Positions 1 to 64,000 of a DNA stretch of 64,000 bases are shown here, one piece after another. The DNA comes from Salinibacter grassmerensis (GTDB lineage Bacteria; Bacteroidota; Rhodothermia; Rhodothermales; Salinibacteraceae). Made by a program: the position numbers and the translations under genes. The notes below the pieces were generated by a model. It saw only the letters and a program-made list of their open reading frames with translations. It ran no database searches and was not told the DNA's origin. The DNA lies in the NCBI RefSeq assembly GCF_947077765.1, contig NZ_CAMTTF010000001.1:186001-250000 (forward strand), written 5' to 3'. Each line of letters begins with the position of its first letter. The first letter of the stretch is position 1.

Positions 1-151
1 TTCTCGACGTCCCGCGAAGCTGCCCTTGGGGCCGAGTCGCCGAAATCCTGTCCATCAGTTCGGTGAAGACAATCGCCCCGTGGCACCGCCCCGTCGTCGG
101 CACTATCCAGAGCGGCAGCCCCCGCCAGCCGCGTGCGAGGCGGGTCTTCAT
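1..151 (-). CDS. possible 5' part of an unidentified gene, cut by the window edge
   Basis: An ATG at 151 on the minus strand opens a frame that stays open to the window edge (50 codons). A GGGAG-like ribosome site lies about 5 bases upstream. It follows the TonB receptor gene by about 140 bases in the same direction, where receptor operons often carry a further outer-membrane or lipoprotein gene. The visible residues begin MKTRLARGWRG and contain no clear signal peptide or recognisable domain. It may be a real operon member or a chance frame. Confidence 0.25.
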   Translation of the reverse strand, partial: MKTRLARGWRGLPLWIVPTTGRCHGAIVFTELMDRISATRPQGQLRGTSR

Positions 152-292
152 TGAGCTCCCTTCTCACCGAACGGAAGTGCTGGAGGCACTGGAAAGAGGG
201 CAGACCCTGGTGAAAAAGAGAATAGAGTGTCTCCCAAGCAGATCAGCCCGGGGGGGGGACATCCCTACCCTCAAACGCAGCATTCGCTGCAG

Positions 293-3103
293 TCAGTATC
301 GGATTCGAATGGAGACCATGGCCCGTCGGCCGGGCAGGGATCGGGTCCACCGCGAGACCGATCCGTCCGGGTTTGGCTCCAGCCCCCAGTCGGCCACGTT
401 CCGGCGGCCCAGCACGTTGGCGAGTCCGATCCGGCCCTCGACGCTTACCCCGGCCCAGGAACGGGAGACGCTTACGCCGGCATCGAGCGTATACCGAGGC
501 GGCAGCCGGTGGGTCGAGGGCCGATCTAATTGGAGTTCGTCCCAGGCCCCCTCGAGGTCGGCGGGCGTCAGATAGGCGTAGTACGCCCGCCGGTAGCCCC
601 AGCGGCGGCCCCACGTCCCTTCGCCGGTTGCCTCCAGAGCAAGCCCGGCGCCGAGGGGCACCTCCGCGGTGAGGGCAAGGCGGTGCGGATCGGTCCACGG
701 CACCGGCGTCTGCCGCCCGCCGAAGCGCCCGGGGAAGGTGCGCTCGGCCCGGCTGTAGGCGTAGCGCAGCGACCCGGTGAGGCCCGGGCCTTCGTAGGCA
801 ACCTCCAGCCCGCCGCCATGCGCAAATCCCTGGCTGGGGGCGATGAACCGCGACGGGTCGGTCGGGGCGGCCATCGTCTCCGGGGCGCCGCGCAGGGCCG
901 GATAGTCGATGGCAAGCAGGTGGGGCTGCCACTTCCGATACCCCTCTACGTCAACCTGCCAGCGAGGGGCAGGCGCCCACGTCAGGTCGGCCGCGAGGTG
1001 ATAGGTGCGGGGCGGCGTGAGCGGGTCGGTGAGAGGGAGCCACATCCGCGTCGTGGGCACGACCGCCGTGGCGCCGTCGCGGGCCAGGTCAAACTGTGCG
1101 GTGAACTGCCGGTAGAGGCCGCCTCGCACGCTCAGGGCTACCGTGCCGAGCCCGCCGACAGGCCGGTCGTACCGGAGGGCGCCCCGCGGCTCGGCGAACA
1201 CGGTCCCCTGGCCGGGGCGGCTCGTCAGCCGGAGGCCCCCGTCGAGCTGCGTATGGGCCCCGAGGCCAATCGTCATCTCGGCCGCGGTCCTGAGCCGGCT
1301 CGTATGCGCCCGGTGTTGGAGCCGGGGGGCAAACGCGTTTCCGATGCGGACGTGGCTCCGCTGGTGCGTGAGGCCACCGGACCACACGAGGCCCCAACGG
1401 GGACCGAGGGCCACGTCGACCTCTCCCTCGAGGAGGGCCTCCGTCACCTCGCCCGACCCCTCCTGCCCGTGGGCGGCCCGTTGCGCCGCGGCCACCCCCG
1501 ATCCCGAGCGAAGCGATGAGGAGGACGTGAACTGGACCTCGCCCACCTCCGAGGCGGTCGTGCCCTGGTAGTGGCTCACGCCGGCCTGCAGTGTGGCGGT
1601 CGTGCGGCCGGAGACCGGCGCTCGGTAGCGGGCCTGCGCGGTCGTGTTCGACCAGTCCTGCTCGTCGCGGGTCGGCAGTTTGAAGGGAGAGGAGTCGAGG
1701 GACGGCTCCTCGTTTCCGTCGCCGCCACTCAGGCCTGGGCCGACAGGCTGGCCCAGCACCAGGTCGGCCCCAATGGCGCTGCGGCCGTGGTAGGCAGAGA
1801 GGTCGAGCCGTTCGGCGGGGCCGAGGTCGAAGCGGAGCGCGCCGTGTAGGTCGTAGAAGCCGGCGCTCGGCTCGGCCCGGGCGCCCAGCGACCCGCGGGC
1901 GAGCGACGAGTCGGGCGGGCCTTGCGCGGCTGCGAGCATCGGGTCGAGCGTCGACCACCGGTCGATGAGGTCGTGGAGCCCGGCGTCCTGGTATACGTCC
2001 CATACGCTCGTGCGGCCGGCCACCATGACCGAGACGGGCGTCGTCCCCAGCGTCGCGGTGCCCTGCAGTCGGGCGCCTAGGCTGCGCGAGTCGGCGCGAA
2101 CGGTGCCGTACCGCCCGCCCGACCCGGAGAAGTCGTGGGTGAGCTCGAGGGTGCCGGAGAGGGCGTTCCCTCGGAGGGCCCCGAAGCCGGCCTTTCGCGC
2201 CGTGAGGCCCTCCAGCGCGAGGGGGCTGAAGGCGCCGAGGAGACGGCCCGCGCTCGCCGGATTGCGCACCGGCATGCCGTCGAGGCGGAGGGTGTGCCCA
2301 CCGGACGGGCCGCCCTGGATGTGCAGGTCGGCGTAGGGCGGCGATGCGGTGACGCCGAGAACGGAGCCGGCCGCGCCGAGCACGTCGGGCACCTCCGCCG
2401 CCCCGCCGGCCCGCAGCGGCGCCGCCCGAACGCGGTCTGCGTCGCGCTGGGCCGACGGGAGGCCGTAGCGGTCGGCGTTGACGACGAGCGAGTCGGCCGC
2501 GATGGGCGACGGGGCGAGGGCGGCTGCGTGGTGGGCGGTATCGTTGGGGGGCACGTAGACGGTCGCCTCGTGGCGGCGGTAGCCGAGGTGGCTGATCATG
2601 ACCGTGTGCGGGCCGGGCAGCAGGCCAGGAACGTGGAACCGGCCGGTCGAGTCGGTGACCGTGCCCCGAATGTCCTGTGCCTCCGTCAGCCGGATGTGCG
2701 CGCCTGAGAGGGGACGACCGGCCTCTCCGTCCCGCACGATTCCGGCCAGCCGCCCCTCCTGCGGGGGGCGCTGGATGGGCGAGCGGAGGACGTAGGTCCC
2801 CTTCGAGGTTCGGACGTAGTCGACGGGGTGCCCGGCCAGCAGGCAGCGGAGGAGGGCTTCCGGAGGCGACTCGCCCGTGACACAAGAGGCGCGCCGGCCC
2901 GCCACGAGGGACGCGTCATACACGAGGCTGATGCCGGTCGCCGTGGCCATCTGCTCCAGCGCCTGGCCGAGCGGGGCGTCCTGGATGCCGAGGGCCGCAG
3001 GTTCTCCTGCGCTAGGCTGCGCCACCACGTGGCCTCCGGAGCCCCCGAGGAGAAGGGCCACGAGGATCCCAATTCCCTGGCACGAGCGCAACATGTCAGT
3101 CAT
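293..3103 (-). CDS. TonB-dependent outer-membrane receptor with STN and carboxypeptidase-regulatory domains
   Basis: This is a FecA/SusC-like active transporter of the outer membrane, about 936 residues. I start it at the ATG at 3103 because it is followed directly by a signal peptide (MTDMLRS, then a hydrophobic run ending in VVAQ); an in-frame ATG at 3172 would bury that signal. In order there are an STN (secretin/TonB short N-terminal) domain over roughly the first 90 mature residues, a carboxypeptidase-regulatory-like beta-sandwich (GTVTDSTGRFHVPGLLPG), a TonB plug (LRLDGMPVRNP), and a long beta-barrel ending in an aromatic residue (SIRIRY). The STN domain with the FecR and sigma genes immediately upstream indicates ligand-sensing signal transduction to the sigma factor. 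The ligand cannot be read from sequence; siderophore or glycan are both possible. Confidence 0.9.
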   Translation of the reverse strand: MTDMLRSCQGIGILVALLLGGSGGHVVAQPSAGEPAALGIQDAPLGQALEQMATATGISLVYDASLVAGRRASCVTGESPPEALLRCLLAGHPVDYVRTSKGTYVLRSPIQRPPQEGRLAGIVRDGEAGRPLSGAHIRLTEAQDIRGTVTDSTGRFHVPGLLPGPHTVMISHLGYRRHEATVYVPPNDTAHHAAALAPSPIAADSLVVNADRYGLPSAQRDADRVRAAPLRAGGAAEVPDVLGAAGSVLGVTASPPYADLHIQGGPSGGHTLRLDGMPVRNPASAGRLLGAFSPLALEGLTARKAGFGALRGNALSGTLELTHDFSGSGGRYGTVRADSRSLGARLQGTATLGTTPVSVMVAGRTSVWDVYQDAGLHDLIDRWSTLDPMLAAAQGPPDSSLARGSLGARAEPSAGFYDLHGALRFDLGPAERLDLSAYHGRSAIGADLVLGQPVGPGLSGGDGNEEPSLDSSPFKLPTRDEQDWSNTTAQARYRAPVSGRTTATLQAGVSHYQGTTASEVGEVQFTSSSSLRSGSGVAAAQRAAHGQEGSGEVTEALLEGEVDVALGPRWGLVWSGGLTHQRSHVRIGNAFAPRLQHRAHTSRLRTAAEMTIGLGAHTQLDGGLRLTSRPGQGTVFAEPRGALRYDRPVGGLGTVALSVRGGLYRQFTAQFDLARDGATAVVPTTRMWLPLTDPLTPPRTYHLAADLTWAPAPRWQVDVEGYRKWQPHLLAIDYPALRGAPETMAAPTDPSRFIAPSQGFAHGGGLEVAYEGPGLTGSLRYAYSRAERTFPGRFGGRQTPVPWTDPHRLALTAEVPLGAGLALEATGEGTWGRRWGYRRAYYAYLTPADLEGAWDELQLDRPSTHRLPPRYTLDAGVSVSRSWAGVSVEGRIGLANVLGRRNVADWGLEPNPDGSVSRWTRSLPGRRAMVSIRIRY

Positions 3104-3181
3104 GGCGGCCGGAGCGCACGGGGAGGAGACGCGAGAGGAGCCCGGCCCGAGATAAACCCCGGACTCAGACAAACGACCGAC

Positions 3182-4297
3182 TCAAAACTGCTGATCCGCC
3201 GGCGCCGCAAAGAGCTCAAACCCTCGGCTCGTGGGGCGGAAGTTCAGGCCGCGGGCCGTGCAGAGGTCGTGAAGGATGGTTTCCAGGCCTGTTGCCTCCG
3301 GGTAGTACAGGGAGACGGGCGCCCGGGTCTCCTCCACGGAGTCGTGGAGGTGCAGGGTGGCGTCGAAGCGGCGCTCCAGGTCCTGAAGCACCGACGTGAG
3401 CGGCCGGGCCCGGGCTGCAAACCCACTGTTGCGCCAGGCGAGGGCGTACTTAGTAGCGGCCGGCTCCGGCGGCGTAGGAGCAGTGTCGGCGCCGGCCACC
3501 CGGCTTTTCTCCCCGGGCTCGGACAGCACCACGCGCTCCTCCGACTGTGCTCGGGCGGCCACCTCGACACGGCCTTCGACCAGCGTCACCTCGGTCTCCG
3601 CGGAGGGCTTCGCCGCGGATTTGGCAGGGCGGGCGCGGACATTGAACCGGGTGCCCGTCACGGTCACCGCCGCGCTGGCGGTTTCGATGCGGAAGGGGCG
3701 GTCCCCGTCCGCCACGTTAAAGAAGGCCTCCCCGCCCAGCTCCACGGCACGGCGGGCGGCGCCCACGAATGGCCAGGCCTCGAAGCTCCGCCGGTAGGTG
3801 AGGGTGGTGCCGCTGTTGAGGTGGGCGGTCGACCCGTCCGGGAGGGTCGCCGTGCGCTGCTGGCCGGGCGGGGCCGTCACCGTGACCGGCTGCCGCCACA
3901 GCCAAAGGCCGCCCACCAGCACGAGGGCGGCGACGGCCAGTCCCGCGGCCACCCGCCACGAGTGGCCGCGGTCCGGCCGGTGGGCCGGGCGCTGCCGGCG
4001 CCGCGACGTTGGGGGCGCCTCTGTCTGGCCAGCCTGGGGCTCGGCGCCGGGGGCAGAGCCATCCGTTGGGGCGGAGCCGCCATCCTGGGCGGAGCCGTTC
4101 GTTGGAGTAGCGTCCATTTCGGGATGCTCCTCCGTGAGGACGTCCCATGCCGCGCCCGGATCCGCCGCGTCGGTGGCGGCGGTGCCTGTACCATCGAGAA
4201 GGCCCCACACCGCGCCGAGATCCGATTGCACGTCGGGCGATTCCTCCTGGAGGCGGCCTTTAAGAAAGTCGGGCGGGGAAGGGGTATCAGTGCTCAT
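3182..4297 (-). CDS. FecR-family anti-sigma factor
   Basis: This is an inner-membrane anti-sigma regulator of 371 residues that would hold the adjacent ECF sigma factor inactive until the TonB receptor signals. A cytoplasmic N-terminal part with a Gly/Ser/Pro/Ala-rich low-complexity linker (about residues 60-100) leads to one transmembrane helix (about 114-134, WRVAAGLAVAALVLVGG). The periplasmic FecR domain follows (TATLPDGSTAHLNSGTTLTY and TGTRFNVRA), then a C-terminal DUF4974-like STN-binding region (LTSVLQDLERRFDATLHL). Its start overlaps the end of the sigma gene by 11 bases, so the two are translationally coupled. The TonB receptor follows within 80 bases. Confidence 0.9.
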   Translation of the reverse strand: MSTDTPSPPDFLKGRLQEESPDVQSDLGAVWGLLDGTGTAATDAADPGAAWDVLTEEHPEMDATPTNGSAQDGGSAPTDGSAPGAEPQAGQTEAPPTSRRRQRPAHRPDRGHSWRVAAGLAVAALVLVGGLWLWRQPVTVTAPPGQQRTATLPDGSTAHLNSGTTLTYRRSFEAWPFVGAARRAVELGGEAFFNVADGDRPFRIETASAAVTVTGTRFNVRARPAKSAAKPSAETEVTLVEGRVEVAARAQSEERVVLSEPGEKSRVAGADTAPTPPEPAATKYALAWRNSGFAARARPLTSVLQDLERRFDATLHLHDSVEETRAPVSLYYPEATGLETILHDLCTARGLNFRPTSRGFELFAAPADQQF

Positions 4298-4871
4298 CGC
4301 GGCCTAGCAGGTCGGGTTCGTAGTCGTTGATGCGGCCTCGCAGGTGCTTCAGGGCCCGGACGATGTGGTTGTTCACCGTGCGGGGGGAGATGCCCATCAC
4401 GTCGGCCGCCTCCTCGTGGCTCAGGCCGTCGAAGCGGGTCAGCACGAGGGCCTCGCGCTGCCGCCCCGTCAGCTCGCCGATCCACCGCCAGAGCCGGTCC
4501 TCAAGCTGGTCGGCGCCGGCCTGGTCGTCGGGGCGCGCCGGCCGCGCCGGCTGGGCGGCCGTCTGGTCGCGCACCGCCGGCTCCTTCTCGTCCCGCGTGC
4601 GCCGGTTGCGCTCGTGGTTGTAGGCGCGGTTACGGGCGATGCGGTAGAGGTACGCCTCCAGCGACTGGCCTGGGCTCAAGGACTCTCGACCCTCCCACAG
4701 CCGAATGAACGCGTCCTGGGCCACGTCCCGGGCCGCCGCCGGGGACTGCGTGATCGACCGGACGTACCGGAAGATCGGTTCGTACATCGCGTCGAACAGC
4801 TCGGCGTAGGCCTCCCGGTCCGACGCCTTGAGGCGGCGGCACCACTCCTCGAACGGAGGTGCGTCGGGCAT
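4287..4871 (-). CDS. ECF-type RNA polymerase sigma-70 factor, FecI-like
   Basis: This is a small (194-residue) extracytoplasmic-function sigma factor. Region 2 is seen at about residues 20-90 (YEPIFRYVRSITQSPAAARDVAQDAFIRLWE and AYLYRIARNRAYNHERNRRTRDE). Region 4 is at about 130-180, with the helix-turn-helix LSHEEAADVMGISPRTVNNHI. It is first in a three-gene operon with FecR and a TonB receptor, the usual cell-surface signalling arrangement in Bacteroidota. It probably activates its own operon; the 245 bases upstream of 4871 would hold that promoter, but I could not identify boxes with confidence. Confidence 0.93.
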   Translation of the reverse strand: MPDAPPFEEWCRRLKASDREAYAELFDAMYEPIFRYVRSITQSPAAARDVAQDAFIRLWEGRESLSPGQSLEAYLYRIARNRAYNHERNRRTRDEKEPAVRDQTAAQPARPARPDDQAGADQLEDRLWRWIGELTGRQREALVLTRFDGLSHEEAADVMGISPRTVNNHIVRALKHLRGRINDYEPDLLGRDEH

Positions 4872-5089
4872 AGGCGACTAGGCGCGAGCAGAAGAAGGAA
4901 CGCGAATTCGTATGGCCCCTCACCCCGCATGCATTTCAACACGCGCCGGCCCGCCGGTGACCAGAGGCAGTGACGACGGTCAATGGCAAGATGATGAGAG
5001 CCGATGACAAGGGCATATCCCGGAGGCCGAGGGCCTGTGACAAAGATAAATCTGGGGGCGATAGATCTGAGGGCCGGTGCCCCGACTGG

Positions 5090-5123
5090 ATGTGGTAGGC
5101 TACCGCATGTGGTAGGCTACCGC
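5090..5123. repeat. 17-bp tandem direct repeat spanning a stop codon
   Basis: Two back-to-back copies of atgtggtaggctaccgc occupy 5090-5106 and 5107-5123. The stop codon of the hydantoinase gene (5117-5119, minus strand) lies inside the second copy. This is probably a replication-slippage duplication at the 3' end of the gene and adds nothing to the protein. Confidence 0.8.
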
Positions 5124-7186
5124 TCGATCCAGACGTTCTGGTAGGCGCCGACGCGGGCCCGCCAGCCGGGCGGCACGACAATCGTGGTGTCGTACTGGTG
5201 TAGCACGGCGGGTCCATCGAGCGCGTGCCCGTGGTGCAGGGCCTTGCGGTTGTAGGCGGTTGTCTCCGTCGGTCCGTCCTGTTCAAACCAGACCGGGCGG
5301 GTGCCCATTGCGGCGTCCTCCAGGGGCGCGTCCGTCTCGGGCTCGTGGGGAAGGGGCGGGGGCGAGACCGTCACCGTCCCGCGGGCCCGGAGGGCGACGG
5401 CCTCGACGGGGGCCTCCGGGTCGGCGTGGCCGTAGCGCTGGCGATGCCGGTTGTGAAAGGCCTCGGTGGCGCCTGCGAGGGCCGACGCCGTGATCGGGGA
5501 CGCGACGGGCACGGTCACCTCGTAGCTCTGGCCCACGTAGCGCAGGTCGAGCTCGAAGGCGACCTCGGGGGTGCCGCGATCGTCCAAGACAGACCGCACC
5601 TCCGCAGCAAGAGCGCTGGCGGCGCGCTGGAGCGGGGCGAGGTCGCCCCGAAGCGCCTCGACGCGGGTCAGGAGGGCCCGGGAGGCATCATGCGTGATGT
5701 CGGCCATAAGCAGGCCGAGCGCACTGAGCGCGCCGGGTGCGGGGGGCACCAGCACGCGGGTCATGCCGAGCGTCTCTGCCAGGGCCGCCGCGTGGAGGGG
5801 ACCGGCCCCGCCGAACGGGACGAGCGTGTAGTCGCGAGGGTCGTGCCCCCGCTCCACGGACACGCGCCGGAGGGCTCGCTCCATCGTCGCGTTGGCGACC
5901 CGCAGGACGCCGAGCGCGGTCTCTTCCGGGGGCCGGTCCAGCGTTTCGCCGAGGCGCCCCACCGCGTCTCGGGCCGCGTCCGGGGCCATGTCGAGGGCAT
6001 CCGTGCCGCCGAGCACGCGGCTGGGATCGAGGCGGCCGAGCGTGAGGTGCGCGTCGGTGACCGTTGGGCGGGTTCCCCCGCGGCCGTAGCAGACGGGCCC
6101 CGGCTCGGCCCCCGCGCTCTCCGGGCCCACCCGCAGGCTGCCACCGGCGTCGACGTGGGCGATGCTTCCGCCGCCCGCCCCGACGGTGTGAATGTCGGTG
6201 GCGGGCAGGCGCAGCGGCAGGCCGGCGATGGTGTGCTCCGTGGCGCGGGGCACCGTGCCGTCGCAGAGGGCCACGTCGGCGCTTGTCCCGCCCATGTCGA
6301 GGGTCATAATGTGGGGCGTCTCGTCCAGGGCGCGCCGGGCCACCCCGAGGGCGCCGACCACCCCGCCGGCCGGGCCGCTCAGGGCCAGGCGGGCCGCCTC
6401 CTCCCCGGCCGGCCCCAGCCCGATGGTGCCCCCGCTCGACTGCATCACGCGGATCGGCCGTCCCCCAAGCTCCTCGCCGAGCCGCGTCAGGTAGCTTTCC
6501 ACCACGGGGCGGACGTACGCGTTTGCGACCGTCGTGGCCGTGCGCTCGTACTCCCGATGCTCGGGCAGGAGGGCGCTGCTTCGCGTGATCGGCACGCCGT
6601 CGGGGAGCACGTCCCAGAGGATCCCGGCGGCCCGCTTCTCGTGCTCGGGGTTCCGGTAGGAGAAGAGAAACGCGAGGGCGACGCTCCCCACGTCCTGCTC
6701 GGCGAGGGTCTGGGCGACGCGGCGCACGGCCGCCTCGTCGAGCGGGGTGAGAACCTCCCCGTCGGCACCGATGCGCCCTGGCACTCCGTAGCGACGGGCG
6801 GCCGGCACGAGGGGAGGCGGGCGCGTCGGTGTCAGGTCGTAGAGGTCGGGCCGGTCCTGCCGCCCGATGGCGAGCACGTCGGCGAAGCCCTCCGTGGTCA
6901 CCAGCGCCGCCTTTGCGCCCCGCCGCTCCAAAAGCGCATTTGTCGCCGTCGTGGTCCCGTGGGCGATGGGCGCCGTGGGGGGCACGTCGAGCCGGCTGAG
7001 CCCTACGCCCACGGCCTCGTGCTGAGGGTCGGTGGTCGGGACCTTGCGCACCGCCAGGCCCGCCTCGGTCGCCACGACGAAATCGGTGAACGTGCCGCCG
7101 ACGTCGACCCCCACCTCAGGGGGAGCATCCTCGGAGGGAGTATCCTCGGGGGGAGCGTCTGTGCCGGAGGAGGAAGAGGCAGTCAT
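5117..7186 (-). CDS. hydantoinase/5-oxoprolinase family protein, subunit A (HyuA-like)
   Basis: This is an ATP-dependent amidohydrolase subunit of the N-methylhydantoinase A / 5-oxoprolinase family. The enzyme class opens five-membered cyclic imides or oxoproline. The ATG at 7186 gives 689 residues, the usual length; the longer frame from 7249 adds a basic stretch without family similarity. An acidic Pro/Glu N-terminal tail precedes the actin-fold start VGVDVGGTFTDFV (about residues 25-37). Other family landmarks are MTLDMGGTSADVALCDG, GAGGGSIAHVD and GPVCYGRGG. Family members normally act with a HyuB subunit, and no hyuB gene is adjacent here. Substrate is not predictable. Confidence 0.85.
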   Translation of the reverse strand: MTASSSSGTDAPPEDTPSEDAPPEVGVDVGGTFTDFVVATEAGLAVRKVPTTDPQHEAVGVGLSRLDVPPTAPIAHGTTTATNALLERRGAKAALVTTEGFADVLAIGRQDRPDLYDLTPTRPPPLVPAARRYGVPGRIGADGEVLTPLDEAAVRRVAQTLAEQDVGSVALAFLFSYRNPEHEKRAAGILWDVLPDGVPITRSSALLPEHREYERTATTVANAYVRPVVESYLTRLGEELGGRPIRVMQSSGGTIGLGPAGEEAARLALSGPAGGVVGALGVARRALDETPHIMTLDMGGTSADVALCDGTVPRATEHTIAGLPLRLPATDIHTVGAGGGSIAHVDAGGSLRVGPESAGAEPGPVCYGRGGTRPTVTDAHLTLGRLDPSRVLGGTDALDMAPDAARDAVGRLGETLDRPPEETALGVLRVANATMERALRRVSVERGHDPRDYTLVPFGGAGPLHAAALAETLGMTRVLVPPAPGALSALGLLMADITHDASRALLTRVEALRGDLAPLQRAASALAAEVRSVLDDRGTPEVAFELDLRYVGQSYEVTVPVASPITASALAGATEAFHNRHRQRYGHADPEAPVEAVALRARGTVTVSPPPLPHEPETDAPLEDAAMGTRPVWFEQDGPTETTAYNRKALHHGHALDGPAVLHQYDTTIVVPPGWRARVGAYQNVWIER

Positions 7187-7385
7187 CAGTCGCGCAGGGA
7201 TGATGCGACGGCGTAGGGGTGCCCAAAAGACGGAGGCGCCCCGACACAATCAACCACGGTGCAGCACCAATACTGCCTGCAGCACCAACCCCGTGACTGG
7301 CCCTGCGGGACTCCATGCGCACTGAGAGGCCAGCGAAGTAGATCGGCTCACAAGCGCCCAAGGCGCCGAGCCGGGACTTCGGCGT

Positions 7386-7872
7386 CTATTCGGTCCTGCC
7401 AAGAATCTGCTCCCGAAGCGCAGGGCTGATCTAGAACCCAGCCTCGTCCTCGAGACGGTCCGAAGCGTTGGCTCCAAAGCATTGGAAAGCGAGTCGAGGT
7501 CTCCTTGGCGGTTGGCTTGGGCAAGACTTCCCAGTACGCCGGTCATCTTCAGTCCGACGTTGCGGGCTCGGCGCCGCCCTTCCCGCTCGTCGAGCAAAAT
7601 GAGACCAGCTACCTTCTCCACCGCGAGTGCAATTGCTTCAGGTTCCCCCCGATCTAGGTCTTGCCGGAGGGTGCAGGCAAGCGGGCCGTCGGAGGGCCCT
7701 TTTTTGATGATTCACCCCTTTTCGATGGCCCGTTGTAGCGCAGCTGAGCCAGAGCGTCCGTCCGCAAGATGAAACTCCACGACGGCTGGGGGAACAAGCA
7801 CGCTTCCAAACTGGGCCTAGGCCAGTTCCAGTCTGCCGAGAATCGCGAGATTGAGGCGGGAATGCGCTACTG
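7386..7872 (-). pseudogene. decayed DUF3368 PIN-domain toxin gene
   Basis: Reading the minus strand from about 7872 gives a recognisable DUF3368 (PIN-like) protein broken by several lesions. The pieces read LNLAILGRLELA, stop (TAG), AQFGSVLVPPAVVEFHLADG, then ALQRAIEKG, stop (TGA), IIKKGPSDGP, then EAIALAVEKVAGLILLDERE and GLKMTGVLGSLAQANRQG. After a frameshift comes DRLEDEAGF, stop (TAG), ISPALREQILGRTE. At least two of the stops sit where the family usually has Trp (TGG to TGA or TAG). The N-terminal catalytic Asp motif is also missing. It ends next to the intact PIN toxin gene at 7891, on the same strand. Confidence 0.75.
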
Positions 7873-7890
7873 CCACCGAACGGCAACGTT

Positions 7891-8310
7891 TTATTTCTTG
7901 AACCAGTTCTCCACATGGATGCCGCCCTCTATTGTCTCAAACGGCTCGAAGTCGGTAACCACAATGAGATCCTGTGTCCCGGCAATTGCCGCAATCTGAC
8001 CGTCTGCAAACGGAGTAGAGAGGCCTTCTCGCTCCAGAGCCGCACGGGCCTTTCCGTGCCACTGGGCTGCAGCTGTGTCGTAGGGAAACGTTGGCATCGA
8101 GGGCCGGACCACCTCGTTCAGGTAATCAAGAAGGTAGGTCCGCCTTCGCCCCCCGTCCATTCGACTCGCTCCGTAGATGAGCTCGTGCCAGACGATGGAC
8201 GGGATTCCCGTTTCTCCGCTTTTTTCCTGCAGCCGGCTCATCACCGGTTCAGCCGGCTCTGGCTTTGTCGGCTCACTGACAATGTTGGTATCGAGAAGAT
8301 AACGAATCAC
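7891..8310 (-). CDS. VapC-like PIN-domain toxin (putative ribonuclease)
   Basis: This is a 139-residue PIN-domain protein, likely the RNase toxin of a type II toxin-antitoxin pair. The acidic catalytic set of the family can be seen: Asp7 in MIRYLLDTNIVSEP, Glu43 in IVWHELIYGASR, Asp103 in PFADGQIAAIAG and Asp120 in LIVVTDFEPF. The length is normal and no lesions are visible. The ribbon-helix-helix gene ending at 8441 lies upstream on the same strand and is its likely antitoxin. The 130-base gap between them is longer than the usual overlap or few bases, so coupling may be looser than usual. Confidence 0.85.
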   Translation of the reverse strand: MIRYLLDTNIVSEPTKPEPAEPVMSRLQEKSGETGIPSIVWHELIYGASRMDGGRRRTYLLDYLNEVVRPSMPTFPYDTAAAQWHGKARAALEREGLSTPFADGQIAAIAGTQDLIVVTDFEPFETIEGGIHVENWFKK

Positions 8311-8440
8311 AAGACATGAGATATAGGATCACGCGTGTGGCTCCTGTCCGACGAGAAAACGGCAAGACGCAGCATCGGGCCTGGCCAACGGGCGCTGCCT
8401 GTACTGGACTCTCCACAGGTCGGCTCCTTAGGTCGGCTCT

Positions 8441-8689
8441 CTACAGATTGACGGGACGCCCCTCTTCCTCTCCGCGAAGTTCTTCCAAGTCCCCGTCTTC
8501 CAGCGGAGAGTCGCCGTGGCTTTTACGGAAGCGGCTGTAGGCCTGCTCGAACCCGATGGGCTCTTCGGCGACAGCACGCTCAAGAAGAAGAATCGCCTGC
8601 TGATTGAGACTCCTGCGCTCCCGTTTGGCAATGGCCTCCAGCCGTTCTTTCAGCTTGTCGGGTATCCCTTTCAGTGTGATTGCAGCCAT
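8441..8689 (-). CDS. ribbon-helix-helix antitoxin, VapB/FitA-like
   Basis: This is an 82-residue DNA-binding protein. I place the start at 8689 (MAAITLKGIPDKL) because it matches the conserved start of Arc/FitA-type antitoxins; the upstream ATG at 8752 adds 21 unrelated residues. The N-terminal half (ITLKGIPDKLKERLEAIAKR, then RRSLNQQAILLLERAV) is a typical ribbon-helix-helix fold. The acidic C-terminal tail (DSPLEDGDLEELRGEEEG) would bind and neutralise the PIN toxin encoded downstream at 7891-8310. Such antitoxins usually repress their own promoter, here probably just upstream of 8689. Confidence 0.75.
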   Translation of the reverse strand: MAAITLKGIPDKLKERLEAIAKRERRSLNQQAILLLERAVAEEPIGFEQAYSRFRKSHGDSPLEDGDLEELRGEEEGRPVNL

Positions 8690-9084
8690 GACAAGCGGCT
8701 CGTGAGAACGGTTCTTTTTGGTTGCGGACTGGCTCCGAAACCGAGGTGTCACTCAGAGGGTTTCTTGTAGCGTCGGCGCCGATCAGCCGTAGGTGAGGCG
8801 CTTTCAGCCTCCCCGATTCGCTCCACAGGGAACCTTCGTAGAACAGAAGCCAGGGGCAGAAACAGACAAAAGTATCGCACCTGCCCTTGTTTTCCGTCTC
8901 CGAATTGTGCCAGGGAATCGACGACGTGGCTTTATCGGTTGTTGTAATCTGGGGCTGAAATCTGGCTCTGGCGGATAAATTGCGGGGATTCAGGAAACAT
9001 CTTATGTCGTTCAACGCCCGCCTCAAAGAAGCTACACGGGGTAGTGACAATTTTTGCCGCTACATAGTGACAATAGTGGTGACA
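8690..9084. other. non-coding stretch, nothing recognised
   Basis: About 395 bases between the antitoxin start and the Fic-like remnant. I see no conserved frame on either strand, no repeat and no clear hairpin. The antitoxin promoter should lie close to its left end. Confidence 0.4.
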
Positions 9085-9312
9085 ATGAAGCCAGCAAGGC
9101 GCCTTTCCAGCTCAATTTTCCCTTCGCACTTGAGGTCATTTGAAGAGAAGGGCCTTCCTGCCCTGTCGCTCAACCACGATCTGATGCAATCGGTAGGCCG
9201 GCTCCGTGAGTATCGGAGACGGGAGCAACTGTATATGCAGTAAGCCCGCCAAGCGCTCGATACCTTGAAGGAGGTGGCAGTTATCCAGAGCGCCGAGTCC
9301 TCAAACCGACGG
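9085..9312 (+). pseudogene. fragment of a Fic-family protein (N-terminal part only)
   Basis: From about 9180 the frame reads MQSVGRLREYRRREQLYMQ, a TAA stop at 9241-9243, then ARQALDTLKEVAVIQSAES and SNR. This matches the conserved N-terminal helix region of Fic-domain proteins (family pattern: RL.EYRG.Q.LY, then LR.VA.IQSTESSNRIEG). Similarity stops abruptly at SSNR near 9309, so the catalytic HPFxxGNGR part is absent. An in-frame stop plus truncation marks it as a relic. The upstream boundary at the ATG at 9085 is a guess. Confidence 0.5.
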
Positions 9313-9577
9313 TGGATGCCTCCTGAGGAGCCGACCGACCCTGTGGTGCTGCAGGGCGCCGGCAGCCACCATGTCTCCGGGGAAAGCGTCGTTTGTCATG
9401 TGGGCCAGGGGCAGGATGACCCGCGCCGCTTCGAAATGTAACGCGGAGCGCCGGGACCCGGACTGCTGCAGCCCCGCAGGGGAGCGTCCAAGGGGATATC
9501 GCCCCCACGGAACGGTTCTTGTTGCCTTCAAGGGGCACACCTCCAGCATCCCTATCGTCTGCCTCGAGTCATCCGCC

Positions 9578-9904
9578 ATGTTCACCGTCGGTCAAACCAT
9601 CGTCCTCGGGCTTGCCGGCTCCATTTACGTCGTCGGCGCCGCATTCCTGCTCGGCGGACGAGCCGTTCTGAACAGCGGCGGGCGAGTCTCCTCCAGCGGA
9701 GACGGTGGCCAAGTCGTTCGGCCCGGAACCATTGACGGAGCGCCCCACTTCGTTCCTGCGCTAGACAGCGGCGCAGCCAAATCCCACTCTGTGGTGGATG
9801 GGGGCTCCCCGAACAAGGGGATGCTCCCGGCCCGCAGCCACGCCCGTTCCGAAGGAGCAACGGGCCCTTCGAAGTCGCTGAAGGCCCCCCTCTGCCTGAA
9901 CTGA
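9578..9904 (+). CDS. hypothetical small protein with one N-terminal membrane segment
   Basis: The ATG at 9578 opens a 108-residue frame beginning MFTVGQTIVLGLAGSIYVVG, followed by a Gly/Ser-rich, low-complexity remainder. The first 30 residues could form one membrane helix. I recognise no family, see no strong ribosome site, and the composition after residue 35 is not very protein-like. It lies in a gene-poor stretch before the polysaccharide locus and may not be real. Confidence 0.25.
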   Translation: MFTVGQTIVLGLAGSIYVVGAAFLLGGRAVLNSGGRVSSSGDGGQVVRPGTIDGAPHFVPALDSGAAKSHSVVDGGSPNKGMLPARSHARSEGATGPSKSLKAPLCLN

Positions 9905-10249
9905 CCAGTGCATGGCGCGTACGAGAGTATGGCTTCCTGAAAGTACACACCCCGAACCAAACGTCTTTGGTTCCGAATTCATTTCTCATGATTGAAACGT
10001 TCGGAGTGTCGCGTTAGGAAAACGATGCTCCAAAAGATTAAGCCCGGTAGGCCGTTTGATGACGAACGAACGGAAGGGCGTGCGCACACTGTGGGGTGCG
10101 GTTCGCCTTACGGTTAGAAATTGTTGGCTGATAAAAAGGTCAGAAAAGAAGGCTGGGGACTGCCCCACTTCCTTCTGCGCTGCGGCCGGGCATCGAAAGG
10201 CAATGCGCAGACGCTCGTCTCTCGAAAACGAACTCCCGTACCCTCGTAG
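9905..10249. promoter_or_regulatory. intergenic region ahead of the polysaccharide locus
   Basis: About 345 bases without a convincing gene. It is somewhat AT-richer (for example around 10100-10150) than its flanks and is the natural place for the promoter of the large plus-strand polysaccharide locus that starts at 10250. I could not assign promoter boxes or an operator with confidence. Confidence 0.3.
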
Positions 10250-12715
10250 ATGGCTCACCTTCAGCGGCGCGATCCAGACCAGAACGGCCAAGGGGACATC
10301 GTCCGCTCGTGGGAGGGAGGCACCCGTGGCGCGTCGGGGGCGTCTGGAGGGAAAGGCATTAAGGGGCAAATCGAGGAACTGCTTGATCTGCTGCGGCGCC
10401 GCAAGTGGCTCATCACGCTGGTGTGTCTCGCCACGGTGGCGGGAGCCGCGCTGTATACATACACGCAGGTCCCTGTTTACCGGACAAGCAGCCTCGTGCT
10501 CGTGGAGAAGGGCCAACAGTCCAGCACCGAGTCCGGCATCGGGGCGCAGGCCCGGGCGCAGGGAAGTGGCTTGCTGCCGAGCAGCTCCTCGCTCCGCAAC
10601 GAGTTGATGTTTCTTCGCAACTCGCAGGCCCTGCGGGAGCGGGTGGCCAAGCGGCTTCTGGAGGAGGGCGAGGCGCGGCGCGTCCTAGCGTCACGGGAGT
10701 CCTCGCCATTTGGCATGCTCGTGGATCGGGCGTGGGCGTGGGCCGGCCAGGGGGCCAGCGAAAGCGGCGGTGGGGCGCCTGCAGACGAGCCGTCGCGGGC
10801 CGACACCACACAGTGGTCGCCGTCCGACATTGCCCCGGCCCTTGCCGGGCGGGTCCGGTTCGGCCGGGCCGGGGCAGAGACAAACGCCATTCAAATCATC
10901 GCGCAGGACGAAACCCCGGCGGTTGCGCGGCGCCTCGCCAACCTGTTCACAGAGGCGTACATCGATCTGACGCAGGAGTCGAGCCGGGAGCGGGTGAAGG
11001 CCTCCCGCACGTTCTTGGAGCAGCGGTCCCAGGAGCTCGAACAGGAGCTCGAGACGATCGAGCAGCGCATCCAGCGGTTTCAGCGGAGCGAGGACGCCGT
11101 GAGCCTCGATCAGCGGCAGGGGTCCCTCACAAGCCGGATTGCCAATACGGAGTCCTCCCTGGAGCAGGCTCGCATCGAGCTGCGAATGGAGCAGTCCTCC
11201 TTGGAGTCCCTCCAGGAGGAGCTACAGTCCATCGATCCCGGCCAGTTGTCCGACCGGCTGGCGTCGACCGTCGACCAGGAAATTGCGTCGCTCCAGTCGG
11301 AAATCGCGAACCTTGAGCTCTCGAAGCAGCAGCTCGAGCTGCAGTCCGGCACGCCCTCCGCGGCGGACAGCGCACAGATTTCTCAGATTGACCGGCGCAT
11401 TCAGAAATTGCGCGCCCGCATCTCGCGGCTCTCCGACCAGTATGTCGACGAGGTCATGGGGGGCGGACTGAGCCCCGAGCAGGGGGCGCAGCGCGTTGAC
11501 GAGCTCAAGCGGCGGATCGCGGAGAAGAAGATCCAGATTACGGGCCTGGAGGCCCGCATCGACGTGCTTTCCGAGCGGCTCTCGGAGTACGAGCAGGAGC
11601 TGGACGCCATTCCCGGAAAGTCCATGACCCTGGCGCAGCTCCGACGCGACCAGAAGTACGCGGAGCAGATGTACGGATTCGTGACTAAGCAGCTCCAGCA
11701 GGTCCGGGTGCAGGAGAAGTCCGAGCTGGGGTACGCCACGCAGATCTCCGAGGCGGGGATGCCGGGCGTCCCGGTGCGGCCGCGGCCGCGGCGCAATCTG
11801 ATCTACGGACTCCTTCTTGGCCTGCTCGGGGGCGGCGGGCTGGCCCTGCTCCGAGACCAGATGGACAACCGCCTCTACAAGCCCGACCAGATTCGCGACC
11901 TTGGCTACCACGGCATCGGGGTGATCCCGAACCTGACGCCGCTAATCGAAGACCAAATGGGGGGGCAGGCGACGGTCGATAAGGACGGGCACCAACTGGA
12001 AACAGGCCTGATTGCGGCGCTGAAGCCGTACTCCGCGGCCACGGAGGCGTACCGCAAGGTCTGGACGAACCTCCAGCTCGGCCGACCCGATGGGGAGAGC
12101 GGGACCGTTCTCGTCACCAGCCCGGGCAGCGGGGACGGCAAGTCCCTGACGGCGGCGAACCTGGCGGCCATCGTCGCGCAGGCGGGCCACGCGACGCTTC
12201 TGGTGGACGGGGACCTGCGCCGCCCGCGCCTCCACGAAATCTTTGACGTGTCGCGGGCGCCTGGGCTCACCGAGACGCTCCAGAATGATCTTGAAGAGCA
12301 CGCAATGAAGCGGCCGCTGGCCGACAATCTGTGTGTGCTCCCGGCGGGGACGGAGGTCGAGAACCCCGGGAAGGTGCTCGGGTCGGCCCGCTTCCGTGAG
12401 TTTCTGGGGGAGGCCGAGCAGTACTTCGACCATATTATCGTGGACTCCTCGCCCGTGCTGGCGACGGCGGATGGGGCGATGCTCTCGGACCTGTGTGACA
12501 CCACCCTCTGTGTGGCCCGGGCGGGCACGACGACCGAGGACGAGTTGAACGATACCCTTGAGGTGCTTGGAGAAGTGGGGGCGGACGTGGCCGGTGTGGT
12601 GTTCAACGGCTTTGACCTTTCGATGGCGTACGGCTACAAGTACCGCTACCGACACTACGGCCCGTACGGCCCCTACGACCAGTACCGATCGCTACCGGAA
12701 GACGCGTCGGCATAA
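10250..12715 (+). CDS. Wzc-like polysaccharide co-polymerase / BY-kinase
   Basis: This is an inner-membrane chain-length determinant fused to a bacterial tyrosine kinase, 821 residues, controlling polymerisation and export of exopolysaccharide or capsule. A Wzz domain opens the protein with a first membrane helix (WLITLVCLATVAGAALYTY, about residue 60). Long coiled coils cover about 240-460, and a second helix lies at about 515-535 (LIYGLLLGLLGGGGLALL). The kinase has Walker A at about 622-632 (TSPGSGDGKSLTAANLA), Walker A' (LLVDGDLRRPR, about 650) and Walker B (HIIVDSSPVLATADG). The C-terminus is a tyrosine cluster (YGYKYRYRHYGPYGPYDQYR), the usual autophosphorylation tail. It is the first gene of the locus, followed by an SLBB-like protein. 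Confidence 0.93.
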   Translation: MAHLQRRDPDQNGQGDIVRSWEGGTRGASGASGGKGIKGQIEELLDLLRRRKWLITLVCLATVAGAALYTYTQVPVYRTSSLVLVEKGQQSSTESGIGAQARAQGSGLLPSSSSLRNELMFLRNSQALRERVAKRLLEEGEARRVLASRESSPFGMLVDRAWAWAGQGASESGGGAPADEPSRADTTQWSPSDIAPALAGRVRFGRAGAETNAIQIIAQDETPAVARRLANLFTEAYIDLTQESSRERVKASRTFLEQRSQELEQELETIEQRIQRFQRSEDAVSLDQRQGSLTSRIANTESSLEQARIELRMEQSSLESLQEELQSIDPGQLSDRLASTVDQEIASLQSEIANLELSKQQLELQSGTPSAADSAQISQIDRRIQKLRARISRLSDQYVDEVMGGGLSPEQGAQRVDELKRRIAEKKIQITGLEARIDVLSERLSEYEQELDAIPGKSMTLAQLRRDQKYAEQMYGFVTKQLQQVRVQEKSELGYATQISEAGMPGVPVRPRPRRNLIYGLLLGLLGGGGLALLRDQMDNRLYKPDQIRDLGYHGIGVIPNLTPLIEDQMGGQATVDKDGHQLETGLIAALKPYSAATEAYRKVWTNLQLGRPDGESGTVLVTSPGSGDGKSLTAANLAAIVAQAGHATLLVDGDLRRPRLHEIFDVSRAPGLTETLQNDLEEHAMKRPLADNLCVLPAGTEVENPGKVLGSARFREFLGEAEQYFDHIIVDSSPVLATADGAMLSDLCDTTLCVARAGTTTEDELNDTLEVLGEVGADVAGVVFNGFDLSMAYGYKYRYRHYGPYGPYDQYRSLPEDASA

Positions 12716-12797
12716 CGGCGGCGGGTCTCCGGGCCCTCCTTTCTCCGGAGTCCCTCATGTCCCCTCGTTGATTGAATCCTGACCCCCCTCCGTTCTG

Positions 12798-13295
12798 ATG
12801 AGATCTCCGCACCTCCGCTACACTACAGGACTTGCTCTGTGCCTGATGCTAATCGCTGGGCCGGCATGGGGCCAGCAGCAGGGAACGGGGGGCGGAATAC
12901 AGGCGGGCGGGACGGCCTACTACACGTTCGCGCGCCCCGGTCAGAATACGATCGAGGTGCTCGTGCTCGGCGGACAGTCCGGCATCTACGAAGTGGGGGA
13001 AAATATAAATATGGGTCAACTCGTAGCCCTTTCCGGAGGAGGGGGAGGAGGAGGACGACGCACAAGGGTGACGGTGCGCCACTTCCGTCTTGAAGACGGG
13101 CAGCGGAAGAAAATCCTCGACCAAGACCTGGACGACTTTGCCGAGCGTTCCCAATATCCCTCATTGCAGGATGGAGACGTGATCCGCATCGAGACTAGCC
13201 AGAAAATAGGTTGGCGCGACGGCCTGCGGATTGCGACGACTGCGCTTTCTCTCACGCTCACCTTGCTCACGGTTTTCGACATCAACGTAAGGTGA
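12798..13295 (+). CDS. secreted SLBB-like polysaccharide-export-associated protein
   Basis: This is a 165-residue protein with an N-terminal signal peptide (LALCLMLIAGPAWGQQQ). The segment YYTFARPGQNTIEVLVLGGQ with IYEVGENINMGQLVALSGG resembles a single SLBB repeat as found in Wza-type outer-membrane export proteins. A Gly run (residues 80-86) and a C-terminal hydrophobic helix (LRIATTALSLTLTLLTVF) follow. A full Wza has a poly-export domain and several SLBB repeats and is usually longer than 350 residues, so this is either a short accessory version or a separate protein. Its position 80 bases after the Wzc-like gene supports a role in export. Confidence 0.6.
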   Translation: MRSPHLRYTTGLALCLMLIAGPAWGQQQGTGGGIQAGGTAYYTFARPGQNTIEVLVLGGQSGIYEVGENINMGQLVALSGGGGGGGRRTRVTVRHFRLEDGQRKKILDQDLDDFAERSQYPSLQDGDVIRIETSQKIGWRDGLRIATTALSLTLTLLTVFDINVR

Positions 13296-13844
13296 CAAGC
13301 GCTTGCCTTGTAAATTCATGCATGCAACAGGAAACGGACTCGGATCTCCGAAGAACGACCGGTGAAGCCTTGAACATCACGACCACGGTAATGTCCCTGC
13401 CCTGTATGGTCCTGCGGGCCCCCAAGATTGAGAGAATAGTGTGCCGTAGGACGTGATGGGCTAGAGGAAAAAGGGACGTTGAGGGAGAAGAGCACGTGCA
13501 CATACCGAGTCCGGAAAAAATTGGGGACGATATCCAATCAACGAAATTAGGGTCTCAACCGTACTGGCTTCGGTGACCCCCTCAGAGATGGTTCCTGGAA
13601 ACGACGTTTGGAGACAGTTCTCTAGGGGGAGGACTCGCTGGCGGTTGTCGAAAGGGCGAAGGGTTTTCGCCACTATCGGATTGACGGGACCACCGAGTCA
13701 CAGAGGCTTCGGCGAGATTTTCGCTGAGCCGTGTGACTGACGTGGCGAAGCTGTGTCTGCGCCCCACGTTTGAGCTGTCCGCGAAACTGAAGAGAACCCT
13801 AATTCCCTCAGAAGCGCCCCCAATCCGCACGCCTAAGGCCTCCG
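13296..13844. other. 549-base gap, nothing recognised
   Basis: Between the SLBB-like gene and the first sulfotransferase I find no conserved frame, clear terminator or repeat. Short frames exist on both strands but none resembles a family. It could hold an internal promoter for the downstream genes. Confidence 0.35.
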
Positions 13845-14807
13845 ATGGCAGGACCAATCTTCATCATCGGGCGCCAGCACAGCGGCAACACGATGCTGGC
13901 CCGCTGCTTGGGGCGAAGCCCCGACGTGTACAGCGCGACCGGAGAGGGCACCTTCTTCGAGCACCGGGACCATCTGGTTCATGAGCCGGGGCCCCGTCGG
14001 GCGGCGGCCATCCTCGAGCGGGCCGAAGGAAGCGGGGTCGAGGTCTCCAGAGAGACCTACGCTCAAGTGAGACGGCACATGCAGGCGGCTGGTGACGACG
14101 GGGCGCTGGCACCCGAAGAGATGTATGCGCGCTGCATGGACTGGGTCGCCGAGCAAAACGAGGCCACGCGATGGGTGCAGAAGGCCACGTCCTACGTCTT
14201 TTACGCGGACGACATCATAGGGTGCTTCCCGGAGGCGCGGCTTCTCTTTCTGGCCCGTAATCCGTTTGACCTGGCTGCCTCCATGAAGCGACGCGGCGGG
14301 TGGCGGGCCGTCGCCCGGATGACCTACGGCTGGAACAAGGGGGTCCGCCGTGCGCGCCTTCTGTCCCAAGCGCATCCGAAAAACCTAACGGTGGTCCGGT
14401 ACGAAGACTTCGTGCGCGCCCCCAAGGAAGAGTTGAAGGCCATCTGCTCGTTCTGCGATCTTCCGTTCCACGAGGAGATGCTTCGAATCCCGCACGTCAA
14501 CCGCTCGGAGTCGCCGTACAATCAGTCTAGTGGTGAGAAGGGCATCAACGCCTCACGGGTGGGGTACTACGACGAGATGTTGACCGCCACCGAAGCAGGG
14601 GCCGTTCGGGCCCTGGTCGCCGACCGACTGGTCGACGAAATGTACCCGGAGTTGAACGGCGGAGCACCCTCCTCGCTTCCGGGCACATCCTACGCCGCGA
14701 TTCTGGCCGCGGGGGCGGCCCTCACTACGAGCGGCCAGCACCTTCAGACCCTTCTGAGTAACCCCCGTCACGCCTTTCAGCGAGTCAAGAGGCGCATTTT
14801 CGCGTAA
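13845..14807 (+). CDS. PAPS-dependent sulfotransferase family protein
   Basis: This is a predicted carbohydrate sulfotransferase (320 residues) that would move sulfate from PAPS to a sugar hydroxyl. The 5'-phosphosulfate-binding loop is FIIGRQHSGNTMLARCL at about residues 5-21. The 3'-phosphate-binding element is LLFLARNPFDLAASM at about 130-145. VVRYEDFVRAPKEELKAICSF is the usual C-terminal family segment. Short of its C-terminus it is typical for bacterial sulfotransferases. It is the first of several such genes in this locus. Acceptor unknown. Confidence 0.85.
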   Translation: MAGPIFIIGRQHSGNTMLARCLGRSPDVYSATGEGTFFEHRDHLVHEPGPRRAAAILERAEGSGVEVSRETYAQVRRHMQAAGDDGALAPEEMYARCMDWVAEQNEATRWVQKATSYVFYADDIIGCFPEARLLFLARNPFDLAASMKRRGGWRAVARMTYGWNKGVRRARLLSQAHPKNLTVVRYEDFVRAPKEELKAICSFCDLPFHEEMLRIPHVNRSESPYNQSSGEKGINASRVGYYDEMLTATEAGAVRALVADRLVDEMYPELNGGAPSSLPGTSYAAILAAGAALTTSGQHLQTLLSNPRHAFQRVKRRIFA

Positions 14808-14864
14808 CCCATCCGCCTTCCTCTCGCCACTACGCTCCTCAACGTACAACATCCTTCAACTGCC

Positions 14865-15998
14865 ATGAGCACACACGCACACGGAGCGCATGCCTCCAAC
14901 GGCACGGCCGGCCCCCGAACTGATCTCATCGGCCCCGATCCAGCTGAGCGCATCGCGACTGCCCCGATCTACAAGGGGGAGGTCGACACGGATAAAACCG
15001 TCGTCGTCTGCGGGGCGGGCGGGTTTATCGGCGGTCACCTCGTGGCGGACCTGCTGCGGCAGAGGTTTGAGAAGGTCCGCGCCGTCGACATCAAGCCGCC
15101 GAATCAGTGGTTTCAGAAGTTTCCACAGGCGGACAACCGGTCCCTGGACCTGCGGGAGAAGGAAAACTGCTACCGGGCGCTCGAAGGCGCCGATCAGGTC
15201 TACAACTTGGCGGCAGACATGGGCGGGATGGGCTTTATCGAAAACAACAAGGCCCTCTGCATGCTCAGCGTGCGGATCAACACGCACCTGCTCATGGCCG
15301 CCCGGGACATGGACGTAGAGAGATACTTCTACTCCTCCTCGGCCTGCGTCTACAACCAAGAGCTTCAAGATAGCTCCGACGTGGAGCCCTTGTCCGAAGA
15401 AGACGCGTACCCGGCCCTGGCGGAGGACGGTTATGGGTGGGAGAAGCTCTTCAGCGAGCGGATGTGCCGCCACTTCCGGGAGGACTTCGGTGTGACCACG
15501 CGGGTGGCCCGCTACCACAACGTTTACGGCCCGTTTGGGACATACGACGGCGGGCGGGAGAAGGCCCCGGCGGCGCTGACGCGGAAGGCCGTCGAGGCCA
15601 AGCTCAGCGGCAACGAGGAGATTGTGATCTGGGGCGATGGGACGCAGACCCGCTCGTTTATGTACATCGACGACTGCGTGAAGGGGACCCAGCGGATCAT
15701 GCATTCGGAGATTACCGATCCGGTCAACCTCGGCTCCGACGAACTGGTCACGATCAACGGGCTCGTCGACGTGATCGAGAAGGCGGTCGAGGTGGACTTA
15801 GACCGAAAGTACGACCTGACCAAGCCGCAGGGGGTAGACGGCAGAAACTCGGACAACACCAAGATCCAAAAGGAACTCGGGTGGGCACCGCCGACGAAGC
15901 TGCGGGACGGAATGGAGGTCACCGCCGAGTGGATCGAGGAGCAGATGCGGCATCACGCCGAGGAGGAGACGACCAGCCGGTTCGCCGTGGCGCACTGA
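14865..15998 (+). CDS. NAD-dependent epimerase, GDP-mannose 3',5'-epimerase-like
   Basis: This is an extended short-chain dehydrogenase/reductase, 377 residues. A Rossmann motif is present at residues 50-56 (CGAGGFIGGHL), and the catalytic YxxxK is Tyr190/Lys194 (YGWEK). The pattern DMGGMGFIENNKALC and SSACVYNQ closely resembles GDP-mannose 3',5'-epimerase, which makes GDP-L-galactose. An N-terminal extension of about 40 residues precedes the fold. It probably supplies an unusual nucleotide sugar to the glycosyltransferases that follow at once. Other NDP-sugar epimerase activity remains possible. Confidence 0.75.
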   Translation: MSTHAHGAHASNGTAGPRTDLIGPDPAERIATAPIYKGEVDTDKTVVVCGAGGFIGGHLVADLLRQRFEKVRAVDIKPPNQWFQKFPQADNRSLDLREKENCYRALEGADQVYNLAADMGGMGFIENNKALCMLSVRINTHLLMAARDMDVERYFYSSSACVYNQELQDSSDVEPLSEEDAYPALAEDGYGWEKLFSERMCRHFREDFGVTTRVARYHNVYGPFGTYDGGREKAPAALTRKAVEAKLSGNEEIVIWGDGTQTRSFMYIDDCVKGTQRIMHSEITDPVNLGSDELVTINGLVDVIEKAVEVDLDRKYDLTKPQGVDGRNSDNTKIQKELGWAPPTKLRDGMEVTAEWIEEQMRHHAEEETTSRFAVAH

Positions 15999-16031
15999 CG
16001 GTTCGGTTCAGGTCGGGCCCCCGACGCAACG

Positions 16032-17300
16032 ATGGCAAACGCACGTGGCATGGGTCAATCCGAAACGGACGACGCTCCGTCCCTCCTCTTCATCAACCAG
16101 CACTACTGGCCGGACTTTGCGTCGACCGCGCAGCACCTGACGGACCTGGCCGAGCACCTGGCAAGCGAGGGATTCGACGTGCATGTGCTCTGCAGCCGGG
16201 GGCACTACCTGTCCGGCTCGATGGACGTGCCGGCCGAAGAGGTACATAATGGTGTCCACATCCACCGGGTGCGGGCGACCGCCTTCGGGCGAGACACGTT
16301 CCTGGGCCGCATTACCGACTACGCCAGCTTCTACTCCAGCACGCTGGCCCGCGTCCTAGCAGGGCCCGCCTACGAGTACATCGTCACGCTCACGACGCCG
16401 CCCCTCCTGCCCCTCGTCGGAACCATCGCGAAATGGGTACGCGGACAGGCGTACGGCATCTGGTCGATGGACCTGCACCCGGACGCAGAGGTGGCGACGG
16501 GCATGCTGGATAGCGATCGCATGGCGGCCCGCTTTCTTCATGCCCTCAACGATGCGGGCTACCGGAACGCAGACTTTATTGTAGACCTCGGAGCGCACAT
16601 GAAGCAGCGGATCCGCCGAAAGGGAGTGCCGGCCGACCGGCTCCACACGATCCCGGTCTGGAACAAGAAAGAGGAAATTGCGCCCATCGAGCATGACGCA
16701 AACCCGCTTCGAGACGATCTCGATCTCGACGACACGTTCGTCGTCATGTATTCCGGGAATGCTGGGCGGGCCCACCGGTTCGACGAGGTGCTGGCGGTGA
16801 TGAAGCGGCTCGACGGCCACCCGGACATCGAGTTCGTGTTCGTTGGGGAGGGGCCGCAGAAGGCGCGCATCGAGGCGTTTGCGGGCGCGAACGACCTCTC
16901 CAATTTCCGCTACCTGCCCTACTTTCCCCGGGAGGACCTCCAGTACTCGCTTCCGATGGCCGACGTCCACCTGATGACGCTCCGTGAGGAGATGGCGGGC
17001 ATCGCCGTGCCGGGCAAGCTCTACGGCATCATGGCGGCCGGCCGGCCCGCCCTCATGGTGGGGCCGGCGGCGTCGGAGTCTGGGGAGACAATTCGGGGAC
17101 ACGAGGCGGGGCAAGTGGTTGACCCCTCCCGAGAGGCCGACCCCGAGCAGACGCTCCACGACACCGTGATCCGGCTCTACAACGACGACGACGAGCGGCG
17201 GCGGCTCGGCGAGAACGGGCGGGAGGCCTTCTTGGAAACGTTCGAGCGGGCAGTGTGCTGTCGGTCATGGACGGAGGTGCTCCGCGCGCAGGCACGGTAA
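16032..17300 (+). CDS. glycosyltransferase family 4, WbuB-like
   Basis: This is a cytoplasmic GT-B retaining glycosyltransferase of 422 residues. The N-terminal acceptor domain starts LLFINQHYWPDFASTAQHLT, the usual opening of WbuB-type (FucNAc transferase-like) enzymes. The donor domain contains FVVMYSGNAGRAHRFDEVL, FVFVGEGPQKARIEAF and a C-terminal KLYGIMAAGRPALMVG in place of the more common EAMA motif. It sits 33 bases after the epimerase gene and probably adds a sugar to the polysaccharide repeat unit. Sugar specificity is not readable. Confidence 0.85.
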   Translation: MANARGMGQSETDDAPSLLFINQHYWPDFASTAQHLTDLAEHLASEGFDVHVLCSRGHYLSGSMDVPAEEVHNGVHIHRVRATAFGRDTFLGRITDYASFYSSTLARVLAGPAYEYIVTLTTPPLLPLVGTIAKWVRGQAYGIWSMDLHPDAEVATGMLDSDRMAARFLHALNDAGYRNADFIVDLGAHMKQRIRRKGVPADRLHTIPVWNKKEEIAPIEHDANPLRDDLDLDDTFVVMYSGNAGRAHRFDEVLAVMKRLDGHPDIEFVFVGEGPQKARIEAFAGANDLSNFRYLPYFPREDLQYSLPMADVHLMTLREEMAGIAVPGKLYGIMAAGRPALMVGPAASESGETIRGHEAGQVVDPSREADPEQTLHDTVIRLYNDDDERRRLGENGREAFLETFERAVCCRSWTEVLRAQAR

Positions 17301-17337
17301 TCCCACGAAGGTACAACCGCCACGTAGCGTCTAGATC

Positions 17338-18474
17338 GTGAGACTCCTCGTACCGCTTACGGATGCCTTCGGGGGACGGGGCGGAATTGCCCAGTTCAAC
17401 CGAGATCTGCTCCGAGCCCTTTGCGGCCACACGGGCGTCGACCGGGTGACGGCCCTGCCCCGGGTGATGCCGGACGCTCCCGAAGAGAGGCCCCGAACGC
17501 TCGACTATCGGACCGAGGCGGCGGCAGGAAAGGGCGCGTACCTGCGGGCGATAGCGCGCCATGTGTGGGTGGGGCAGTACGACGGGGTCATTTGCGGGCA
17601 CATTCACCTGCTTCCGATCGCGTGGCTCGCTGCGCGACGGGCGGGCGTGCCACTCCTGCTCATCGTGCACGGCATCGAGGCCCGCGAGCCGTCCGACAAG
17701 GGGCTAGCAAACCAACTCGTGCCCGCGGTCGACGCGTTCGTGTCGGTGAGTGACTACACGAAGCGGCGCGTGGTCCGATGGTCGGGTGTGGAGCCGAGCA
17801 AAGGGCACGTGGTGCCCAACTGTATTGACCGATCACGATTTGGGCCGGGCGAACCACCCGCACCCCTGAAAGACCGGTACGGGTTGCACGACCGAACGGT
17901 GGTCCTGACCCTCGGCCGTCTGCCGGTGCAGGAGAAGCGGAAAGGGCACGATGAAATGCTCGAGGTCCTACCGGCCCTCACCGAAGAGGTGCCGGACCTG
18001 ACGTACCTGATTTGTGGCGACGGAGCGGACCGGTCCCGGCTGGAAGCGAAGGCAAAACGCCTCGGGGTGGCGGGTCGCACCATTTTTGCCGGGTACGTCC
18101 CCGAAGAAGAAAAGGCCGACCACTACCGGTTGGCCGACGCCTTCGCGATGCCGGGGCGCACGGAGGGCTTCGGTATTGTCTACCTGGAGGCAATGGCCTG
18201 CGGGGTGCCAGTGGTGGCCAGCAGTGCCGACGCGAGCCGAGAGGCCGTCCGAGATGGACGGTTGGGTGTCGTGGTGGACCCCGACGATCTGGACTCTGTG
18301 AAAGCGGGAGTCCTGAAGGCCCTGCGCGCCCCATGTGGCGTGCCGGAGGGGCTCGACCACTTCTCCGTCGAGCGCTTCCGCGAGCGCTGGCACGAGGTCG
18401 TAGACCGGTGCTTCCGGGAAATGGCCCCTGCGGCGGACGCCGAGGCGAAAGAGAACGAAGTTCGGTCGACCTAA
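17338..18474 (+). CDS. glycosyltransferase family 4
   Basis: A GT-B glycosyltransferase (378 residues) with a GTG start at 17338. The N-terminus MRLLVPLTDAFGGRGGIAQF and its Gly-rich loop are typical of the acceptor domain. Donor-binding features are VLTLGRLPVQEKRKGHDEML, YLICGDGADRSRLEAKAKRL and the EX7E-type segment RTEGFGIVYLEAMACGVPVV. It lies in the same transcription unit as its neighbours. Likely builds the oligosaccharide repeat unit. Confidence 0.87.
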   Translation: MRLLVPLTDAFGGRGGIAQFNRDLLRALCGHTGVDRVTALPRVMPDAPEERPRTLDYRTEAAAGKGAYLRAIARHVWVGQYDGVICGHIHLLPIAWLAARRAGVPLLLIVHGIEAREPSDKGLANQLVPAVDAFVSVSDYTKRRVVRWSGVEPSKGHVVPNCIDRSRFGPGEPPAPLKDRYGLHDRTVVLTLGRLPVQEKRKGHDEMLEVLPALTEEVPDLTYLICGDGADRSRLEAKAKRLGVAGRTIFAGYVPEEEKADHYRLADAFAMPGRTEGFGIVYLEAMACGVPVVASSADASREAVRDGRLGVVVDPDDLDSVKAGVLKALRAPCGVPEGLDHFSVERFRERWHEVVDRCFREMAPAADAEAKENEVRST

Positions 18475-18513
18475 TCCCTTAAAGGTTTCCATACGTACAA
18501 AGACGGACAATGC

Positions 18514-20313
18514 ATGGATACTGTTAGCGACCTGTTACGCTACCTGAGAATCTACCGTCGGTACATCGGGCGGCGGATCTATCTGGTGTTCGTCCTCACG
18601 GTGGTCGTGGCCCTGACGCAGGGCTTCGGCATTACGCTGCTGCTGCCGCTGCTGCGGGTGTCGCAGTCCGGGGAGGAGGCGGCGAATATGGGATGGGCCG
18701 AAGAGATTCTCTACGACCTGTTGGCGAAACTGGGCATCGCCGAGTCCCTGCCAGGCATCCTGGCGTTCATCGCGGTCGTCTTTATCGTGAAGGGAGGCGT
18801 CCAGTTCGTGAAGGGCGGGTACGTCGGCTACCTGCAGGCGCAGCTCCTGCGTGAGCTGAAGACAAAACTGTTCGACGCCTACAGCCGGATGACGTACCGG
18901 TACTACATCCGGCAGAACGCCGGCCACTTTATCAACGTCATTAACGGCCAGGTCAACCAGTTCTTCTCGTCGTTCACGAGCTTTGCGAGCGTCTTCTCGA
19001 AGGTCGTCACGACGCTCAGCTACTTCATCTACGCATTCGCCATCGCATGGCGGTTTGCCCTCATGGCCTTTGGGGTCGGCGTCGGACTGCTGTTCCTGTT
19101 CAAGTATTTGAACGCCTACGTGCGGCGGCTATCGCGGAAGAAGTCCGCGGAGATGAGCACCCTCAACAAGCTGCTCGTCCAGTCTCTGCAGTCTCTGAAG
19201 TACATCGTCGGGACGAACCAGACGGCCCACCTCCGGTCTGGTGTCGTGGATAGTGTAACCCGGCTCACGGGGTACATCTTTCGGCAGCGGATTGCGAGTT
19301 CGTTCACGAGTGCCATCAAGGAGCCGGTGTCGGTGCTCCTCATCGTAGGGCTCATTGCCCTGCAGGTCATGGCGTTCGGCGGCGAAATCGCACCCATCTT
19401 CGTGGCCCTGTTCCTCTTTCATCGGGGTATGCAGTCGATGATGGGTATTCAAGGGAACTGGCAGGGTATGATGGACAAGATTGGGGCCGTGGAGATGGTA
19501 ACCGACGAGTTCGAGGCGGTCCACGCCCACCAGGAGACGAGCGGGGCGCAAGAGGTCGGCGCGCTCCGGCGCGGCATCGAGTTCGACGATGTCTGCCTCG
19601 CGTACAAGGCGGAGGACGGGAACGTGCTGCACGACGTCAACATCTCGGTACCGGCCAACGAGACGATCGCCCTCGTCGGCGAGTCTGGGGCGGGCAAGTC
19701 GACGCTCGTGGACATGATGACGCTGATGCTGAAGCCGCGCACCGGTGAGATCCGGATCGACGGGGTGCCGCACGATGAGGTAGACCTCGCTTCGTGGCGC
19801 GACCAGATCGGCTATGTCTCGCAGGAGACGGTCGTGTTCGACGACACAGTGGCCAACAACATCAGCCTCTGGCAGGGCGATATCGGTGAGGACCCGGCCT
19901 TGCGCGAGCGGGTGATGCACGCGGCTGAGCGGGCCCATGCCCATCACTTTATCGAAGACCTACCGAATGGATACCAGACGCAGGTGGGGGACCGTGGGGT
20001 GCGCCTCTCCGGGGGCCAGCAGCAGCGCTTATTCGTGGCCCGGGAGCTCTTTAAGCAGCCAAACCTACTGCTCCTGGACGAGGCGACGAGCGACCTGGAC
20101 ACCGCCTCCGAGCAGCACATCCAGAACAGCATCGACGCGCTGAAGGGCGAGGTGACCGTGGTAATCATCGCCCACCGCCTCTCGACTGTCAAAAATGCCG
20201 ATCGAGTGTACGTCCTCGACGACGGGCGGGTCATTGAGTCCGGCTCTTACCACGAGCTGCGCCACCGGGAGGAGGGGGCCTTCCGGGAAATGGTGGAGAT
20301 GCAGAGCTTATAG
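18514..20313 (+). CDS. ABC transporter with fused membrane and ATPase domains, PglK/MsbA-like flippase
   Basis: This is a half-transporter of 599 residues with about six membrane helices in the first 320 residues and one ATP-binding domain. Walker A is GESGAGKST at about 389-397, the signature is LSGGQQQR at about 498, and Walker B is LLLLDEATSDLD at about 518, followed by an H-loop (VVIIAHRLS). Its place among glycosyltransferases, and the lack of a Wzx-type flippase in the window, suggest it turns lipid-linked oligosaccharide across the inner membrane as PglK does. A role in exporting another substrate cannot be excluded. Confidence 0.85.
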   Translation: MDTVSDLLRYLRIYRRYIGRRIYLVFVLTVVVALTQGFGITLLLPLLRVSQSGEEAANMGWAEEILYDLLAKLGIAESLPGILAFIAVVFIVKGGVQFVKGGYVGYLQAQLLRELKTKLFDAYSRMTYRYYIRQNAGHFINVINGQVNQFFSSFTSFASVFSKVVTTLSYFIYAFAIAWRFALMAFGVGVGLLFLFKYLNAYVRRLSRKKSAEMSTLNKLLVQSLQSLKYIVGTNQTAHLRSGVVDSVTRLTGYIFRQRIASSFTSAIKEPVSVLLIVGLIALQVMAFGGEIAPIFVALFLFHRGMQSMMGIQGNWQGMMDKIGAVEMVTDEFEAVHAHQETSGAQEVGALRRGIEFDDVCLAYKAEDGNVLHDVNISVPANETIALVGESGAGKSTLVDMMTLMLKPRTGEIRIDGVPHDEVDLASWRDQIGYVSQETVVFDDTVANNISLWQGDIGEDPALRERVMHAAERAHAHHFIEDLPNGYQTQVGDRGVRLSGGQQQRLFVARELFKQPNLLLLDEATSDLDTASEQHIQNSIDALKGEVTVVIIAHRLSTVKNADRVYVLDDGRVIESGSYHELRHREEGAFREMVEMQSL

Positions 20314-20361
20314 GAAGAGGCGCGTCTCGTCCATTGCCGTGTAAAGCATTTCACTTTCGCA

Positions 20362-21345
20362 ATGCACGTTCTCGTTACCGGTGGAGCAGGCTTCATTGGA
20401 GGACACCTCTGCCGGCACCTGCTTAATGATGATCACGTCGTGCATGCTGTCGACAACTTCGATCCGTACTACGACCGCGAGATCAAGGAGGAAGGCATCG
20501 CCGACCTGACTGGCCGGCCGAACTTCCACTTCTACGAGCAAGACATTAACAATACCGCGTTTCTGGGCAGTGTTCTGGAGGGCCGATCCCTCGACGCGAT
20601 CGTGCATCTGGCAGCAAAGGCCGGCGTGCGGGCCTCGATTGACAATCCAGTCGGGTGTGCACACGCCAACATCACCGGGACCCAGTCGATGCTAGAGTTT
20701 GCGCGGCAGATGGAGGTGGGCACGTTTATCCTTGGGTCATCGTCGTCGGTGTACGGCAACAACGAGAAGGTCCCGTTCGCGGAGGAAGATGCCGTCCACC
20801 ATCCAATTTCACCGTACGCGGCCTCGAAGCGGTCCGGGGAGCTACTGGCACATACCTATCACCACCTCTATGACATGACGGTGTATTGCTTGCGGTTTTT
20901 CACCGTCTATGGTCCACGGCAGCGCCCGGACTTGGCCATTCACAAGTTTGCACGGCAGCTACTGACCAGCCAGCCGATTACGATGTACGGAGACGGCACG
21001 TCAAGCCGGGACTACACCTACGTCGACGACATCGTCGGGGGCATCGTTGAAAGCTTCCACCGTGCCAGTGCCCTTGACCAGCCCGAGTACGAAATCATCA
21101 ACCTAGGCGGTTCGGAAACAACGGAGCTGCTGGACCTCATTCACGGCATTGGCGATGCGTTCGGCATTGAACCGACGATTGAGCAGCAGTCCATGCCGCC
21201 GGGGGATGTAAAGCGTACCTACGCGGATATCTCGAAGGCAAAGGCCCTCTTGGACTACACGCCGAACACATCAATCGAGGAAGGTCTGAACAAATTTGCC
21301 AGCTGGGCCAAGGATTACTACTCCGAACGGACAGTGGAGGTGTAA
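20362..21345 (+). CDS. NAD-dependent nucleotide-sugar epimerase, UDP-glucuronate 4-epimerase-like
   Basis: An extended SDR enzyme of 327 residues. The Rossmann loop GGAGFIGGH is at residues 7-15, and the catalytic pair is Tyr152/Lys156 (YAASK). [20 protein letters not shown] is the hallmark of the UDP-glucuronate 4-epimerase (CapI/LspL) group, which would supply UDP-galacturonate for an acidic polysaccharide. [18 protein letters not shown] and [13 protein letters not shown] are further family landmarks. It is the last GC-rich gene before the AT-rich island. Confidence 0.85.
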
Positions 21346-21379
21346 TACTATCATACTCTAGTCATAGGTACGAAATAAA

Positions 21380-22006
21380 GTGAAGTTATTGAGTGACAAA
21401 AATAAAAGTATAATAAAAAGGTACTTAAACTACCTAAATCCCGATCCCGAAAAATTTGACAAAGATGCGCTTAAGGGGAGGCAAAAATATAAAGATGATT
21501 ACAGAATATTAGCCGAAAGCCTATCGTCAAACATTAATTTTGAAAATTTTTTCGACGTGGGGTGTGCACAAGGACTGTTAATGATGCCACTTCACAAGAA
21601 AGGATTTGATGTTCGCGGAATTGAGGTGTCCGAAGATGTGACTGAGTTCCTCCCTGACTCCTTGAAGCCACACGTGACAATTGGGGATTTTCAGGAAGTA
21701 GCGGGAAGCTATGACCTCGTGTGCTGCGTGGAGGTGGCTGAGCACATTGAGCCTGCAAGGAGCAAAGCTCTCGTCAGTAAACTCTGTGACCTATCTGATC
21801 AGCACATCTACTTTACGGCGGCTCCACCGGGGCAGCACGGTCACGGGCACATTAACTGTCGCCCCCATGAGCACTGGATTCGGTGGTTCAACGCGAAGGG
21901 CTGGCATGTAGATGAGCTAACCACTCAAAAAATCCGAGAGGACCTTGCTACGGTAGAGCATACGCACTGGTTAAAAGAGAACAGTTTTGTACTCTCTCTT
22001 CACTGA
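21380..22006 (+). CDS. class I SAM-dependent methyltransferase
   Basis: A 208-residue protein with a GTG start. FENFFDVGCAQGLLMMPLHK is the SAM-binding motif I, with the acidic end of strand 2 in VRGIEVSEDV, and YDLVCCVEVAEHIEP is the usual motif preceding the active site. The N-terminal 45 residues are very Lys-rich, unlike the acidic proteins around it, consistent with the AT-rich island. It may methylate a sugar or lipid-linked intermediate of the polysaccharide, but the substrate is unknown. Confidence 0.8.
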   Translation: MKLLSDKNKSIIKRYLNYLNPDPEKFDKDALKGRQKYKDDYRILAESLSSNINFENFFDVGCAQGLLMMPLHKKGFDVRGIEVSEDVTEFLPDSLKPHVTIGDFQEVAGSYDLVCCVEVAEHIEPARSKALVSKLCDLSDQHIYFTAAPPGQHGHGHINCRPHEHWIRWFNAKGWHVDELTTQKIREDLATVEHTHWLKENSFVLSLH

Positions 22007-22166
22007 GACATCGTAATCATCCTGGCAGTAACCTGCGAGGCGAATGACTGAACGCTCCATGCCGGCATTCATTTTTTGGTCTTTCTTTTCTGCTACTAGT
22101 CTTTTGTGTATAGGTAAAATGTAAATAGTAAAAATACGTCGAAAAAGTAAATGAAGCATTTGTTTT

Positions 22167-23411
22167 ATGAACGAAGCGCAAATTTCCAAATTTCTGCACT
22201 ATTCGTTTTATCCCAATCCAGACCAGTGGTCTATTCCTGAAAAGATTATAGATGCCAGTGGGTGTGCCCCTCATGAGTCCAGCTTGATTGAGAGGGGCGA
22301 AGCGGCGCTCCGAGAATCTGTGGAAGCAATTTTTCAGAGTGAGTCGTTCCCAGAAAACGCCACGCATACTTTCCTGCTGAGTGGAGGACTGGACTCACGA
22401 ACCATACTCGCTCTTCTCTTAGACCAAGTTGGTCCCGACCAGGTCGCGGTCGGCTCTTACGGTGTTCCAGGTGCCTCCGATTACGAGATTTCTCAACTTG
22501 TAGCTCAGGAAGCTGGCGTTACAAGTTATCACTACGATCTGCGCCCACAGAATTTTAAGTGGTGCTACGAAAAGGTCCTTGATTACGCAAAAACCCTCCC
22601 CCATCCCACACGGATGTTCGAAGCCTACATCAACCACTACGCTCGAACGCAGGTTGTGCAGAACTGTGGTGGCGCAACTGTCCAATGGAGCGGATGGTTG
22701 GGGGAAACGACGGCAGGATCGCACCTCAGCCACTACCTTCCGAATGAGTTTGGGTGGGATGCCCAACGTGGTCGGTTTGCCCGGTGGAACAATGGAACGA
22801 CTGTAGATCTGACTCCGATCGGTTTCGATCCGCGAGCACCGCTGCCGGAAGAACCGCCTTCTAGTCGTAGCAATCTGAATTATGGAGAGCAGCTAGATTA
22901 CGCCGTCCGTCAGCAGTGTTTCATAAAGCCATTCGTTAGTCCGTCAGACTGCTTTTCTCCATTTCTGGATGAGAAGTGGCTTCGGTTTATACTTCCGCTT
23001 CCACATCGGCTCCGCGTCAATCGGCGACTGTTCAGGAAAATTGTCCGTAGGACGTGGCCAAGCTTATTTGCGCTTCCAACCGAAACGAACGACGGATTGC
23101 CACTAAAGAAGGATACCTTCCCCGGCCGAGTTTCTCATCTGTTTGGGAGAATACGTCGACGACTACAGCGTGATCTTCCTTTTTTGTCTACCTACAAGCA
23201 GGTCCAGTACTTTGATTTCGGTACAGCACTGCGGACCGAAAACTCATTTAGTGGACTTGTCCGATCACTTCTCACGAGACTGGATGATCGTGCTGCCGTG
23301 CCGTGGATAGATGTGGATCGGTTATGGAAAGCCCACAAAGAGGGAATGGGCCTAAATCTTGATCTCCGAATTCTAGCCGGGCTGGAATTATGGTTGGAAG
23401 CGCATGAGTAG
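22167..23411 (+). CDS. asparagine-synthase-like protein without a glutaminase domain
   Basis: A 414-residue protein with an ATP-pyrophosphatase loop (FLLSGGLDSRTILALLLDQV, SGGLDS at about residues 72-77) of the asparagine synthase superfamily. The N-terminal class II glutamine amidotransferase domain is absent; only about 65 unrelated residues precede the loop. The remainder fits an AsnB C-terminal domain loosely (DCFSPFLDEKWLRFILPLPHRLR). Such stand-alone domains can adenylate a carboxylate and form an amide using a free amine. In a polysaccharide locus the substrate may be a uronic acid; this is inference. The AT-rich 160 bases upstream probably contain its promoter. Confidence 0.65.
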   Translation: MNEAQISKFLHYSFYPNPDQWSIPEKIIDASGCAPHESSLIERGEAALRESVEAIFQSESFPENATHTFLLSGGLDSRTILALLLDQVGPDQVAVGSYGVPGASDYEISQLVAQEAGVTSYHYDLRPQNFKWCYEKVLDYAKTLPHPTRMFEAYINHYARTQVVQNCGGATVQWSGWLGETTAGSHLSHYLPNEFGWDAQRGRFARWNNGTTVDLTPIGFDPRAPLPEEPPSSRSNLNYGEQLDYAVRQQCFIKPFVSPSDCFSPFLDEKWLRFILPLPHRLRVNRRLFRKIVRRTWPSLFALPTETNDGLPLKKDTFPGRVSHLFGRIRRRLQRDLPFLSTYKQVQYFDFGTALRTENSFSGLVRSLLTRLDDRAAVPWIDVDRLWKAHKEGMGLNLDLRILAGLELWLEAHE

Positions 23412-24495
23412 ACGCAGCTCCCAAAATATATCAACAGCCGTCCCGCTGGTGAGCGTCGTGATGTCGGTCTACAATGACTGCCCCTATTTGGGGGAAGCCG
23501 TGCAGAGCATACTTGAGCAGACCTTCGATAACTTCGAGTTCGTGATTATTAACGACGGCTCCACTGACGGCTCAAAGGAAGTACTGGAGCAGTTTGAAGA
23601 GCAAGATGATCGCATCAGGCTGTTCCACCAGAAAAATCGAGGGCTCACCCCGTCTCTCAACCGAGGTCTTCATGAGGCTCGAGGTGCTTACATTGCCCGT
23701 ATGGATGGCGATGACATTAGCCGGCCGAAGCGTTTGGAGAAACAGGTGCGCTTTTTGGATTCGAATTCGGAAGTCGGAATTGTGGGTACCCGGGTCGATC
23801 AGATGGATGCGGACGGAGAGTCGAACGGAGAGTGGCATCTCCCGACTAAGCCGGATCTCATCGCTTGGGAGTTGCTCTTCCACAACTGTCTGTGTCACCC
23901 CAGTGTCATGATACGCCACAGTCTCCTGGAGGAACTTGGCGGATATGCGAACTGGGCAGCACAGGCACAGGACTATGAATTGTGGACTCGCGCTGTCCTT
24001 GAATCACGCCTGGCAAATCTTCCGGAAAAACTACACAGACTGCGGCGCCACGGCAATTCGATCACAGACACGAAGCGAGCAGAGCAGTTGCAAGTTTGCT
24101 GTGAAGCTACGGCTCGTCTTCACGAGGCCTTATTGGGTGTAGAGGCAAATGAGAAATTTGCCTATTTCCTTGCCTGGATGCATCACGAGAATGTGCAGAT
24201 CGCGATCGAGGAAACGGGACTGAGGAAGCTTCCCGGCGTGCACGAGTATGTCCGGACCCTTTACCGTGTTTACGTGCGGGCCGTACTTCCCAAACACAGG
24301 AATATGGAGGTTCGTCATAACGCCCTGTATAAGCTGGATACACTTGCGAATGACATTCAGAGACATGAGGGGCGGTTCGCGGGGAGTTTACACAGGTTGC
24401 GGGCACGGTTCATGCACCCCCGTAGCGAGTTCGCGTTATGGCTCATACAAGCGGTTAAGATAAAGCTCTCCAAGATCAATGTTTTTTCTGTCTAG
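23404..24495 (+). CDS. glycosyltransferase family 2
   Basis: An inverting GT-A glycosyltransferase, 363 residues, overlapping the previous gene by 8 bases. The nucleotide-binding start is VSVVMSVYNDCPYLGEAVQS with INDGSTDGS; the metal-binding DXD is in IARMDGDDISRPKRL; a later aromatic/acidic segment reads AQAQDYELWTRAV. Its TAG stop (24493-24495) lies inside the CTAG bordering the IS remnant. A decayed near-copy follows the IS at 25338, so this gene was once tandemly duplicated. Confidence 0.88.
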   Translation: MSRRSSQNISTAVPLVSVVMSVYNDCPYLGEAVQSILEQTFDNFEFVIINDGSTDGSKEVLEQFEEQDDRIRLFHQKNRGLTPSLNRGLHEARGAYIARMDGDDISRPKRLEKQVRFLDSNSEVGIVGTRVDQMDADGESNGEWHLPTKPDLIAWELLFHNCLCHPSVMIRHSLLEELGGYANWAAQAQDYELWTRAVLESRLANLPEKLHRLRRHGNSITDTKRAEQLQVCCEATARLHEALLGVEANEKFAYFLAWMHHENVQIAIEETGLRKLPGVHEYVRTLYRVYVRAVLPKHRNMEVRHNALYKLDTLANDIQRHEGRFAGSLHRLRARFMHPRSEFALWLIQAVKIKLSKINVFSV

Positions 24496-25333
24496 AGCGT
24501 GTGTACAATCAGAGGAGCCACGTCACGATTGAAGCGAAATACAAAAAACAACTGTAGTTTCGGTCTGTTTTCTCGTATCGAGTTCTTGATCCGGCCAAAG
24601 AACCATTCGATCTTGTCGCGATCTGCGTAGGAGGTGCGGTTGATCTCTCACTGGACGATTCGGTTTTCCGAGGCGGAATCACAACGACCATCTCCAGGGA
24701 TTCCACCTGCTTAATGAAATCATTGCTGTCGAAGCCTTTATCAGCGATCAGGGCTTCGAATCGGCATCCTTCGATTAAAGCTTCCGCTTCGCTGAGGTCT
24801 GCCTTCTGGCCAGGTCGGAGCAAACGATGCGTAGCGGATTGCTAAGAGCGTCGACGGCCGCGTATACTTCCGTGGAGAAGCCGCCACGCGAGCGGCTGAG
24901 GGCCTCGGTAGCGGCGTCACTTTTTTTGACCAGTAGCGTGCTGGTGGGCACAAACAATCGTTGTGTGGGTCACCGATACATTCGAGGTGTGGATCCTGTA
25001 GCTCAGCGAAGACCCGTTCCCAGACGCCAGCGCTCGACCAGCGGCTAAATCGCCGATAGACCGAGTTTCACTTGCCAAAATGATCGGAGAGCTCCCTCCA
25101 GGGCGATCCCGTCCGGACAATCCAGAGAACGGCGTCCAGAAAAAGGCGATTATCGCGAGCCGTGCGGCCTGGAATCGGTCTTTTTGCCCGGAAGCAGATC
25201 GGCAATTCGCCCCCAACCGGCGTCAGAAATGGCGTGTCGAAGAATTGGCGTGTCGAAGCATTGAGGTCATAGCTTTTAGAAAGAAACCGACTCGACCCGT
25301 CGACCGGGAATCGGTTCCGAATGTCCACAGACC
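24496..25333 (-). mobile_element. IS5-family insertion sequence remnant with CTAG direct repeats
   Basis: About 838 bases flanked on both sides by CTAG (24492-24495 and 25334-25337), fitting the YTAR-type target preference of IS5-family elements. The two ends are imperfect inverted repeats: AGCGTGTGTACAATC on the left and GGTCTGTGGACATTC (right end, complement), 10 of 15 matching. The transposase inside, on the minus strand, is frameshifted, so the element is probably immobile by itself. Confidence 0.7.
24512..25328 (-). pseudogene. frameshifted IS5-family (IS427-like) transposase
   Basis: Pieces of one transposase can be followed on the minus strand in different frames. The N-terminal part from 25328 ends [19 protein letters not shown] and SDHFGK. 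The middle reads ALSRSRGGFSTEVYAAVDAL and SNPLRIVCSD. The C-terminal part reads ADLSEAEALIEGCRFEALIA and DKGFDSNDFIKQ, then RYEKTDRNYSCFLYFASIV. The order and motifs match IS427-group DDE transposases (family: GRSRGGFSTKIH, LIADKGYDSD). At least two frameshifts separate the parts. Confidence 0.8.
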
Positions 25334-25337
25334 CTAG

Positions 25338-26105
25338 AATGGTGTGTGAATTCGGGCGACCGAGTTCGGCTTCTTCACCAAGAAAACCAGGGACTAATCG
25401 CGTCCCTGAGTCGTGGGATTGACGAGGCCAGGGGAGCGTTCATTGCCCGCATGGATGGCGATGATATTTCTGCCTCGGAGCGGTTCGAGCGCCATGTCGA
25501 ATTCCTAAACGCGAACGGGTGGGCACAAAGATCTCCTATATCGACTCGGAGGGACGGGCACATGGACTCTTCCTGCGGACGTGGACGCTATTGCCTAGAA
25601 GCTGCTGTTTAACTCGTGTCTTTGTCATCCCAGTACGATGATGCGACACACACTCCTGAAGGAGTTGAACGGTTATGCTGAGTGGGCAGATCTCGCTGAG
25701 GACTATGAGCTGTGGACTCGCGCTGCTCAGAAGTCCCGTCTGGTGAATCTGCCGTATACGCTTTCCAAGCTTCGCCGTCATAAGGGATCAGTCACGGTTT
25801 TGAGGCGCACGGACCAGGTTCAGGCGTGCGGGAAAGCAGCGGCCTACTTTCACCGATCGCTTTTAGGCCGGTAGGCCGATGCGCAGATGTCCAAGTGTCT
25901 CGTATGGATGGAGGTTGACAGTACTGAGCGGGCCGTTGGAGAAACAGGTGTCGGTGATTTTACATCGGTACATGAGCACCTGGGCCTTCTCTACGAGGCC
26001 TGCGCGCGCCAGTCGCTTCGACCCGAGATAACTGTTCGGGTCCAGCAGCGGGCCCTTGTGAAGCTCGCAGTGACTGCTGATCAAATTGCGGAACACAGGG
26101 GATGA
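25338..26105 (+). pseudogene. decayed second copy of the adjacent GT2 glycosyltransferase
   Basis: Starting directly at the right border of the IS remnant, the sequence encodes segments colinear with the intact GT2 gene at 23404. These are [40 protein letters not shown], then after frameshifts MMRHTLLKELNGYAEWADLA and EDYELWTRAAQKSRLVNLPY, then a further piece with VHEHLGLLYEACARQSLRPE. The N-terminal nucleotide-binding third is absent. Several frameshifts and a stop near 25873 disrupt it. It is a tandem paralogue that decayed, perhaps after IS insertion and deletion. Confidence 0.8.
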
Positions 26106-26425
26106 GGGCAAGGCATGTGGCACAAAATGAAGGCTCGATGTATGGCGCCCGTGGGGGAGGTTCTACCCTGGGGTTTTCGGGCTGCACGTCAGCGGGTCTC
26201 CTAATGGATGAAGTTTCCTGGGAGGGTCAGCAGTCAAAAGACGGATGTATAAGCTTCTCTTTCTCTGTACATACGACGAGGGTAAGCAACCGGAGGGATA
26301 TTCGGGATTCTCAGCGGATTAGCATCGCCGGAGGAGATAGATCGACGGTAAGAACCTGGAGTCTATGAGCCAATTCATTTCCACACCAGCACTCAACCCT
26401 GTTCATATTGAGAAGCTTATAAGAT
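26106..26425. other. non-coding AT-rich stretch with a possible gene relic
   Basis: About 320 bases with no intact gene. An ATG at 26245 opens 25 codons (MYKLLFLCTYDEGKQPEGYS, then a stop at 26320-26322) that look like the first strand of a GT-B glycosyltransferase, but nothing follows. I regard it as a possible relic only. Confidence 0.3.
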
Positions 26426-27586
26426 ATTAAGACTATACATTTCAGGAAAAAGTTTTCAAAAATATCTGAGACATTTATTTATGCATATGTTACTGAGCTG
26501 GAACGGCAAGGAGAAGATAACCACGTACTGACTTTCGAAAGAAAGAATGAGGAGCAACGACCGTTTCCAAAGGTCAGAGTTGTGGATGAAGACTCCGGAC
26601 GCTGGCATCTGAGGCGGCTCTGGCACCGTGTTCGTCTCATGGGCAGAGAAAATGCGTCCTACCGTTCGATGCAGAGGCTCATGAAGGAGCGCTTTTTGGA
26701 TTCAATCCGGGAGGTTGATCCCGATGTGATTCACGCTCACTTCGGTCCTGAAGCGGTCGAGGTTGCATCCTATGCCGACCAGTTGGGAATCCCTCTGGTC
26801 GTGACCTTCTATGGCTATGATATCTCCCAGCTTCCAAAAGAAAAAAACTGGAGAGAAAAGTACAGAGAACTCTGGACACACGTAGACGCTGCAACCGTGC
26901 TTTCCGAGGAGATGAAAGAGGAAGTTGAGGATCTTGGATGTTCTCCTAATAAACTGAACATTGTCCATCTGAGTAGAAATCTGGATGACTTCCCGTACGA
27001 GCGTCCTGATCGTCGCGTCCAGAATATTCTTTTTGTCGGACGTCTCGTCGAAAAGAAAGCCCCCCTCGACGCGATCCAAGCTGTAGAGAGAGCGAACAGT
27101 CAAGGAGCCGAACTCAGTTTGGTGATGGCGGGTGGTGGACATCTTCGAGGGAAGATAGAGGCATACGTAGAGGAGAATGGACTTTCTGAGCGTGTCACCC
27201 TTCTTGGGGAAGTGGAAAATGAAGTGGTTGCCCGGCGGATGAGAGAGGTCGATGCCTTCATGCTTCCCAGCAAAACCGCACCGAGTGGGGATCAGGAGGG
27301 CACCCCCACTGTGCTAATCGAAGCTCAGGCATCGGGCCTTCCCTGCGTTTCTACCTGGCACGCTGGAATTCCGGAGATGATACCTGAAGAAAACCACGAC
27401 CTTTTGGCCAAAGAGGGAGATGTTGAGGCCCTTGCGGATATTCTGAGGGATTTATCTTCGAGAACCGTCGATGAGCTCGCGGAGGTAGCCGACCGTGGGC
27501 GTAGGAAAGTAGAGGATGAGTTCAACCTCTCCAAAGAAGTGCAGAAGCTGCGAGCCATTTACCGCTCAATCAGCTGTCCAGTCTGA
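26426..27586 (+). CDS. glycosyltransferase family 4 with an apparently lost ATG start
   Basis: The GT4 frame does not begin at the GTG at 26582. It is open upstream to 26423 and reads TIHFRKKFSKISETFIYAYV, then TELERQGEDNHVLTFERKN, the standard N-terminus of this family (usually FPKISETFI). At the expected start is ATT AAG (26426-26431) where ATG AAG would be expected. The donor domain is normal (NILFVGRLVEKKAPLDAIQA, LVMAGGGHLRGKIEAY, EGTPTVLIEAQASGLPCVS). Either ATT serves as a rare start, or the gene is silenced or makes a shortened protein from 26582. Total 386 residues if complete. Confidence 0.75.
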   Translation: MKTIHFRKKFSKISETFIYAYVTELERQGEDNHVLTFERKNEEQRPFPKVRVVDEDSGRWHLRRLWHRVRLMGRENASYRSMQRLMKERFLDSIREVDPDVIHAHFGPEAVEVASYADQLGIPLVVTFYGYDISQLPKEKNWREKYRELWTHVDAATVLSEEMKEEVEDLGCSPNKLNIVHLSRNLDDFPYERPDRRVQNILFVGRLVEKKAPLDAIQAVERANSQGAELSLVMAGGGHLRGKIEAYVEENGLSERVTLLGEVENEVVARRMREVDAFMLPSKTAPSGDQEGTPTVLIEAQASGLPCVSTWHAGIPEMIPEENHDLLAKEGDVEALADILRDLSSRTVDELAEVADRGRRKVEDEFNLSKEVQKLRAIYRSISCPV

Positions 27587-27734
27587 GCGTAGACCTTCGC
27601 AGCAGGGACAAAGTATGAAGATGCTGCGGTCACTTCTAAGAGCTTTGTGACGATGCATTTTCCTGCTTTGGCGAATAAGGCCCGATCTCCTTAGTAAGAT
27701 ATGAGGCACATTCCAATTTTTCGGGTTAAATGTT

Positions 27735-28709
27735 ATGGAAAAACAATCTAAGCGACGCCACGACCGGTGTTATCTTATCTCCTCGAAATTCGAATACGAA
27801 GAGACAATAAGCTCGGCATACGGGCCGGCTTACGCCGAGCACATGGGATGGGAGGTGGCGGAACTTGATAATGCCGAAACGGCCATTCGCGAGCATCCCG
27901 TTGTTTTGGTCGACACCCGGTACGACGAAAAGGAGTGTGAACGGCTTCGGAATTTAGTTCGAGAGCACCGAGGAACGATGTTTGGGTTCTCGGTGATTGA
28001 TCCGTACTCTTGGACCGTTGATCAACCCTATTGGTCGACGCTCTTCGAAGTCAAGGGCGAGCCTAATGTCTTTTTCCTCTCGCGCTACCAGCCGAAGGAA
28101 CTCACTGCTGAGCTCGCCGAGAACCCCGGCGACCAGCTCGTCGTCATTCCCTATGCCTTCGTCGATCCCATCATTCCGGTGGACGGATTCGACGAGCGTG
28201 CGTGGAAAGTGGTGCATTCCGGTCGCCACAACGTCAATCGTTACCCCTACCGCCAGACGTTCTACCGCCTGCAAAAGTGGATTCCCCCATTTCAATCGTA
28301 CATCGATGTCCTCGGCCATCCCGGGTATCCGGACGTTGGAGAAGATATTGGCCACGACATCGTTGGGGACGACTACGTCCGTTTTTTGGCGGGATACACC
28401 TTTATGTTCGTTTCCCCGTCACGCCTCTACCTCGAGTTTCTCAAATTTCGTGAGTGTGCGATGGCGGGATGCGTTCCTGTCGGTGTTCCCCCGGACGGCT
28501 TTCACGATGACATACGTCGTCCGTTTGTCGACGGACCGTTTGGGAGCTTCCTTCGATCGGGTCTCCGCCTCCCGGGGATTCTGCGTATGGACCCGGGAGA
28601 AGCGGAAGAGCGCGCCCGAGCGTACCGCGAGGCCTTCGCCCAACATCGGAACCCCCAGGTGTTAAACGAGAAGCTCGATGCATTCCTCGCCGAAACAGGA
28701 CGGATCTGA
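27735..28709 (+). CDS. putative glycosyltransferase of unrecognised family
   Basis: A 324-residue soluble protein without signal peptide. I do not recognise it firmly. The segment FVSPSRLYLEFLKFRECAMA and GCVPVGVPPDGF resembles the donor-binding end of GT-B or exostosin-like enzymes (an acidic residue, then AxAGCxPVG). No N-terminal glycine-rich loop is obvious. It lies at the right edge of the AT-rich island, between a GT4 and a sulfotransferase gene, which supports a role in building the glycan. Confidence 0.5.
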   Translation: MEKQSKRRHDRCYLISSKFEYEETISSAYGPAYAEHMGWEVAELDNAETAIREHPVVLVDTRYDEKECERLRNLVREHRGTMFGFSVIDPYSWTVDQPYWSTLFEVKGEPNVFFLSRYQPKELTAELAENPGDQLVVIPYAFVDPIIPVDGFDERAWKVVHSGRHNVNRYPYRQTFYRLQKWIPPFQSYIDVLGHPGYPDVGEDIGHDIVGDDYVRFLAGYTFMFVSPSRLYLEFLKFRECAMAGCVPVGVPPDGFHDDIRRPFVDGPFGSFLRSGLRLPGILRMDPGEAEERARAYREAFAQHRNPQVLNEKLDAFLAETGRI

Positions 28710-28761
28710 CGCCCCGGCCTCCGGCGTCCTTCAGCTCGTATAACCTTCGTTGGTTGTCATC

Positions 28762-29691
28762 ATGAACGATCAACCGTACGTCTCGTATCTCGTCGCTGGC
28801 ACTCAGCGCAGCGGGACGACCGTAACACATCACTGCCTACGAGGACATCCGCATGTGAGCGCGCTTCGGGAGGAATTAGCCTTTGACCCGTTCTTCGCTG
28901 ATGGGCTCGCAGCGTTCACCTTCGGACGATCTGGCACCACGGCAGAGCAAAAGCAGGGGCGCCGTCATCTCTTTGATGCTCTCACCGCGCCAGAGCGGAC
29001 CGCTGAAACTCGCGCTTGCGGTGTGAAGTGCGCCTTTGGACACGGGAAACAGGCTGAACATTTTGCGGAAGTGTTGCGCGAAGAGTTTCCGGAAGCGAAG
29101 GTTGTCCATGTCGTGCGCCGCGACCAGGTAGCGCAGTTCGGCTCCTTTGTCAAGGCAAGGTCGACAAGCGTTTTCCATCGCACCGGCGATGCCGACGGCA
29201 ACGTTGGTAAAGGCAATACAGGCACCTCGCCCGTATTGACGCTCGATCCGCATAACTTTGCCCGGTACATGCTCGATATACACGAGGCCAACGCATATCT
29301 GCGCCGCCTGGGTGAAACGCACGATGTCTTCACTGTCGAGTACGAGTCCGACATCCTCCAGGGCGATCTCCGAAGCAACGATGCCCTGTTTTCTTTCGTG
29401 AACGTTGAGCCGCGGGAGGCGGTGTGGTTGCGGCATCGCAAGGTTTCTCCTGCGCCCGAGATGTATATCGCCAACTATGCCGCGCTGTCGGACTTGCAAG
29501 CCGAGATCGAGAGCAGGCTCAACGCTGGCCATTCGACCGCGGAGCTTCGCGAAGAGTACGCGCCCCCGCTCTCCAAATCCCTCTATCAAACGGGAAGGCA
29601 CTGGGTCAAACATCCGGGGTACGCTGCCCACCAGATCGCGCACGGTCTTAAGAAGGTATTTGGCTCATCTCAGACGGAGCCGTCTTCATGA
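28762..29691 (+). CDS. sulfotransferase family protein
   Basis: A PAPS-dependent sulfotransferase, 309 residues from the ATG at 28762 (an in-frame ATG at 28750 adds only four). The 5'-phosphosulfate loop is VAGTQRSGTTVTHHCL at about residues 11-26. The 3'-phosphate region is KVVHVVRRDQVAQFGSFVKA. The middle part resembles Stf0-type enzymes. Its last bases overlap the next glycosyltransferase start (ATGA), implying coupled translation. Confidence 0.82.
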   Translation: MNDQPYVSYLVAGTQRSGTTVTHHCLRGHPHVSALREELAFDPFFADGLAAFTFGRSGTTAEQKQGRRHLFDALTAPERTAETRACGVKCAFGHGKQAEHFAEVLREEFPEAKVVHVVRRDQVAQFGSFVKARSTSVFHRTGDADGNVGKGNTGTSPVLTLDPHNFARYMLDIHEANAYLRRLGETHDVFTVEYESDILQGDLRSNDALFSFVNVEPREAVWLRHRKVSPAPEMYIANYAALSDLQAEIESRLNAGHSTAELREEYAPPLSKSLYQTGRHWVKHPGYAAHQIAHGLKKVFGSSQTEPSS

Positions 29692-30911
29692 ACGTTGCTC
29701 TCATCACGTACGAATACCCCCCAGAAACCGGGGGGGGAGGCATTGGCACCTATGTCGCCAATGCCGCCCGCATGTTACACAAGCATGGCCACCGTGTCGA
29801 GGTGTTTGCCGGTGGGGAGCGGTCTCGCAGCACAGAGACTCCGTTTGGGGCATCACTGCACCGCGTCGAGTGCGCGTGCCGGGCCGACTTCTCTGATGCC
29901 GTCGTACCCGCGTTCGCTGAACGCTACCAGACGGCCGGGTTTGATGTTGTGGAAGGACCGGAGTACCACGCCGACGCCGCAGGCATTCGGGAGGTGTTTC
30001 CCGAAATTCCGCTGGTGGTGAAGCTGCATACGGCCAGTTGCATACTGAAGGAAGTAAATATCAATCGTCACCTAACCCTGTGGGACAAGGCGCGTTTTCT
30101 TGTGGGAGGGGGCATACGCGGACAGGTGCCGTCGCCGCACTGGACCTACGACCCCATAGAAGATGCTGAGCGGAAACATGCCCTTGCGGCGGATGTCGTG
30201 GCGGCGCCATCTCGGAGTATTGGAGAGCGTATGGTTAAGTGGTGGGGACTGCAGAGAGAGAAGATCTTCCACTTTCCGTATCCGTTTGAAGCGAGCAACT
30301 CGCTTCTGAACGTAGATCCGGATACCGACACACAGCGTGTCACGTTTGTCGGGCGACTGGAGATGCGGAAGGGGGTGCTCGATCTGGCCGAGGCTATTCC
30401 AAAAGTACTGACCCAGTGCCCCGATGCCCACTTTCGATTTATTGGGGATGCACAGGCCCATCCGCGAACCGGTGAAGACCTGCGAGCTGTGATGGAGCGA
30501 CGACTCCAGTCCTACAATGAATCGGTGGAGTTTACAGGGTTCGTCCCGTATTCCGAAATCCCCTCATATTTATCAGAAACCGATATTTGCGTTTTCCCGA
30601 GTTTATGGGAAAACTTTCCGAATGTCTGCCTGGAAGCAATGAGCGCCGCCCGAGGAGTCGTGGGAAGCAGCTCGGGAGGAATGTCTGAGATGCTCGATGA
30701 TGGGACCTACGGTCGTGTCGTTACGCCTCAGCGTCCAAGTGAGCTTGCTGACGCGATCCTCGACCTTCTCAATCATCCTGAGGAGCGGAAGCGTCTCGGA
30801 AGAGCAGCCCGAGAACGCGTACAGGAGAGCTACAGCTTCGAAGCAGTAGTTCCCCAGCAGGAAGCCTGTTATGAAGCCGCCATTCGCCGACACGAAACAC
30901 ACGCCACATAA
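29688..30911 (+). CDS. glycosyltransferase family 4
   Basis: A GT-B enzyme, 407 residues, starting inside the stop of the sulfotransferase gene. The acceptor domain begins MNVALITYEYPPETGGGGIG, with a typical Gly-rich loop. The donor domain contains VTFVGRLEMRKGVLDLAEAI, FRFIGDAQAHPRTGEDLRAV and the catalytic-region segment FPSLWENFPNVCLEAMSAAR. One member of the chain of transferases that would assemble the repeat unit. Confidence 0.88.
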   Translation: MNVALITYEYPPETGGGGIGTYVANAARMLHKHGHRVEVFAGGERSRSTETPFGASLHRVECACRADFSDAVVPAFAERYQTAGFDVVEGPEYHADAAGIREVFPEIPLVVKLHTASCILKEVNINRHLTLWDKARFLVGGGIRGQVPSPHWTYDPIEDAERKHALAADVVAAPSRSIGERMVKWWGLQREKIFHFPYPFEASNSLLNVDPDTDTQRVTFVGRLEMRKGVLDLAEAIPKVLTQCPDAHFRFIGDAQAHPRTGEDLRAVMERRLQSYNESVEFTGFVPYSEIPSYLSETDICVFPSLWENFPNVCLEAMSAARGVVGSSSGGMSEMLDDGTYGRVVTPQRPSELADAILDLLNHPEERKRLGRAARERVQESYSFEAVVPQQEACYEAAIRRHETHAT

Positions 30912-30926
30912 CTGCTTGGTTGTCGA

Positions 30927-31919
30927 ATGAGCATTGACGTTTCGGCCATCGTATGCACCCACAACCCGCGTGATGACCACCTCCGCCGTACCCTTTCCGG
31001 GCTACGCCGTCAGTCGCTGGACGACGACCGATGGGAACTGTTGATCATCGATAATGCAAGTGACGCACAGCTCGCCGACCAGATCGACGTGTCCTGGCAC
31101 CCGAACGGGCGTGTCGTCCGCGAGGACCAGGTGGGACTGACCCACGCTCGTCTTCGTAGCTTCCACGAGGCCGAGGCGTCCCTCCTCGTGTACATCGACG
31201 ACGATAATGTCCTGGCCCCTACGTATCTGGAGCGTGTCGTCGAGCTTTTTGAGAAGTACTCCGGGGTAGGGGCCCTCGGCGGGAAGGCCTTGCCGGAGTA
31301 CGAAGTGGATCCGCCCAGCTGGTTCGACAAGGTCGGAATGGATCTGGGATGCCGTGATTTGGGTGGCGAGGTGCAGACGGCCTCATGGACGGATGTCCCG
31401 GTCGATGAGCGGACGTACCCCGAGTGCGCGCCGATTGGGGCGGGGTTGGCCATCCGCCGAGAGGCATACCAAACGTACGTTGAGTCGGCAGCACGGGACG
31501 CCCGGCGGACCGCCCTGGGTCGAGCCGGTGAGAGTCTCGCGTCCGGCGAGGACAACGACATTGTGATGACGCTGCTGGAAGAAGGCTGGTCGGTGGGGTA
31601 CTTCCCGTCCCTTGAGCTCACACACCTGATTCCGAAAGAGCGAGTCATGCCCGACTATCTCGCCGAAATGGCGGAGAGCTCCAACAAAACGTGGGTGACG
31701 GTTCTGGACGTTCACGACATTCGCCCATGGCCTCCCATTTTTGAATGGACCGTGCCGCTACGGAAGATGCGTGCCTATCTCATGACGCGGGCCTGGAAGG
31801 GGCCACTTGAGCGTATTAAATGGGGAGGTGCATGTGGACAGTTCGAAGGGCAAGCACTACTGTCCGGGAAGACTGGGTCTCACTCATCCAATCCCTCTGG
31901 CGTTAATGAAGTCCAGTAA
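30927..31919 (+). CDS. glycosyltransferase family 2
   Basis: An inverting GT-A enzyme, 330 residues, 15 bases after the previous gene. It shows SAIVCTHNPRDDHLRRTLSG, LLIIDNASDAQ and the DXD metal site in LLVYIDDDNVLAP. PIGAGLAIRREAY and SGEDNDIVMTLLEEGWSVGY are the usual C-terminal acceptor motifs. It resembles WcaA/rhamnosyltransferase-type proteins, but specificity is unknown. Confidence 0.87.
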   Translation: MSIDVSAIVCTHNPRDDHLRRTLSGLRRQSLDDDRWELLIIDNASDAQLADQIDVSWHPNGRVVREDQVGLTHARLRSFHEAEASLLVYIDDDNVLAPTYLERVVELFEKYSGVGALGGKALPEYEVDPPSWFDKVGMDLGCRDLGGEVQTASWTDVPVDERTYPECAPIGAGLAIRREAYQTYVESAARDARRTALGRAGESLASGEDNDIVMTLLEEGWSVGYFPSLELTHLIPKERVMPDYLAEMAESSNKTWVTVLDVHDIRPWPPIFEWTVPLRKMRAYLMTRAWKGPLERIKWGGACGQFEGQALLSGKTGSHSSNPSGVNEVQ

Positions 31920-32904
31920 CATTCTTTCTTCCGTAAAATCTGCTGCTCGGTCAGTCGGTGTAGGAAAGCTATACCGTCTCGGAATTCGAAAGCCCATGAG
32001 CACGGTGAAGCAGTCGATCCAAGAGGGGGGACCTCTGGAGCAGTGGCGGACCCGACGGGGAAAAGAGGAAATGATTGAGGCGGCCGAGCAGCTTCCGGAA
32101 ATGGCCCCACCCCCGCCCCCCCCGGAGCCGATGAAGGTACACTTCTTAACAGGGTCAGACCACTGGTATCAGAGCCTCTTCTGTTTTCTGTCGCTACAGC
32201 GCTTCTGCGACGATCGGATCATTCCTGTTCTTTACAGCGACGGCTCCCTCTCTGAGTCATACCGGGAAAAGTTTCAGCGGGTGGTTCCGTGGGCCGAGAT
32301 CCAGACGATCGATGACATAAAAGACCGCCTCAACGATGCCCTTCCGAAAAGCCAGTATTCGTTGCTTCGAGAGTGGCGCCACATTCAACCACTCACACGG
32401 AAAATTACGGATCTGCACGCTGGGGAAGAAGGTTGGAAGCTTCTTTTGGATTCTGACATGCTTTTCTTTCGGAAGCCCCAGTTTCTGATCGACTACCTCC
32501 GCCAGCCGGAAAGCCCATGTTATATGGTAGACATTGACACCCACTATGGGTATTCGCCTCAGCTCCGGTACAGGTTGGTGGATAGTCCCATTCCTGAAGC
32601 TGTAAATATCGGGATCTTCGGGTTAAAGAGTGATGAGGTAGACTTTGATCAGCTTCAAAAGTGGCTTCAGATTATGGTTAAAGAAGAAGGTTCAAGCTAC
32701 AATATCACTCAGGGCCTGAGTAGTTTGATATTCGCCGGCAGAGATTGTGAAGTAGCCCCACCCGGCGAGTATGTGGTTCTTCCGTCCTTAGAGGAGGGGA
32801 AGTCCCCATCTGCGACACTTCACCACTACGTGGCTGAATCGAAGCGAGCCTACTTCCAGCACGGGTGGCGGCATATCCAAAAACAGGCTGCTCATGCTGA
32901 CTGA
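31906..32904 (+). CDS. putative glycosyltransferase with a proline-run linker
   Basis: I start this at the ATG at 31906, which overlaps the previous stop, rather than at 31807, whose extra 33 residues overlap the GT2 gene. The product has 332 residues. An N-terminal Lys/Arg-rich stretch ends in a run of six Pro (near residue 70), followed by MKVHFLTGSDHWYQSLFCFL and LLLDSDMLFFRKPQFLIDYL, where DSDMLFF is a DXD-like metal site as in GT-A nucleotide-diphosphosugar transferases (GT8-like). Function is inferred from that motif and the context. Confidence 0.6.
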   Translation: MKSSNILSSVKSAARSVGVGKLYRLGIRKPMSTVKQSIQEGGPLEQWRTRRGKEEMIEAAEQLPEMAPPPPPPEPMKVHFLTGSDHWYQSLFCFLSLQRFCDDRIIPVLYSDGSLSESYREKFQRVVPWAEIQTIDDIKDRLNDALPKSQYSLLREWRHIQPLTRKITDLHAGEEGWKLLLDSDMLFFRKPQFLIDYLRQPESPCYMVDIDTHYGYSPQLRYRLVDSPIPEAVNIGIFGLKSDEVDFDQLQKWLQIMVKEEGSSYNITQGLSSLIFAGRDCEVAPPGEYVVLPSLEEGKSPSATLHHYVAESKRAYFQHGWRHIQKQAAHAD

Positions 32905-32944
32905 CCACGCTTTCTCGTTCTGTACTGGCTGCCTCTCCGGCCTC

Positions 32945-33877
32945 ATGTCTACTTCTCTGTTCCACAAGCTCCGCTGGCGAGCACACGAGTACAGCGCACG
33001 GGCTCAAAACTGGCTCATTGAAAACCAGTGGCTTCCTGGTCACCATGACTATCAACGATTTATCATTGTGTGCGATATTCGAACGGGGTCTACGATGCTT
33101 CGGTCGTTTTTGGCCGACCATCCATCGGTTCGAATGTTTTTTGAGTTGTTCCATCTGTTCCCCGACAATGTCCCCTTCGACGTAAAAGGCTATAAACAAA
33201 AAGGTGGAAATCCCGAAGTCGTGCAGCGGCGAAACACGGATCCAGTCAAGTTCCTTAAGACGGATGTTTTTACGCGCCAACCACTGTTTGTACAGGCCGT
33301 CGGATTTAAGCTCCTCTACACACAGGCCCGCTCCCAGCACATGTGGTGGCAAGATCCGCCGTACGAACGCTGGTGGACTCATATCGACCGGAGTGTGGAC
33401 TGGAAGGAAACAACATCGGACCTGTGGGGCTATCTGGCTGAGGAAACAGACATCGCAATCATTCACCTGACGCGCGAGAATTTACTAAAGCAAAAGGTGT
33501 CTGCCCAACTGGCCAAAAAAACTGGCCACTGGGGGGCTGGTGCAACCGGTGGTGTAAACGAAGACGATGCAGAACCTACCGTGTCGCTCAATCCAAAACA
33601 CTGCTACGAAGACTTCGAGGCTAAACGCCAGATGCAGGAGCAAATCGAGGAGCGGTTTTCTGATCATCGTCTCCTCGCAGTCACCTATGAACAACTTGTC
33701 GAGAATCGGAATCAGATGCTGCGTCACGTCCAAGAGTTCATCGATGTGCCCATTCGGCCGCTTCAGACCGAGACGGAGAAGCAAAGAAAACGTCCTCTTT
33801 CCCGGGTAATTGAAAACTATGACGTTCTCCGTCGAGAGATGAAGAGGACCCCATGGATACGGTTTTTCGAAGAGTAG
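32945..33877 (+). CDS. sulfotransferase family protein
   Basis: 310 residues from the ATG at 32945; an earlier in-frame ATG at 32894 overlaps the previous gene and adds 17 residues with no family similarity. The PAPS-binding loop is VCDIRTGSTMLRSFLADHPS (about residues 42-61), fitting Stf0-type sulfotransferases. DIAIIHLTRENLLKQKVSAQ carries the 3'-phosphate-binding Arg, and RLLAVTYEQLVENRNQML completes the pattern. Confidence 0.82.
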   Translation: MSTSLFHKLRWRAHEYSARAQNWLIENQWLPGHHDYQRFIIVCDIRTGSTMLRSFLADHPSVRMFFELFHLFPDNVPFDVKGYKQKGGNPEVVQRRNTDPVKFLKTDVFTRQPLFVQAVGFKLLYTQARSQHMWWQDPPYERWWTHIDRSVDWKETTSDLWGYLAEETDIAIIHLTRENLLKQKVSAQLAKKTGHWGAGATGGVNEDDAEPTVSLNPKHCYEDFEAKRQMQEQIEERFSDHRLLAVTYEQLVENRNQMLRHVQEFIDVPIRPLQTETEKQRKRPLSRVIENYDVLRREMKRTPWIRFFEE

Positions 33878-33932
33878 AGCCCTTTCCTTTCTTTCGCCAT
33901 CCGCTTGCTGCTTTCTTCCGGATGATTACACC

Positions 33933-34961
33933 TTGACTGATGCTGTGTCAATGGAAAGCCCCCTCGTTTCCATCTGCATGCCTGCCTACAACGCGGAAGA
34001 CTACGTCGCCGACGCTATAGATTCTGCACTCGCTCAGACCTGGTCACCCCTCGAAATCGTCGTCGTGAACGATGGATCGACGGATTGCACCGGAGAGATC
34101 CTTGATGCGTACGATTTCGAATGCGACCGACTCCGCGTCTCACATCAAGAGAATCAAGGCCAATGTGCGGCGGCTAATGACGCGTACCGGGCCGCCCATG
34201 GGGACCTGATAAAGTTCTTTGATGCCGACGATCTCCTCTCACCAGACTTTGTAGAAAGACAAGTAGAACAGCTTGATGGGAGCACCACGCACGTAGCGTC
34301 GGCCGAGTGGGCGCGGTTCTACGACGACCCGTCGGAGTCGACCTTTGAGCCGGAGGACGTGTGGCGAGACATGGACCCGGTCGACTGGCTCGTGACCGCA
34401 TGGGGGGACGCGCGCCCCATGATGCAGTGTGCACTGTGGCTTATCCCTCGTCCAGTCCTTGAAGAAGCAGGGCTCTGGGACGAACGCTTGTCGCTGATTA
34501 ACGACTTTGAGTTCTTTACTCGCGTGCTGGTGCACGCTGAGGGTGTGCGATTCACCCCGGGGGCCCGGATGTATTACCGCTCCGGCCTCGACGAAAGCCT
34601 ATCGGGGCAGGACAGCCGTGAGCACGTCGAGTCAGCGTTTCGCTCGCTCATGGACGGAACGCAGCATCTGCTGGACCGCGAAGACAGCCCGCGCACCCGC
34701 AGGGCCGCCGCCAACATGCTGCGGAACTTCGTCTACGAATACTACCCGGACTATTCGAACCTGCGAGCTAAGATAGAGGCTCGGGTTGAGGAATTGGGGG
34801 GGAGTGACCTGGAGCCGCAAGGACCTCCGGGGTTCGAACTATTGCGTCCGATCCTCGGTTGGAAACTGGCACGTCGTGTACAGCACTTCGCGGAGCGAAA
34901 TAAGCTCACACGAGCCGGACTGTCGTCGCATCTGGAGAGTTATGGATTAGGCTCTGCCTGA
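33933..34961 (+). CDS. glycosyltransferase family 2
   Basis: A GT-A enzyme with a TTG start at 33933 (342 residues) or, equally possible, ATG at 33951 (336 residues, MESPLVSICMPAYN). It shows SICMPAYNAEDYVADAIDSA, VVVNDGSTDCTGEI and the metal site IKFFDADDLLSPDFV. The C-terminal 100 residues are helical and lack membrane segments. Followed by a broken sulfotransferase gene. Confidence 0.85.
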   Translation: MTDAVSMESPLVSICMPAYNAEDYVADAIDSALAQTWSPLEIVVVNDGSTDCTGEILDAYDFECDRLRVSHQENQGQCAAANDAYRAAHGDLIKFFDADDLLSPDFVERQVEQLDGSTTHVASAEWARFYDDPSESTFEPEDVWRDMDPVDWLVTAWGDARPMMQCALWLIPRPVLEEAGLWDERLSLINDFEFFTRVLVHAEGVRFTPGARMYYRSGLDESLSGQDSREHVESAFRSLMDGTQHLLDREDSPRTRRAAANMLRNFVYEYYPDYSNLRAKIEARVEELGGSDLEPQGPPGFELLRPILGWKLARRVQHFAERNKLTRAGLSSHLESYGLGSA

Positions 34962-34990
34962 CATTCTCCCTTCTGTGTTCTGATTCCAGC

Positions 34991-35766
34991 GACTGTCGTG
35001 AGCAGGCGGTCTTTCCCGATGTTCTGATCGTAGGGGCCTTGAAGTGTGGAACCACTTCGCTATTCTGCTATCTCGAGGAGCACCCTGAATTTTACTCCTC
35101 CCCGGAGAAAGAGCCCCACTTCGTATTCGTATATAGGGGAAGAGCGCCCGCACTGAGGAATCGGCAGCGTTGAAGAGTACGCCGCGCTGTTCCAAGACAG
35201 TTCGCCCGGCCAGCTCTATATGGAGGCGTCTACGAGGCATCTATACAGCGGTACAGCCGTGGAGCAAATCCGGCGGTACGCTCTTGATACAGAACGCATT
35301 GCGCTTTTGCGGAAGCCTATTGAGTGTGCATACACAAGCTGGTCATTCCGCGTTCAGCAAGGTTGGGAGTCCCTTTCCTTCTCAGAAGCGATTGCCGCCG
35401 AAGAACGACGGATCGAGGTAGGAGGCGAACCGTGATCCGTTACCCGAGTGTGGGGATATATTTTAAGTAGGTCCGTCGATTTTGCGATCACCTTGGTCGA
35501 GATCAGTTCCGGATTTTCTTTTTCGAGGACGTCAAGGACGCCCCCGATGCGGTTGCGGAAGAGGCGTTTTCGCTTCTTGGTCTAGGTCCGGTCGGGAGGG
35601 TCGATACGAGCACCATTCACAATCCGACCCCCGGAGTCAGGTCATCAACTACCTGCAGGAGGCCGAACCCTTCCGCTGGATTGCCCGTCGGCTTCTCCTC
35701 GAGTCTAAATGGGCGGTCCTTCGCCGTGGGGTCCAAATGGAACGAGAAGTCCCGTCCGCTGCTTGA
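34991..35766 (+). pseudogene. broken sulfotransferase gene
   Basis: Three successive frames together encode one sulfotransferase. The first gives VLIVGALKCGTTSLFCYLEE (PAPS loop), then HPEFYSSPEKEPHF. After a frameshift near 35150 comes ALLRKPIECAYTSWSFRVQQ. A third frame has YFK, a TAG stop near 35469, VRRFCDHLGRDQFRIFFFED and EEAFSFLGLG; a final shift leads to YLQEAEPFRWIARRLLLESK. I count at least three frameshifts and one in-frame stop, and no plausible start codon before the loop. Confidence 0.8.
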
Positions 35767-35903
35767 TCCGTCTCGTTCCGACGAACGCTGACCGAGCGGG
35801 TGTGGCCGGACGCGGGGCGGTTGAAAATCCTCATAGACGTGAGTCTCTCGCGGTGGGCCGAATAACAACAGAGGGTGCCATTTCTTCAGATACAGCTACC
35901 TAC

Positions 35904-36932
35904 ATGCACGTCGCAATTACGGTCGACCCAATGCTCCCAGTGCCTCCGCCTCTCTACGGGGGCGTTGAACGGATCATTGACCTGCTTGTCCGCGGCCTCG
36001 TAGAGCGAGGACATGATGTCACCCTCTTTGCACATGCCGACTCGGAGGTTCCGTGTCGGCACATTCCGTTTCCGGGCACGAAGAGTCAGAATCTCGTCGA
36101 TACGATTCGAAACACGCTCACACTGTCCCGGCTCCTGGTAGAGCGCCCCGACATCGTCCACAGCGCAAGTCGACTCGCGTATTTGACGCCCCTGCTCCCC
36201 CTGAAAATTCCGAAGATCATGAACTACCATCGTATCCCGACGGTGCAGCAGGTCCGGAAGGCCATGGTTTTAGCACGAGGGGACTCAATGGCCTTTACGG
36301 GGGTCAGCGAGCACATCGCCGAACGTATCCGGCCCCATGCCCCGGCGTATGCGGTGTACAATGCCGTGTCGATGGAGACGTACGACTACGTCGAAGAGGT
36401 GTCCAGCGATGACCCCCTTGTTTTTCTGGGACGTATCGAACCAATCAAGGGGACGCACCGAGCCATCGAGGTCGCCCAACGTACCCAGCGGGAGTTGATT
36501 ATTGCAGGGAACGTGAATGAGGGGCACACCGCCTATTTTCAGGAGCGAGTGGAGCCCCACCTCGACGGATCACAGATCCGATATGTCGGGACTGTCGACG
36601 ACGTGGAGAAGAACGAAATGCTCGGTCGGTCGGTGGCGCTTCTCATGCCGATCGATTGGGAGGAACCCTTCGGCCTCGTGATGGCCGAGGCCATGGCGTG
36701 CGGCACCCCCGTTATTGGGCTTCGTCACGGGGCAGTTGGGGAAGTCGTCGATGACGGCACCACCGGCTTCGTATGTGACACTGTTGACGAAATGGTGGAA
36801 GCGGTCGGGCGTATCGGTACGATCAACCGGGCAGCATGCCGCGAACGCTGCGAAACCCTGTTCAGTCAGAAAGCCCTGGTGGACTCGTATGAGCGTGTGT
36901 ACGAGGCTCGAATTACTACTCTACGATCGTAG
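35904..36932 (+). CDS. glycosyltransferase family 4
   Basis: A GT-B enzyme of 342 residues. The ATG at 35904 is chosen because MHVAITVDPMLPVPPPLYGG is the standard N-terminal strand and Gly loop; the frame from 35709 adds 65 residues that overlap the sulfotransferase relic. The donor domain has LVFLGRIEPIKGTHRAIEVA and LMPIDWEEPFGLVMAEAMAC with the EX7E-type pair. It resembles enzymes that act on trehalose or sucrose-like and polysaccharide acceptors, but context favours the polysaccharide. Confidence 0.87.
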   Translation: MHVAITVDPMLPVPPPLYGGVERIIDLLVRGLVERGHDVTLFAHADSEVPCRHIPFPGTKSQNLVDTIRNTLTLSRLLVERPDIVHSASRLAYLTPLLPLKIPKIMNYHRIPTVQQVRKAMVLARGDSMAFTGVSEHIAERIRPHAPAYAVYNAVSMETYDYVEEVSSDDPLVFLGRIEPIKGTHRAIEVAQRTQRELIIAGNVNEGHTAYFQERVEPHLDGSQIRYVGTVDDVEKNEMLGRSVALLMPIDWEEPFGLVMAEAMACGTPVIGLRHGAVGEVVDDGTTGFVCDTVDEMVEAVGRIGTINRAACRERCETLFSQKALVDSYERVYEARITTLRS

Positions 36933-37075
36933 ATAGGCGCCAGACGGGGGTAATTTTCAGCGAGCCGGGCGATATGGCTACGTTGAGAGGGAATCAAGGG
37001 TGCGGAGAGCATGCGGTAAATCACGAAGGCGGCTTTCCTGTCGAGCACAGAATGCATCGTCCTTGGCAAGCTTAA

Positions 37076-38146
37076 ATGCGGAATGTGGTTTTGGAGAGGA
37101 TTCGGAAGGGTCTGCACGTCGCCGCGAACGTCTACTGGGAGTACAAGCCCTGGTGGACGCCCCGTCGACTTACAACTTCGCTCGACGAGATTGACATCGA
37201 CCGTCCAATTTTCATTCTGGGTGTACAGGGGGGAGGGCTCACGCTGCTAACCCGGATGATCCATCGCGCCGAACACATCGTGACCATCGGTGGGGGACGA
37301 GCGTACTGGACGGGCAACAACGAGATGGATAAGCACTACACTGGCCGGTTACCGGACGACTTTGCTCTCCGTTCCCCACGCTACCAGTCGCCGACGTTTA
37401 AAACGCATTTGACGGGAGAGGAGGACAACCATCCCGTTTTTGGGTTGGAGCGAGACTGGGTGTACGCGTGCGACAGACTGCTCGACGAGTACCGAAAAAC
37501 CGAGGCAGACTGGACTGCTGAGAACGAAGACCGACTGCGGCGAGCAATTAAGGAGTCCATTCGGGCGTATGCGTCGGATGTTGAGCGGGCTCGATTTCTA
37601 GACATGTCCCAGACCTTCTCGCTCAAGGTGCCGCTGCTCCGGGAAATCTTTCCCGATGCCCACTTCGTCGTGCAGACGCGGAATCCGTACGCTGTGTGTG
37701 TGCGGGCCGCTCAAGATTTTCGGTACGAGTGGGTGCGGGAGCTGGAGACGGCTCGAGAAACGAAGCTTTTGAAACTCCAGATTACCTCGGAGCACTGGCG
37801 AAACACGTTCGCCTATGCCACCGGTGACCTTGAGGGCGATGAGAAAGCGACCCGGCTCCGGTACGAGGACCTTGTACAGGATCCGGAAGGAGAACTACAG
37901 CGTGTGCTGGAGGCTGTGGATGTGCCGTATGATCCGAATATGATCCCGCGGGCCCACCACTGTTTACCGGTCGGGTCGTCGGAGCCGCACAAGTGGTTCC
38001 CGATCCGGGGGTGCACGAACGACAAGTATCTCCAGCGTTTGGATGCGAATATGGCGTCGATCATTCGGGACAAAGTGGGCGGCGTGGCGGAGGCATTCGG
38101 GTATCACCCGCCGTTGGACGTGGCAGGAGAGGGAAGGTCACAGTAA
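37076..38146 (+). CDS. sulfotransferase-like protein, first of a tandem pair
   Basis: A 356-residue protein. FILGVQGGGLTLLTRMIHRA (about residues 47-66) occupies the place of the PAPS loop but lacks the usual Arg-Ser-Gly-Thr-Thr; it reads GVQGGGLTLL. HFVVQTRNPYAVCVRAA has the 3'-phosphate-binding pattern, and TRLRYEDLVQDPEGELQRVL is the typical C-terminal element. The next gene is a close paralogue in tandem. The family is likely sulfotransferase, with the modified loop making activity less certain. Confidence 0.72.
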   Translation: MRNVVLERIRKGLHVAANVYWEYKPWWTPRRLTTSLDEIDIDRPIFILGVQGGGLTLLTRMIHRAEHIVTIGGGRAYWTGNNEMDKHYTGRLPDDFALRSPRYQSPTFKTHLTGEEDNHPVFGLERDWVYACDRLLDEYRKTEADWTAENEDRLRRAIKESIRAYASDVERARFLDMSQTFSLKVPLLREIFPDAHFVVQTRNPYAVCVRAAQDFRYEWVRELETARETKLLKLQITSEHWRNTFAYATGDLEGDEKATRLRYEDLVQDPEGELQRVLEAVDVPYDPNMIPRAHHCLPVGSSEPHKWFPIRGCTNDKYLQRLDANMASIIRDKVGGVAEAFGYHPPLDVAGEGRSQ

Positions 38147-38159
38147 ATTGGTCACTCCT

Positions 38160-39173
38160 ATGAACAAGTTAAACCGGCTTCTTCAGGTCGCCGTCAACGC
38201 GTATTGGGAGTATAAGCCGTGGTGGACTCCTCGTCGCTGGGCCATTGCGCTCGATGAGATCGACATCGACCGCCCCATTTTTATTCTGGGTGTGCAGGGT
38301 GGGGGGCTAACGCTGCTCACGCGGATGCTTCACCGCAACCCGAATATCGTCACCATTGGGGGGGGGCGAGCGTATTGGGTCGGCAACAACGAGATGGACA
38401 AGCAGTACACCGGTGAGCTTCCGGAGGACTTTACGCTGCGCTCTCCCAAGTTTCAGTCGCCCACCTTCAAGACACACATGACCGGGACAGAGGACGCCCA
38501 TCCCGTTTTTGGGCGTGAGCGGAATTGGGTGTATGCCTGTGACGATCTCCTTGACCAGTATCGCAGGACGGAAAGTGACTGGTCGCCGGACAAGGAGGCC
38601 CAACTCCGACGGGCCATGAAAGAATCGATTCGGGCCTACGCGCTGGACATTCGGCGGGCTCGGTTCCTGGACATGTCCCAGACGTTCTCGCTGAAGGTCC
38701 CTCTGCTCCGAAAAATTTTTCCGGACGCCCGCTTCGTCGTGCAGACGAGGGACCCGTACGCCACGTGCATCAAGGAAGCCCGTGATGATGGGTATAAGTG
38801 GCGACGGAAGACTGGGTTGGAACAGAAACTGACGATCTTTGCGGAGCACTGGCGAAACACGTACGCCTACACCATGAACGATCTGAAGGACCACGCGCAC
38901 AAAATCACCGTCCGGTACGAGGACCTGGTACAAAGCCCGGAAGACGAGCTCCGGCGAATCGCCGAAGCCATCGACCTCGAATATCGTCCCGACATGGTCC
39001 CCCAGGACCATCACCGTCTCCCCTTCGGCTCATCAGAGTCGCACAAGTGGTTTCCGGTGCGGACGGGAGTAAACGAGAAGCACCTCAGCCACCTCAGGCC
39101 TGGTGCGGCATCGGTGATTCAAGAGAATGTTGAAGACGTAGCTCATTCATTCGGGTATCGGGCTCCTGACTGA
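38160..39173 (+). CDS. sulfotransferase-like protein, second of a tandem pair
   Basis: 337 residues from the ATG at 38160 (MNKLNRLLQVAVNAYWEYKP); the longer frame from 38043 only overlaps the previous gene. It matches its upstream neighbour along the whole length, including WTPRR, FILGVQGGGLTLLTRML, SQTFSLKVPLL, FVVQTRDPYATCIKEA and ITVRYEDLVQSPEDEL. The same unusual PAPS-loop sequence is conserved, so it is a feature of this subfamily and not a fresh mutation. The pair arose by duplication. Confidence 0.72.
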   Translation: MNKLNRLLQVAVNAYWEYKPWWTPRRWAIALDEIDIDRPIFILGVQGGGLTLLTRMLHRNPNIVTIGGGRAYWVGNNEMDKQYTGELPEDFTLRSPKFQSPTFKTHMTGTEDAHPVFGRERNWVYACDDLLDQYRRTESDWSPDKEAQLRRAMKESIRAYALDIRRARFLDMSQTFSLKVPLLRKIFPDARFVVQTRDPYATCIKEARDDGYKWRRKTGLEQKLTIFAEHWRNTYAYTMNDLKDHAHKITVRYEDLVQSPEDELRRIAEAIDLEYRPDMVPQDHHRLPFGSSESHKWFPVRTGVNEKHLSHLRPGAASVIQENVEDVAHSFGYRAPD

Positions 39174-39221
39174 ACGTCACAACGCCTCCGAGGATAGTCT
39201 TTTGCTGTTGGTACATAGGAA

Positions 39222-40490
39222 ATGGCAAGAATCTGTCTCATTACACCGGGTCACCCCTCTAAAAATCCGCGCCTCGTGAAGGAGGCGGATGCGCTGGCAG
39301 AGGCGGGGGACGACGTGCACGTGATTGCGGGGGACTATCATCCCTGGGGCCACGACGCCGATCGGCAGTATCAGGATCGGCCCTGGGAGCTGGAGCGCGT
39401 CTCGTACGGAGCAGTGGCGTCGTCGGGGCGGCAGATCTACCTGGGAGGACGAAAGCGGATTGCCGAGACGCTGGCGGGATGGCTGCCGCAAGGGACGCGT
39501 GCAGTGAATCTGCGGGCGCAGCATTGGGCCATCCCTGAGCTGGTCGATCGGGCTCAGTCCGTTCCCGCGGAGCTGTTTATCGCACACTACCTGCCGGCCG
39601 TGCCTGCCGCCCTCCATGCGGCCGAGAAGCACGGAGCCAAGGCGGCATTCGACGCGGAGGACTTCCACCGCGGACAGTTCCATGACGACGAGCGCGGAAG
39701 TCCCGAGGCTGAGCGCACGCGCTGGTTCGAAGAGACCTATCTTCCTCAGTGTGAGTCCCTCACGGCAGCGTCGCCGGGGATCGCGCGTGCTTACGCCGAC
39801 GAACTTGATATCGAAGAGCCGACGACGATTCTGAACGTGTTTCCCCGGAGTGAGCGCTCTGGGCACACCCCACCGCAAGAATTACGGGAAGAGCACCCAG
39901 GGGATGGAATTTCGCTCTACTGGTACAGTCAAACCATCGGGCCCGATCGGGGGTTGGAAATGGTGGTGCGGGCGATGGGGCAGATCCAAGACCGGGTCGA
40001 CGATGCGCCGTGTCTCACGCTGAGTCTCCGGGGAAGCTGGACTGACGGATACAAGACGAACCTTCATGCGCTGGCGCGATCAGTTGGCATCGAGAACAAG
40101 CAAATTCGACATCTGACGCGCACGCCTCCGGATCAACTCATCGAACGAGCGGCGCAGCACGATATCGGACTTGCGCTAGAGCAGGCTAAGTCGAGAAATC
40201 GTGACCTCTGCGTCACCAACAAGATCTTCGCGTACCTGCTGGCGGGGCTTCCGGTGGTGGCCACCAATACGCAGGGACAGCAGTTCGTTCATCGACACGC
40301 CCCGAACGCCGTGCGGCTCTGTGCCATTGACGATGTAGGGGACATGGCCCAGCAGCTTTGCCGATGGGTACGGGACGCGGAGAGTCGGAAGAGGGCATCG
40401 GAAGCCGCGTATCAGGCAGCCGAGGACCGGTACAACTGGGACGTGGAAAAAGAGACGCTTTTGTCCACCGTTCGGACTCTACTGGCATGA
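39222..40490 (+). CDS. glycosyltransferase, GT-B fold (family 4-like)
   Basis: A 422-residue GT-B protein. The acceptor domain begins ARICLITPGHPSKNPRLVKE with ADALAEAGDDVHVIAG, a typical pattern for this group. The C-terminal half has ISLYWYSQTIGPDRGLEMVV and LCVTNKIFAYLLAGLPVVAT, the donor-binding region. Its stop overlaps the next start (ATGA at 40487-40490). Confidence 0.8.
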   Translation: MARICLITPGHPSKNPRLVKEADALAEAGDDVHVIAGDYHPWGHDADRQYQDRPWELERVSYGAVASSGRQIYLGGRKRIAETLAGWLPQGTRAVNLRAQHWAIPELVDRAQSVPAELFIAHYLPAVPAALHAAEKHGAKAAFDAEDFHRGQFHDDERGSPEAERTRWFEETYLPQCESLTAASPGIARAYADELDIEEPTTILNVFPRSERSGHTPPQELREEHPGDGISLYWYSQTIGPDRGLEMVVRAMGQIQDRVDDAPCLTLSLRGSWTDGYKTNLHALARSVGIENKQIRHLTRTPPDQLIERAAQHDIGLALEQAKSRNRDLCVTNKIFAYLLAGLPVVATNTQGQQFVHRHAPNAVRLCAIDDVGDMAQQLCRWVRDAESRKRASEAAYQAAEDRYNWDVEKETLLSTVRTLLA

Positions 40491-41347
40491 GCACATCGGA
40501 GACGACGGAGATTGTCACTCCCACCTTTATCTTAGGCGGCACACCCAAGGCGGGGACAACCTCCGTATACCATTACCTGGACCAGCATCCGCAGGTGTGC
40601 ATGAGCGCCCGGAAGGAAACGAGCGTATTTATTGATGACAAGAGCCTTGAGTGGCTATTCGAGAACTATTACCGACACTACGATGGAGAGCGCGCCGTTG
40701 GGGAGGCGTCGGCCGGAACGCTCGGCAATCCGGCCGTCGCGGAGCGAGTCTACGGCGCTCTTCCGGACGTGCAATTGATCTTTGTTCTGAGAGACCCGGT
40801 TGATCGACTGTACTCTCACTTTACCTTTCTCCAAAGCTCCCGGGCCATTGATCCCGACCGTTCGTTTTCGGAGTTCATTCGGTCGGAGACGGAATGGCGC
40901 ACTACACTAATTGATTTAGGGCGCTACCACAGGCACCTGTCCCGATTCGAAAAGTACTTTGACCGCGATCAGATGTTAGTATTGCTCTTCGAAGACCTGA
41001 AGACCGACGCTGAAGAGTTTATGGAGTCTGTCTACCGATTCATCGGGGTTGAACCATCCTTTCGGCCCTCCTTTGACGTGCAAAATCAGACGCGAAGGCC
41101 GCGGTTCAATGGGGTGTATCGTCTCCTATCAAAGATCTGGGCATCGGTTCAGGAGCGCGTCAGCGTATACGCTGTGAAGCACACGCAACCGCTCAGACGT
41201 GCTGTGAAACGGCTGGTCACGGAGGAGGCGGAACGGCCCCCAATGACGGAGGCGGACAAGCGATACCTTCAAGACATCTATCACGAGCCGAATCGGAAGA
41301 TAGAGGGTTGGTTGGGGCAAGACCTCTCACATTGGAAATCGGTCTGA
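40487..41347 (+). CDS. sulfotransferase, NDST-like domain
   Basis: 286 residues from the ATG at 40487, translationally coupled to the previous gene. The PAPS loop FILGGTPKAGTTSVYHYLDQ (residues 14-33) and LIFVLRDPVDRLYSHFTFLQ (3'-phosphate Arg and Ser) closely follow the heparan-sulfate-type sulfotransferase pattern. MLVLLFEDLKTDAEEFME and FIGVEPSF complete the family signature. This is the most canonical sulfotransferase of the locus. Confidence 0.9.
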   Translation: MSTSETTEIVTPTFILGGTPKAGTTSVYHYLDQHPQVCMSARKETSVFIDDKSLEWLFENYYRHYDGERAVGEASAGTLGNPAVAERVYGALPDVQLIFVLRDPVDRLYSHFTFLQSSRAIDPDRSFSEFIRSETEWRTTLIDLGRYHRHLSRFEKYFDRDQMLVLLFEDLKTDAEEFMESVYRFIGVEPSFRPSFDVQNQTRRPRFNGVYRLLSKIWASVQERVSVYAVKHTQPLRRAVKRLVTEEAERPPMTEADKRYLQDIYHEPNRKIEGWLGQDLSHWKSV

Positions 41348-41364
41348 CGGCATCTCCCTGTTCG

Positions 41365-42678
41365 ATGGCAAAAAAGACGAGCGTGAAGACTCTCCTGGTC
41401 ATTTCCCCTCGTTTCCCGCCCATCAATGCAGCGGACATGCATCGGGTGCGGCACAGCCTTCCCCACTTTGAGCAATACGGATGGGAGGCCGAGGTCTGGC
41501 GGGTGAACCCGGCCTTTGTGGAGCGCGAGCGGGATCCGTTATTGGTAGAGACACTTCCGGATGCCGTGGACGTCCGTACGGTTGAGGCCCTCAATCCGAA
41601 GTGGACGCGGTTCATGGGTCTCGGAAACGTCGCACTTCGCTCTCTGCCCTCTTACGTCTGGCAGGGGTCGAAGCGCCTGGCGCAAGGAGACGTTGACCTC
41701 GTGTACTTCTCCACCACGGCGTATCCCGTCACCATTCTGGGCCGCTACTGGAAGCGACGGTTCGGCGTGCCCTACGTGATCGACATGCAGGATCCCTGGC
41801 ACACCGACTACTACGTCGGGAAACCCAGGGAGGAACAGCCACCGAAGTTCTGGTTCTCCTACCGCCTCAACAAGTACCTGGAACCGGTGGCCATGCGGGG
41901 GGTCGACGGGATTGTATCCGTCTCGCAGGGCTACTGCGACACGCTTCAGGGCCGTTACGCCAATGTCACGCCCGAGGTGTGTGCGGTCATCCCGTTCGGG
42001 GCGGCAGAGGTGGACTTCGAAGTCATGGAGGAGAGCGGCGTGTCGCAACCCTTCATAGATCCAGACGACGATACGATTGATATCGTATATGCCGGACGGG
42101 GGGGGCACGACATGGAAAAAGCCGCCCGCGGCATCTTTGGGGCGTTGCGTCGAGGGCGCGAGGAACACCCGTCCCTCTTTAAACGGGTTCGAATGCACTT
42201 CGTGGGCACGTCGTACGCGCCGGCCGGGGAGGGCGAGAAAACCCTCGAGCCCATCGCCGAGCAGTGCGGCGTCGGTGACGCTGTGACGGAGTACACGGAC
42301 CGAATTCCGTACTTTCAGTCGCTGCGCCTGCTCCGCGACGCGGACCATCTCGTGGTGCCGGGGTCGGACGACCCCGATTACACGGCTTCAAAGCTGTACC
42401 CATACATTCTGTCACGGCGTCCGGTCCTGGCTGTCTTCAATCAAAACAGCAGTGTCGTCGACATTCTCCGGGAGACCCGGGCCGGCACGGCCGTGACATT
42501 CAACGGCGCGACGACGACCGAAGACCTATCCCGACGGGTGGTCGACGCATGGACCCCGATGCTGGAGCGGTTGCCCTACTCGCCCGGAACCGATTGGAAG
42601 GCGTTCCAGCCGTACACGGCCAAGGCTATGACCCGGCGGCAGGTGGAGATCTTCGATCGGGTTGTATCGCAGCAGTAG
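41365..42678 (+). CDS. glycosyltransferase, GT-B fold
   Basis: 437 residues from the ATG at 41365; the frame from 41308 overlaps the sulfotransferase end. VKTLLVISPRFPPINAADMH is the acceptor-domain start, and VDIVYAGRGGHDMEKAARGI with DHLVVPGSDDPDYTASKLYP form the donor domain. There are no membrane segments. Probably one of the repeat-unit transferases; the sugar is unknown. Confidence 0.72.
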   Translation: MAKKTSVKTLLVISPRFPPINAADMHRVRHSLPHFEQYGWEAEVWRVNPAFVERERDPLLVETLPDAVDVRTVEALNPKWTRFMGLGNVALRSLPSYVWQGSKRLAQGDVDLVYFSTTAYPVTILGRYWKRRFGVPYVIDMQDPWHTDYYVGKPREEQPPKFWFSYRLNKYLEPVAMRGVDGIVSVSQGYCDTLQGRYANVTPEVCAVIPFGAAEVDFEVMEESGVSQPFIDPDDDTIDIVYAGRGGHDMEKAARGIFGALRRGREEHPSLFKRVRMHFVGTSYAPAGEGEKTLEPIAEQCGVGDAVTEYTDRIPYFQSLRLLRDADHLVVPGSDDPDYTASKLYPYILSRRPVLAVFNQNSSVVDILRETRAGTAVTFNGATTTEDLSRRVVDAWTPMLERLPYSPGTDWKAFQPYTAKAMTRRQVEIFDRVVSQQ

Positions 42679-42876
42679 TTTTGAGAGCAGAGGATCTGTG
42701 CGGATCTGCTATCTAGAAAGTTGATCCAGGCCCTGTGCTGAACTAGGTTCAGCATTGACCTGGAGCCCATCCAATTGAATGGAAAAAGCGACTCAGAGCG
42801 TTGGATAGGGCCCAGATCGGGGTCTGGAGCGAAGAGCGCTTTGCACTTCACCAGCGTAGATGGCGAACCCAACAGC

Positions 42877-44049
42877 ATGGCGTGCCGACTTGCGGTCGTG
42901 ACGACCCATCCCGTCCAGTACTACGCTCCGCTCTTCCGGCGCATCGCTGAACACGAGAGCATCATCCTCAACGTGTTCTACGGCTGGACGGGGAGCACGG
43001 AGGCAAGCTACGACCCGGGATTCGGTCAAGAGGTGGAGTGGGACTTGCCCCTGCTAGAGGGGTACGACCATACGTTCGTCCCGAACGAGGCCGACGAGCC
43101 GGGGACGCACCACTTCCGTGGGATGATCAATCCGAGCCTCCCCGATGAGATGGAGCGGTGGGGGGCGGATGCGGTGTTGGTGTTTGGATGGGGCTGGCAG
43201 AGCCACCTACAGATCCTCCGTCACTTTGCGGGGACGATCCCCGTGCTCTTCCGGGGCGACTCAACCCTGATCGATGAGCGGAAGGGGCTGCGTCGATGGA
43301 TCCGGCGATTGGGGCTCTGGTGGGTCTACCGGTACGTCGACCGTGCCCTGTACGTGGGGCAGCACAACCGAGCGTATTTCCGAGCCCACGGCCTCTCCGA
43401 GGGCCAGCTCACCTGGGTGCCCCACGCGATCGAAAATGCCCGGTTTGCGGAGGCTCCCGACGCGGACGACGAAGCACGTCGGTGGCGCCGCGAGATTGGA
43501 ATTCCGGACGACGCCCTGGTTGTTTTGTTCGCCGGAAAGCTTGGCGCGAAGAAAGCCCCGGATGTCCTGGTCGACGCCTTTCTAGGACTGAAGAGGGAGG
43601 CTCACTGTGTCATCGTTGGCAGTGGACCGATGGAAGATGAGCTAAGAACCTGTGCTGGAGACCACCCTCGCGCCCACTTCCTTGGGTTTCAGAACCAGTC
43701 GCGCATGCCAGTCGTCTATCGCCTGGGTGACGTGTTCGTGCTTCCGTCCCGAGGGCCTGGCGAGACGTGGGGTCTGGCTGTGAACGAGGCGATGGCCTGC
43801 GGATGCCCGGTCGTCGTGAGTTCGAACGTCGGGTGCGCCCCCAACCTCGTCGATGAAAAAAACGGAGCGGTGGTTGCTCCCGACGACGCGGATGCGTTGC
43901 GAGAAGCCCTCGAAGAATTGCTGTCCGATCCCGGGCGGCTCCGGCGCATGGGCCAGCGCTCCGCCGAGCGGATCCAGAACTGGTCAGTCGACGAGGCCGC
44001 GGCCCGGACGGTTAAGGCAGTGAATAGCACGATGGCCCTCAAATCGTAG
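42877..44049 (+). CDS. glycosyltransferase family 4
   Basis: 390 residues from the ATG at 42877 (MACRLAVVTTHPVQYYAPLF); the upstream extension to 42775 has no family likeness. The donor domain shows VVLFAGKLGAKKAPDVLVDA, CVIVGSGPMEDELRTCAG and the segment PGETWGLAVNEAMACGCPVV. A gap of about 200 bases separates it from the previous gene, so it may have its own promoter. Confidence 0.87.
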   Translation: MACRLAVVTTHPVQYYAPLFRRIAEHESIILNVFYGWTGSTEASYDPGFGQEVEWDLPLLEGYDHTFVPNEADEPGTHHFRGMINPSLPDEMERWGADAVLVFGWGWQSHLQILRHFAGTIPVLFRGDSTLIDERKGLRRWIRRLGLWWVYRYVDRALYVGQHNRAYFRAHGLSEGQLTWVPHAIENARFAEAPDADDEARRWRREIGIPDDALVVLFAGKLGAKKAPDVLVDAFLGLKREAHCVIVGSGPMEDELRTCAGDHPRAHFLGFQNQSRMPVVYRLGDVFVLPSRGPGETWGLAVNEAMACGCPVVVSSNVGCAPNLVDEKNGAVVAPDDADALREALEELLSDPGRLRRMGQRSAERIQNWSVDEAAARTVKAVNSTMALKS

Positions 44050-44288
44050 AGTCGGCGAATACGAGAATTGAGTGTTCGAACCCCCCCTTGCGGTAATCCT
44101 CTCCGGCGCCTTCGTGCCGAAATACATGCCAGTCTTCGGCGCTTGAGAACGGGATATGTGGAAGACGGGACGGACTGGCGTGGAGTTTGAGTAGGATACG
44201 GGGGCCTTCCAGTAGGGTCGTTTCTTCGGCGGCCGGTCAGGTCGGAAGGGCAATATTTCTGGTTCCCCGTCATATTTGCTGTGTAGAA

Positions 44289-47200
44289 ATGGCCTCTTCG
44301 TTCGGTTTTCCGGCTCAGTCATTTTCCGTCTGTGGATACGGTCGAGTGGGGAAAAAATGGTGCCTGCTCGTAGCGGTTATTGCCCTGCTACTTGTGGGAA
44401 CCACGTCGAGTGCCGCTCAGGAGTCCAGAACCCAACAGATCCAACTCGAGCAAGGATGGAATTTCGTGTCTTTGAACGTGCAGCCCGACGACTCGTCGTT
44501 CGCGTCGATCCTCGGGGTGGACATCGATCAAATAGACATGATCAAAAACGAGGAAGGGGCGGTGTACGCGCCAGGGCAGAGCATCGAGCAGATAGCGACG
44601 TGGGAATCTAGGAAGGGGTATCAGGTTCACGCGAACGCGTCCGTCACACTGGCGGTGTCGGGAACAGCGGTCCGTCCGGATTCAATGCGGATCGTTCTGG
44701 AGGAAGGGGGACACATCGTGCCGTACCTCTCTTCTTCGGCTCAGGCGGCAGGGACAGCGTTCGAGAGCATCGACGCATCTCTGGTCCTCGCGGAGAATGA
44801 AAGAGGGGATGCGTATGAGCCATCCCTTTCATCTCCGTCCTTGGATTCCCTACACCCCGGACAAGCGTACAAAGTCTATGTGGACCAGAAAGACACGCTT
44901 CGGTACCCAATCGTCGTATCGACCCTCGCAGAGGCGAAAGGACTTGAAGGAGTGGACGTGGGAAAAATGATTCAGGTGCAAGGGTATTACGAGCCTGGGG
45001 ACGACGGCGGGGGGCTATTTGAGGTGACCAACAGTGGATCGGAAATCGACGGAGGGACAACGTTTGCCTTCGATAACGACGTCAGCGCGAAGCAGTCCCA
45101 CGGTATTAGCGGATTTGACCCGTACGGTCTTCCAGATACAGATTTGGTCTTCGGCAGCCTCAGTGTGGAGTTTGGGCCAGATCCAGAAGATTTTATCAGT
45201 GACCTTGACATGCACGGTCACGTCAACAGGGCCAATCGAGGATGGGTCAATTACAAAGACGGCACGATCTACGACGCCGGAAATGCCCTGAAAACATTCA
45301 ATCAGAATTGGGGGGACGGTAGTCAGAACTACACAGTGACCTACAAATATGCAACCTCTGACCGCCGCTTGGAGCGGGTCCGCAGGCCAGAGGTATTTAA
45401 TCTTGCGTGGTGGGGGGCACCGAAGGCCGATCCCAACAATCCTGAGAGCGCAACTCCCCATCTTGCGTGGGCGATAAATTTCGCCGCAGAGCGGTACAAA
45501 CAAGGAGGAATTGAGTGGGGGTACGTAGACATCCCGGGCGAATATTACTACCAGCACGCAACAGCCATTCGTGAAGGGGTCATGCTTCGAGGCGTGGGGC
45601 CAGATCGTTCGGTTCCCGGGCGCTCATTTACCACGAACGGGGCGCTCATTCTGATGCCTGGAGAAGCGGTGTATACGCAAAAGAACGGGTATGATCCAGT
45701 TGCAGAGCATGATCTCTACCCTGAGATGAATGGAGGGCAGTCTACCTTCAAAAACGAGTACAATGCCTCCGATAAACTCGGAATATTGAACTTAGAGTTG
45801 GATGGAAATATAGACCAAAACGAAGAGCCATTTACGACAAATAACTACGACAATATCGAGCCGTACCTTCAAAATAGCGGGGATTGGGCGGCTTGGTACT
45901 CAAAGGGAGCCCAAGATCAGCTTTATCAAGAAGGGCTACAAGTACATGTCAACAACGTGCATGCTCACGGTTACGGAGGAAACGTATTGGCTGGAGCCGG
46001 AGCTCAGCTTCCTTCAGGTGGGACAGAATTCGACATTACAGGGCCAGATGGCACAAGCAAGAATGTCCACATCGAAGATGCGGTGCGGAACCACCAGATT
46101 TATGCTCTGGCGGGAGATATGACCGATTGGTCGGTTGCGGGAATCTATTGGGCATCCCCAATGAAGATTGGGTCGAAGGCTGACCGCCCGACCACTTACA
46201 CAAATCTCGATGTTCAGGAAGCCCCATCAAGCACCTACGGGTACAGCACGCGAGGCATCATGAACACCCTCGGTCTGAACGTGGTGATTGATGGATTCAC
46301 ATTTGACCTCAGCAGCACAGGAGGCGATGAGTCCCTTCAGCGTATTTGGAGTGATCAAAGAGGAGAGCATTATCCAGAAGACAATGGAAAGAGTGGCAAC
46401 GTCTACAAGAATGGAACCATAAAACTGTCCTCTACTGAAACGATAAATCTCGTTTCGTCCGTAGGACCGCATGCACCAATCACTTGGAAAAACGTAACCG
46501 TTGAGGACAATGGGGGAGGGCTGCAAATCGGGCTAAAGTTTAGCAGCCATTCGTACGAGTATTACCTTGAAAACTTCAATGTTGTGCCGCAGGGCACGCT
46601 CGAAGACTTTTACTCCGGTAACTCAAACTACGTTTTTGGGTTTGATGCGAACGAAATACTGGGGTCTGGCGTCCCTGTCGCAACGAGGAATGAGTTTAAG
46701 AATTCCTCCTACCAGCGCGACTTTTATAGCCCGCTGCTTTCTGTAAACCACGGTAGCGGCACAAGTGCGCCGTACCACCCACACGACCACTTCTTCATTG
46801 ATTCTGAATTGCAGAACACGGGCGGGCTGCTAACCGGAGATCAGGCAAAGATGAAGCCCTGGTTCCGCTTCTACTTTGATAACGTCACATTTAATCTGCC
46901 AGGGAGCATTCACGAGGTTATTTCCAGGGGCATAATGCGCCTCCGCAATTCGCAGGACCGGAGTGGGCGCACCTCCGACGCAGTAAACCAGAACTACTCC
47001 GCGACTTCCACTGACGAAACCAATGGGTATGCGCTTATTCCGACGAGCCTGCTTAGTCGTCCTGGTGAAACGAGCGTGACGGCAACCGCGGGGTATAATG
47101 TCACGGGCGTTCAGATTGCCAACAGCGACGGGACTGTGCGAGCAGACGACAACACAGACGAAGAAAATCCTTACCTCAAGGTGTCGGTAGACGGCACGAT

Positions 47201-47546
47201 CACGCAGGGAGATAGCTTCACCTGGACGGCCCGCGTCACTCCATTGGGCGCGTACAAGACGACGGGGTTGTTTTTGTCGCGGCCAGAGGCGAACAAGAGC
47301 TATACCAGCGGAAACGGTCCCTTCACAGTAGACCTCCGTGGGGTCGCAGCGTGTCAGGAGACGCGTGATAAGATCACGTACACCGCCTCAAGCGGCAGCA
47401 CGGGCGTTGTGACGGCATCGGTTAGCGCGGACGGCTATACCCTTACGCTGACGGAGCAGGGCACAGGCACTGCCACAGTCACCGTGACGGGTACGATCAA
47501 TGGCGTCGGCACTACAACCGATACGTTCGAGATTTCTGTCGAGTAA
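44289..47546 (+). CDS. large secreted protein with beta-helix and Ig-like regions
   Basis: 1085 residues from the ATG at 44289, with a signal peptide (WCLLVAVIALLLVGTTSSAA). Two N-terminal repeats follow, each with a GW(N)xVSL...GYQV/YKVYV pattern (about residues 55-130 and 135-205). Next comes MIQVQGYYEPGDDGGGLFEV, the usual entry into pectate-lyase/tailspike-type right-handed beta-helix domains. A long Asn/Gly/Ser-rich beta region follows. The last 150 residues look like Ig-like beta-sandwich repeats (VTATAGYNVTGVQIANSDGT). It lies just before the Wzy-like gene, so a cell-surface glycan lyase, epimerase or scaffold is plausible. No catalytic residues can be assigned. Confidence 0.6.
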   Translation: MASSFGFPAQSFSVCGYGRVGKKWCLLVAVIALLLVGTTSSAAQESRTQQIQLEQGWNFVSLNVQPDDSSFASILGVDIDQIDMIKNEEGAVYAPGQSIEQIATWESRKGYQVHANASVTLAVSGTAVRPDSMRIVLEEGGHIVPYLSSSAQAAGTAFESIDASLVLAENERGDAYEPSLSSPSLDSLHPGQAYKVYVDQKDTLRYPIVVSTLAEAKGLEGVDVGKMIQVQGYYEPGDDGGGLFEVTNSGSEIDGGTTFAFDNDVSAKQSHGISGFDPYGLPDTDLVFGSLSVEFGPDPEDFISDLDMHGHVNRANRGWVNYKDGTIYDAGNALKTFNQNWGDGSQNYTVTYKYATSDRRLERVRRPEVFNLAWWGAPKADPNNPESATPHLAWAINFAAERYKQGGIEWGYVDIPGEYYYQHATAIREGVMLRGVGPDRSVPGRSFTTNGALILMPGEAVYTQKNGYDPVAEHDLYPEMNGGQSTFKNEYNASDKLGILNLELDGNIDQNEEPFTTNNYDNIEPYLQNSGDWAAWYSKGAQDQLYQEGLQVHVNNVHAHGYGGNVLAGAGAQLPSGGTEFDITGPDGTSKNVHIEDAVRNHQIYALAGDMTDWSVAGIYWASPMKIGSKADRPTTYTNLDVQEAPSSTYGYSTRGIMNTLGLNVVIDGFTFDLSSTGGDESLQRIWSDQRGEHYPEDNGKSGNVYKNGTIKLSSTETINLVSSVGPHAPITWKNVTVEDNGGGLQIGLKFSSHSYEYYLENFNVVPQGTLEDFYSGNSNYVFGFDANEILGSGVPVATRNEFKNSSYQRDFYSPLLSVNHGSGTSAPYHPHDHFFIDSELQNTGGLLTGDQAKMKPWFRFYFDNVTFNLPGSIHEVISRGIMRLRNSQDRSGRTSDAVNQNYSATSTDETNGYALIPTSLLSRPGETSVTATAGYNVTGVQIANSDGTVRADDNTDEENPYLKVSVDGTITQGDSFTWTARVTPLGAYKTTGLFLSRPEANKSYTSGNGPFTVDLRGVAACQETRDKITYTASSGSTGVVTASVSADGYTLTLTEQGTGTATVTVTGTINGVGTTTDTFEISVE

Positions 47547-47712
47547 GTCTCTTCTGCCCTCTGGGATGGATAGCACCGGAACGGAAACGACAGAATGTAG
47601 TGCCTGAGAACTAAGGTGTAGCGTCGGAGAAGCATCTACCAATCGCGAGGAGGCGTTCAGCATCTCTATTCGCTCTTTCCTCCCTCAATCCTGCTATCTT
47701 TCTCCTTACGGA

Positions 47713-49125
47713 ATGCTCCGCTACGGGCTCCTTTTCATACCATATGTCCTGGCGGTGCTTCTGTGGGAGAGCCCCACCGTTTCGTATCTGGTGGCTTGGA
47801 GCGGGTCGCTCTATATTCTGGGGTTGACCCTGTCGAGCACCGTGAAGCCGCTCCCGGGGGGACGGTCGCTCGCCCGGCAGCTCTTCCGGCCCATCGGGCT
47901 TACGCAGCTCATGTTTGCGGGGTACACGGCCCTTACGTCCATTTTTTACTTCCTCGACCTACAGGGCTACTTCTACCTCAGCCACGACCCATTCCGGGCG
48001 GCCTCGGCTCCGAAGATTGCCCTAGCTGCGGAGGCCCAGCGCTACTACGTGTTGGGCCACGCCGCTGTCTCGACGGGCGTGCTGGCCGCGATGGACTACC
48101 GGCGGAGTGGAGAATGGCAGCTCCGCACGAGTATGAGCCAGCCCTGGTTTATGCTCTACCTGGCCGGGGGGCTGTTCCTAGCATCCCTGGCGTTTTCGTG
48201 GGTGCCCGGCCTGGGCCAAATTCAAGGGCGCCTGTCGACCCTGGCGTTCGTGGCCTCGGTGCTGAGCCTGGCGGTCTCCATCGTGCAGGGCCGCCGGACG
48301 CTGATGCTGGCCAACGTGGGCGTATACGGGGTCAACTTCCTCCAGGCCCTCCTGAGCGGGCAAAAGAGCGAGGTGATCGTAGCCGTTCTGCTCCTGGCCA
48401 TCTTCCTGTATCCGTGGTACAGGCGCACGATGACGGTGCTGGCCCCGGCCGTCCTCGTCGTTCTCTTTGCCGTTCTTCCTACATACGTGGGGGTGATCCG
48501 GAGCTTAAACTGGCGGGGTAATGTTGAAGCAGAGAAGGCAGCCCAAATGGCTTACGAGCGCGTTCTGAGTGACGACGCGCCAATGGCCGAGATCAACTGG
48601 CAGTTCATGACCAACCGCTTTTCCGAAATCGGCATGTTTACGGACTACATCGACTATGTGCCGGACGAGCACCCGCACTACGGCTTCACGCTCGCAGAGC
48701 ACGGGGCCATGGGGGTGATCCCCCGGGCCGTATGGCCCGGCAAGCCAAACATGGAGCGGCTGGCGATGGAGCGGGTCTACGAGGCGGGCGTCGTGAAGCG
48801 TGGGACGCCTGCCTCGGCCAAGCCCAAGTTTGTCGTCGATGCGTACCTCTCTGGTGGAGCGCTCGGGGTCCTCCTGGGGGGATTGCTGTACGGTCTGCTG
48901 GCCTCCTGGGCTTCCCGCTTGGCAGAGCGGTGGTTTGGGGGGTATCTGTTGGGCAGTGGGCTCGTCTACACGGCACTCTTCAAGGTCTTCTGGCTGAGCA
49001 ATGCCTTCGAGTTCTTCTTCAACACCGTCTTCTGGAGCTTCCTGCTGATGGGTGCGCTCTTCGTGGCGGGGCGCACGACGGGGTACCTCGTTCGCGAGCC
49101 GCAGGACCAACCCGTTGCGGCGTAA
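47713..49125 (+). CDS. Wzy-like oligosaccharide repeat-unit polymerase
   Basis: A 470-residue integral membrane protein with about ten or more hydrophobic segments (for example LLFIPYVLAVLLWE, FMLYLAGGLFLASLAFSW, VIVAVLLLAIFLYPW, VLAPAVLVVLFAVLPTYVGV). Large loops between the later helices, one of which carries GNVEAEKAAQMAYERVL, fit O-antigen polymerase topology. Sequence identity in this family is low, so the call rests on topology and context. Its stop overlaps the next start (TAATG at 49123). Confidence 0.72.
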   Translation: MLRYGLLFIPYVLAVLLWESPTVSYLVAWSGSLYILGLTLSSTVKPLPGGRSLARQLFRPIGLTQLMFAGYTALTSIFYFLDLQGYFYLSHDPFRAASAPKIALAAEAQRYYVLGHAAVSTGVLAAMDYRRSGEWQLRTSMSQPWFMLYLAGGLFLASLAFSWVPGLGQIQGRLSTLAFVASVLSLAVSIVQGRRTLMLANVGVYGVNFLQALLSGQKSEVIVAVLLLAIFLYPWYRRTMTVLAPAVLVVLFAVLPTYVGVIRSLNWRGNVEAEKAAQMAYERVLSDDAPMAEINWQFMTNRFSEIGMFTDYIDYVPDEHPHYGFTLAEHGAMGVIPRAVWPGKPNMERLAMERVYEAGVVKRGTPASAKPKFVVDAYLSGGALGVLLGGLLYGLLASWASRLAERWFGGYLLGSGLVYTALFKVFWLSNAFEFFFNTVFWSFLLMGALFVAGRTTGYLVREPQDQPVAA

Positions 49126-50309
49126 TGGCGCTCCCTGGCCCGGACGTTCTGCACACCGTCGCCAGCACCCAGGCGGACCACGGCGGGCCGTCGCGGAGCG
49201 TGCCGTTCCTCTGTGAGGCTCTCTCGGAGCGAGTCTCGTCGGTGCGCCTGGTTACGACCGTGCCGGGGGAAGAGGGAAACGGGACCTCGATCCTGCCGGG
49301 AGGCAGGGTGGACACGCGCACCGTTGTGGAGGCTGGACGGCTGCGCCGGCGGCTCCGATCCCCCTTCGCCTTCTACCGGACGCTGCGGGCAGAAGTAAGG
49401 CAGGACTCTCCGGACCTGCTCCACGACCATGGCCTCTGGTTGCCCTCCAACGCGGCCGCAGCGCTCGTCGCGTGGCAGGCAGAGCGCCCCTTCGTGGTCA
49501 GCACGCGGGGGATGCTGACGGACTGGGCCCTCCACCACAACCGCTGGAAGAAACGGCTTGCCTGGACGGCATATCAGAAGCACGTGCTTCGGCGGGCTGA
49601 CCTCTTTCACGTGACGTCGCAGGAAGAGGTCGACGTGCTCCGAGACCTAGGCTTCGGGCAGCCTGCGGCCATTATCCCCAACGGGGTACCACTGCCCGAC
49701 GGGCCTCTTGAGGGCGAGCGGCGCGAGACGTCCGACGGACACCGGGCCCTGTTCTTGTCCCGGGTCCACCCCAAAAAGGGCCTGCCGATGCTTCTGGAGG
49801 CCTGGGCCGCGGTGCGTCCGGCGGGCTGGACACTGGAAATCGTGGGACCGAGCGAAGACGGGCACCGGGCGGAGCTGGAGGCGCAGGCCCGGCGGCTCGG
49901 GCTTGAAGGGGCGATCCAGTTTTCGGGATCGGTGCCCGACGAGGACAAGTGGGACGTGTACCGCCGGGCCGACCTCTTCGTCCTGCCGACCCACAGCGAA
50001 AACTTCGGAATCGTCGTCGCCGAGGCGCTCGCGGCCGGCGTTCCGGCCCTCACCACGACTGGAACGCCCTGGACGGACCTGGAGCGTCACGACTGTGGAT
50101 GGTGGGTAGAGCCAGACGAGGCGGCGCTTACCACAGCCCTGCGGGCGGCCGTTGAGACCAGTGACGAAACGCGGCGAGTGATGGGGCGGCGGGGGCGGCG
50201 CCTTGTGGAAGAGCAGTACTCCTGGCCCGGCGTGGCGGAGAACATGACAGCGGCCTACCAGTGGCTGCTGAGCGACGGGCCTCGTCCCAATGTCATTCGG
50301 CAGGCGTAG
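49125..50309 (+). CDS. glycosyltransferase family 4
   Basis: 394 residues from the ATG at 49125, coupled to the polymerase gene. A longer frame starting at 48732 lies over the polymerase gene and is not real. The acceptor domain has DVLHTVASTQADHGGPSRSV and LLHDHGLWLPSNAAAALVAW. The donor domain has ALFLSRVHPKKGLPMLLEAW, LEIVGPSEDGHRAELEA and HSENFGIVVAEALAAGVPAL. It resembles WcaL-type enzymes. Confidence 0.87.
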   Translation: MALPGPDVLHTVASTQADHGGPSRSVPFLCEALSERVSSVRLVTTVPGEEGNGTSILPGGRVDTRTVVEAGRLRRRLRSPFAFYRTLRAEVRQDSPDLLHDHGLWLPSNAAAALVAWQAERPFVVSTRGMLTDWALHHNRWKKRLAWTAYQKHVLRRADLFHVTSQEEVDVLRDLGFGQPAAIIPNGVPLPDGPLEGERRETSDGHRALFLSRVHPKKGLPMLLEAWAAVRPAGWTLEIVGPSEDGHRAELEAQARRLGLEGAIQFSGSVPDEDKWDVYRRADLFVLPTHSENFGIVVAEALAAGVPALTTTGTPWTDLERHDCGWWVEPDEAALTTALRAAVETSDETRRVMGRRGRRLVEEQYSWPGVAENMTAAYQWLLSDGPRPNVIRQA

Positions 50310-50336
50310 TTCCTTTCTGCTCGGACAGGTACGATT

Positions 50337-50906
50337 ATGGCAGACCCGGAGCTCGACATTGCCGCTAACCGGTCGGCCCGAAAGTACGACGTGGGCGAAC
50401 TTGTCCGGCGGATATTGTGGGGCGTCGGGGCGATGCTGTTCCGGTGGACGCCGCGCCTGCTCTACGGCACGCGAAACGCGCTGCTGCGCCTCTTCGGGGC
50501 CGAGGTGGGCCGCAACGTCCGCATTCACCCCCGCGCTACGATCTACTTCCCCTGGAACCTGTCGATTGGCGACTGGAGCTCGGTCGGCGAGGAAGCTCTC
50601 ATCTATAACCTTGGGCCCATTGAGATCGGGGATCAGGTGACGATCTCACAGCGGGCGCACCTCTGTGCGGGGACGCACGACGCGAGCGACCCCGCCATGC
50701 CGCTCCGAAAGCCGCCCATTGCCGTCGAAGACCAGGCCTGGGTGTGTGCCGACGCGTTCGTCGGGCCTGGAGTGACTGTGGGTGGGGGGGCCGTCGTCGG
50801 GGCACGGGCCGTGGCAGTGGGGGACGTCGAGCCGTGGGCCGTTGTCGGTGGAAACCCCGCTCGTACAATCAAAGAACGCACCCTGGATACGGACCCGTCG
50901 CCATGA
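50337..50906 (+). CDS. hexapeptide-repeat acetyltransferase, WcaF-like
   Basis: A 189-residue left-handed beta-helix acetyltransferase. The isoleucine-patch repeats run from about residue 55 (GRNVRIHPRATIYFPWNLSI, IEIGDQVTISQRAHLCAGTH) to WAVVGGNPARTIKER at the end; the His in CAGTHD is the likely catalytic base. The pattern, especially the SQRAHLCAGTHD stretch, matches the WcaF colanic-acid acetyltransferase group. It would O-acetylate a sugar of the repeat unit. Overlaps the next gene by four bases (ATGA). Confidence 0.85.
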   Translation: MADPELDIAANRSARKYDVGELVRRILWGVGAMLFRWTPRLLYGTRNALLRLFGAEVGRNVRIHPRATIYFPWNLSIGDWSSVGEEALIYNLGPIEIGDQVTISQRAHLCAGTHDASDPAMPLRKPPIAVEDQAWVCADAFVGPGVTVGGGAVVGARAVAVGDVEPWAVVGGNPARTIKERTLDTDPSP

Positions 50907-51781
50907 TCTCCGTTCTCGTCCTGACGCTCAATGAGGAGATTAACATCGGCGACTGCCTCGACTCGGTAGCTTGGGCCGACGACGTGCTCGTGCTGGACTC
51001 GGGAAGCGAAGACCGCACGGTCGAGATCGCCCGCGATCGAGGAGCGCGCGTCCTACACCGAGACTTCGACGACTTCGCGAGCCAGCGCAACTACGGGCTG
51101 GAAGCGGGAGGCCTCCGCCACGACTGGGTGCTCCACCTCGACGCCGACGAGCGCGTGACGCCGGCCCTGCGCGAGTCGCTCCGGGAGGCGGTGGGCCGCG
51201 GCGAGCACCGGGCCTACCGGGTGCCCTCGAAGTTGATCTTTCAGGGACGATGGCTCAAGCACGCGGGGATGTACCCGACCTACCAGGTACGCTTCGGCCG
51301 CCGCGAGGCGCTCACGTTCACGCAGGTGGGTCACGGGCAACGCGGCGCCCTTCCGCCCGAGCAGGTCGGCACGATTGACGAGCCGCTCCGGCACCACGCC
51401 TTTTCGAAGGGGATTTCTGACTGGGTGCGCCGCCACAACCGCTACTCGTCCGACGAGGCGGGCCACGCCCGGGCGACGGCGCTCCGGGACGTCGACTGGT
51501 CGTCACTCCTGACGGGAACTGCACAGGCGCGGCGCCGGGCCCTCAAGGACCTCTCCTACGCGCTTCCCTGTCGCCCGCTGCTTCGGTTCCTGTACGTGTA
51601 TGTCGGGCGCCTTGGCCTGTTGGACGGGCGGCCGGGCTTCGACTACGCGATCCTGCTCGCCTTCTACGAGTACCTGATCGGCCTTAAACGGCGCGAGCAT
51701 GCGCGCGATGGGAGCCGAACCCATGCAGAGGAGTCAGCGGACGCCCCGCTTGAACAAGACCCGCAGTCCCCGCAGTTGTAA
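50903..51781 (+). CDS. glycosyltransferase family 2, WaaE/KdtX-like
   Basis: 292 residues from the ATG at 50903, in the stop of the acetyltransferase gene. SVLVLTLNEEINIGDCLDSV, ADDVLVLDSGSEDRTVEIAR and VLHLDADERVTPALRESL are the motifs of the WaaE/KdtX-type GT2 group (lipopolysaccharide core beta-glucosyltransferase relatives). The C-terminus has a short amphipathic region (LLRFLYVYVGRLGLLDGRPG) also common there. It is the last gene of the polysaccharide block before a 720-base gap. Confidence 0.85.
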   Translation: MISVLVLTLNEEINIGDCLDSVAWADDVLVLDSGSEDRTVEIARDRGARVLHRDFDDFASQRNYGLEAGGLRHDWVLHLDADERVTPALRESLREAVGRGEHRAYRVPSKLIFQGRWLKHAGMYPTYQVRFGRREALTFTQVGHGQRGALPPEQVGTIDEPLRHHAFSKGISDWVRRHNRYSSDEAGHARATALRDVDWSSLLTGTAQARRRALKDLSYALPCRPLLRFLYVYVGRLGLLDGRPGFDYAILLAFYEYLIGLKRREHARDGSRTHAEESADAPLEQDPQSPQL

Positions 51782-52503
51782 CGCAGAGTGCTTCCGAGAC
51801 CGATCTGCTCGCTGTTCTTGAAGGCGGAGCCTGTGTAGAAAGCGAGGGTTTGGACTGAGTCGCTTCGATTGAGGAAGAGAGCCAGAGGCGCGCTGCTCCC
51901 CCGTGTATTCTCAATGCTCGAACCGGTTCGGCCAGCAACGTTCTGTATCGCGTCTGTTCATCTCGTAGAAAAGCCCGATCATCATCCAAAACTACTGCTC
52001 TGAAAGAGTTGGTTCAATGGAGTGTCTGCTCCGAAGACAACGCTCTTCCCCTCCATACACCTACCTCGCTGCCTACTTGGGACTCTACTCTTGAGGTGGG
52101 TCTCCCGAGGCACTTCCGTTCAGAGCATCACCCTTTGAGAAAGCAGATTGGTTTCGGCGTATCCCGCAATTTGTTATTTTCGGCCTCGGTAGTGTCTGCG
52201 AGAGTGCACCTCGGGTCTGGCGACTGTGCCCTCGCTTTTTTGCTCGATCGAAGCGTAGAGGCTGGCCTTCCGCAAAAGAGCACCTCTCTGGTCTTTGCGA
52301 ATAAAAAAGTGAGTTTGTGCTCGGTACCATGCCCCACATTACGCCGTGAAACACGTCTGTACCGCAGGGTCGGGCATTTTCCTGTACAGTTCTCCTCTTC
52401 ACTTCGCTCCGCAGGGTCCATGGTAGCACGTCCCTTGCTACCCTCGGCCGAGGGTGCTATCCTTACAAAAGATTCATCCTCTGACACTCAGGACATTGCC
52501 CGT
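51782..52503. promoter_or_regulatory. 722-base gap between polysaccharide and lasso-type loci
   Basis: I see no conserved frame. The frame that runs into the next gene from 52009 gives residues with no family likeness before 52504. The region is a likely site for the promoter of the lasso-type genes, but I cannot name boxes. No inverted repeat of terminator quality was seen. Confidence 0.35.
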
Positions 52504-53595
52504 ATGGAGATGTCCGGTTCTGACACATATGAGTTCGTTCAAACGTGTCTCTCGCACCGCTCTGACGCGGCGCGGCGCGAGGCGGCCCGGCCGTTCCTCG
52601 AGGCCGGTGTCGACTGGAATGCCGTCCAGCGCCTGGCGCGCCAGCACCGCGTGCTTCCGCTCTTCTTTCGAGGCCTGGAAGACCTCCTCGGCCCTGAACT
52701 TCCGCCTCCGATGCACGAGCAGATTCAAGAGCACAGACGGGGCGTTCGGATCCGCAACACATTTCTGGCGCAGGAGCTTGGCCGCGTGTGCCGGCGGTTC
52801 GACGATGCGGGACTGCCGCTCTTGGCCATGAAAGGCCCTGTGCTCGCACAATCTGCATACGGCGACATTGCCCTGCGGTACTCGGTAGATGCGGACGTGG
52901 CAATCCCCGGTGATCAATTTTCAGAGGCTGACCGCCTCCTAAATGATCTCGGATACGAGCCCGCTCCCAAGCGAAAGGGCATGAGTGGGTGGCGAGCGTC
53001 CCTGTCCCGCTACCTCGATGGCCAGTGGGAATTTACGCGAGGGAATACGTTCACCCTGGATGTGCACACCCGGCTGATGCCGCCCGGATATGCGTTCTCT
53101 TCGGACTTCCATACGTTTTGGGAGCAGGCGCGTCCTGTTCGCCTCGCCGACGACGCTGTGGTGACGGGGTTCTCCCCAGAAGATCGACTCCTGGTGCTCG
53201 TCCATCATGGCATCAAGAATCAGTGGCGGGCCCTGCGCCACGTCGCGGACGTTGCGGCCACTATTCGGGGGGCAGACATGGACTGGGACGCTTTGAGCGC
53301 CCGCGCGGAAACGATGAATTGCACCCGCGCGCTGAAATTGGGCCTTCACATGGCCCGCGGCCTTTTGGATGTGATGCTCCCGAGCCGCGTCGAGGAACGC
53401 TTTCTGGATAGCTCCACCGAGAACGTTTTCGCGTCCATGAAATCATATCTGCAGAGCCGCCCACAGCAGTCATCGCTGCCGCTTACGGATCGCGTGCATC
53501 TCCAGATTGCGACGAAGGATTCCCTCACGGACCAGGTGCGCTACGGGGCCCACTCGGTACTGCATCACCTCTGGTCGGGCCTGCTCAGGCCGTAG
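52504..53595 (+). CDS. nucleotidyltransferase-family protein of the lasso-type cluster
   Basis: 363 residues from the ATG at 52504. VLPLFFRGLEDLLGPELPPP and AGLPLLAMKGPVLAQSAYGD with LRYSVDADVAIPGDQFSEAD are the core of the uncharacterised nucleotidyltransferase family PF14907 (pattern LKG, Y, R..D.D). Members of that family are often found in kinase-containing lasso peptide clusters of the paeninodin/pseudomycoidin kind, where they act after the kinase. The gene lies 42 bases before the B1 gene, so it is probably cotranscribed. The acceptor here is unknown. Confidence 0.75.
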   Translation: MEMSGSDTYEFVQTCLSHRSDAARREAARPFLEAGVDWNAVQRLARQHRVLPLFFRGLEDLLGPELPPPMHEQIQEHRRGVRIRNTFLAQELGRVCRRFDDAGLPLLAMKGPVLAQSAYGDIALRYSVDADVAIPGDQFSEADRLLNDLGYEPAPKRKGMSGWRASLSRYLDGQWEFTRGNTFTLDVHTRLMPPGYAFSSDFHTFWEQARPVRLADDAVVTGFSPEDRLLVLVHHGIKNQWRALRHVADVAATIRGADMDWDALSARAETMNCTRALKLGLHMARGLLDVMLPSRVEERFLDSSTENVFASMKSYLQSRPQQSSLPLTDRVHLQIATKDSLTDQVRYGAHSVLHHLWSGLLRP

Positions 53596-53637
53596 ATAGC
53601 TGTCACGCAAGAACCCTGCAAGAACCGCCCCTTTCCT

Positions 53638-53928
53638 ATGGAATCAACCATGATCGATGAGTCCTCCGTCATCGTTGCGGCGGAGCACCAGACTTCCGCA
53701 GAAGTGGACGGGGAGAGCGTTATTCTAGACCTGGAGGAAGGAATCTATTACGGACTGAATCCCGTCGGGGCTCGGGTCTGGGACCAAGTCCAAGAGCCCG
53801 CCACCGTCGAAGAGATTGTGGCGGCCATCACGGCCGAGTACGATGTGGATTCTGAGCGGTGCCTCAAAGATGTACTCTCCCTACTCCGTGACCTCAAGGA
53901 GGACGATCTGATCGAGATCAAGGAGTGA
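53638..53928 (+). CDS. PqqD/RRE protein, lasso peptide B1 (leader-recognition) homologue
   Basis: A 96-residue winged-helix protein of the PqqD family, the RiPP recognition element that binds the precursor leader and presents it to the peptidase and cyclase. VILDLEEGIYYGLNPVGARV and WDQVQEP (residues 28-54) are the family core, followed by the helical part TVEEIVAAITAEYDVDSERC and LLRDLKEDDLIEI. It precedes the asparagine-synthetase-like cyclase gene by 76 bases. A second PqqD-like gene is at 63493. Confidence 0.9.
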   Translation: MESTMIDESSVIVAAEHQTSAEVDGESVILDLEEGIYYGLNPVGARVWDQVQEPATVEEIVAAITAEYDVDSERCLKDVLSLLRDLKEDDLIEIKE

Positions 53929-54004
53929 GGTCTACTCTCGGGCAGGAGCCCCCTGATGAGCTCGGGGCTTTTGGGCCATGCCTTCCAAAAACCCTCTACG
54001 GCGT

Positions 54005-55930
54005 ATGAGCGGCATCGCGGGCCTCTACTATCTGGACGGGCGTCCGGTTGACACCGATATTAACCGGATGGTCGATAAAATGGAGCACCGGGGTCCGGAC
54101 GAACAGGCGGTTTGGACCAGTGGCCCAGTCGGAATTGGGCACTGCATGCTGCACACGACTCCTGAATCGCTTCACGCCTCTCTCCCCCAAGAAAGTTCGC
54201 AGAGCGGCTGTGTCATCACCGCCGACGCACGAATCGACAACCGAGAGGATCTCATCCAGGGTCTTCGGCTGCCCACAGACCCCGACCGGGTCATCCCGGA
54301 CACCACGCTGATCCTACGAGCCTACGAAGAATGGGGGCGGGACTGCGTTCAGCACCTGCTCGGGGCATTTTCCTTCGCGATCTGGGACCCGAGGGAAGAA
54401 CACGCATTCTGTGCCATTGACCACTTCGGAGTCCGACCGCTCTACTACTATCATGAGCAGAGAAGAATCTTCGCGTTTGCCTCCGAGATCAAATCCTTGC
54501 TTGCCCTGGACGACGTTCCCGAGGAACCCGACGAGGTCCGGCTTGCCGACCACCTCCTCACACCAATCGAAGAAGACTCGACGCGCACGTACTTCAAGGA
54601 CATTTCCGGACTGGCTCCCGCACATGTTTTCACCGTCGGGCCGAACCACGCCACAGAAACACAGTACTGGGCGCTTGATCCGAGCCAAGAAGTGCAGCTC
54701 TCCTCCGACGAGGAGTACGCCGAGCGGTTTCATTCCCTGTTTAGGGATGCCGTAGGGGCGCGGCTGAGAAGCACCACTCCCGTCGGCTGTATGCTAAGCG
54801 GGGGGCTGGACTCCTCATCGATTGCGTGTCAGGCAGCCAAGATGTCCGGAAGATCATCGGGCTCTCCTTCGGTTCATACGTTCTCAGCAGTCTTCGGGGA
54901 GGAGACGGGATCCGACGAAAGCCCCTATATCAAGTCCGTGCTTTCGAAGTACGACGAGCTCCAGCCTCACTTCATTCAAGGAGACGAAAAAAGTCCACTC
55001 GCCGATTGGGACGAGCTTTACGAATATGTAGATGGCGCCTGCACGGCTGGAAATATATACATTTTCTGGAGGTCCAACCGTAGTGCAAGAGACCACGGCA
55101 TCCGGGTCATGCTTGATGGATTCGATGGAGATACGACCGTCTCATATGGGAAGGGGTTTTTCTACGAGCTCCGGGAGGAAGGCCGACTACTAAGACTGGC
55201 AACGGAGGCCGCCCTTTTGGCGAACCATTGGGGCGAGTCTCCACGGCATGTGGCCTGGAACTGGGTCAAGGGGTCTGTCGTCTCCCTGCCTGTGATTTCT
55301 CAGCTTATGAAAGTGCGACAATACCTGAAGGGGCAGAGCGAAGACGCTCCAGAACGTCACATGGGCCCCGCGTGGCAGAACATGCTGAGTGAAGAGACGG
55401 CTCGAAAAGTAGCTCCTCACGTAAGCAACGACAACGGGTCCGCTCCAAAGACAGACCACGAACATCACCGTGCGCAGCTGGACCAGGCGGTCATGAAGCG
55501 CATTTTGGACTTGTGGAATCAGGTAGGGGCGGCCTCGTCGGTGGAGACCAGATATCCCTTCTATGACAAGCGCCTCGTGGAATTCTGTCTTGCTCTCCCT
55601 CCCGAACAAAAAATCCGGTGGGGGTGGGACCGGTTTGTCATGCGTCGTGCGATGGAAGGAGTACTCCCATCGGCCGTGCAGTGGCGGGAAGACAAGGGAG
55701 ACTTGAGTCTCGCCCTCGATGAGAACCTCATAGCCCACGAGCGTCCTCTACTTAACCGTTTGATGGATGATGACTTCGGCGGTGTCGACCGATTCGTATC
55801 TTCTGATCATCTGCGAGAGGCTGTGCGGAATTACCTCGATGGAAAAACCGGTAGTGGCCACGAAGGCAAAGGGCTCTTCGTCTGGCGTGCCCTTTCACTT
55901 GCTCTTTGGTTGCGCCACAGAGATCTGTGA
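54005..55930 (+). CDS. asparagine-synthetase-like lasso cyclase (C protein)
   Basis: 641 residues from the ATG at 54005 (MSGIAGLYYLDG); an upstream ATG at 53978 adds nine. Ordinary AsnB begins Met-Cys with the catalytic glutaminase Cys; here it is Ser, as in many lasso cyclases that do not use glutamine. The N-terminal amidotransferase-like domain keeps HRGPDEQAV and FSFAIWDPREEHAFCAIDHF. The C-terminal ATP-pyrophosphatase domain has CMLSGGLDSSSIACQAAKMS (SGGLDSS at about 264-270) and later MLDGFDGDTTVSYG. It would adenylate the Asp side chain of the precursor core and close the ring. Directly upstream of the precursor gene. Confidence 0.88.
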   Translation: MSGIAGLYYLDGRPVDTDINRMVDKMEHRGPDEQAVWTSGPVGIGHCMLHTTPESLHASLPQESSQSGCVITADARIDNREDLIQGLRLPTDPDRVIPDTTLILRAYEEWGRDCVQHLLGAFSFAIWDPREEHAFCAIDHFGVRPLYYYHEQRRIFAFASEIKSLLALDDVPEEPDEVRLADHLLTPIEEDSTRTYFKDISGLAPAHVFTVGPNHATETQYWALDPSQEVQLSSDEEYAERFHSLFRDAVGARLRSTTPVGCMLSGGLDSSSIACQAAKMSGRSSGSPSVHTFSAVFGEETGSDESPYIKSVLSKYDELQPHFIQGDEKSPLADWDELYEYVDGACTAGNIYIFWRSNRSARDHGIRVMLDGFDGDTTVSYGKGFFYELREEGRLLRLATEAALLANHWGESPRHVAWNWVKGSVVSLPVISQLMKVRQYLKGQSEDAPERHMGPAWQNMLSEETARKVAPHVSNDNGSAPKTDHEHHRAQLDQAVMKRILDLWNQVGAASSVETRYPFYDKRLVEFCLALPPEQKIRWGWDRFVMRRAMEGVLPSAVQWREDKGDLSLALDENLIAHERPLLNRLMDDDFGGVDRFVSSDHLREAVRNYLDGKTGSGHEGKGLFVWRALSLALWLRHRDL

Positions 55931-56103
55931 TGGAAGCTGATATCAATAATCCAAAAGATGAGGAATAATTGCGCCATATTTTTTCATATTCCGAATAATA
56001 AGTGCAACAAGTATATCACCTGATGCATTAGCCTAGAGGTAGCTATCATGCTGCGGAAATCGTCCGCAGTCCATTACTCTTCTCACAATTGTGGGGTACT
56101 GTT
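55931..56103 (+). promoter_or_regulatory. AT-rich leader region of the precursor gene
   Basis: 173 bases, much AT-richer than the flanking genes, between the cyclase gene and the precursor. It contains a small perfect hairpin, CTGCGGA (56051-56057), loop of 5, TCCGCAG (56063-56069), and a perfect 10-base palindrome CACAATTGTG at 56084-56093, ending 10 bases before the ATG. A GGGG at 56093-56096 may serve as ribosome site. The layout suggests a separate promoter for strong precursor expression; the palindrome could be an operator. Both functions are inference. Confidence 0.4.
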
Positions 56104-56256
56104 ATGAACGAAAAAAAGGAATACATCAAGCCGTCAATCGTGAACTACGGCTCCGTTGAAGAGGTCACGCGCGGAGGCGGTGCATCTTCGTCTGATGGCC
56201 AAGGTGATAACACGGCGTACAGCCCTGGCCACCCGGGTTATGATGCAAACGCATAA
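56104..56256 (+). CDS. lasso peptide precursor (A gene), 50 residues
   Basis: A 50-residue frame starting MNEKKEYIKPSIVNYG. The leader contains the lasso signature YxxPxIxxxGxxxxxT exactly (Tyr7, Pro10, Ile12, Gly16, Thr22), with Thr at the penultimate leader position before Arg23. Cleavage after Arg23 would leave a 27-residue core beginning Gly24-Gly-Gly. Counting from Gly1 of the core, the only acidic residue at positions 7-9 is Asp8 (Asp31 of the precursor), giving an eight-residue Gly1-Asp8 macrolactam. Candidate plug residues in the tail are Tyr16, His20 and Tyr23. The core ends Asp-Ala-Asn-Ala, not Ser. It lies 170 bases after the cyclase gene and before a strong hairpin. Confidence 0.85.
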   Translation: MNEKKEYIKPSIVNYGSVEEVTRGGGASSSDGQGDNTAYSPGHPGYDANA

Positions 56257-56280
56257 GCGTCTACTACTCTTCACTCGAAG

Positions 56281-56316
56281 ACAGAAAGGCGGGAGTGTTC
56301 ACTCCCGCCTTTCTGT
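56281..56316 (+). terminator. perfect 15-bp hairpin after the precursor gene
   Basis: ACAGAAAGGCGGGAG (56281-56295), loop TGTTCA, then CTCCCGCCTTTCTGT (56302-56316): an uninterrupted 15-base-pair stem 25 bases after the precursor stop codon. There is no long T tract behind it, so it may be a terminator, an attenuator, or an mRNA 3'-end stabiliser that lets the precursor be made in excess over the downstream kinase gene. Confidence 0.75.
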
Positions 56317-56491
56317 ATGTGGGCTCAACTTAGGAAAGTGCAGACTGGTGAACTGGGTTCGACACGTCTTATCAGGTGTCTTACTCGTTAATGGATTAAG
56401 AGCTGAATCCAACTTCCGTTCAGAATAGCCGGAGACGGATCCCACCGGCTGGTATCTCCCCAACAAGGCAACACGCTCAAGACTATCTATA

Positions 56492-57442
56492 ATGGAAGAT
56501 ACAAGGCATCTGTACAGCGCATTCGGGATCAATATATCTTCAGATGTGCGAATTCCGGAGCTGAACGCGAAAAGGAAAGGGCCCATTCATGCCGAGATTA
56601 AATACGGAAGTATGGAAAGCCCCTCCCTTCCAGATAGAAAATATTCTTCCAAGGTCACCAGAGAAGGCGAGGGGTTTTTGTGTTACATCAAGAGTATCGG
56701 AGGGGTTAAGGTCTGTGACGACAGAAGAATCATTGTTTCGCCGGAGAAGGGAGCCGAAGAGAAAGGATTCCGCTTTTTAGTCTCCGGAATCGCGATTGGG
56801 CTCTTGCTTCATTTGCGGGGACTTGTCACTCTCCATGCAAGCGCCGTTGTGATCGAGGGGCGCGCTGTGGCTTTCGTGGGCCGCTCGGGGATGGGGAAGT
56901 CAACCACCGCGGCCGCCCTTCACTCGCGTGGACACCCCATCATCACCGACGACCTTCTCGTGCTCGACACGACTGGCGGCTCCGTACAGGCCTATCCTGG
57001 CTTTCCCCACCTGAAGCTGACCCCCGAATCAATCGTCAAGTCCGTCAACAAAGACCCGGACCGCATTCCCAAGATTGATCCGGGAGGGCCTAAGCACTCA
57101 TTCGAAGCGGAAAAGAATTTCGTGGATGAGCCTCTTCCTCTACAGTGCATGTACGTGCTCGATTACAAGGAGGACGAGAACAGACCTAACGGGTTTTCGG
57201 CTCCATTCAGTGAAGCGATCACGGGCAAAGATGCATGCATCGAACTCGTTCGCAACTCGTACGTGGGTCGTTTGCTTCCTGAGGAAGCTGTCACGCCACA
57301 TCACCTAAAGCGGAGTGCGGAAATTGCACAGTCCGTACCGGTCCGCCGCCTGCGCCGCGAAAAGTCCCTGAGCGCGCTCTCCTCTCTAGCTGCCTTCATC
57401 GAGCAGGAGCACGCCCCCAACGGACGATCCAGCGAAGCATAA
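56492..57442 (+). CDS. HPr-kinase-like protein (lasso-associated kinase)
   Basis: A 316-residue P-loop kinase. LVTLHASAVVIEGRAVAFVG and RSGMGKSTTAAALHSRGHP (Walker A GRSGMGKST at about 129-137) with IITDDLLVLD form the HPr kinase/phosphorylase C-terminal fold. The first 100 residues are not the HprK N-terminal domain. In paeninodin-type lasso clusters such kinases phosphorylate a C-terminal Ser of the precursor. Here the precursor ends in Ala, so another residue (core Ser5-7, Thr14, Ser17) or another substrate must be used, if it is active. It lies 235 bases after the precursor. Confidence 0.8.
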   Translation: MEDTRHLYSAFGINISSDVRIPELNAKRKGPIHAEIKYGSMESPSLPDRKYSSKVTREGEGFLCYIKSIGGVKVCDDRRIIVSPEKGAEEKGFRFLVSGIAIGLLLHLRGLVTLHASAVVIEGRAVAFVGRSGMGKSTTAAALHSRGHPIITDDLLVLDTTGGSVQAYPGFPHLKLTPESIVKSVNKDPDRIPKIDPGGPKHSFEAEKNFVDEPLPLQCMYVLDYKEDENRPNGFSAPFSEAITGKDACIELVRNSYVGRLLPEEAVTPHHLKRSAEIAQSVPVRRLRREKSLSALSSLAAFIEQEHAPNGRSSEA

Positions 57443-57505
57443 GCTGTCAGTTGAACGCGCAGCCAGTCTGACGAGGGGGACCGTTGATTTACTGTCCGTG
57501 TCGCA

Positions 57506-58525
57506 ATGGCGATTCCTGTTTCCATACTGATCTGTACGCGGAATCGAGCTTCCCACCTACGGAAGACGCTTCAGTCGGTCAGTCGAGTCTCGATCCCGGA
57601 TCGCCTCGACCCCGAGTTGATCGTCGTGGACAACGGGTCGACGGATGAGACCGCCGAGGTGATACGGGCCACTTCTGCTGAGAGCATGCCGCTCCGTCGC
57701 GTGACCGAGCCAACCCCAGGAGTTGCGCGGGCTCGGAATGCTGCCATTCAACACGCGGAAGGGCGCCTCCTTCTGTGGCTAGATGACGATGTCCGAGTCC
57801 CGGGGAACTGGCTCCACTGCATGACGCGGCCAATCCTGGAGACCGAGGCTGATGCCGTCGCCGGGACGGTCGAGCTTCCCTCTCACCTGGAGCGGACCTG
57901 GATGCAACCGTTTCATCGCACGGCCCTGGCCTCAACAGAGTCCATTGATTCTGAGACTCCCCAGAACATCATCAGTGCAAATATGGCGTTCGACCGGGCC
58001 GTGCTTGCGGATGTGCCCGGCTTCGATCCCGAACTGGGCCCCGGGAGCCAGGTGGGCGCGCTGGAGGATACGCTGTTTTCCTGGCAACTGCGAAGCGCCG
58101 GATATCGAATCGGGAGGGTCACGAAGACGGCCGTAGAACACCACTTCGATGAGCAACGATTGACCCGAGACGCGTTCATCCGGGCAGCCATCGCCCGCGG
58201 GAAATCGCTCGCGTACATCCGCTACCACTGGCTCCACTATTCCCAGGAGGACTGGACCCATCAGTCTCATGCGTATGAGGTGTGGCGCCATCCTCAACTC
58301 ATCCTGGCGAAGCGATTGACCGATTGGACCGTCCAGCGATGGCTTCACTGGTTTAAGGCACGTCCGGCCCCAATCGAGCGGCGGGAATTTTGGACCCTCC
58401 TAAACGCGTATAGCCTCCGCCAATACCTCCGAGAGCGGACGCGTCCCCGACATTACAAAGAGCGGGGGCTCGGAAAAATCCGCGGTGAGCAACTCCCTCA
58501 GCGTCGTGAAGGATCAAAGCCATAA
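57506..58525 (+). CDS. glycosyltransferase family 2 inside the lasso-type region
   Basis: A 339-residue GT-A enzyme. VSILICTRNRASHLRKTLQS, LIVVDNGSTDETAEV and the metal site LLLWLDDDVRVPGNWL are complete; ALEDTLFSWQLRSAGYRIGR and VTKTAVEHH form the C-terminal acceptor region. It lies 63 bases after the kinase gene in the same direction. It may belong to the polysaccharide system, or it may decorate the lasso peptide; the sequence alone does not decide. Confidence 0.85.
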   Translation: MAIPVSILICTRNRASHLRKTLQSVSRVSIPDRLDPELIVVDNGSTDETAEVIRATSAESMPLRRVTEPTPGVARARNAAIQHAEGRLLLWLDDDVRVPGNWLHCMTRPILETEADAVAGTVELPSHLERTWMQPFHRTALASTESIDSETPQNIISANMAFDRAVLADVPGFDPELGPGSQVGALEDTLFSWQLRSAGYRIGRVTKTAVEHHFDEQRLTRDAFIRAAIARGKSLAYIRYHWLHYSQEDWTHQSHAYEVWRHPQLILAKRLTDWTVQRWLHWFKARPAPIERREFWTLLNAYSLRQYLRERTRPRHYKERGLGKIRGEQLPQRREGSKP

Positions 58526-58730
58526 GTTACCCCGGCATCAGAGCGGAGGGACAAGTTTCCCATGACCTATGCTAACGTGCCGAACAGCATATACCTTGCC
58601 CCAAGTGTCTTCCTGGCTGCAGTCCCTTTGACAGCCCCTCTGGCCCCCGTATCAAGAGTCAATCCGAAAGATTTTGATTCGATAGGCCGCGGACACCATA
58701 CTACCACATGAGATGGCTTAAAACCGGAAG

Positions 58731-58964
58731 ATTGCGCAGAGTGCTCCTTTTTGGGTATGGTTTCAAGGGGCCCTTCGTCCTCTCTTAGACACGTACTTGT
58801 CTCCGGACTCTCTTCAGGACGACGGCTTGCTTGAGACCGACTTTGTTCGGCGTGAGTTGAAACGCCACGTCAGCGGAACGGGACGGCGCCCCTATCTCAT
58901 CTAGTCCCTCCTTTGCTTCATGGTGTGGAAAGAGGCGTTTCTAGAATCAGAAGACTTTGCATAG
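58731..58964 (+). pseudogene. C-terminal relic of an asparagine synthetase (AsnB-type)
   Basis: From about 58731 a frame reads KIAQSAPFWVWFQGALRPLL and DTYLSPDSLQDDGLLETDFV, RRELKRHVSGTGRRPYLI, then a TAG stop (58902-58904), then SLLCFMVWKEAFLESEDFA and TAG at 58962. This is the C-terminal end of a glutamine-type asparagine synthetase (family: PLGAWFRGPLRPLL, YLSPERL, then LWSLLMLEVWxR); the inner stop replaces the conserved Trp. No N-terminal part is present. It differs from the cyclase at 54005 and looks like the polysaccharide-locus AsnB type. It ends one base before the next gene's ATG. Confidence 0.75.
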
Positions 58965-59930
58965 ATGACTCCCCGCCCCGACATTTCAATCGTGATTCCG
59001 TGCTACAACTCGGAGACGTTCGTCGAGGCCACGGTCCGCTCCGCGTTGAACCAAACGTTCTCGACCGAGGAAGTTATCTGTGTCGACGACGGGTCGACCG
59101 ATGAGACCCTTGAGGTGCTCCGGTCCATTCAGGAGGACGACGGGCATCTAAGCGTTCACGCTCAGGAGAACCAGGGCATCTGCGGGGCCCGCAATACGGG
59201 ACTCAGAATAGCCAACGGGGAGTATGTGGCCTTCCTCGACCACGACGATGTACTCGAGGCCAATAAACTGGAGCACCAAGCCAAGCTGATTGCCGACTGC
59301 TCGTTTCGCCCAGACTTTGTAGCGGCCGCCTACGAAGAGGTCTACCCGGATCAAGAACGTGCCCCCAAAACCCGACCCGTCAACACTGCTGATCCCTGGA
59401 TCGGCCTGATTCATGCCCGGCTCGGGCGAACGAGCAGCAACCTTTGGCGAAAGACTGCCATCCAAGAGGCGGGCGCCTGGCAGGACGCAGATGGCCTCTC
59501 ATTGGACACCGGGCTCATGTTTCGAATGCTCACGCACGACTGCCAGATGCTGGAGGACCCTGCTTCACTGACGACCCGGTATGTGCGGGCGACCTCGGCC
59601 TCCATGGCCGACCGTATCGCGCAGTGGAGCACCTTCCTAGACCTACGGGCGAAAATTCTGCGGCACTTGCGTTCCCACAATCGCCTCACGCAGGCCCGGG
59701 CCAAGGCCCTTCATCTGGACATGATCCAGGCGGTGCGAGGACTCTACGAACACGATCCCGAACTGGCCGCGCGCAAGCATGAGAATCTCGTCCGGGGACA
59801 TTTCCGATCGTCGGACGCGGCGTTCGGGCCAGGACGCTTGTACAGAGCGCTCTACCGGACGCTCGGATTCCAGTACGCAGAAGCAATGTACCCCTTGTGG
59901 CTTCGCTTTCGACAACTACTTCTAAGCTAG
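58965..59930 (+). CDS. glycosyltransferase family 2
   Basis: A 321-residue GT-A enzyme. ISIVIPCYNSETFVEATVRS, VICVDDGSTDETLEV and the metal site YVAFLDHDDVLEANKLEHQA are present; GRTSSNLWRKTAIQEAGAWQ is the mid-domain acceptor loop. Its ATG immediately follows the last codon of the asparagine-synthetase relic, suggesting the two once formed an operon. Confidence 0.85.
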   Translation: MTPRPDISIVIPCYNSETFVEATVRSALNQTFSTEEVICVDDGSTDETLEVLRSIQEDDGHLSVHAQENQGICGARNTGLRIANGEYVAFLDHDDVLEANKLEHQAKLIADCSFRPDFVAAAYEEVYPDQERAPKTRPVNTADPWIGLIHARLGRTSSNLWRKTAIQEAGAWQDADGLSLDTGLMFRMLTHDCQMLEDPASLTTRYVRATSASMADRIAQWSTFLDLRAKILRHLRSHNRLTQARAKALHLDMIQAVRGLYEHDPELAARKHENLVRGHFRSSDAAFGPGRLYRALYRTLGFQYAEAMYPLWLRFRQLLLS

Positions 59931-60102
59931 TAGGCCCAAGTCGGAACGATGCCTGTCCCATCACTCCCCAGAGCTGGCGTTCCTACTCGTCATCATCTCG
60001 GCATTGCCGGCCATCGGTAGCGATGGGTACGGATATCGCCAGGAGTGGACCTCCGCACTCGGCCGCCTCTCTCGTTATCTCCCTCTCAGTTTCCAAGCTG
60101 TC

Positions 60103-61467
60103 ATGACCCCGACACAGCCGAATTCTCATTCCGGCGCTCCAGCCTCGTCCGGGAGCCGACCCTTCGAGATGCGCAATCGCCTCCGCGCGCTCGACTCGAC
60201 GATCGATGTTGCGATGGCCGGGGCCGGGGCGATGGGCCGCGGGCTGCTTCACCAGTGCCTGGCGACGCCCGCCTTCCGGTGTGTGGCATTGGCGGACCCC
60301 GACCTCGAAACCGCCATCGACTGCGCCGAAGCGGCCGACGTTCCCTACGAGGTGGTGTCCGACATCGGGGCTCTTCACGACTGCATTCGGAATGGTCAGA
60401 TGGCGGTCTGCAAGGACGCCGCGCTGGCCGCCCGGGCCAACCCGGCCGAGGTGTTCATCGATGCCTCCAACGCCATCCAGGACGCCGCCCGGTTCTGTCC
60501 AGTGGCGCTCGACCACGGCAAGCACCTCGTCATGATGAACGCCGAGGCAGATCTGGCCTTCGGCCCCTACCTCATGCAACAGGCTGCGGAGCAGGGCGTC
60601 ACGTACGCCAGTTGTGACGGCGACCAGCACGGGGTGATTAAGCGTCTCGTGGACGACTTGCGGCTCTGGGGGTTCGACCTGGTCATGGCCGGCAACATCA
60701 AAGGATACCTCGATCGCTACGCAAATCCGACCTCAATCATCCCTGAGGCGGACAAGCGGAATCTTGACTACCACATGTGCACCGCGTACACGGATGGGAC
60801 GAAGCTCGGCGTGGAGATGGCCCTTTTGGCCAACGCCCTGAACCTCAAGACGCCCATGCCTGGGATGCATGGCCCCAAAGCCGACCACGTAAGAGAGGTA
60901 CATGACCTTTTCGACCTAGAAGCGCTCTGGAAGGAGCACGGTCCCGTAGTAGATTACATTCTAGGGGCCGAACCGAACGGGGGCGTGTTCGCCGTCGGAT
61001 ACTGCGAGGACGCTTACCAACAGCGGATGATGGAGTACTACAAGAGGGGCGAGGGGCCGTTCTACATCTTCTACCGTCCCTATCACCTGTGCCACGTAGA
61101 GGCGATGGACGCCATTGCGACCGCCGTTCTTGATGATCGCTCGCTCCTGCAGCCGGAGCACGGGCACGTGGCCGACGTATACGCCTACGCCAAAAAAGAT
61201 CTTGTCCCCGGTGATCAGCTCGACGGCATCGGGGGCTACGCGTGCTACGGCCTGATCGAGAATTGCGCTAATCAAGACCGGCAGCCGGGCATTCCGGTGA
61301 CCCTAGCCGATGATGTGCGCGTGACCACCAAAATTGAGAAGGACGAGAAGATTCCGGTATCGGCGGTCGAGATGGACGGAGACCGTGCAGATCTTCAATT
61401 GTACAGGAAGTCGCTCGCGTCTTGCCAGGCCCCAACCGTCGAGGCTTTTTCTGAGGCCCGTCCGTAG
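60103..61467 (+). CDS. NAD(P)-dependent oxidoreductase with Rossmann and SAF-like domains
   Basis: 454 residues from the ATG at 60103; the earlier start at 60004 lacks similarity. DVAMAGAGAMGRGLLHQCLA (about residues 34-53) is the dinucleotide-binding motif, as in homoserine-dehydrogenase-like enzymes; HLVMMNAEADLAFGPYLMQQ continues that fold. The C-terminal part YAKKDLVPGDQLDGIGG and GIPVTLADDVRVTTKIEKDE resembles a SAF/antifreeze-like domain. Proteins of this type appear in nucleotide-sugar and other secondary-metabolism loci. Role in this region is unknown: sugar precursor synthesis or peptide tailoring are both possible. Confidence 0.7.
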   Translation: MTPTQPNSHSGAPASSGSRPFEMRNRLRALDSTIDVAMAGAGAMGRGLLHQCLATPAFRCVALADPDLETAIDCAEAADVPYEVVSDIGALHDCIRNGQMAVCKDAALAARANPAEVFIDASNAIQDAARFCPVALDHGKHLVMMNAEADLAFGPYLMQQAAEQGVTYASCDGDQHGVIKRLVDDLRLWGFDLVMAGNIKGYLDRYANPTSIIPEADKRNLDYHMCTAYTDGTKLGVEMALLANALNLKTPMPGMHGPKADHVREVHDLFDLEALWKEHGPVVDYILGAEPNGGVFAVGYCEDAYQQRMMEYYKRGEGPFYIFYRPYHLCHVEAMDAIATAVLDDRSLLQPEHGHVADVYAYAKKDLVPGDQLDGIGGYACYGLIENCANQDRQPGIPVTLADDVRVTTKIEKDEKIPVSAVEMDGDRADLQLYRKSLASCQAPTVEAFSEARP

Positions 61468-61518
61468 CCTTCTCTCAAGGAAGCCCGCTACTCTCGGCTT
61501 CACGAATCGACCCATCCC

Positions 61519-63429
61519 ATGAGCGACCGAAACCTTCCGGAGCCCAGTGAGGCCCTGCAGAACGTTCGCCGTCTTCTCGCCTACGTGCCCCGAGCGCTGA
61601 CTCTCATGTGGGAGGCTGCCGCCCGCTGGATGATTGCGTGGGGAATCCTCCTGGTTATTCAAGGCCTTCTTCCGGGAGCCAGCGTCTATCTGACGAAGTG
61701 GGTCTTGGATGGCGCCTCCCAAGCGATTGGGAAAGGCTTGGCGTGGGGGAATGCCCAGCTGATCGTCATTCCGGGCGGGCTTATGGCACTTGTGCTCCTT
61801 CTCCAACAGGTCGCCCAGGCCGTCAATGGATGGGTGCAGACCTCTCAGGCTCAGCACGTCGAGGACCACATTCAGAACCGAATTCACGACCAGGCCGGTC
61901 GGCTTGACCTTGCTTTTTACGAGTCTTCCGACTACTACGACACCCTCAATCAGGCCAGTAGCCAGGCCAGCAACAAATCTTTGGAGGTGCTGCAACAACT
62001 AGGGGGGCTTTTGCAGAACGGCATCACACTGGCTACAATTGCCGGCATTCTCGTTCCGTACGGGCTCTGGATCCCACTAGTGCTCATCTTTAGCACCCTT
62101 CCGGCCCTCTACGTGGTAGTCAAGCATAACCAGAAGTACCACGACTGGTGGGAGAGACGAACCATGAATCGCCGGCGGGCGCAGTACTACCATTTGATCC
62201 TGACGTACGACTACGCGGCACAGGAAATGAGAGCCTTCGATCTGACCGATCACTTCGCCGAGGCGTACAGTGACATTCGGGACTGGCTTCGAGGTGAGCG
62301 CATCGAGCTCGAAAAGAACAAGGGCTTGGCGACGATTGGGGCTGGGCTGACGGCTCTCGCCGCGATGGGGATTGTGATGGGAATCATGGCGTGGCGGGCC
62401 ATGCGCGGGCTCGCGACAATCGGCGATCTGGGGCTGTTCTACCGGTCCTTCCGAGAAGGGCAGGGCTTGATGCGGAGTTTGCTCCAGAATGCGGGGAAGC
62501 TCTACACGAATGCCATGTTTCTTGAACACCTGTTCGACTTCCTATCGTTCGAGCCGACAATCCAAAACCCGGATAAGCCACGAGATGACTTGCCCGTTCC
62601 GCAACAGCACGTCGCCTTTGAAGACATCTCGTTTCACTACCCGGAGACCGATGCTCACGTGCTAAAAGACTTTTCCTTAACCATCCCTGCCCAAAAAGTA
62701 ACGGCCATTGTCGGTGAAAATGGAGCCGGCAAAACGACTCTGTCGAAGCTTCTTGGCCGCCTCTACGACCCACAGGAGGGGCGTGTGCTCGTCGATGGGA
62801 TTGACATCCGTGATTATCGTGTCGAAGATCTACGCAAACAGATCACGACGCTGTTTCAGCAGCCGATTCAATACCAGGCCACAGTAGCCAAGAACATAGT
62901 TGTGGGTGACATCCGCCGTGAGCCCGATCCGGACGCGCTCAGGGATGCGGCCCGCCGGGCCATGATCCACGAGACAATCATGAAGCTTCCGGATGGATAC
63001 GAGACACAACTGGGCCAGTGGTTCAGGGGTGGGACAGATCTGAGCGGGGGGCAGTGGCAACGGATTGCCTTGGCTCGGGCGTACTACCGTGACGCCCCCA
63101 TCGTCATCCTCGACGAGCCGACGAGTGCGATGGACTCGTGGGCCGAGAACGAGTGGCTACAAAGCTTTGGCCGTCTCGTGGACGAGGGACGCACGGCGTT
63201 CATCATCACCCACCGCTTCACGACCGCGATGCACGCGGACATCATCCACGTGATGGACAACGGCGAGATCATTGAGTCGGGAACGCACGAAGAACTTGTG
63301 GACCAGGAGGGACACTACGCAGAATCCTGGCGGAATCAAGTAGAGCACGGATGGCGAGCGGCCGATACAGGACCGGAAAACGCTCCCGTCTCCCCACCGG
63401 TCTCATCGGGCACGCCCCCACAGTCCTGA
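61519..63429 (+). CDS. ABC transporter with fused domains, probable lasso peptide exporter (D protein)
   Basis: A 636-residue half-transporter: N-terminal membrane domain with about six helices (MIAWGILLVIQGLLPGASVY, LMALVLLLQQVAQAV, ATIAGILVPYGLWIPLVLIF, TIGAGLTALAAMGIVMGIMA) and a C-terminal ATPase with Walker A GENGAGKTT (about 399-407), signature LSGGQWQR (about 508) and Walker B IVILDEPTS (about 530). It resembles exporters that follow lasso and other RiPP genes. It precedes the second PqqD and cyclase genes by only 63 bases, so it is probably in their operon. A polysaccharide flippase role is less likely, given 18514. Confidence 0.8.
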   Translation: MSDRNLPEPSEALQNVRRLLAYVPRALTLMWEAAARWMIAWGILLVIQGLLPGASVYLTKWVLDGASQAIGKGLAWGNAQLIVIPGGLMALVLLLQQVAQAVNGWVQTSQAQHVEDHIQNRIHDQAGRLDLAFYESSDYYDTLNQASSQASNKSLEVLQQLGGLLQNGITLATIAGILVPYGLWIPLVLIFSTLPALYVVVKHNQKYHDWWERRTMNRRRAQYYHLILTYDYAAQEMRAFDLTDHFAEAYSDIRDWLRGERIELEKNKGLATIGAGLTALAAMGIVMGIMAWRAMRGLATIGDLGLFYRSFREGQGLMRSLLQNAGKLYTNAMFLEHLFDFLSFEPTIQNPDKPRDDLPVPQQHVAFEDISFHYPETDAHVLKDFSLTIPAQKVTAIVGENGAGKTTLSKLLGRLYDPQEGRVLVDGIDIRDYRVEDLRKQITTLFQQPIQYQATVAKNIVVGDIRREPDPDALRDAARRAMIHETIMKLPDGYETQLGQWFRGGTDLSGGQWQRIALARAYYRDAPIVILDEPTSAMDSWAENEWLQSFGRLVDEGRTAFIITHRFTTAMHADIIHVMDNGEIIESGTHEELVDQEGHYAESWRNQVEHGWRAADTGPENAPVSPPVSSGTPPQS

Positions 63430-63492
63430 CGGCCATCCCTAGTTAAAATTCCTGCAGTACCCCCTATTCTCAAGCCCTAACGTCGACCCGAC

Positions 63493-63786
63493 ATGGCTTC
63501 CCTCGATGATTCCATCGCGGCAACGAATTCGTTCGCGAGCGCCGAGGTGGAGGACGAGCGCATCCTTCTGGATCCCGAGACGGGAACGTACTACGGCCTG
63601 AATCCGGTTGGCGACCACGTGCTCCGCATGGTGGAGGACGCAGAGACGGGGAGCCTCGCAATCCGCAGCGTCGTCGATGCCTTGCACGACGCGTTTCCGG
63701 ACGAAGACTACGAGCGTATCGCCGAAGACGTACTCACGTTCATCGATGAGATGGAAGACTTTGACCTTCTTCTCGTGCGCGACTGA
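63493..63786 (+). CDS. second PqqD/RRE (B1-like) protein
   Basis: A 97-residue PqqD-family protein. RILLDPETGTYYGLNPVGDH and VLRMVEDAETGS match the first copy at 53638 (YYGLNPVG motif), while the rest differs, so it is a diverged paralogue and not a recent duplication. It directly follows the ABC exporter gene and precedes the second cyclase gene by 64 bases. It implies a second precursor beyond the window or shared use of the precursor at 56104. Confidence 0.85.
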   Translation: MASLDDSIAATNSFASAEVEDERILLDPETGTYYGLNPVGDHVLRMVEDAETGSLAIRSVVDALHDAFPDEDYERIAEDVLTFIDEMEDFDLLLVRD

Positions 63787-63850
63787 CCATCTCATCCAGG
63801 CACCCCGCAAGCGTTAAAGTCCGCAGTGCCACCGTGAGTATCTAGCCTCT

Positions 63851-64000
63851 ATGAGCGGAATTGCTGGCATCTGCTACACGGACGAGCGCCCCGTAGACCG
63901 GGCCGTCCTTCATCGCCTCTTGGAGGCCCAGTCCCATCGAGGGCCAGACGGATGGGGAGTGCAGTGCAACGCGTCCGTCGGCGTCGGGCATCTCGCGCTA
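63851..64000 (+). CDS. second asparagine-synthetase-like cyclase, 5' end only
   Basis: The frame starts MSGIAGICYTDERPVDRAVL and continues HRGPDGWGVQCNASVGVGHL before the window ends. It has the same Ser in place of the catalytic glutaminase Cys as the cyclase at 54005, marking it as a likely lasso C protein and not an ordinary asparagine synthetase. Only 50 residues are visible. Confidence 0.8.
   Translation, partial: MSGIAGICYTDERPVDRAVLHRLLEAQSHRGPDGWGVQCNASVGVGHLAL

Follow-up and report, generated by a model that had tools for sequence, protein, structure and literature searches.

The question raised by this locus is whether a 50-amino acid reading frame within a 64,000-nucleotide stretch of Salinibacter grassmerensis DNA (the window, by which we mean the whole of the stretch analysed) encodes the precursor of a lasso peptide, and whether the genome holds the genes to mature it. 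The reading frame, whose translation is MNEKKEYIKPSIVNYGSVEEVTRGGGASSSDGQGDNTAYSPGHPGYDANA, was assigned as follows.

56104..56256, plus strand: lasso precursor A, with leader residues 1-23, core GGGASSSDGQGDNTAYSPGHPGYDANA and a predicted Gly1-Asp8 isopeptide ring (NF033521; homologues in G055, G034 and G046)

The translation agrees at every named position with the leader pattern given in a first-pass annotation, YxxPxIxxxGxxxxxT with Thr at -2: the leader has Tyr7, Pro10, Ile12, Gly16 and Thr22, followed by Arg23, and the core runs from Gly24. The same annotation had described a lone acid at core positions 7-9, a 19-residue tail and Tyr16, His20 and Tyr23 as the bulky residues of that tail, and all of this is borne out: the 27-residue core consists of an 8-residue ring, GGGASSSD, and a 19-residue tail, with Asp8 (Asp31 of the precursor) as the sole acid within positions 7-9. 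The core ends in YDANA, with Ala as the last residue and no C-terminal Ser. An alternative TTG start is possible 15 bases upstream. With Gly24 as core residue 1, the leader Tyr, Pro and Ile fall at -17, -14 and -12, the positions described for lasso leaders bound by an RRE (PMC10368454), and Thr22 falls at -2.

A strict form of this pattern, Y..P.[ILV]...G.{5}T.[GASCN].{5,7}[DE], has a single match across all six frames of the window, compared with a mean of 0.005 matches per dinucleotide-shuffled window (200 shuffles), which argues that the match is not due to chance. The first-pass label of "unannotatable" has to be dropped, because the NCBIfam model NF033521 (lasso_leader_L3) scores the precursor at 23.8 bits (24.0 bits genome-wide) against a curated cutoff of 19. 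Neither Pfam nor NCBIfam has an entry that matches the core itself.

The precursor gene lies within a run of genes on the same strand, all of whose reading frames are open:

52504..53595, plus strand: nucleotidyltransferase (N gene, presumed to be PsmN-like in role; PF14907, 2.7e-57)
53638..53928, plus strand: B1, PqqD-like leader-binding RRE protein (PF05402, 1.3e-22; NF033536 lasso_PqqD, 79.2 bits, just under the cutoff of 80)
54005..55930, plus strand: lasso cyclase C, asparagine-synthetase-like (NF033535, 689.1 bits, cutoff 525; PF00733 and GATase_7)
56492..57442, plus strand: HPr-kinase-like peptide kinase K (PF07475, 2.1e-7, below the gathering cutoff; catalytic H-G-G-G-K-S-D-D intact)
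57506..58525, plus strand: GT2 glycosyltransferase GTa, inside the cluster (PF00535)
58965..59930, plus strand: GT2 glycosyltransferase GTb, inside the cluster (PF00535)
60103..61467, plus strand: DRL-type oxidoreductase, inside the cluster (PF21135, 5.7e-42)
61519..63429, plus strand: ABC exporter, D gene (PF00005/PF00664)

The start of the nucleotidyltransferase gene at 52504 was set from comparison with a congener, and its product is 71% identical to the copy in G006 and 50% identical to that in G004. The cyclase likely starts with MSGIAG at 54005, within an open reading frame of 53978-55930; it has the SGGLDS motif, and the N-terminal Cys of asparagine synthetases is replaced (MSGI). Thus the leader model NF033521 and the cyclase model NF033535 are both matched above their curated cutoffs, and the locus has the cyclase adjoining the precursor, the Y-17xxP-14 leader with Thr-2, the acid at core 7-9 and B1 that mark a lasso cluster. 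What it lacks is a B2 gene: this transglutaminase-like protease is absent from the cluster, and none is encoded beside the cyclase of a second lasso cluster that follows the first and runs past the end of the window.

63493..63786, plus strand: B1 of the second lasso cluster (PF05402, 1.9e-12)

The second cluster (63493-64000 of the window, continuing into L007:851-4258) comprises B1, a cyclase (588.7 bits), a precursor and a kinase, and is orthologous to the second cluster of the congener G006, the cyclases being 75% identical. Leader spacing puts the core of its precursor at AVGHGWHFD... (core AVGHGWHFDGSFCQLDEVLDPDEWGHTHRQDPS), with a predicted Ala1-Asp9 ring; NF033521 scores this precursor at 15.9 bits, below the cutoff. 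Past this cluster lies a further homologue of HprK-related kinase A (L007:5678-6706; TIGR04352, 50.7 bits, below cutoff), whose relative in G006 (L061:1163-2176) adjoins another PqqD-like gene and perhaps belongs to a separate system.

A search of the whole genome recognised a single B2 gene (C1:263532-264050, minus strand), ca. 21 kb downstream of the precursor and beyond the second cluster, from which it is separated by 10 kb and a change of strand. This arrangement, together with the presence of B2 directly before C in the closest homologous clusters, could mean that the window cluster encodes a genuine lasso precursor and ceased to function when it lost its own B2. We regard this as quite unlikely. 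The distant protease is intact, retaining two residues common to all eight aligned B2 proteins (Cys in PCLTQAL and His in HAWVE), and is 85% identical to the second, similarly placed, of the two B2 proteins of the congener G010. Moreover, in G006 two tandem lasso clusters are accompanied by a single B2. The open frames of the window cluster also argue against decay, as do the dN/dS values of its conserved neighbour genes relative to G004, which lie far below 1 (0.06-0.34 where computable, with dS near saturation, and saturated for K). Because B2 need not be linked, its absence makes the cluster less complete but leaves the precursor in its class, and the economical reading is that the one distant B2 probably serves both precursors of the genome.

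The evolution of the locus was traced by comparison with congeners. In G004 the order is NTP-B1-C-A-K-GTa-GTb-DRL-ABC-B2, the only congener with the GT2/DRL order of the window. Between the two, ABC and DRL are 81-82% identical and GTb 70%, whereas C and K are only 39% identical and the precursors differ; GTa has a counterpart at the same position that is 46-48% identical. Exporter identity is 78-81% across the clusters of G004, G006 and G010. Against G006, the values are 80% for the exporter, 75% for the second cyclase and 35% for the first. A conserved exporter stands beside a divergent B1-C-A-K block, which suggests cassette exchange at this locus.

The intergenic DNA around the precursor gene was examined as well. 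A simple scan, which covers promoters of the sigma-70 type and not organisms with other promoters, found none at the locus, and a scan of the locus for intrinsic terminators was likewise negative. Two hairpins flank the gene:

56050..56070, plus strand: small hairpin 5' of the precursor start (-12.8 kcal/mol, z -3.4 for 56040-56080)
56281..56316, plus strand: perfect 16-bp hairpin with a 4-nt loop and no T run, just 3' of the precursor gene (-34.1 kcal/mol, z -7.1 for 56270-56330)

Ten other precursors were checked for such a downstream hairpin; none is followed by anything comparable, though one has an 8-bp stem. One guess is that this structure may shield the precursor message at its 3' end. 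An apparent second copy of the precursor at 242281-242316 (minus strand) was rejected, since the match is the hairpin against itself.

To learn which precursor positions are conserved, we searched for homologues. Two were found among 60 relatives, in G055 (37 residues aligned at 62% identity) and in G034. A profile search that covered 245 genomes of the class also yielded G046, along with weaker leader matches. A contig scan with the single precursor as query found no relative; with the precursor alignment, the sole match was the Rhodothermaceae MAG contig JAHQVL010000125.1, which is identical with G055. A sample of 395 genomes across the phylum yielded only the window genome (G000) and G034, but it lacked the known G055 and G046 and so does not bound the range of the family; a search of plasmids found no relative. 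In G055 and G034 the homologous precursors are embedded in contiguous B1-B2-C-A-K-ABC loci. Alignment of these two with the window precursor shows Thr22, Ser30-Asp31-Gly32-Gln33-Gly34 and Thr37 to be invariant, and Thr22, Asp31 and Thr37 remain so once the more distant G046 is added. The first-pass annotation had proposed invariance of Thr22, Gly24 and Asp31 as a check on its reading. Thr22 and Asp31 are kept in all three homologues, so the departure that it named as counting against a lasso precursor with a Gly1-Asp8 ring does not occur in them and that reading is supported; Gly24 is not kept, being replaced by Asn in G055 and G034 and by Gln in G046. This does not refute the predicted ring, because it is the position, rather than the residue, that is conserved.

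We then collected 27 precursors adjoining lasso cyclases of the same class, seeking leader-like reading frames without regard to core acidity. Asp or Glu occurs at core positions 7-9 in 23 of the 27, against a mean of 10.5 and a maximum of 18 in 2000 core shuffles. Every one has Thr exactly 15 residues past the aromatic of [Y/W]xxP, which is partly an effect of selection. Core residue 1 is varied (Ala 6, Gly 5, Asn 4, Gln 4, Thr 3, Lys 2 and one each of Glu, Ser and Asp). A maximum-likelihood tree of 24 cyclases places that of the window in a clade of seven (support 96/97), all of whose precursors have Asp8. Gly1 is found within this clade only in the window precursor; the others begin with Glu (G004), Asn (G048, G037, G055 and G034) or Gln (G046).

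Several precursors of the class depart from the usual acid position. Those at L025:3636-3785, L025:3840-3995, L028:1196-1354 and L032:3630-3779 stand beside the class's top-scoring cyclases (up to 847 bits) and have standard leader spacing, yet lack an acid at core 7-9 (for example GSCWYGKQGGQYDADLGPGTLSDCR); their main acid lies near core 13-15, and they share a Cys early on and end in S-D-C-[R/H]. In G014 and G021 (L101:1648-1803, L101:335-571 and L101:120-344; L104:3446-5294), a single cyclase is followed by three precursor-like reading frames, each of which ends in DCS and lacks an acid at core 7-9. In the first precursor of G006 (L055:7074-7220) the acid is found at core 10 (QNDKVGSVSD), which may indicate a 10-residue ring or a shifted register.

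The tail bears on whether the product would be threaded. Its few bulky residues, and an 8-residue ring of Gly, Ala and Ser with little side-chain bulk, would fit a branched-cyclic peptide that is made by a real leader and cyclase, with plugs too weak to hold the tail in the ring. Tyr and His can, however, serve as plugs in known lassos, and a T-x-[Y/C] motif at the position of Tyr16, which includes Thr14, is kept in seven of seven clade members, two of which have Cys at this position followed by a second Cys. We therefore consider a non-threaded product very unlikely, and retain the clade-level tail motif, seen in sequence, as a lead. A more widespread T-x-[F/Y/L]-S tail motif (9 of 25 tails versus 0.3 when shuffled) was dropped, because the pattern had been chosen post hoc and did not recur in a few fresh precursors. 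Processing in another register, whether with a core that begins at Gly2 (7-residue ring to Asp8) or at Gly3 (6-residue ring), or with ring closure at Asp12, is extremely unlikely: three consecutive glycines leave the start ambiguous by residue and core residue 1 varies among relatives, but the Thr-2/Tyr-17 spacing is equal in 27 of 27 precursors, even if leader-like frames were what the collection asked for, and the acid conserved in the clade is Asp8, not Asp12.

Candidate genes for modification of the peptide fall into two groups. The first comprises the kinase and the nucleotidyltransferase. H115, G130, G133, G135-K136-S137 and D153-D154 are invariant in seven cluster kinases, and the motif equals the one that BsfK carries and requires (PMC10368454). 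Known lasso kinases mostly target a C-terminal Ser, and in pseudomycoidin the nucleotidyltransferase PsmN attaches hexose to the phosphate (PMC9266682). The window locus has the H-K-D-D kinase motif of the paeninodin type without the C-terminal Ser acceptor, and it encodes a PF14907 nucleotidyltransferase, a candidate for the role that PsmN has in pseudomycoidin. Since the core ends in Ala, an internal phosphorylation site is expected; the predicted candidates for modification by K are the ring residues Ser5-Ser7 and the tail residues Thr14 and Ser17. There is precedent in BsfK, which phosphorylates Ser3, inside the ring, of a core with Asp as its last residue (PMC10368454).

The second group consists of GTa, GTb and DRL. 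It is doubtful that these are dedicated tailoring genes and that the product is glycosylated by glycosyltransferases of its own, beyond a PsmN-type route. Of 13 congeners, only G004 has close copies of GTb (71% identical, same position) and DRL (83%); in G000 and G004 alike the two genes sit at this position of a lasso cluster, with differing precursors. A polysaccharide origin of the trio is possible, because DRL relatives of 39% identity in G001 and G012 share their contigs with GT2 matches no more than 6-9 kb away.

Among the closest described systems is the Bsf cluster of Bradymonas sediminis (PMC10368454), which resembles that of the window in having A, split B1/B2, C, an HPr-like kinase K and a nucleotidyltransferase N, as well as a predicted Gly1-Asp8 ring, a Tyr-17/Pro-14 leader and a precursor without C-terminal Ser. 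It differs in that its leader has Ile rather than Thr at -2 and its core is different, while the cluster of the window includes GT2 and DRL genes and has no linked B2. Paeninodin and pseudomycoidin (PMC9266682) share the cluster kinase, in the latter case with a nucleotidyltransferase, and a cysteine-free lasso architecture; unlike the window peptide, whose core ends in Ala, they carry phosphate or hexose on a C-terminal Ser.

From the genes, motifs and conserved positions read in the DNA, we infer a course of ring formation, threading, modification and export that would lead to an active product. B1 (53638-53928) would grip the leader via Y-17, P-14 and I-12, and the B2 cysteine protease would cleave after Arg-1, most likely in trans from its gene ca. 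21 kb downstream. The cyclase (54005-55930) would activate Asp8 with ATP and link it to the amine of Gly1, forming the ring GGGASSSD, through which the 19-residue tail would be threaded and held by Tyr16 and/or His20/Tyr23. Kinase K probably phosphorylates a Ser or Thr of the linear precursor, the PF14907 protein may decorate the phosphate, and the ABC protein would export the product.

It is very likely that the reading frame encodes precursor A of a cysteine-free (class II) lasso peptide with an 8-residue Gly1-Asp8 ring, and that this whole pathway, with B2 acting in trans, applies. This reading is favoured because leader and cyclase (689 versus 525 bits) exceed curated cutoffs, the G055 and G034 precursors have the same gene set around them, Thr-2 and Asp8 are conserved with an acid at core 7-9 in most relatives, the kinase motif is complete, the genome has an intact B2, and the dN/dS of the neighbour genes is low. 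Against it we count the missing B2, whose service in trans is assumed; the variable core residue 1, which leaves Gly1 assigned by position; the kinase and B1 scores below some curated family cutoffs; the lack of a C-terminal Ser; and the negative result of the simple promoter scan.

A literature search found no lasso peptide study for this lineage. The usual residue 1 of lasso peptides is Gly, Cys, Ser or Ala, and metanodin, reported in 2025, is the first lasso with Asn1 by experiment and the only one so far (PMC12670498). Metanodin resembles the window precursor in its Thr at -2 and its use of Asp as acceptor, and its residue 1 is the Asn predicted for the closest relatives of that precursor; it differs in that the window core has Gly1 and in its origin from a gammaproteobacterium (PMC12670498). 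Thus the window peptide is one new core in a well-known class, with an ordinary Gly1 in a clade whose first ring residues are otherwise unusual. Its clade relatives, with Asn, Gln or Glu at residue 1, are chemically more unusual and represent almost unexplored chemistry. The natural pairings of cyclase and precursor in this clade could be used to study what determines the first ring residue. Protease sharing and cassette exchange, too, can be tested here, where two clusters in tandem have a single B2 at a distance and the exporter is conserved next to a block that has diverged.
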